Positions 1 to 16,246 of a DNA stretch of 16,246 nucleotides are shown piece by piece. The translations under genes were made by a program, and so were the position numbers. The stretch covers positions 1 to 16,246 of the forward strand of contig JAOAAM010000068.1 in NCBI GenBank assembly GCA_026418875.1. Reading direction: 5' to 3'. This DNA is from Gemmataceae bacterium (lineage in GTDB: Bacteria; Planctomycetota; Planctomycetia; Gemmatales; Gemmataceae). How positions within the stretch are numbered: the stretch's first letter is position 1; each line of letters opens with the position of its first letter. The notes under the pieces are model-generated. The model saw only the letters and a program-made list of their open reading frames with translations, was not told the origin of the DNA and did not search any database.

Positions 1-1
1 C

Positions 2-769
2 GCCGAGCCGCAGGCGTTCCGTGTTGTTCCCGGGCAAGGCATCAGCGGCATCGTGGACGGAAGAACGGTCGATGTGGGAAATGCAGCGCTAATGGAGCGA
101 CTCGGACTCGACACGAGCGAAATCGAGCCTTTGGCCCAACCCCATCTCCAAACCGGTTCCACCGTCAGCTTTGTGGCGATCGACGGGGAGGTGCGCGGGG
201 TGATTGTGGTCGCGGATCGGATCAAGGAGACCACGCCGGAAGCCGTGCGTCGTTTGCGGCAGGCGGGACTTCGGCTGATCATGGCCACAGGCGACCGCCC
301 CGAAGCAGCCGCCCGGATCGCCCAATCCTTGGGTATCAACGAGGTGCATGCAGGGATCGATCCGGGGCAAAAGGCCGAATTGGTGCGACAGCTTCGGAGT
401 CAAGGCCGGGTCGTGGCGATGGCCGGCGATGGCATCAACGACGCCCCGGCCCTCGCCGCGGCTCACGTCGGCCTGGCCATGAGTCATGGGACAGACGTGG
501 CCATGGAAACCGCCGACGTGGTTTTGGTGAATGGCGACCTTCTCGGCGTCGAGCGAGCGATCCGCCTAAGCCGCGCAACCGTCCGAAACATTCGGCAGAA
601 CCTCACACTGGCGTTCGTCTACAACCTCGTCAGCGTGCCCGTCGCCGCCGGGGTGTTCTACCCACTGGCGGGCATCCTGATTTCGCCCATTTGGGCGAGC
701 GTCGCGATGACCGCCAGTTCGCTGTCGGTGGTCGGCAATGCCCTGCGGCTGCGACGGACCCGGCTGTGA
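2..769 (+). CDS. copA: Cu+-transporting P1B-type ATPase, C-terminal part (5' truncated)
   Basis: This is the end of a P-type ATPase that pumps a soft metal, most likely Cu(I), out of the cytoplasm. The frame is open to the left edge, so the N-terminus, metal-binding domains and the DKTG phosphorylation site lie outside the window. Visible parts are the N-domain G-x-G-I-x-G and G-N motifs (about 32-90), the hinge T-G-D-R-P (about 282-300), the M-A-G-D-G-I-N-D-A-P-A-L motif of the P-domain (about 417-455), and two last membrane helices. The penultimate helix carries Y-N and the last carries M-T-A-S-S, matching the Cu-site residues (YN and MxxSS) of CopA-type pumps; this separates it from Zn/Cd pumps. 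A GTG at 53 is not the true start because conserved N-domain sequence continues upstream. It converges on the lipoprotein gene with 17 bases between. Metal specificity rests on the two membrane motifs. Confidence 0.88.
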   Translation, partial: AEPQAFRVVPGQGISGIVDGRTVDVGNAALMERLGLDTSEIEPLAQPHLQTGSTVSFVAIDGEVRGVIVVADRIKETTPEAVRRLRQAGLRLIMATGDRPEAAARIAQSLGINEVHAGIDPGQKAELVRQLRSQGRVVAMAGDGINDAPALAAAHVGLAMSHGTDVAMETADVVLVNGDLLGVERAIRLSRATVRNIRQNLTLAFVYNLVSVPVAAGVFYPLAGILISPIWASVAMTASSLSVVGNALRLRRTRL

Positions 770-783
770 CCGCCCCTGACGCA

Positions 784-806
784 CGATCAACTTTTTAGCT
801 TGATCG
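784..806. repeat. Inverted repeat at the end of convergent genes
   Basis: A perfect 7-bp stem, CGATCAA with TTGATCG, encloses a 9-base loop containing five T. It covers the stop codon of the lipoprotein gene and lies just after the ATPase stop. It could be a weak bidirectional terminator, but no T-run follows the stem on either strand. Confidence 0.3.
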
Positions 807-1215
807 TTAGATCGGACGTCGGCCCGGTAATCTCGACGACGATGTCCGAGTCACCGCTCTCGGCGTCGAGATAACGGGTGTTAATCATTTTTTGGATGCC
901 TTCATCAGTTTGGGGCGGCAGTTTGATATAAACCTGATACTTCCCGGGCACCACGGCATTCCGACCCGCCGAATCCGTCAGGGTGAAGGTTCCCCCGCTC
1001 TGGATCGCGCCGGTCGCCCCGTGCAACCCGCTGACAGGCCGCAACACAACCGTGCCGCTGTTCAATGGGGTGTTGTTGGGCAGCAGGACTTTCCCACTGA
1101 CGGCGACGCCTTCAGGTGCTGCGGGCGGACCTTTTTTGCCGCAACCGACGATCACCAACAACCCGGCTGTCAGAAAACAGCCCAAAATCACGACTGTTCG
1201 CTTACAGAATGGCAT
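787..1215 (-). CDS. Small secreted lipoprotein, carboxypeptidase-regulatory-like fold, function unknown
   Basis: The 142-residue protein begins with a lipoprotein signal peptide. After a short K-R basic part, a hydrophobic stretch ends in the lipobox I-V-G-C, so Cys25 would be lipidated. The mature part (G-x-V-x-x-P-x-x-x-P-L-x-x-G-x-V-x-x, G-G-x-F-x-L, V-P-G-K-Y-x-V-Y-I) resembles the small beta-sandwich, transthyretin or carboxypeptidase-regulatory-like proteins common in planctomycetes. Such lipoproteins are often encoded next to DUF1559 genes, as here. I chose ATG at 1215 over GTG at 1218 because a GAGGAGG ribosome site then lies at normal spacing. Its role is unknown. It may be transcribed by readthrough of the terminator at 1332-1373 or from its own promoter in the 170-base gap, which I could not identify. 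Confidence 0.82.
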   Translation of the reverse strand: MPFCKRTVVILGCFLTAGLLVIVGCGKKGPPAAPEGVAVSGKVLLPNNTPLNSGTVVLRPVSGLHGATGAIQSGGTFTLTDSAGRNAVVPGKYQVYIKLPPQTDEGIQKMINTRYLDAESGDSDIVVEITGPTSDLTIKLKS

Positions 1216-1331
1216 CACATCTCCTCCTCGGTGTCATTCGTTTTAAGTTATGGATGGCGGACGCCCGCCAGAATTGTGTTCACGTGGGGAACGTTGTGGT
1301 TTTGCGGTTCCAGCGTGAGTTCATTCGGCTG

Positions 1332-1373
1332 AAAAACAAAGCGGGCGGCTGCGAGTCGATCTCGCAACCGCCC
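1332..1373 (-). terminator. Rho-independent terminator after the DUF1559 gene
   Basis: On the minus strand a 13-bp stem (bases 1343-1355 with 1361-1373, one G-U pair) with a 5-base loop is followed by GC and then TTTGTTTTTC. It starts 18 bases after the DUF1559 stop. The T-run exists only in the minus orientation, which fixes the direction. Confidence 0.85.
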
Positions 1374-1390
1374 ACTGTGACATCCGAAAA

Positions 1391-2341
1391 TCAGTTGGCG
1401 TCGGGGCCGGGGATGTCGCCGCTACGGGCGGTGATCATGGCCGCGAAAGAGGCAGCACTGATCGTGCGGCTGATGAACCGGACGGAACCATCCGCCATGC
1501 ACACATTCATGCCGCCGGAGTGGAAGCTGTACGGCTCGCTGTCGTTGTTGCAGGTCACGATGCAGGTGGCGCCGTCGCCCGGAGTGACGCCCGACCCGTT
1601 GATCGCCCCGGTGCCCGGATGCGAGCCATCCATCGAGCCAGCACAGCCATCCGGATCGGTCCAGCCGAAGCCCTCCGGTCGCGGCAGCAACGTGCCCATT
1701 TCGCGATCCAACACGAACCAGTTCGGCCGAGCACCATCTTCCATGATCAGGAACGTGTTGCTCGAGCCGTCGCGGATTTGATTGATCGGCGTTTCTCGGT
1801 CATTTGACAACGCACCCTCGTGGTCGCTGGTGCCTCGAGGGTTGACCAGGCCGTTGGCCACATAAAAACGATGCCGCAAGCGGTGCATCACGATGTAATC
1901 CAACGGTCCCATCACGCGGCCATCAATCGCCGATCCCGTTCCCGCGGCGGGCAAACGATCGCCAATGGCCGAGGGGCACATGAAAATCGGCACCACCGTC
2001 TGCCCTGCGGTGGCATTGGGTTCCTGGTTCCAGGGGAAATTGCGGTCGTACAAGCGAGCTAGGTTGCCCTGCTCGATGTAGTCGAGGACGACCCCCGTCC
2101 AAGCCATCCGCCGCCCCGCCGCATCGAACGGCCGAGACCGCGGCAACTTGCCCGTCGTGCTCTCATAGTTGTGCAGGGCCAGACCCATCTGCTTCAGGTT
2201 GTTCTGGCACTTGACACGCGCCGCCGCATCGCGAACTTTCTGCACTGCCGGCAGCAGCAACCCGATCAAGATCGCGATGATGGCAATGACGACGAGAAGC
2301 TCAATTAACGTGAAACCCGGGCGTCGGCTAAAAGAACGCAT
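1391..2341 (-). CDS. DUF1559 prepilin-like protein with H-x9-DG box
   Basis: This 316-residue protein belongs to the DUF1559 (SBP_bac_10) family, which is hugely expanded in planctomycetes and exported through a type-IV-prepilin-like N-terminus. The N-terminus reads R-R-P-G then [14 protein letters not shown], with prepilin peptidase cleavage expected between Gly9 and Phe10 and the conserved Glu at mature position +5. The following [23 protein letters not shown] is the family signature. Near the C-terminus His274 is followed nine residues later by Asp284-Gly285, the H-x9-DG box. I prefer ATG at 2341, which has GGGAG five to six bases upstream, over GTG at 2377, which has no ribosome site and would add 12 residues. 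The molecular role is unknown; pseudopilin or surface function is inferred from the family. Confidence 0.93.
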
Positions 2342-2459
2342 AATCACTCCCAAATGGATGAAATTTCCCGTTGGCACTCGTTTTAGAGCCGCTTTGTGTA
2401 TTTTTCATGAAGAATCAATGTCTATTTGTTGAACAATCTGACTCGCTGCTCGTTCGATC

Positions 2460-2475
2460 AGGCACCTAATTTGCT
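2460..2475 (+). promoter_or_regulatory. Sigma-54 (-24/-12) promoter candidate upstream of the kinase/activator operon
   Basis: The sequence reads A-GGCAC-N5-TTGCT. It matches the sigma-54 consensus TGGCAC-N5-TTGC(A/T) at every position except the first T, with exact GG-to-GC spacing. Transcription would start near 2486, about 115 bases before the kinase gene. It lies between divergent genes and points toward an operon encoding a sigma-54 activator, consistent with autoregulation. Confidence 0.5.
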
Positions 2476-2601
2476 TTCCATCCACGCGATCGGGTCGCGC
2501 CGGGACCTACACACGCATCGTAGAACAAACTGCTCGACGCCTTGCTTTCCGCGTGTTTCCAGGCTGCTTTGCGAATCCGAGGAGGCCGAGGGCCAAAGCG
2601 C

Positions 2602-4113
2602 ATGTTATCGCAAATTGTGACCCGATTGACGGCTCCGGTCATCGCCGTGAGCCTGTTGCTCCTGGCCGTCGGGACCGGGGCTGCCTGGTACGTGCATCAG
2701 CTGCAAGCGGCAAATGATCGAATTCTCGAGCAACACCTTGCCAGTGTCTGGGCCACCCAAGAACTCGAGGTCGGGCTGCGGGAGGTCCGATCGAGATTGA
2801 ATCGTTTTGTTTACCATCGAAATGAGGAAGCGCTCAAAGGCATCCCAGAGTTACGCGCCAATACGGAAGCGGCGCTGGCCACGATGGAACGCACTGCATT
2901 GACCGAGCGGGAGCTGGATTGGGTGCGGCGGATTCGCAGCGGCTTGGACGAGTTTTACCGCGAGGTGGAACATCTGAGCACCTCCCCGGCTGACATGCGC
3001 CCCCACGGGCAGATCGACCACTTGCTTTATGACGTGATTTTGCCCTTGGCCTCCGACTATCGGGAGGTCAACGAGCATCTTTTCGAGCAGGCGACGCGAT
3101 CGAACCAACAGTCGTCACGAAGGCTGATCCGCGGTTTGTTGCTCTTGGGCATCGGGGGAGCCGCGGGGGGTATCCTCGTCGGTTGGTTCCTGGCACGGAC
3201 CATTCAGCGATCAATCGTTCGCGTGCATGTCCGGCTGCGGGATGCGGCTGGCAAACTGCGCGAGGCGGTGGATTCCGTTCGGGTGGATCGCGGCAAAGAG
3301 CCGGAAGACCTCGGTGTCTTGGCGGAGCGGCTGATCGGTCCGATCAATGAGTTGCTGGAGCGGCTTCAGCGGAGTCGGCAAGAAGTGTTGCATGCCGAGC
3401 AATTGGCCAACGCCGGGCAGATGGCGGCGGGTGTCGCCCATGAGGTGCGCAACCCGCTGACGGCCATCAAATTGCTGGTCCAATCCGCCTTGGACCGCGG
3501 TCCGGATGCCGCCCTCTCCGGCCGCGACCTGCAAGTCCTGGATGAGGAAGTCGCCCGCTTGGAGCGGTTAACGAGTACGTTCCTCGATTTTGCCCGTCCC
3601 CCACGACCCGAGAAGCGCTTGATCGATGTCGCTGAGGTCTTGCAGCGTGTTCTCGAACTGGTCGGCCCCCGTGCCGATCTTCACGGCGTGAACCTCCGCT
3701 GGCAGGCCCAATCGCCCTTACCCCCCATCGAAGGCGACCCCGGACAACTACATCAAGTCCTCTACAACTTAATCATCAATGCCTTGGAAGTCGCTCCTGT
3801 GGGCAGCGACGTGTGGGTCCGCATCGTCGGCCGCTCGGGCGACCATCCCAGTGTCACCATTCAAGTCGAAGATAGCGGTTCCGGGATTCCTAAAGAACTC
3901 GGCGACCGCATCTTCGAGCCGTTCGTCAGCACCAAAGAGACCGGGATGGGCTTGGGGCTGTCGATTTGTCGGCGGGTGGTGGAATCCCACGGCGGCACGA
4001 TTCATGCAGAAAATCGGCCCCAAGGCGGCGCCCGCTTTGTCGTGACGCTCCCAAGCGCGTCGCCAGCCCGGGTTGCCGCGGTCAGGAATGAGGCTCAGCC
4101 ATGTCCAGGTTGA
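2602..4113 (+). CDS. NtrB-like membrane sensor histidine kinase
   Basis: This protein of about 503 residues senses an unknown signal and would phosphorylate the response regulator encoded immediately after it. In order: a short cytoplasmic N-terminus, membrane helix about 11-33, an extracytoplasmic all-helical domain about 34-172 (likely a four-helix bundle), membrane helix about 175-199, a HAMP-like linker, then a HisKA domain with the phosphoacceptor in A-G-V-A-H-E-V-R-N-P-L-T (His280). The HATPase domain has the N box (Y-N-L-I-I-N-A-L-E), the D-S-G-S-G-I-P loop, F-E-P-F and the G-M-G-L-G-L lid. ATG at 2602 is chosen; a frame-compatible TTG at 2542 would add 20 residues that do not look like a membrane-protein start. 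The stop overlaps the activator's start by 13 bases, so the two are translationally coupled. The sensor domain is too variable for a signal to be named. Confidence 0.92.
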   Translation: MLSQIVTRLTAPVIAVSLLLLAVGTGAAWYVHQLQAANDRILEQHLASVWATQELEVGLREVRSRLNRFVYHRNEEALKGIPELRANTEAALATMERTALTERELDWVRRIRSGLDEFYREVEHLSTSPADMRPHGQIDHLLYDVILPLASDYREVNEHLFEQATRSNQQSSRRLIRGLLLLGIGGAAGGILVGWFLARTIQRSIVRVHVRLRDAAGKLREAVDSVRVDRGKEPEDLGVLAERLIGPINELLERLQRSRQEVLHAEQLANAGQMAAGVAHEVRNPLTAIKLLVQSALDRGPDAALSGRDLQVLDEEVARLERLTSTFLDFARPPRPEKRLIDVAEVLQRVLELVGPRADLHGVNLRWQAQSPLPPIEGDPGQLHQVLYNLIINALEVAPVGSDVWVRIVGRSGDHPSVTIQVEDSGSGIPKELGDRIFEPFVSTKETGMGLGLSICRRVVESHGGTIHAENRPQGGARFVVTLPSASPARVAAVRNEAQPCPG

Positions 4114-5513
4114 TTGTGATTGACGACGAACCGAATGTCCTGTACTCGCTGCGGCAAGCCTTGTCCCGCGACGGTTTGGAAGTCGAGACCGCCCAAACCG
4201 CACGCCAAGGGTTGGGACAAATCCGCCAGACGACGCCCGATGCCGTCATCCTCGACGTCCGCCTGCCGGACATGTCCGGCTTAGAGGCATTCGACAAAAT
4301 CCGCGAAGTCGACCCGCAACTCCCTGTCATCGTCATCACGGCATTCGCCACGACCGAGACGGCGATCGAGGCGATGAAGCGCGGGGCCTTCGAGTACCTG
4401 CTCAAACCTGTCGATTTACGCCAACTCCGGCGGGTCGTCGCCCAAGCTCTGGAGGTGTCACGCCATCGGCATGGCCAGCCCGAGGCCGACGTGGTCGAGG
4501 GCAAGCCCGGCGAAATCGTCGGGCAATCCGCGGCCATGCAGGAGGTCTACAAGGCGATCGGACGCACCGCCCCGCAAGATGTCACCGTGCTGGTGGTGGG
4601 CGAGAGCGGCACCGGCAAGGAATTGGTCGCCCGGTCGCTGCATCAGCATAGTCGCCGCGCTTCCGGCCCCTTCCTCGCGATCAACTGTGCTGCCATCCCT
4701 GAACAGCTGCTCGAGAGCGAGTTGTTTGGTCACGAAAAAGGGGCTTTCACCGGTGCCGACCGGCTCCGACCCGGAAAATTCGAGCAGGCCAGCGGCGGCA
4801 CCCTCTTCCTCGACGAAATTGGCGACATGAGCCCCGCCACCCAGGCCAAAGTTCTCCGCCTCCTTCAAGAGCAACGATTCGAGAGACTCGGCGGCACCAC
4901 CACCATCTCCTCCGACGTCCGACTCATCGCCGCCACCAACCAAGACCTCGACGCCCAAGTCGCCGCGGGTCGCTTCCGCCGCGACCTACTGTATCGTCTC
5001 AATGGCTTCACCATCCATCTGCCGCCCCTCCGCCAACGGCTCGAGGACATCCCCGACTTGGTCCAGCACTTTGTCTCCCTATTCAACCGCGAGCATGGCA
5101 AGTCGATCCGCTCGATCCACCCCGAAGTGATCGCCCGGCTCCAACGGCACGATTGGCCCGGAAATGTCCGCGAACTGCAAAGTGCAATCCGCTTCGCCGT
5201 GGTCAACTCCGTCGGCGAAACTTTGACCGTCGAGCACCTTCCCGCCCATCTCCGCGATGCGGAACGCCCCCCCACCGAGCGGGCCAACCCTCTGGATATC
5301 CTCGGCATGGTCGAGGACATGCTCGCCCGCGGCGACAGCGACATTTATCGCAGGGTGAATGATCTGGTCGATCGCGTCGTCATCGAGCGTGTCCTGCGGC
5401 ATGTGAACGGCAATCAGGTGCATGCCAGCGAACGCTTGGGAATCTCCCGAACCACGTTGCGTTCGAGGATCCAAATGCTCGGGATCCCTCCCGTGGCTGA
5501 ATCGAGTGAGTGA
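4101..5513 (+). CDS. NtrC-family sigma-54-dependent response regulator
   Basis: This 470-residue activator has three domains. The receiver domain (about 1-120) has phosphoacceptor Asp52 in V-I-L-D-V-R-L-P-D and Lys in L-L-K-P. The AAA+ domain (about 140-370) has Walker A G-E-S-G-T-G-K-E at 167-174, the sigma-54-contacting G-A-F-T-G-A loop at 214-219, Walker B L-F-L-D-E at 235-239, and arginine-rich sensor motifs. A Fis-type helix-turn-helix lies at about 427-465 (N-G-N-Q-x-H-A-S-E-R-L-G-I-S-R-T-T-L). All motifs needed for ATP-driven opening of sigma-54 promoters are intact. It is co-transcribed with the kinase. Sigma-54-like sites stand before the operon and just after this gene, the best candidates for its targets. 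Confidence 0.96.
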   Translation: MSRLIVIDDEPNVLYSLRQALSRDGLEVETAQTARQGLGQIRQTTPDAVILDVRLPDMSGLEAFDKIREVDPQLPVIVITAFATTETAIEAMKRGAFEYLLKPVDLRQLRRVVAQALEVSRHRHGQPEADVVEGKPGEIVGQSAAMQEVYKAIGRTAPQDVTVLVVGESGTGKELVARSLHQHSRRASGPFLAINCAAIPEQLLESELFGHEKGAFTGADRLRPGKFEQASGGTLFLDEIGDMSPATQAKVLRLLQEQRFERLGGTTTISSDVRLIAATNQDLDAQVAAGRFRRDLLYRLNGFTIHLPPLRQRLEDIPDLVQHFVSLFNREHGKSIRSIHPEVIARLQRHDWPGNVRELQSAIRFAVVNSVGETLTVEHLPAHLRDAERPPTERANPLDILGMVEDMLARGDSDIYRRVNDLVDRVVIERVLRHVNGNQVHASERLGISRTTLRSRIQMLGIPPVAESSE

Positions 5514-5636
5514 ACAATTCGTGACCAATTCTTGAACAGCCCGCCGGACGGAACTGGTTGGATTCTGTGCAGGAGAAGGTCGTTTACAGGTATTTCCGCG
5601 GCCATCGAGCCGATTTTCGCGGCCAAGACCGGGTTG

Positions 5637-5658
5637 GCAACTTCGGCACGGAAGTTGC
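5637..5658. repeat. Perfect 8-bp inverted repeat overlapping the sigma-54-like site
   Basis: GCAACTTC and GAAGTTGC flank the 6-base centre GGCACG. The right arm supplies the TTGC of the -12 element and the centre supplies the GGCAC of the -24 element. It could instead be a weak hairpin at the end of the activator transcript, since only a pyrimidine-mixed stretch follows it. Confidence 0.55.
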
Positions 5659-5659
5659 T
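5644..5659 (+). promoter_or_regulatory. Sigma-54 (-24/-12) promoter candidate downstream of the activator gene
   Basis: The sequence reads C-GGCACG-N4-TTGCT, matching TGGCACG-N4-TTGC(A/T) in all but the first base, with exact spacing. A start near 5670 is predicted. It has the same GGCAC-N5-TTGCT core as the site at 2460. Because it lies inside a palindrome, the match could be incidental. Confidence 0.4.
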
Positions 5660-5669
5660 CCTCTCTTAA

Positions 5670-5734
5670 TTCCCCCGGCTGGCGGGGTCCAGGCCATGTC
5701 ACTGACTGGGCATGTGGACCCCGCCGCATTTTTT
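5670..5734 (+). ncRNA. Candidate sigma-54-driven small RNA of about 65 nt
   Basis: This is an inference from two signals: a -24/-12 promoter candidate predicting a start near 5670, and a strong intrinsic terminator ending at 5734 with no gene in between. The RNA would consist of a roughly 10-nt single-stranded leader and one long stem-loop. It may simply be the 3' end of the activator transcript. Confidence 0.22.
5681..5734 (+). terminator. Strong rho-independent terminator after the activator gene
   Basis: A perfect 11-bp stem, GGCGGGGTCCA (5681-5691) with TGGACCCCGCC (5715-5725), contains an inner CATG/CATG pairing and is followed by GCA and six T (5729-5734). It separates the kinase/activator operon from the nuclease gene. 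Confidence 0.85.
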
Positions 5735-5856
5735 CTTCACAGGGGACCTTTCACCCCCTCCCGCACGAGTCGATTGCCACCAAGCTACCCGAGTTGCCGA
5801 TTGGCTGCTATCATCGGGCTTTGGTCTCAAGATTAACCCCGCGTCGACGCCTCCCG

Positions 5857-8800
5857 ATGTTCCGCGACCCACAGGGCGAGTTGACACTCTCCCCCACGGA
5901 TTTGGTTCAGTTTCTCGGCTGCCCTCACGCAACGCAGTGGGAAATGAAACACCTGGACGTCCCCCGCTCGGAGCAGAACCGCGCCGCTGCCGATCCCCTC
6001 CTGATCCAAAGGGGCCAACAGCATGAGCAGGAATATCTGACACGGCTGCTCAACCAGGGAAGGCAAATCGCCCAAATTGCTGGTCAGGATGCTTTGAACG
6101 CCACACTGCTTCACCTGCGTGACGGAGTGAAGGTCATCTATCAAGCGGAACTACGCCATGGCCGATGGCTGGGTCGGCCGGACTTTCTCTTCCGCGTAGA
6201 CACCCCGTCATGCCTCGGTCGCCACAGTTATGAACCAGCCGACACAAAATTCGTTCGCTCCGCTCAACCCGAACACATCATCCAGTTGAGCGTCTATGCC
6301 GAGTTGCTCGCCGCCATCCAAGGCATCCGCCCGAAACACATTCACGTGGTTCTCGATGGCTTCCGAACCGAGACTTTCCTCGCCGACGATTTCGCCGCCT
6401 ACGTTCGCCTCGCCCAACGACGGTTGCAACGATTCGTCAAGGGACCGCCCCTCGAAACGATCCCTGAACCCTGCGCTGCCTGCCCCCAATGCGACTGGCG
6501 CGAGCACTGCCAAAAGCTTTGGGAGAACACCAACCACCTCTCCCTTCTCGCCGGCCTACGATCCTCCCAACGGGAGACGCTGCGTGACCATGGGATCCAC
6601 ACCGTGGAAGACCTCGCCCGATGCGATCCCGACAAACCCCTCCGTGGAATGCCCCAACGGACCCTTCGACTCCTCCAAAAGCAAGCCCAACTCCACCTTC
6701 GGCGGCGACAAAATAACGAACCATGCCTGGAGCGACTCGACCCAGTTGCCGGCCGAGGCCTTCAGCGCTTGCCGCCGCCCCAAGATGGCGACCTCTTCTT
6801 CGACATGGAAGGCGATCCGCTCTACCCGAACGGTGGATTGGAATACCTATTTGGTGTCGGCTATTACGAGACGCCATCGGCCTTCGTCTACAGGGCCTTT
6901 TGGGCACACACGCATGACGAAGAACGCCGCGCCTTCGCGCAGTTCATGGCCTTCCTCGAATCTCATTTTCGCCGATATCCCAACGCATTCATCTACCATT
7001 ACAACCATTATGAACCCACTGCCCTGAAGCGCTTGGCGTCTCGCTACCGCCACGGCGAAGACCACTTGGATCAGCTTTTGCGCTTACAGAAATTCGTCGA
7101 TCTTTACCGCATCGTTCGTCAAGCGCTCCTGATTGGCGATTCGAGTTATTCACTCAAAGTGCTCGAACCTTATTACGGTTTCGAACGAAAAGGCATTGTT
7201 GCCACCGCGGCCGACAGTATTATTGTTTACAACCAGTATCGTAATGATCCTGAGGCCAACGCCCATCTCTTGCAGCAGATTGAGGAATATAATCGGATCG
7301 ATTGCGAGTCCACGGCCGCCCTGCGCCACTGGCTTCTCGAATTGCGGCCCCGTGAACTATCATGGTTTGAACCGACGGCCGTCGCTGAGGAGCCGAATCA
7401 GCTGAAGAACCAACAGCAAGCTGAACTTCAGGATCTAATCCAATCTTTGCAGGCGCGAGCGAGCACGGCGGACCATCCCTGCCGACACATGGTCGATCTT
7501 TTGGAATTTCATCGCCGCGAGGAAAAGCCCGCCTGGTGGTCCTACTTCGATCGTCGTGAACAAATGGACGAGGAACTGATCGACGATCTGGACTGCCTCA
7601 TCGGTCTCGAACTTGAAGGAGAGCCAAAACAGGAAAAACAATCGCTTATCTACACCTATCGTTATCCGCCGCAGGAAACAAAAATCCGCGTCGGCGACAC
7701 GGTCAACGCTCTCTCAACATTGTCCGATGAAAATGACTACGTTGGCATCGTGGTCGAACTAAACGAAGCTCAATGCATTATCCGGATCAAGCGAGGCAAG
7801 AAAAGAAGCCCTTTGCCCAGGCAACTCTCGATCGATTCCGGCAAGCCGATCAAAACCGACGTCTTGAGAGAGGCTCTGCGTCGAGTCGCCGAAGATAGCT
7901 TGCACAGTTTTGCCAACTATCCTGTCGCTGGCGAAATCCTGTCTCGGTCATTGCCGAAATTGCGCGGGCGGATCAGCGGCGAGCCGATCCTCCGGGGCAT
8001 GGGTCCAGTGAATCAGGAGGCCTTGGCAGCGGTTGCGGCATTGGACAATTCCTACTTGTTTATTCAAGGTCCTCCAGGAGCTGGAAAAACTCACATCAGT
8101 GCCGATCTGATTGTCGAACTGATGCGCCAAGGTAAGAGGATCGGCGTGAGTGCCAATTCCCATATGGCCATCAACAATCTGCTGAAGAAGGTCGAAGCCA
8201 CTGCCATCGAAAAAGATTTCGAATTCCGTGGGGTCAAAAAGTGCAGTGACGACGCCGACGCGCTGCCCGAATCTCAGTTCATCTCCAATGTCTTCAAAGT
8301 CCCGGAGATTGAGCCGGAATGCGCGTTAATCGCCGGCACCGCCTGGCTTTTCGCCGATGAGAAACAGGAAAAGACGATTGATGTGCTGTTTATCGACGAG
8401 GCAGGTCAAGTCTCGTTGGCAAATGTGATCGCCATGGCCACCGCGGCGAAGAACATCGTTCTCGTCGGCGATCAAATGCAACTGGGGCAGCCCATCCAGG
8501 GGACGCATCCCGGTCAGGCAGGCCAGTCGATCCTGGAGTTTCTTCTCGAGGGGCGTGCCACCGTACCGCCGGAACGGGGAATCTTCCTGGGCGAGACATG
8601 GCGGCTGCGGCCCGAGTTATGTGAGTTTGTATCTCGGGCCTTCTATGAAAGTCGGCTGAAACCGCATGCCTCGACGAGCCAACGGCAGCTTAGGTTTGAC
8701 CACCGCCTCGATGAGCTTCGCACGGCCGGGATTCACTTTCATCCGGTGCATCATGTCGGTTGTTCACAAAGAAGCGAAGCGGAGGCAATGGTCGTCAAGG

Positions 8801-9207
8801 ATTATTACGACAAGCTGTTAGGCCAGACATTCGTGGACCACGGCGATGAGCGACGGCTGACAGAGAAAGATATCCTCGTGGTGACGCCTTACAACGCCCA
8901 GGTCAATTTGCTGAGCAGCCGTCTGCCCCAAGGAGCGCGAGTCGGCACGGTGGACAAGTTCCAGGGGCAGGAAGCTCCGGTGGTGTTGATTTCGATGGTG
9001 GCGTCGAGCGGAGAGGATGTGCCGCGGGGGATCGAGTTTTTGCTCAGTGCCCAGAGGTTGAACGTGGCGGTGTCTCGGGCACAATGTCTGGCGGTGGTGG
9101 TGGCCAGCCCGCGGCTGTTGGCCGTCCCGTGCCGCACCATCGAGCAACTTCGCTTGGCGAACAAGTTTTGCCTGCTGGCCGAATCCGGCGGGGTTACCGG
9201 CAGCTGA
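5857..9207 (+). CDS. TM0106-type RecB-like nuclease / DnaQ-like exonuclease / SF1 helicase fusion
   Basis: This cytoplasmic protein of 1116 residues combines three enzymes. Residues 1 to about 220 are a Cas4/RecB-like PD-(D/E)xK nuclease: Asp109 in G-R-P-D-F, Asp129-Thr-Lys131, then Q-L-S-V-Y-A-E-L-L. Cys22 plus Cys206, 209, 212 and 218 could bind an Fe-S cluster as in Cas4 and AddB. About 310-495 is an RNase H-like 3'-5' exonuclease of the YprB kind: F-D-M-E-G-D-P (Asp316, Glu318), Asn383 and Y-N-R-I-D (Asp482). About 700-1105 is a superfamily 1B helicase: Walker A G-P-P-G-A-G-K-T at 738-745, Walker B D-E at 847-848, V-G-D-Q-M-Q-L, then D-K-F-Q-G-Q-E and the final N-V-A-V-S-R-A motif. The layout matches the TM0106 family of RecB-like putative nucleases. 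ATG at 5857 is chosen; TTG at 5794 would add 21 residues. Neither has a ribosome site. A role in DNA repair or processing is inferred. Confidence 0.88.
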   Translation: MFRDPQGELTLSPTDLVQFLGCPHATQWEMKHLDVPRSEQNRAAADPLLIQRGQQHEQEYLTRLLNQGRQIAQIAGQDALNATLLHLRDGVKVIYQAELRHGRWLGRPDFLFRVDTPSCLGRHSYEPADTKFVRSAQPEHIIQLSVYAELLAAIQGIRPKHIHVVLDGFRTETFLADDFAAYVRLAQRRLQRFVKGPPLETIPEPCAACPQCDWREHCQKLWENTNHLSLLAGLRSSQRETLRDHGIHTVEDLARCDPDKPLRGMPQRTLRLLQKQAQLHLRRRQNNEPCLERLDPVAGRGLQRLPPPQDGDLFFDMEGDPLYPNGGLEYLFGVGYYETPSAFVYRAFWAHTHDEERRAFAQFMAFLESHFRRYPNAFIYHYNHYEPTALKRLASRYRHGEDHLDQLLRLQKFVDLYRIVRQALLIGDSSYSLKVLEPYYGFERKGIVATAADSIIVYNQYRNDPEANAHLLQQIEEYNRIDCESTAALRHWLLELRPRELSWFEPTAVAEEPNQLKNQQQAELQDLIQSLQARASTADHPCRHMVDLLEFHRREEKPAWWSYFDRREQMDEELIDDLDCLIGLELEGEPKQEKQSLIYTYRYPPQETKIRVGDTVNALSTLSDENDYVGIVVELNEAQCIIRIKRGKKRSPLPRQLSIDSGKPIKTDVLREALRRVAEDSLHSFANYPVAGEILSRSLPKLRGRISGEPILRGMGPVNQEALAAVAALDNSYLFIQGPPGAGKTHISADLIVELMRQGKRIGVSANSHMAINNLLKKVEATAIEKDFEFRGVKKCSDDADALPESQFISNVFKVPEIEPECALIAGTAWLFADEKQEKTIDVLFIDEAGQVSLANVIAMATAAKNIVLVGDQMQLGQPIQGTHPGQAGQSILEFLLEGRATVPPERGIFLGETWRLRPELCEFVSRAFYESRLKPHASTSQRQLRFDHRLDELRTAGIHFHPVHHVGCSQRSEAEAMVVKDYYDKLLGQTFVDHGDERRLTEKDILVVTPYNAQVNLLSSRLPQGARVGTVDKFQGQEAPVVLISMVASSGEDVPRGIEFLLSAQRLNVAVSRAQCLAVVVASPRLLAVPCRTIEQLRLANKFCLLAESGGVTGS

Positions 9208-9241
9208 GAGCCGCTAACCGCACATTCTGCCCAGAGAAAGA

Positions 9242-9272
9242 TTGACATATCGACAGGTAACGATATATTTGA
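9242..9272 (+). promoter_or_regulatory. Efflux operon promoter with ArsR-type operator
   Basis: TTGACA (9242-9247), a 16-base spacer and TATATT (9264-9269) form a good sigma-70-type promoter. The spacer holds the inverted repeat ATATCG-N8-CGATAT (9247-9252, 9261-9266), and TTGA recurs 27 bases after the first TTGA. The same arrangement stands upstream of the arsR gene at 13986-14016, with 26 of 31 bases identical. A start near 9276 would give a leader of about 89 nt. Confidence 0.82.
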
Positions 9273-9364
9273 CATACAGGCAGACAAGGGATGGGATCCT
9301 CTCTAGGCTGCCACTGGCTCGCGGGTGATTTGATGCCGGTTACGTTCCCCTGGGAGATGTCCGA

Positions 9365-10495
9365 ATGACCACTGCAAGTTCTGTCCAGGCGTCGCCAGCC
9401 GCGGCTCCCCGGCGAAGAAAGTTGCCTCCCTGGGTTGGCACGCTGGTCTTGGGTGTCGCGATGACCTTCGGCCTGGCCGTCCTGCTCGCCGCATTTGCAG
9501 GCGTGTTCAAAGACAAGGTGCCCATGGAGGTGCCCGAGCGCCGCAGGGCCTGGGCCGGTGACGAGCCGACGGCGGAAGTCCGGCTGATTAAGCGGCCTCG
9601 CTTCGAGTCGGCAGTTGGGACTGTCCGTGCCGTTCATGAATCCTCCATCGCCTCGAAAATCCTGGCCCGGGTCGTTGAGGTGAACGTCAAGGCCGGTCAA
9701 CCCGTGACCAAGGGCGACGTGGTAGCCCGGCTGGACGATTCGGATTTGCAAGCCCGGCTGAAGCAGGCCCGAGCCGCAGAAGCGGTGGCCGTCGCCGCTC
9801 ATGCCAAGGCGGTGCAAGATCACGAGCGCATCCGTCGCGCGGCCGCCACCGGGGCGGTTTCCTCGCAGGAACTCGATCAAGCCGTGGCGGCCCTGCGCAG
9901 TGCCGAGGCCGAGTTGGAACGGGCCCGCCAAGCCATCAACGAGGCCGAGGTCATGCTCAGCTACGCGACCCTGACGGCTCCCCTGACCGGAGTGGTGATC
10001 GACAAGCGGGTGGAGGTCGGCGACACCGTCGCGCCGGGCCAGATCCTCATGACCGTGTATGACCCGACCCGGCTGCAAATGGTGGCGAGCGTCCGGGAAT
10101 CGCTGGCGTTGCGGCTGAAAGTCGGCGACACCGTGCCAGCCAAGCTCGAATCGCTCAATTACGAATGCACCGCCACGGTGAGCGAGATCGTTCCCGAGGC
10201 GCAGGCCGCTAGCCGCTCGTTCACGGTGAAAGTCACCGGCCCCTGCCCGCCGGGGGTGTACAGCGGCATGTTCGGTCGAATCTTCATCCCGCTGGATGAA
10301 GAGGAGATCATCGTCGTGCCGAAGTCGGCCGTGGTCCGCGTCGGACAGTTGGACATGGTCAACGTCGTCGTCGACGGACGGGTTGAGCGGCGGAGTGTGC
10401 AGTTAGGCCGAAGTTTCAATGGGGAAGTCGAGGTGCTCTCGGGGCTGGTTCCGGGAGAGCGGGTGACGCTGCCCAAGAAAGGAGCTGAGTCATGA
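9365..10495 (+). CDS. RND efflux membrane fusion protein (HlyD/AcrA family)
   Basis: This 376-residue periplasmic adaptor would connect the RND pump encoded next to an outer-membrane channel. A basic N-terminus precedes one membrane anchor at about 23-47. A split biotinyl-lipoyl domain follows (S-I-A-S-K-I-L-A-R-V-V-E-V-N-V-K-A-G-Q-x-V and, after the hairpin, L-x-A-P-L-x-G-V-V), interrupted by an Ala-rich alpha-helical coiled-coil hairpin at about 125-195. Beta-barrel and membrane-proximal domains complete it (Y-S-G-M-F-G-R-I-F-I-P, V-V-P-K-S-A-V, V-L-S-G-L-V-P-G-E-R-V). ATG at 9365 has GGGAG eight bases upstream. The stop overlaps the permease start as ATGA. No outer-membrane channel gene is encoded here, so one must be supplied from elsewhere. 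Substrate unknown. Confidence 0.92.
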   Translation: MTTASSVQASPAAAPRRRKLPPWVGTLVLGVAMTFGLAVLLAAFAGVFKDKVPMEVPERRRAWAGDEPTAEVRLIKRPRFESAVGTVRAVHESSIASKILARVVEVNVKAGQPVTKGDVVARLDDSDLQARLKQARAAEAVAVAAHAKAVQDHERIRRAAATGAVSSQELDQAVAALRSAEAELERARQAINEAEVMLSYATLTAPLTGVVIDKRVEVGDTVAPGQILMTVYDPTRLQMVASVRESLALRLKVGDTVPAKLESLNYECTATVSEIVPEAQAASRSFTVKVTGPCPPGVYSGMFGRIFIPLDEEEIIVVPKSAVVRVGQLDMVNVVVDGRVERRSVQLGRSFNGEVEVLSGLVPGERVTLPKKGAES

Positions 10496-13400
10496 GCCAG
10501 GCGACCTCCAGCGAACGTCCCGGTCACGACGAGGGGATCCTGTCGGCGATTGTGCGGATCTTTCTCGAATCCAACCTCTCGTCGATGCTGATCATTTTTT
10601 CGCTGCTGGTCGGTGCGGCGGCCTTGCTCGTGACGCCTCGGGAGGAGGATCCGCAAATCATCGTTCCCCTGGCGGACATTCACGTCCAGGCCCCGGGCCG
10701 ATCCGCCGCCGAAGTGGAACAACTCATCGCCACGCCGTTGGAACGGATCCTGTATCAGATCGATGGGGTGGAGTACGTCTACAGCATGTCGCGGGAAAAC
10801 CACGCCATCATCACGGTTCGTTTCTACGTAGGTGAAGACCGGGAGCGGAGCCTGGTGAAGATTTTCAAAAAATTGGACGAACATTTGGACGTAGTTCCGC
10901 CGGGGGTGACGGGCTGGGTGGTCAAGCCGGTGGAAATCGACGACGCCCCGATCGTCACGCTGACCCTCACGGGAGCCGATAGCCACACCCTGCGGCGTGT
11001 CGGGGAAGAGGTGGTGCAACGGCTGTCGGGGGTGGCCGATGTGTCTCGGGCTTTTGTCATTGGTGGGGAACCGCGAGTCGTCCGCATTCAACCGGACCCG
11101 GACCGTTTGCAAGCGTATGGCCTGAGTCTCTTGGAGCTTCGTCGATCCTTGGCCGGAGCGAACATTACGATGCCGGCCGGCGACTTCACCCGCCAGGACA
11201 GCGTGGCCCGTGTCGACGCCGGGTTGCTCCTGACCCGGGCGACACAGTTGGGCGAATTGGTGGTGGGCGTCGATCAGGACCGACCGGTCTTTTTGAAGGA
11301 TGTCGCCGTCGTCACCGATGGTCCGGACGAGGTGGTGAGCCATGTCCGTCACGGTTGGGGTCCGGCCCGGGGCTTCGCGGCCCATCCCGGCGACCCCGGC
11401 ACGCTGGTCGGCGGAGAGACTCCGTCCTCCACCGACGCCGTCTCGCTGCCGGCGGTCACCATCGCGATTGCCAAGAAGAAGGGCAGCAACGCCGTCGCCG
11501 TGGCTCAGAACGTCCTGGACGCGGCCGAACAACTGCAACGCGAGGTCTTGCCCGACAACGTGCAGATGGTGGTGACGCGGAACTACGGGCGAACCGCCGA
11601 TGAGAAAGTCAACGAGTTGATCGAGGCCCTCGCCGTCGCCGTCCTCATCGTCATCGCGCTCCTGACGCTAAGCCTGGGCTGGCGGGCCGCGATCGTCGTG
11701 GCGGTCGCCGTTCCCGTCGTCTTCGGTCTGACCCTCGCGGTCAATCTCCTGTTCGGCTACACGATCAACCGCGTGACCCTCTTCGCACTGATCCTGGCCC
11801 TGGGCCTGCTGGTGGATGATCCGATCGTGGACGTGGAAAACATCGAGCGGCATTTCCACCAACGGAAAAAGGCCTCCCCCCGAATCGTCATGGAAGCCGT
11901 CGCCGAGATTCGCCCGCCGCTCATCAGTGCGACCCTGGCGGTGATCGTCAGCTTCCTGCCGATGTTTTTCATCACGGGGATGATGGGGCCTTACATGGCC
12001 CCGATGGCCTTGAATGTCCCGGTCGCGATGTTCCTCTCGATGGTGGTTGCGTTCACGATTACCCCGTGGTTGAGCTATCGCTTGCTGCGGGGGACGGCGG
12101 AGAAAGCGGCGGCCCACGGCGATTCGCAACATGGCGGATCAGCCCACAGCGATTCGCAGCAGGGCGGATCAGCCCACAGCGGTTCGCAACATGGCGGGAG
12201 GGGGGAAGCCGGCACCATGCCGGATGCGCACGACAGTTACGACCCCGAGGAATTGAAGCGGACCCTACTCTACCGCATCTTCCGCCCGCTGATGGGGCCG
12301 CTGATCACGTCGCGCCGCCGGGCCAGCATCTTCCTGTTGCTGATGACGCTGTTGACCGTCGCTGCGATGGGGCTGGCCGCGACCCGCTCCGTGCCGCTGA
12401 AGATGCTCCCGTATGACAACAAGAACGAATTCTTGCTGATTCTCGATGCCGACGAGGGCACGACCTTGGAACGAACCGATGCCGCGGTCCGCGAATTCGA
12501 GGCGTACCTCTCCAGCGTGCCCGAAGTGACGGACTTCATCAGCTACGTTGGCACGCCCGGACCGGTGGATTTCAACGGATTGGTGCGGCACTACTACCTG
12601 CGGGAAGGCCCGCACCTGGCTGAGATCCGCGTCAATCTCGTCGCCAAGAAGCACCGTTCGCAACAGAGCCACGGCATCGGATTGCGGCTGCGAGACGACC
12701 TAACGGCCATCGCCGAGAAACATCGCCTCGCTTTGAAGATCGTCGAACTGCCGCCCGGGCCGCCGGTGATCGCCTCGGTGGTGGCGGAAGTCTATGGCCG
12801 GCCCGACCACACCTACGACGACATCCTGGCCGCCGCCCGAATCGTCGCGAAACGATTCCATGCCGAACCGGGATTGGCCGACGTGGACGACGTGTCCGAG
12901 GCTCCAGCAACCAAGCTTGTCTTCACCACCGATCAGGAAAAGGCTGCTTTGGCCGGTGTCAGCGTCGCCGAAATCGCCGACACCATCCGCATGGCCTTGG
13001 GCGGCGACCGGGAAATGACGCTCCGGGTCGAGGGTGAGCGAAACCCGCTTCGCATCGTCGTTCGATTGCCACGCGGCCTGCGCTCTCATCCTGCCGATCT
13101 GGGACTGTTGCAAGTCAAAGGCGCTCGCGGTCAGTTAGTGCCTTTAGCTGAACTCGGCCACTGGGACAAGACCCGGACCGACCAGACGATCTATCACAAG
13201 AACCTGGAGCGGGTCGCCTACGTCTTTGCCGAGACCGCCGGACGTCCCCCGGCGGAGTGCGTCATCGATCTCATCGCCGACCAGACCACGCCACGAGGTC
13301 CGGGTCCTGAAGGCGGGTTCGTCGCCGACGCCCCGGCCCGACCCGTCGACGAGCGAACCTATTTTCGCAATGGCGGCGGGATCGCATGGGCGGTTCCCGA

Positions 13401-13989
13401 AGGGATACGGGTCAAGTTCTCGGGCGAGGGAGAGTGGAAGATCACCTTGGACGTCTTCCGCGACTTGGGCCTGGCGTTCGGTGCAGCCCTGTTGATGATC
13501 TACGTCATCCTCGTTGCCCAAACGCACTCCTTCATGGTGCCGCTCATCGTCATGTTGGCGATCCCCCTCACGGTCTTGGGCGTGATGCCGGGGTTTTACC
13601 TGCTCAGCGGCGTGTTCGGTCAAACCGTCGGCGGCTACGCCGACCCGGTCTACTTCACCGCCACGGCCATGATCGGCATGATCGCTTTGTCCGGCATCGT
13701 GACGCGCGACTCGATCATCCTCGTGGATTTCATCCAACATTCCGTCAAGCGAGGGCGCACCTTGTTCGATGCCATCATGGAAAGCCGGGTCGTTCGTTTG
13801 CGGCCGATTTTGCTCACCGCCGGAGCGGCGATGCTTTCCAGCATCCCCATCACGCTCGATCCGATCTTCTCCGGCTTAGGCTGGTCGCTGATCTTCGGCC
13901 TGCTGGCCTCCACCCTGTTCACCCTCTTCGTCGTCCCCGTGACTTACTGGCTGATTTACCACCGCTCCACAACTGGAGAGAATCATTGA
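10492..13989 (+). CDS. RND-family efflux permease with His-rich repeat insert
   Basis: This 1165-residue inner-membrane pump uses the proton gradient to expel a substrate. It has the two-fold RND layout: TM1 at about 31-49, first porter domain, TM2-6 about 370-530, TM7 about 610-630, second porter domain, TM8-12 about 995-1155. TM4 carries the proton-relay pair Asp442-Asp443 in L-V-D-D-P-I-V-D-V-E-N, more like drug (HAE) than heavy-metal (CzcA) pumps, though the V-D-V-E-N ending is unusual. Oddities are a Gly/Pro-rich insert in the first porter domain (about 285-320), another in the second (about 934-964), and a His-rich tandem repeat (541-570) in the cytosolic loop between halves. It is a little longer than typical RND pumps because of these. 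The stop codon TGA lies inside the -35 box of the arsR promoter. Control by ArsR is inferred from the shared operator. Confidence 0.93.
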   Translation: MSQATSSERPGHDEGILSAIVRIFLESNLSSMLIIFSLLVGAAALLVTPREEDPQIIVPLADIHVQAPGRSAAEVEQLIATPLERILYQIDGVEYVYSMSRENHAIITVRFYVGEDRERSLVKIFKKLDEHLDVVPPGVTGWVVKPVEIDDAPIVTLTLTGADSHTLRRVGEEVVQRLSGVADVSRAFVIGGEPRVVRIQPDPDRLQAYGLSLLELRRSLAGANITMPAGDFTRQDSVARVDAGLLLTRATQLGELVVGVDQDRPVFLKDVAVVTDGPDEVVSHVRHGWGPARGFAAHPGDPGTLVGGETPSSTDAVSLPAVTIAIAKKKGSNAVAVAQNVLDAAEQLQREVLPDNVQMVVTRNYGRTADEKVNELIEALAVAVLIVIALLTLSLGWRAAIVVAVAVPVVFGLTLAVNLLFGYTINRVTLFALILALGLLVDDPIVDVENIERHFHQRKKASPRIVMEAVAEIRPPLISATLAVIVSFLPMFFITGMMGPYMAPMALNVPVAMFLSMVVAFTITPWLSYRLLRGTAEKAAAHGDSQHGGSAHSDSQQGGSAHSGSQHGGRGEAGTMPDAHDSYDPEELKRTLLYRIFRPLMGPLITSRRRASIFLLLMTLLTVAAMGLAATRSVPLKMLPYDNKNEFLLILDADEGTTLERTDAAVREFEAYLSSVPEVTDFISYVGTPGPVDFNGLVRHYYLREGPHLAEIRVNLVAKKHRSQQSHGIGLRLRDDLTAIAEKHRLALKIVELPPGPPVIASVVAEVYGRPDHTYDDILAAARIVAKRFHAEPGLADVDDVSEAPATKLVFTTDQEKAALAGVSVAEIADTIRMALGGDREMTLRVEGERNPLRIVVRLPRGLRSHPADLGLLQVKGARGQLVPLAELGHWDKTRTDQTIYHKNLERVAYVFAETAGRPPAECVIDLIADQTTPRGPGPEGGFVADAPARPVDERTYFRNGGGIAWAVPEGIRVKFSGEGEWKITLDVFRDLGLAFGAALLMIYVILVAQTHSFMVPLIVMLAIPLTVLGVMPGFYLLSGVFGQTVGGYADPVYFTATAMIGMIALSGIVTRDSIILVDFIQHSVKRGRTLFDAIMESRVVRLRPILLTAGAAMLSSIPITLDPIFSGLGWSLIFGLLASTLFTLFVVPVTYWLIYHRSTTGENH
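12112..12201 (+). repeat. Three tandem 30-bp in-frame repeats encoding a His/Ser/Gly-rich linker
   Basis: Units at 12112-12141, 12142-12171 and 12172-12201 each encode ten residues of the form A-H-(G/S)-(D/G)-S-Q-(H/Q)-G-G-(S/R). Units 1 and 2 differ at three bases. The translated region lies between TM6 and TM7 of the RND pump and adds five histidines within 30 residues. Confidence 0.9.
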
Positions 13990-14016
13990 AATATCGAAAG
14001 ATGACGATATAATTGA
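13986..14016 (+). promoter_or_regulatory. arsR promoter with ArsR-type operator
   Basis: TTGAAA (13986-13991), a 16-base spacer and a perfect TATAAT (14008-14013) form a strong promoter. The inverted repeat ATATCG-N8-CGATAT (13991-13996, 14005-14010) fills the spacer. It matches the efflux promoter site at 26 of 31 positions, including TTGA repeated at 27-bp spacing. Autorepression of arsR is the likely meaning. The box begins inside the permease stop codon. Confidence 0.85.
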
Positions 14017-14043
14017 GTATGAAAGCGTGGGAGGCCGATCCCG

Positions 14044-14364
14044 ATGGGGAAGACAAAAACCGTGGCCGACATGGGATTGATCGACCTGTCGACGCTGGAG
14101 CAAGCGGCGGAATGCCTCAAGACATTGGCTCACCCTCACCGCTTGCGCATCGTGCAGATGCTCCTGCGGGGTCGATACACGGTCGGCGAGTTGGCCGAGG
14201 CGTGCGACATCCCCAGCCACATGGCCTCGGAACATCTGCGACTGATGCAGCGCTGCGGCCTGCTGGCCTGTGAAAAGGACGGTCGGCGTGCGTATTACCG
14301 CATCGAGGAACCGCACCTGACCGACATCATGCGCTGCATCGAGTCACGGTTCGGCAGACGTTGA
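14044..14364 (+). CDS. ArsR/SmtB-family transcriptional repressor
   Basis: This 106-residue winged-helix protein would repress its own promoter and the efflux operon until an effector binds. The family core is present: C-L-K-T-L-A-H-P-H-R-L-R-I-V-Q-M-L (24-40), recognition helices in Y-T-V-G-E-L-A-E-A-C-D-I-P-S-H-M-A-S-E-H-L (45-65) and the wing K-D-G-R-R-A-Y-Y-R-I (78-87). The classical As site E-L-C-V-C is replaced by E-L-A-E-A-C, so arsenic sensing in that form is unlikely. Cysteines at 24, 54, 71, 76 and 98 and the His residues could form a metal or thiol-redox site; which one cannot be told from sequence. ATG at 14044 has GGGAGG nine bases upstream. The operator 28 bases before the start and its copy before the efflux operon define the likely regulon. 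Confidence 0.93.
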   Translation: MGKTKTVADMGLIDLSTLEQAAECLKTLAHPHRLRIVQMLLRGRYTVGELAEACDIPSHMASEHLRLMQRCGLLACEKDGRRAYYRIEEPHLTDIMRCIESRFGRR

Positions 14365-14461
14365 TCGAAAGACGACCCGACCTGTTGACCCGAAGCTCGG
14401 GGGATTGACCGTGGCCTGTGAATCACCGTTGAATCGAACCGGAACACTGCGAGGACGCCTG

Positions 14462-14641
14462 ATGGAACTCCTGTTGCCGTTGGTCGTGCTGGTGGTTTGG
14501 TTTGTCTTACAAGCGTGGCTGCTGCCGAAACTTGGTGTGCCGACCTGAATGTCGGGCGCTTGTCGGCCGAGTTCGGCCCCACCCAAAACGAAGTCTGAAT
14601 CAGCTCCCGCCAGCCCGACGGAACCGGAAGCCCATCGCTGA
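14462..14641 (+). CDS. Small membrane protein with in-frame UGA: candidate selenoprotein (59 aa), or 28-aa peptide
   Basis: ATG at 14462 has GAGGA six bases upstream. Residues 2-21 form one hydrophobic helix, followed by P-K-L-G-V-P-T and a UGA at codon 29 (14546-14548). If UGA is a stop, the product is a 28-residue membrane peptide ending at 14548. If UGA is read as selenocysteine, the frame continues with M-S-G-A-C-R and a Pro/Ser/Glu/Lys-rich tail to a second UGA at 14639, giving 59 residues with U29 and C34 as a possible redox or metal-binding pair. A hairpin at 14565-14578 sits where a bacterial SECIS would be. The ORF is 97 bases after arsR with no terminator between, so it probably shares the ArsR-controlled transcript, which ends at 14686-14736. 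I do not recognise a named family. The ORF itself is fairly likely; selenocysteine is a hypothesis. Confidence 0.5.
14546..14578 (+). promoter_or_regulatory. Candidate bacterial SECIS element after the in-frame UGA
   Basis: Downstream of UGA (14546-14548) a perfect stem GGCCG (14565-14569) with CGGCC (14574-14578) encloses AGTT. The apical loop begins about 20 nt after UGA and has G within its first two bases. This agrees with the loose bacterial SECIS rules as I know them (loop about 16-37 nt after UGA, G early in the loop). In GC-rich DNA such a hairpin can occur by chance. Confidence 0.35.
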
Positions 14642-14685
14642 GACTCTTCGCTCGCCAGCTCGCAACTGAAAACGGGGGCTGCCGG

Positions 14686-14736
14686 CCGCTGCGGGTGGGG
14701 GTGGTTTTTGCCCCTGCCCGCGGCGGATTGTTTTAG
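14686..14736 (+). terminator. Rho-independent terminator of the arsR transcript
   Basis: A 16-bp GC-rich stem (14686-14701 with 14711-14726, three G-U pairs) has a 9-base loop with five T and is followed by ATTGTTTTAG. It lies 45 bases after the end of the extended small ORF. Confidence 0.72.
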
Positions 14737-14754
14737 AATCCGGCAAAACAATCC
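14725..14754. repeat. Perfect 10-bp inverted repeat before the SnoaL-like gene
   Basis: GGATTGTTTT (14725-14734) and AAAACAATCC (14745-14754) flank a 10-base spacer. It starts in the last bases of the preceding terminator and lies 90 bases before the next gene. It could be a second terminator hairpin or a repressor site. Confidence 0.6.
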
Positions 14755-14844
14755 GTAGAACAACACCGGTGATGTCGGTGTCCCCGTCGGGGACCGCGCC
14801 TTGTCTTCCACTCTCATCAAGAAAGACGTCTTCGAGGCACAGCC

Positions 14845-15750
14845 ATGAATCGGGAGCGACTCGCAGTGCCGGTGGTGATTCTGTTTTGGATGTCGCCATG
14901 GGTACCCGCCCAAGAGAGCAAGCCCGCCAACGAGGCGGCGTCGGTGCGGCAACTGCTGAAACGTTATGTCGAGCGCTACAACCAGGGCGACGTGGCGGGT
15001 TTGATGGAGTTGTGGTCGGACGATCCCGAGGTCGTGGACGATTCGGGGCGATCGACGCGCGGTCGGAAGGCCGTGGAGCAATTATTCAAAAGTTTCTTCG
15101 AGGATCAGAAGGGGAATCAGCTGAGCCTCAGCGAGAAGGGCCTGCGGTTCGTCACGCCGGACGTGGCCGTGATCGATGGACTGGTCAAAGTGACCGCAAC
15201 GGAGGGCGAGTCGGAAACCGGTGCGTTCAACGCCCTGGTGGTGCGGCAAAATGGGCAGTGGCGATTGGCGCGAATCCAGGATGTGCCGCTGAACACTGCC
15301 GACTCGGCGGCCGGCGCGGCCAGCCAATTGAAACAACTCGAATGGCTCGTCGGCGAGTGGGAGAGCGAAGGGAAAAACACGCCGGTCACCCTCTCCTGCC
15401 AATGGACCCGTAATCGCGGCTTCCTCCGCATCGAACAAACCATCCACTTGAAGGACCGCGAGCCGGTTTCGGTAACCAAGCTCATCGGTTGGGACCCGTT
15501 GAATCAACAGATTCGGATGTGGCTCTTCGACTCGAACGGCGGATTCGGCGAGGGGTTCTGGACCCGTACCGGCAACCGATGGACGATCGACGTCGCGGGC
15601 GTCCTCTCCGACGGCCGGCAGGCCATATCGACCAACAGTTGGAAATACGTCGACGACACGACGTGTGAATGGGAGTCCGTCAACCGGCAAGTGGATGGTC
15701 AGCCCGCGCCGGACATCTTCATCAAGTTCGTCAAGAAGGCCACGAAATAA
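14845..15750 (+). CDS. Secreted SnoaL/SgcJ-like (NTF2-fold) protein with DUF1579-like second half
   Basis: This 301-residue exported protein starts with a signal peptide, cleavage expected after V-P-A (residue 22). Residues about 30-150 form an NTF2-like domain of the SgcJ/EcaC or SnoaL kind: L-L-K-R-Y-V-E-R-Y-N-Q-G-D-V-A-G-L-M-E-L-W, then D-D-P-E-V-V-D, R-G-R-K-A-V-E and the final G-Q-W-R-L-A-R-I-Q-D. Residues about 160-301, starting L-E-W-L-V-G-E-W-E-S-E-G, resemble the DUF1579-type lipocalin-like domain, with repeated W and beta strands. Such combinations are common and uncharacterised in planctomycetes; no catalytic role can be assigned. ATG at 14845 has GAGG seven bases upstream. The next gene follows after 14 bases, so both likely form one transcript. 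Confidence 0.85.
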   Translation: MNRERLAVPVVILFWMSPWVPAQESKPANEAASVRQLLKRYVERYNQGDVAGLMELWSDDPEVVDDSGRSTRGRKAVEQLFKSFFEDQKGNQLSLSEKGLRFVTPDVAVIDGLVKVTATEGESETGAFNALVVRQNGQWRLARIQDVPLNTADSAAGAASQLKQLEWLVGEWESEGKNTPVTLSCQWTRNRGFLRIEQTIHLKDREPVSVTKLIGWDPLNQQIRMWLFDSNGGFGEGFWTRTGNRWTIDVAGVLSDGRQAISTNSWKYVDDTTCEWESVNRQVDGQPAPDIFIKFVKKATK

Positions 15751-15764
15751 CCGAGGTGACGGTC

Positions 15765-16227
15765 ATGTCTGGACGACGCCTTGCCGGGATTTTGATCGGC
15801 GGCTTGTTGTTGGCACCGAACGTGGTTGGACAGGTTCCGCGTCCGAAACCGCCGGCCAAGCCCGCGCCGAACGTTTCCCGGCCCAACATTCCAACGCCCC
15901 TGCCGCAAGCGCGACCGGCGGCACCGGCCGTGCCAGCCGCCCGACCCAATGTGCCACGACCGTCGGTCACGCCCAACCCGGCGGTAGCCCGTCCCGCACC
16001 GGTTCCCAAACCGCCGGCCACGGCCCAGCGGCCCCAACTCCCGACGCCGACCCCCCTGCCCAACCCGCCGCAGATCAGCCGCCCCTCGCCCAGCCCGGTC
16101 CCCCGGCCGAACCCCGGGCTGCCCAACAACGTCACCCGACCCACCGTGCCGCCGAGCATCGCCCAGCGACCCACGCCGCTCCCCGGGGGAGGCACCACCC
16201 CGAAACCCGGCATCGGCCCCTCCCGAC
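15765..16227 (+). CDS. Proline-rich secreted protein, 3' truncated
   Basis: An ATG at 15765 with GAGGTG about six bases upstream opens a frame that runs to the end of native sequence without a stop (154 codons). Residues 1 to about 22 are a signal peptide (R-R then I-L-I-G-G-L-L-L-A-P). The rest is a low-complexity chain dominated by Pro, Arg, Ala, Asn and Thr, with repeated P-R-P-N, P-x-P and P-T-P-L-P units and no Cys. It would be exported and extended, perhaps a cell-surface linker or wall-associated segment. Codons after 16227 come from the adapter and are not real. Its function and full length are unknown. Strong GC bias at third positions in this frame supports coding. Confidence 0.72.
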
Positions 16228-16246
16228 CTGTCTCTTATACACATCT
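16228..16246 (+). other. Nextera/Tn5 mosaic-end adapter (sequencing artefact)
   Basis: The last 19 bases, CTGTCTCTTATACACATCT, equal the reverse complement of the Tn5 mosaic end used in Nextera libraries. This is untrimmed adapter at a contig end and not part of the organism's genome. Confidence 0.98.

Follow-up and report, generated by a model that had tools for sequence, protein, structure and literature searches.

Comparison with described selenoproteins and sulfide-responsive operons

The use of selenocysteine (Sec) in sulfane-sulfur chemistry has precedent, because selenoprotein forms of rhodanese, CoA-disulfide reductase (CoADR), type III sulfide quinone reductase (SQR) and YeeE/YedE are already tabulated (PMC13188914, Table 1). 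Those selenoproteins have named domains, whereas the candidate described here would be a single-helix protein of 59 residues that belongs to no Pfam or NCBIfam family. A likeness is also seen to the Tso selenoproteins (TsoA with its LULAxC motif, TsoB, TsoC, TsoX and TsoY, with the regulator TsoR), which have a regulator of the ArsR type and count a rhodanese-type protein among them, but searches of 34 members of the candidate family with the Tso models gave nothing at E ≤ 1. Finally, the Escherichia coli ygaVP operon, encoding the ArsR-family regulator YgaV and the rhodanese YgaP, resembles the arrangement in eight relatives of the candidate, where an ArsR gene, the candidate gene and then a YgaP-like rhodanese and/or CoADR gene follow one another on one strand. 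The available part of PMC9774250 mentions no counterpart of the candidate between ygaV and ygaP and, unlike in ygaVP, no rhodanese gene lies near the candidate in the window. The window is the whole stretch of DNA that was analyzed, 16,246 nucleotides from a Gemmataceae bacterium (assembly GCA_026418875.1, contig JAOAAM010000068.1).

The candidate gene and its product

The candidate gene (14462-14641, forward strand) comprises 59 codons, including an in-frame UGA at codon 29, plus a stop, and its extent follows from the sequence and from homologs that span the UGA. Direct reading bore out the original prediction of a well-started frame interrupted by UGA: a Shine-Dalgarno-like GAGGA (14451-14455) precedes the ATG (14462-14464) by 6 bases, and 28 codons are followed by the UGA (14546-14548), 30 sense codons and a terminal TGA (14639-14641). 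The read-through product, MELLLPLVVLVVWFVLQAWLLPKLGVPTUMSGACRPSSAPPKTKSESAPASPTEPEAHR (59 residues), consists of one membrane helix, the segment LPKLGVPT, and a short polar tail that holds Sec29 and Cys34. An AlphaFold2 model built on 121 sequences places the helix at residues 4-23 (codons 14471-14530) and has high confidence there only, with low confidence in the tail and a whole-model pLDDT of 65.7. Charge does not settle the topology, as K or R occurs within seven residues after W19 in 52/81 and the mean net N-terminal charge is +0.41.

Conservation across the UGA codon

A six-frame search with the 59-residue product over 99 genomes (its own and relatives) gave matches at E ≤ 0.1 in 51. Among the 31 matches below 1e-6, 29 contain an internal TGA, accompanied by a TAA in two cases, and the remaining two are free of stops. 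We read 30 loci from the stronger matches, leaving outside the count weaker rows of which some have an internal TAA or TAG, and found codon 29 to be TGA in 27, Cys in two (G093 and G076) and Trp in one (G092). A phylum-wide profile search found the family in at least 30 of 393 genomes, a lower bound because only 16 candidates per genome were scored, and contributed 24 new loci. Over the 54 loci read from both protein searches, codon 29 is TGA in 42, Cys in 11 and Trp in one; TAA and TAG, which would be expected among homologs simply stopping at this place, occur in none. A DNA pattern scan of one public genome per species returned at least 119 stretches, 80 of them taken as loci, with TGA in 62, TGC in 10, TGT in 8 and TGG in none among the matches listed; the pattern required TGN at codon 29 together with G32 and C34, so by design it is blind to TAA and TAG there. 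It recovers 24 of the 30 loci of the six-frame search, and at least two of its loci (L089 and L128) duplicate relatives already in hand. Cys homologs at the UGA position, anticipated in the original prediction, thus make up 11/54 of the loci read and 18/80 of the pattern loci among the matches listed.

The residues past the UGA are likewise conserved, with the motif U-[ML]-S-G-x-C recurring in homologs. In alignment A1 (29 rows, G092 left out), W19, L21, P22 and position 29 are invariant, while G32 and C34 are each kept in 28 rows; Cys34 (codon 14561-14563) is thereby the likely partner of Sec29. Two TGA members from the phylum search (G161 and G196) have no Cys at the usual place. The homolog in G092 (L039/L068), which has Trp in place of Sec and a TGA close to its N-terminal end, looks like a decaying copy; searches of that genome found no selA, selB or tRNA-Sec. 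We also considered that UGA is read as Trp, and rejected this because the adjoining RND and ArsR genes end in TGA and only one of the non-TGA homologs has Trp, against 11 with Cys.

A bSECIS-type hairpin downstream of the UGA

The window contains a bSECIS-type hairpin, GGCCG-AGUU-CGGCC (14565-14578, forward strand), with 5 bp formed by GGCCG (14565-14569) and CGGCC (14574-14578) around the loop AGUU (14570-14573). Its loop lies 21 nt past the UGA and its folding energy is -11.0 kcal/mol in a hairpin scan for which published bSECIS constraints were coded for this analysis. The predicted GC hairpin is therefore present with the number of pairs and the spacing described, but its G is the second loop base and not the first, a placement that the bSECIS model permits. 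The window hairpin by itself is not above chance, since 65 of 200 dinucleotide shuffles of the 55 nt fold as well (z -0.44).

Across the family the hairpin stands out clearly. In 84 distinct TGA loci the median best energy is -12.25 kcal/mol versus -8.5 for codon shuffles, -7.5 kcal/mol is reached by 78/84 loci versus 302/504 shuffles, and 42 loci beat all six of their own shuffles, with 12 expected. The 21 non-TGA loci (20 Cys, one Trp) have medians of -9.0 versus -9.1 when shuffled, and none beats all six. A stricter definition (five consecutive pairs, a loop of 3-5 nt, G in the first two loop bases and a spacing of 16-24), whose ranges were chosen after the first scan had been seen, selects 78/84 TGA loci versus a mean of 6.4 and a maximum of 14 over 500 codon shuffles, so that a SECIS-type element is a trait of the TGA family as a whole. 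Applied to the non-TGA loci, the same definition selects 4/21, with a shuffle mean of 1.8 and a maximum of 7. Among 31 loci whose loop starts at offset 20-22, a subset that was selected for pairing, the five stem positions are each filled by three to five different pair types.

Selenocysteine machinery

Genomes with TGA and non-TGA forms from the six-frame and phylum searches were compared for matches to selA, selB and tRNA-Sec. These genomes are related to each other and hence not independent, the tRNA-Sec match of the candidate's own genome is excluded since ARAGORN calls it tRNA-Ser, and the remaining tRNA-Sec matches rest on search score. Within these bounds, the 42 TGA genomes have selA over the cut-off in 37, selB in 36, tRNA-Sec in 35, all three in 30 and at least one in 42, and the 12 genomes with Cys or Trp forms have none of the three over the cut-off. 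Restricted to selA or selB, the comparison is 41/42 versus 0/12, with G054 the TGA genome that has tRNA-Sec alone. As background, selA is over the cut-off in 205/393 genomes of the phylum. The UGA form thus tracks the Sec machinery.

In the candidate's own genome, for which the original prediction had asked after the Sec genes, the picture is mixed: selA is present (contig C799, 557.6 bits), but profile and tRNA searches found no selB, tRNA-Sec (selC) or selD in an assembly that is 83% complete and split into 816 contigs. The five best tRNA-Sec matches were put to ARAGORN and proved to be tRNA-Ser and tRNA-Leu, the SelB-like matches read as IF-2 and EF-G-like proteins, and the SelD-like match read as ThiL-like. 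A selB search at 1e-40 gives some match, including matches of EF-Tu strength, in 93 of the 99 genomes and none in this one, which suggests that universal genes are missing from the assembly too. A second, divergent UGA candidate is found in the same genome at C570 2783-2896 (L201, E 0.00155), reading ...APVUVSGSCGPSSAPVRK; it keeps the S-G-S-C-G-P-S-S-A-P tail and has a similar hairpin, GGGCCGAGTTCGGCCC, after its UGA motif.

Taken together, the occurrence of TGA, Cys or Trp but never TAA or TAG at codon 29 in 54 loci, the retention of G32 and C34, the hairpin and the match with Sec genes argue that the UGA29 protein is very probably a Sec protein, as judged from sequence comparison. The incomplete machinery of the assembly and the non-significance of the window hairpin alone could instead be read as signs of an ordinary stop, with a 28-residue peptide ending at the UGA and the rest due to chance; this is extremely improbable given the conservation past the UGA, the Cys homologs, the lack of TAA/TAG and the family-wide hairpin and machinery match. 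A different reading, in which the family is a true selenoprotein elsewhere and the gene is a leftover in a genus that has partly lost its Sec machinery, draws on the finding that selA is all that was detected of selA, selB and tRNA-Sec both here and in G001, a 75% complete assembly of the same genus. We regard it as quite improbable, since both assemblies are partial, the hairpin and motif are intact, and the second UGA candidate keeps both.

Family status and distribution

The original prediction could name no family for the product, and our searches agree. Neither Pfam nor NCBIfam yields a family for the window protein at E ≤ 10. Over 34 members no family exceeds the cut-off: the best NCBIfam E-value is 0.0029 (one member, with no family shared by more than one) and the best Pfam E-value is 0.032 (one member, with no family in more than two). 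PDB sequences gave no match to the family profile at E ≤ 1. In a protein database 386 relatives are found at E ≤ 1e-3. None of the 120 listed carries a Pfam domain, those with names are called hypothetical proteins, and when they are aligned together with the window protein, position 29 is C throughout (Sec being written as C). The motif is absent from a 2026 table of 119 prokaryotic selenoprotein families (PMC13188914, in the part available), and titles and abstract starts in the open-licence literature gave no description of the family. A new selenoprotein family is thus very likely on sequence grounds.

Record titles of the matches listed name planctomycetes, deltaproteobacteria/Desulfuromonadales, verrucomicrobia, acidobacteria, a zixibacterium, a spirochaete, a myxococcote and cyanobacterial/Obscuribacter MAGs. 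One Cys form (L129) comes from a MAG record titled Bordetella parapertussis (HRS-HS12-bin-180), a doubtful title for such a bin. Gene callers would cut UGA forms to about 28 residues at the UGA, which makes the family easy to overlook. Bacterial selenoproteomes would gain a common member with it, and it offers a very small protein in which to ask why Sec is preferred to Cys in sulfide and persulfide handling.

Genomic neighborhood

In the window, the candidate lies downstream of genes for an MFP, the RND periplasmic adaptor (9365-10495; TIGR01730, 202.9 bits), an RND efflux permease (10492-13989; PF00873, 475.5 bits) and, just upstream of the candidate, an ArsR/SmtB-family regulator (14044-14364; NF033788, 82.9 bits, cut-off 55), all on the same forward strand. 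The original prediction had described the ArsR regulator and the RND pump. The regulator scores 49.7 bits against the BigR model (cut-off 155) and 40.2 bits against the TsoR model (cut-off 115). YgaV responds to sulfide and its sensor pair is Cys31 and Cys98 (PMC9774250, as far as available). The YgaV sensor sites mapped on the window ArsR are not Cys, a mapping made through residue ranges of a PDB match in which the numbering may be offset. Twelve same-strand ArsR proteins share another Cys set (C24, C54, C71 and C98), with L043 truncated before C24.

The setting in the wider family was examined at 111 loci (113 less two repeats) by comparing gene density within 2.5 kb, measured to the nearest edge, with the rest. 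The families compared were picked for recurrence within 5 kb, which favors near matches, and kinship among loci is uncorrected, so the following density ratios are to be read with both in mind. Identities of the neighbors come from Pfam and from PDB matches to YgaP, MBL-rhodanese, ETHE1, CoA-disulfide and CoA-persulfide reductases and sulfide-quinone reductase. With models that overlap through shared domains, rhodanese is near in 34/111 loci (ratio 11.5), persulfide dioxygenase (PDO)-like proteins in 28 (9.4) and CoADR in 28 (8.9). YgaP-TM is near in 24 loci (14.4), SQR-like proteins in 8 (9.6) and TauE/SafE in 7, with none far. Any of six sulfur families is found within 2.5 kb in 41/111 loci (14/20 Cys loci and 27/91 others), leaving 70 loci with none, the window among them. 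ArsR is near in 20 loci (ratio 8.0), thioredoxin in 10 (14.4), RND in 12 (4.8), MFP in 8 (1.9) and ECF sigma factors in 11 (4.8); 54 loci have none of the sulfur families, ArsR, thioredoxin or RND. The RND ratio depends on the counting, as midpoint counting hides long genes and gives 0.6. Narrower limits of 1 kb and 1.5 kb leave the sulfur families enriched 4.7-19-fold and give RND ratios of 1.0 and 4.8, respectively. The predicted efflux setting is real in the window, and efflux under ArsR control may play a part, but this is not the commonest setting of the family, with RND near in 12/111 loci versus sulfane-sulfur genes in 41/111.

Possible function

Three lines of evidence, namely the sulfur genes near 41/111 loci, the thioredoxin neighbors in 10 and the thioredoxin fusions of Cys forms, lead us to favor, from genomic context, a sulfane-sulfur or thiol membrane relay for the family. 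As to the fusions, L144 (minus strand) has a Cys form that is continuous with a thioredoxin domain within a single 162-residue ORF, where a Met before the thioredoxin part makes separate translation possible. A search with the first 45 residues of L144 returned six proteins, and five of these (P0124-P0128) have a thioredoxin domain. Since P0124 has the same sequence as the query, the other four are further examples of the fusion, one of them only 56% alike.

Sequence comparison supports the reading of UGA29 as Sec, directed by the hairpin about 21 nt downstream. According to the relay proposal, the tail would be cytoplasmic, and Sec29 and Cys34 would act as a redox pair on the surface of the membrane. 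There the protein could accept sulfane sulfur (or electrons) and pass it to soluble partners such as a YgaP-type rhodanese, CoA-disulfide/persulfide reductase, persulfide dioxygenase or thioredoxin, with sulfide and persulfide handling as the outcome; in the window it would do so next to ArsR and an RND pump. For the window protein, we give a sulfane-sulfur or thiol relay role roughly an even chance, and the combination of a Sec protein with such a membrane relay is a similarly balanced call. More tentative, and on balance doubtful, is a specific version in which the one-helix anchor holds Sec29/Cys34 as a seleno-persulfide (R-Se-SH) carrier of a membrane-to-cytosol sulfur relay, receiving sulfur from sulfide:quinone reductase, for example, and handing it to rhodanese, CoA-persulfide reductase, persulfide dioxygenase or thioredoxin.

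The thioredoxin links could also be explained by a membrane protein that is fed by thioredoxin and acts in general thiol/disulfide chemistry or peroxide reduction, without being particular to sulfane sulfur. Most uncharacterized selenoproteins are probably redox proteins (PMC13188914, in the part available), which is in keeping with such a role, and the fusions and the 14.4-fold thioredoxin enrichment fit it as well. Nevertheless we hold it to be unlikely, since rhodanese, PDO-like, CoADR and SQR-like proteins are specific to sulfur, and all but the SQR-like ones neighbor the gene more often than thioredoxin does.

Metal(loid) efflux with the RND pump, the sole context in the window, is a possible role there, and in its fuller form, a Sec protein of metal(loid) or selenium resistance, Sec29 and Cys34 would bind a soft metal ion or metalloid at the membrane and pass it to the pump under ArsR control. 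The genes directly upstream and the RND enrichment in the family speak for this, as does a review according to which the majority of transporter components that are selenoproteins have been implicated in resistance to metals or metalloids (PMC13188914, in the part available). On the other hand, sulfane-sulfur genes also lie close by in 9 of the 12 RND loci, the usual RND partner MFP is only 1.9-fold enriched at 2.5 kb, and the window RND fits both multidrug and metal families below their cut-offs. We therefore rate metal transfer to the pump as rather unlikely, and continue to favor the sulfane-sulfur or thiol relay.

Other features of the loci

A 90-residue CxxC protein with no Pfam match, which we call zf-HC2-like, is near in 14/111 loci (ratio 8.4). 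It occurs in L062, L079, L084, L113, L126, L135, L145, L146 and others, sometimes with an ECF sigma factor. The remainder of the window encodes a truncated heavy-metal P-type ATPase (2-769), a histidine kinase (2542-4113), an NtrC-type regulator (4101-5513) and a TM0106 RecB-like nuclease linked to part of a helicase (5794-9207). At the contig end (16228-16246) the sequence reads CTGTCTCTTATACACATCT, which we take to be a Nextera transposase end left on the assembly as adapter; the translations MCIRDR and DVYKRQ near other contig ends may reflect the same kind of adapter.
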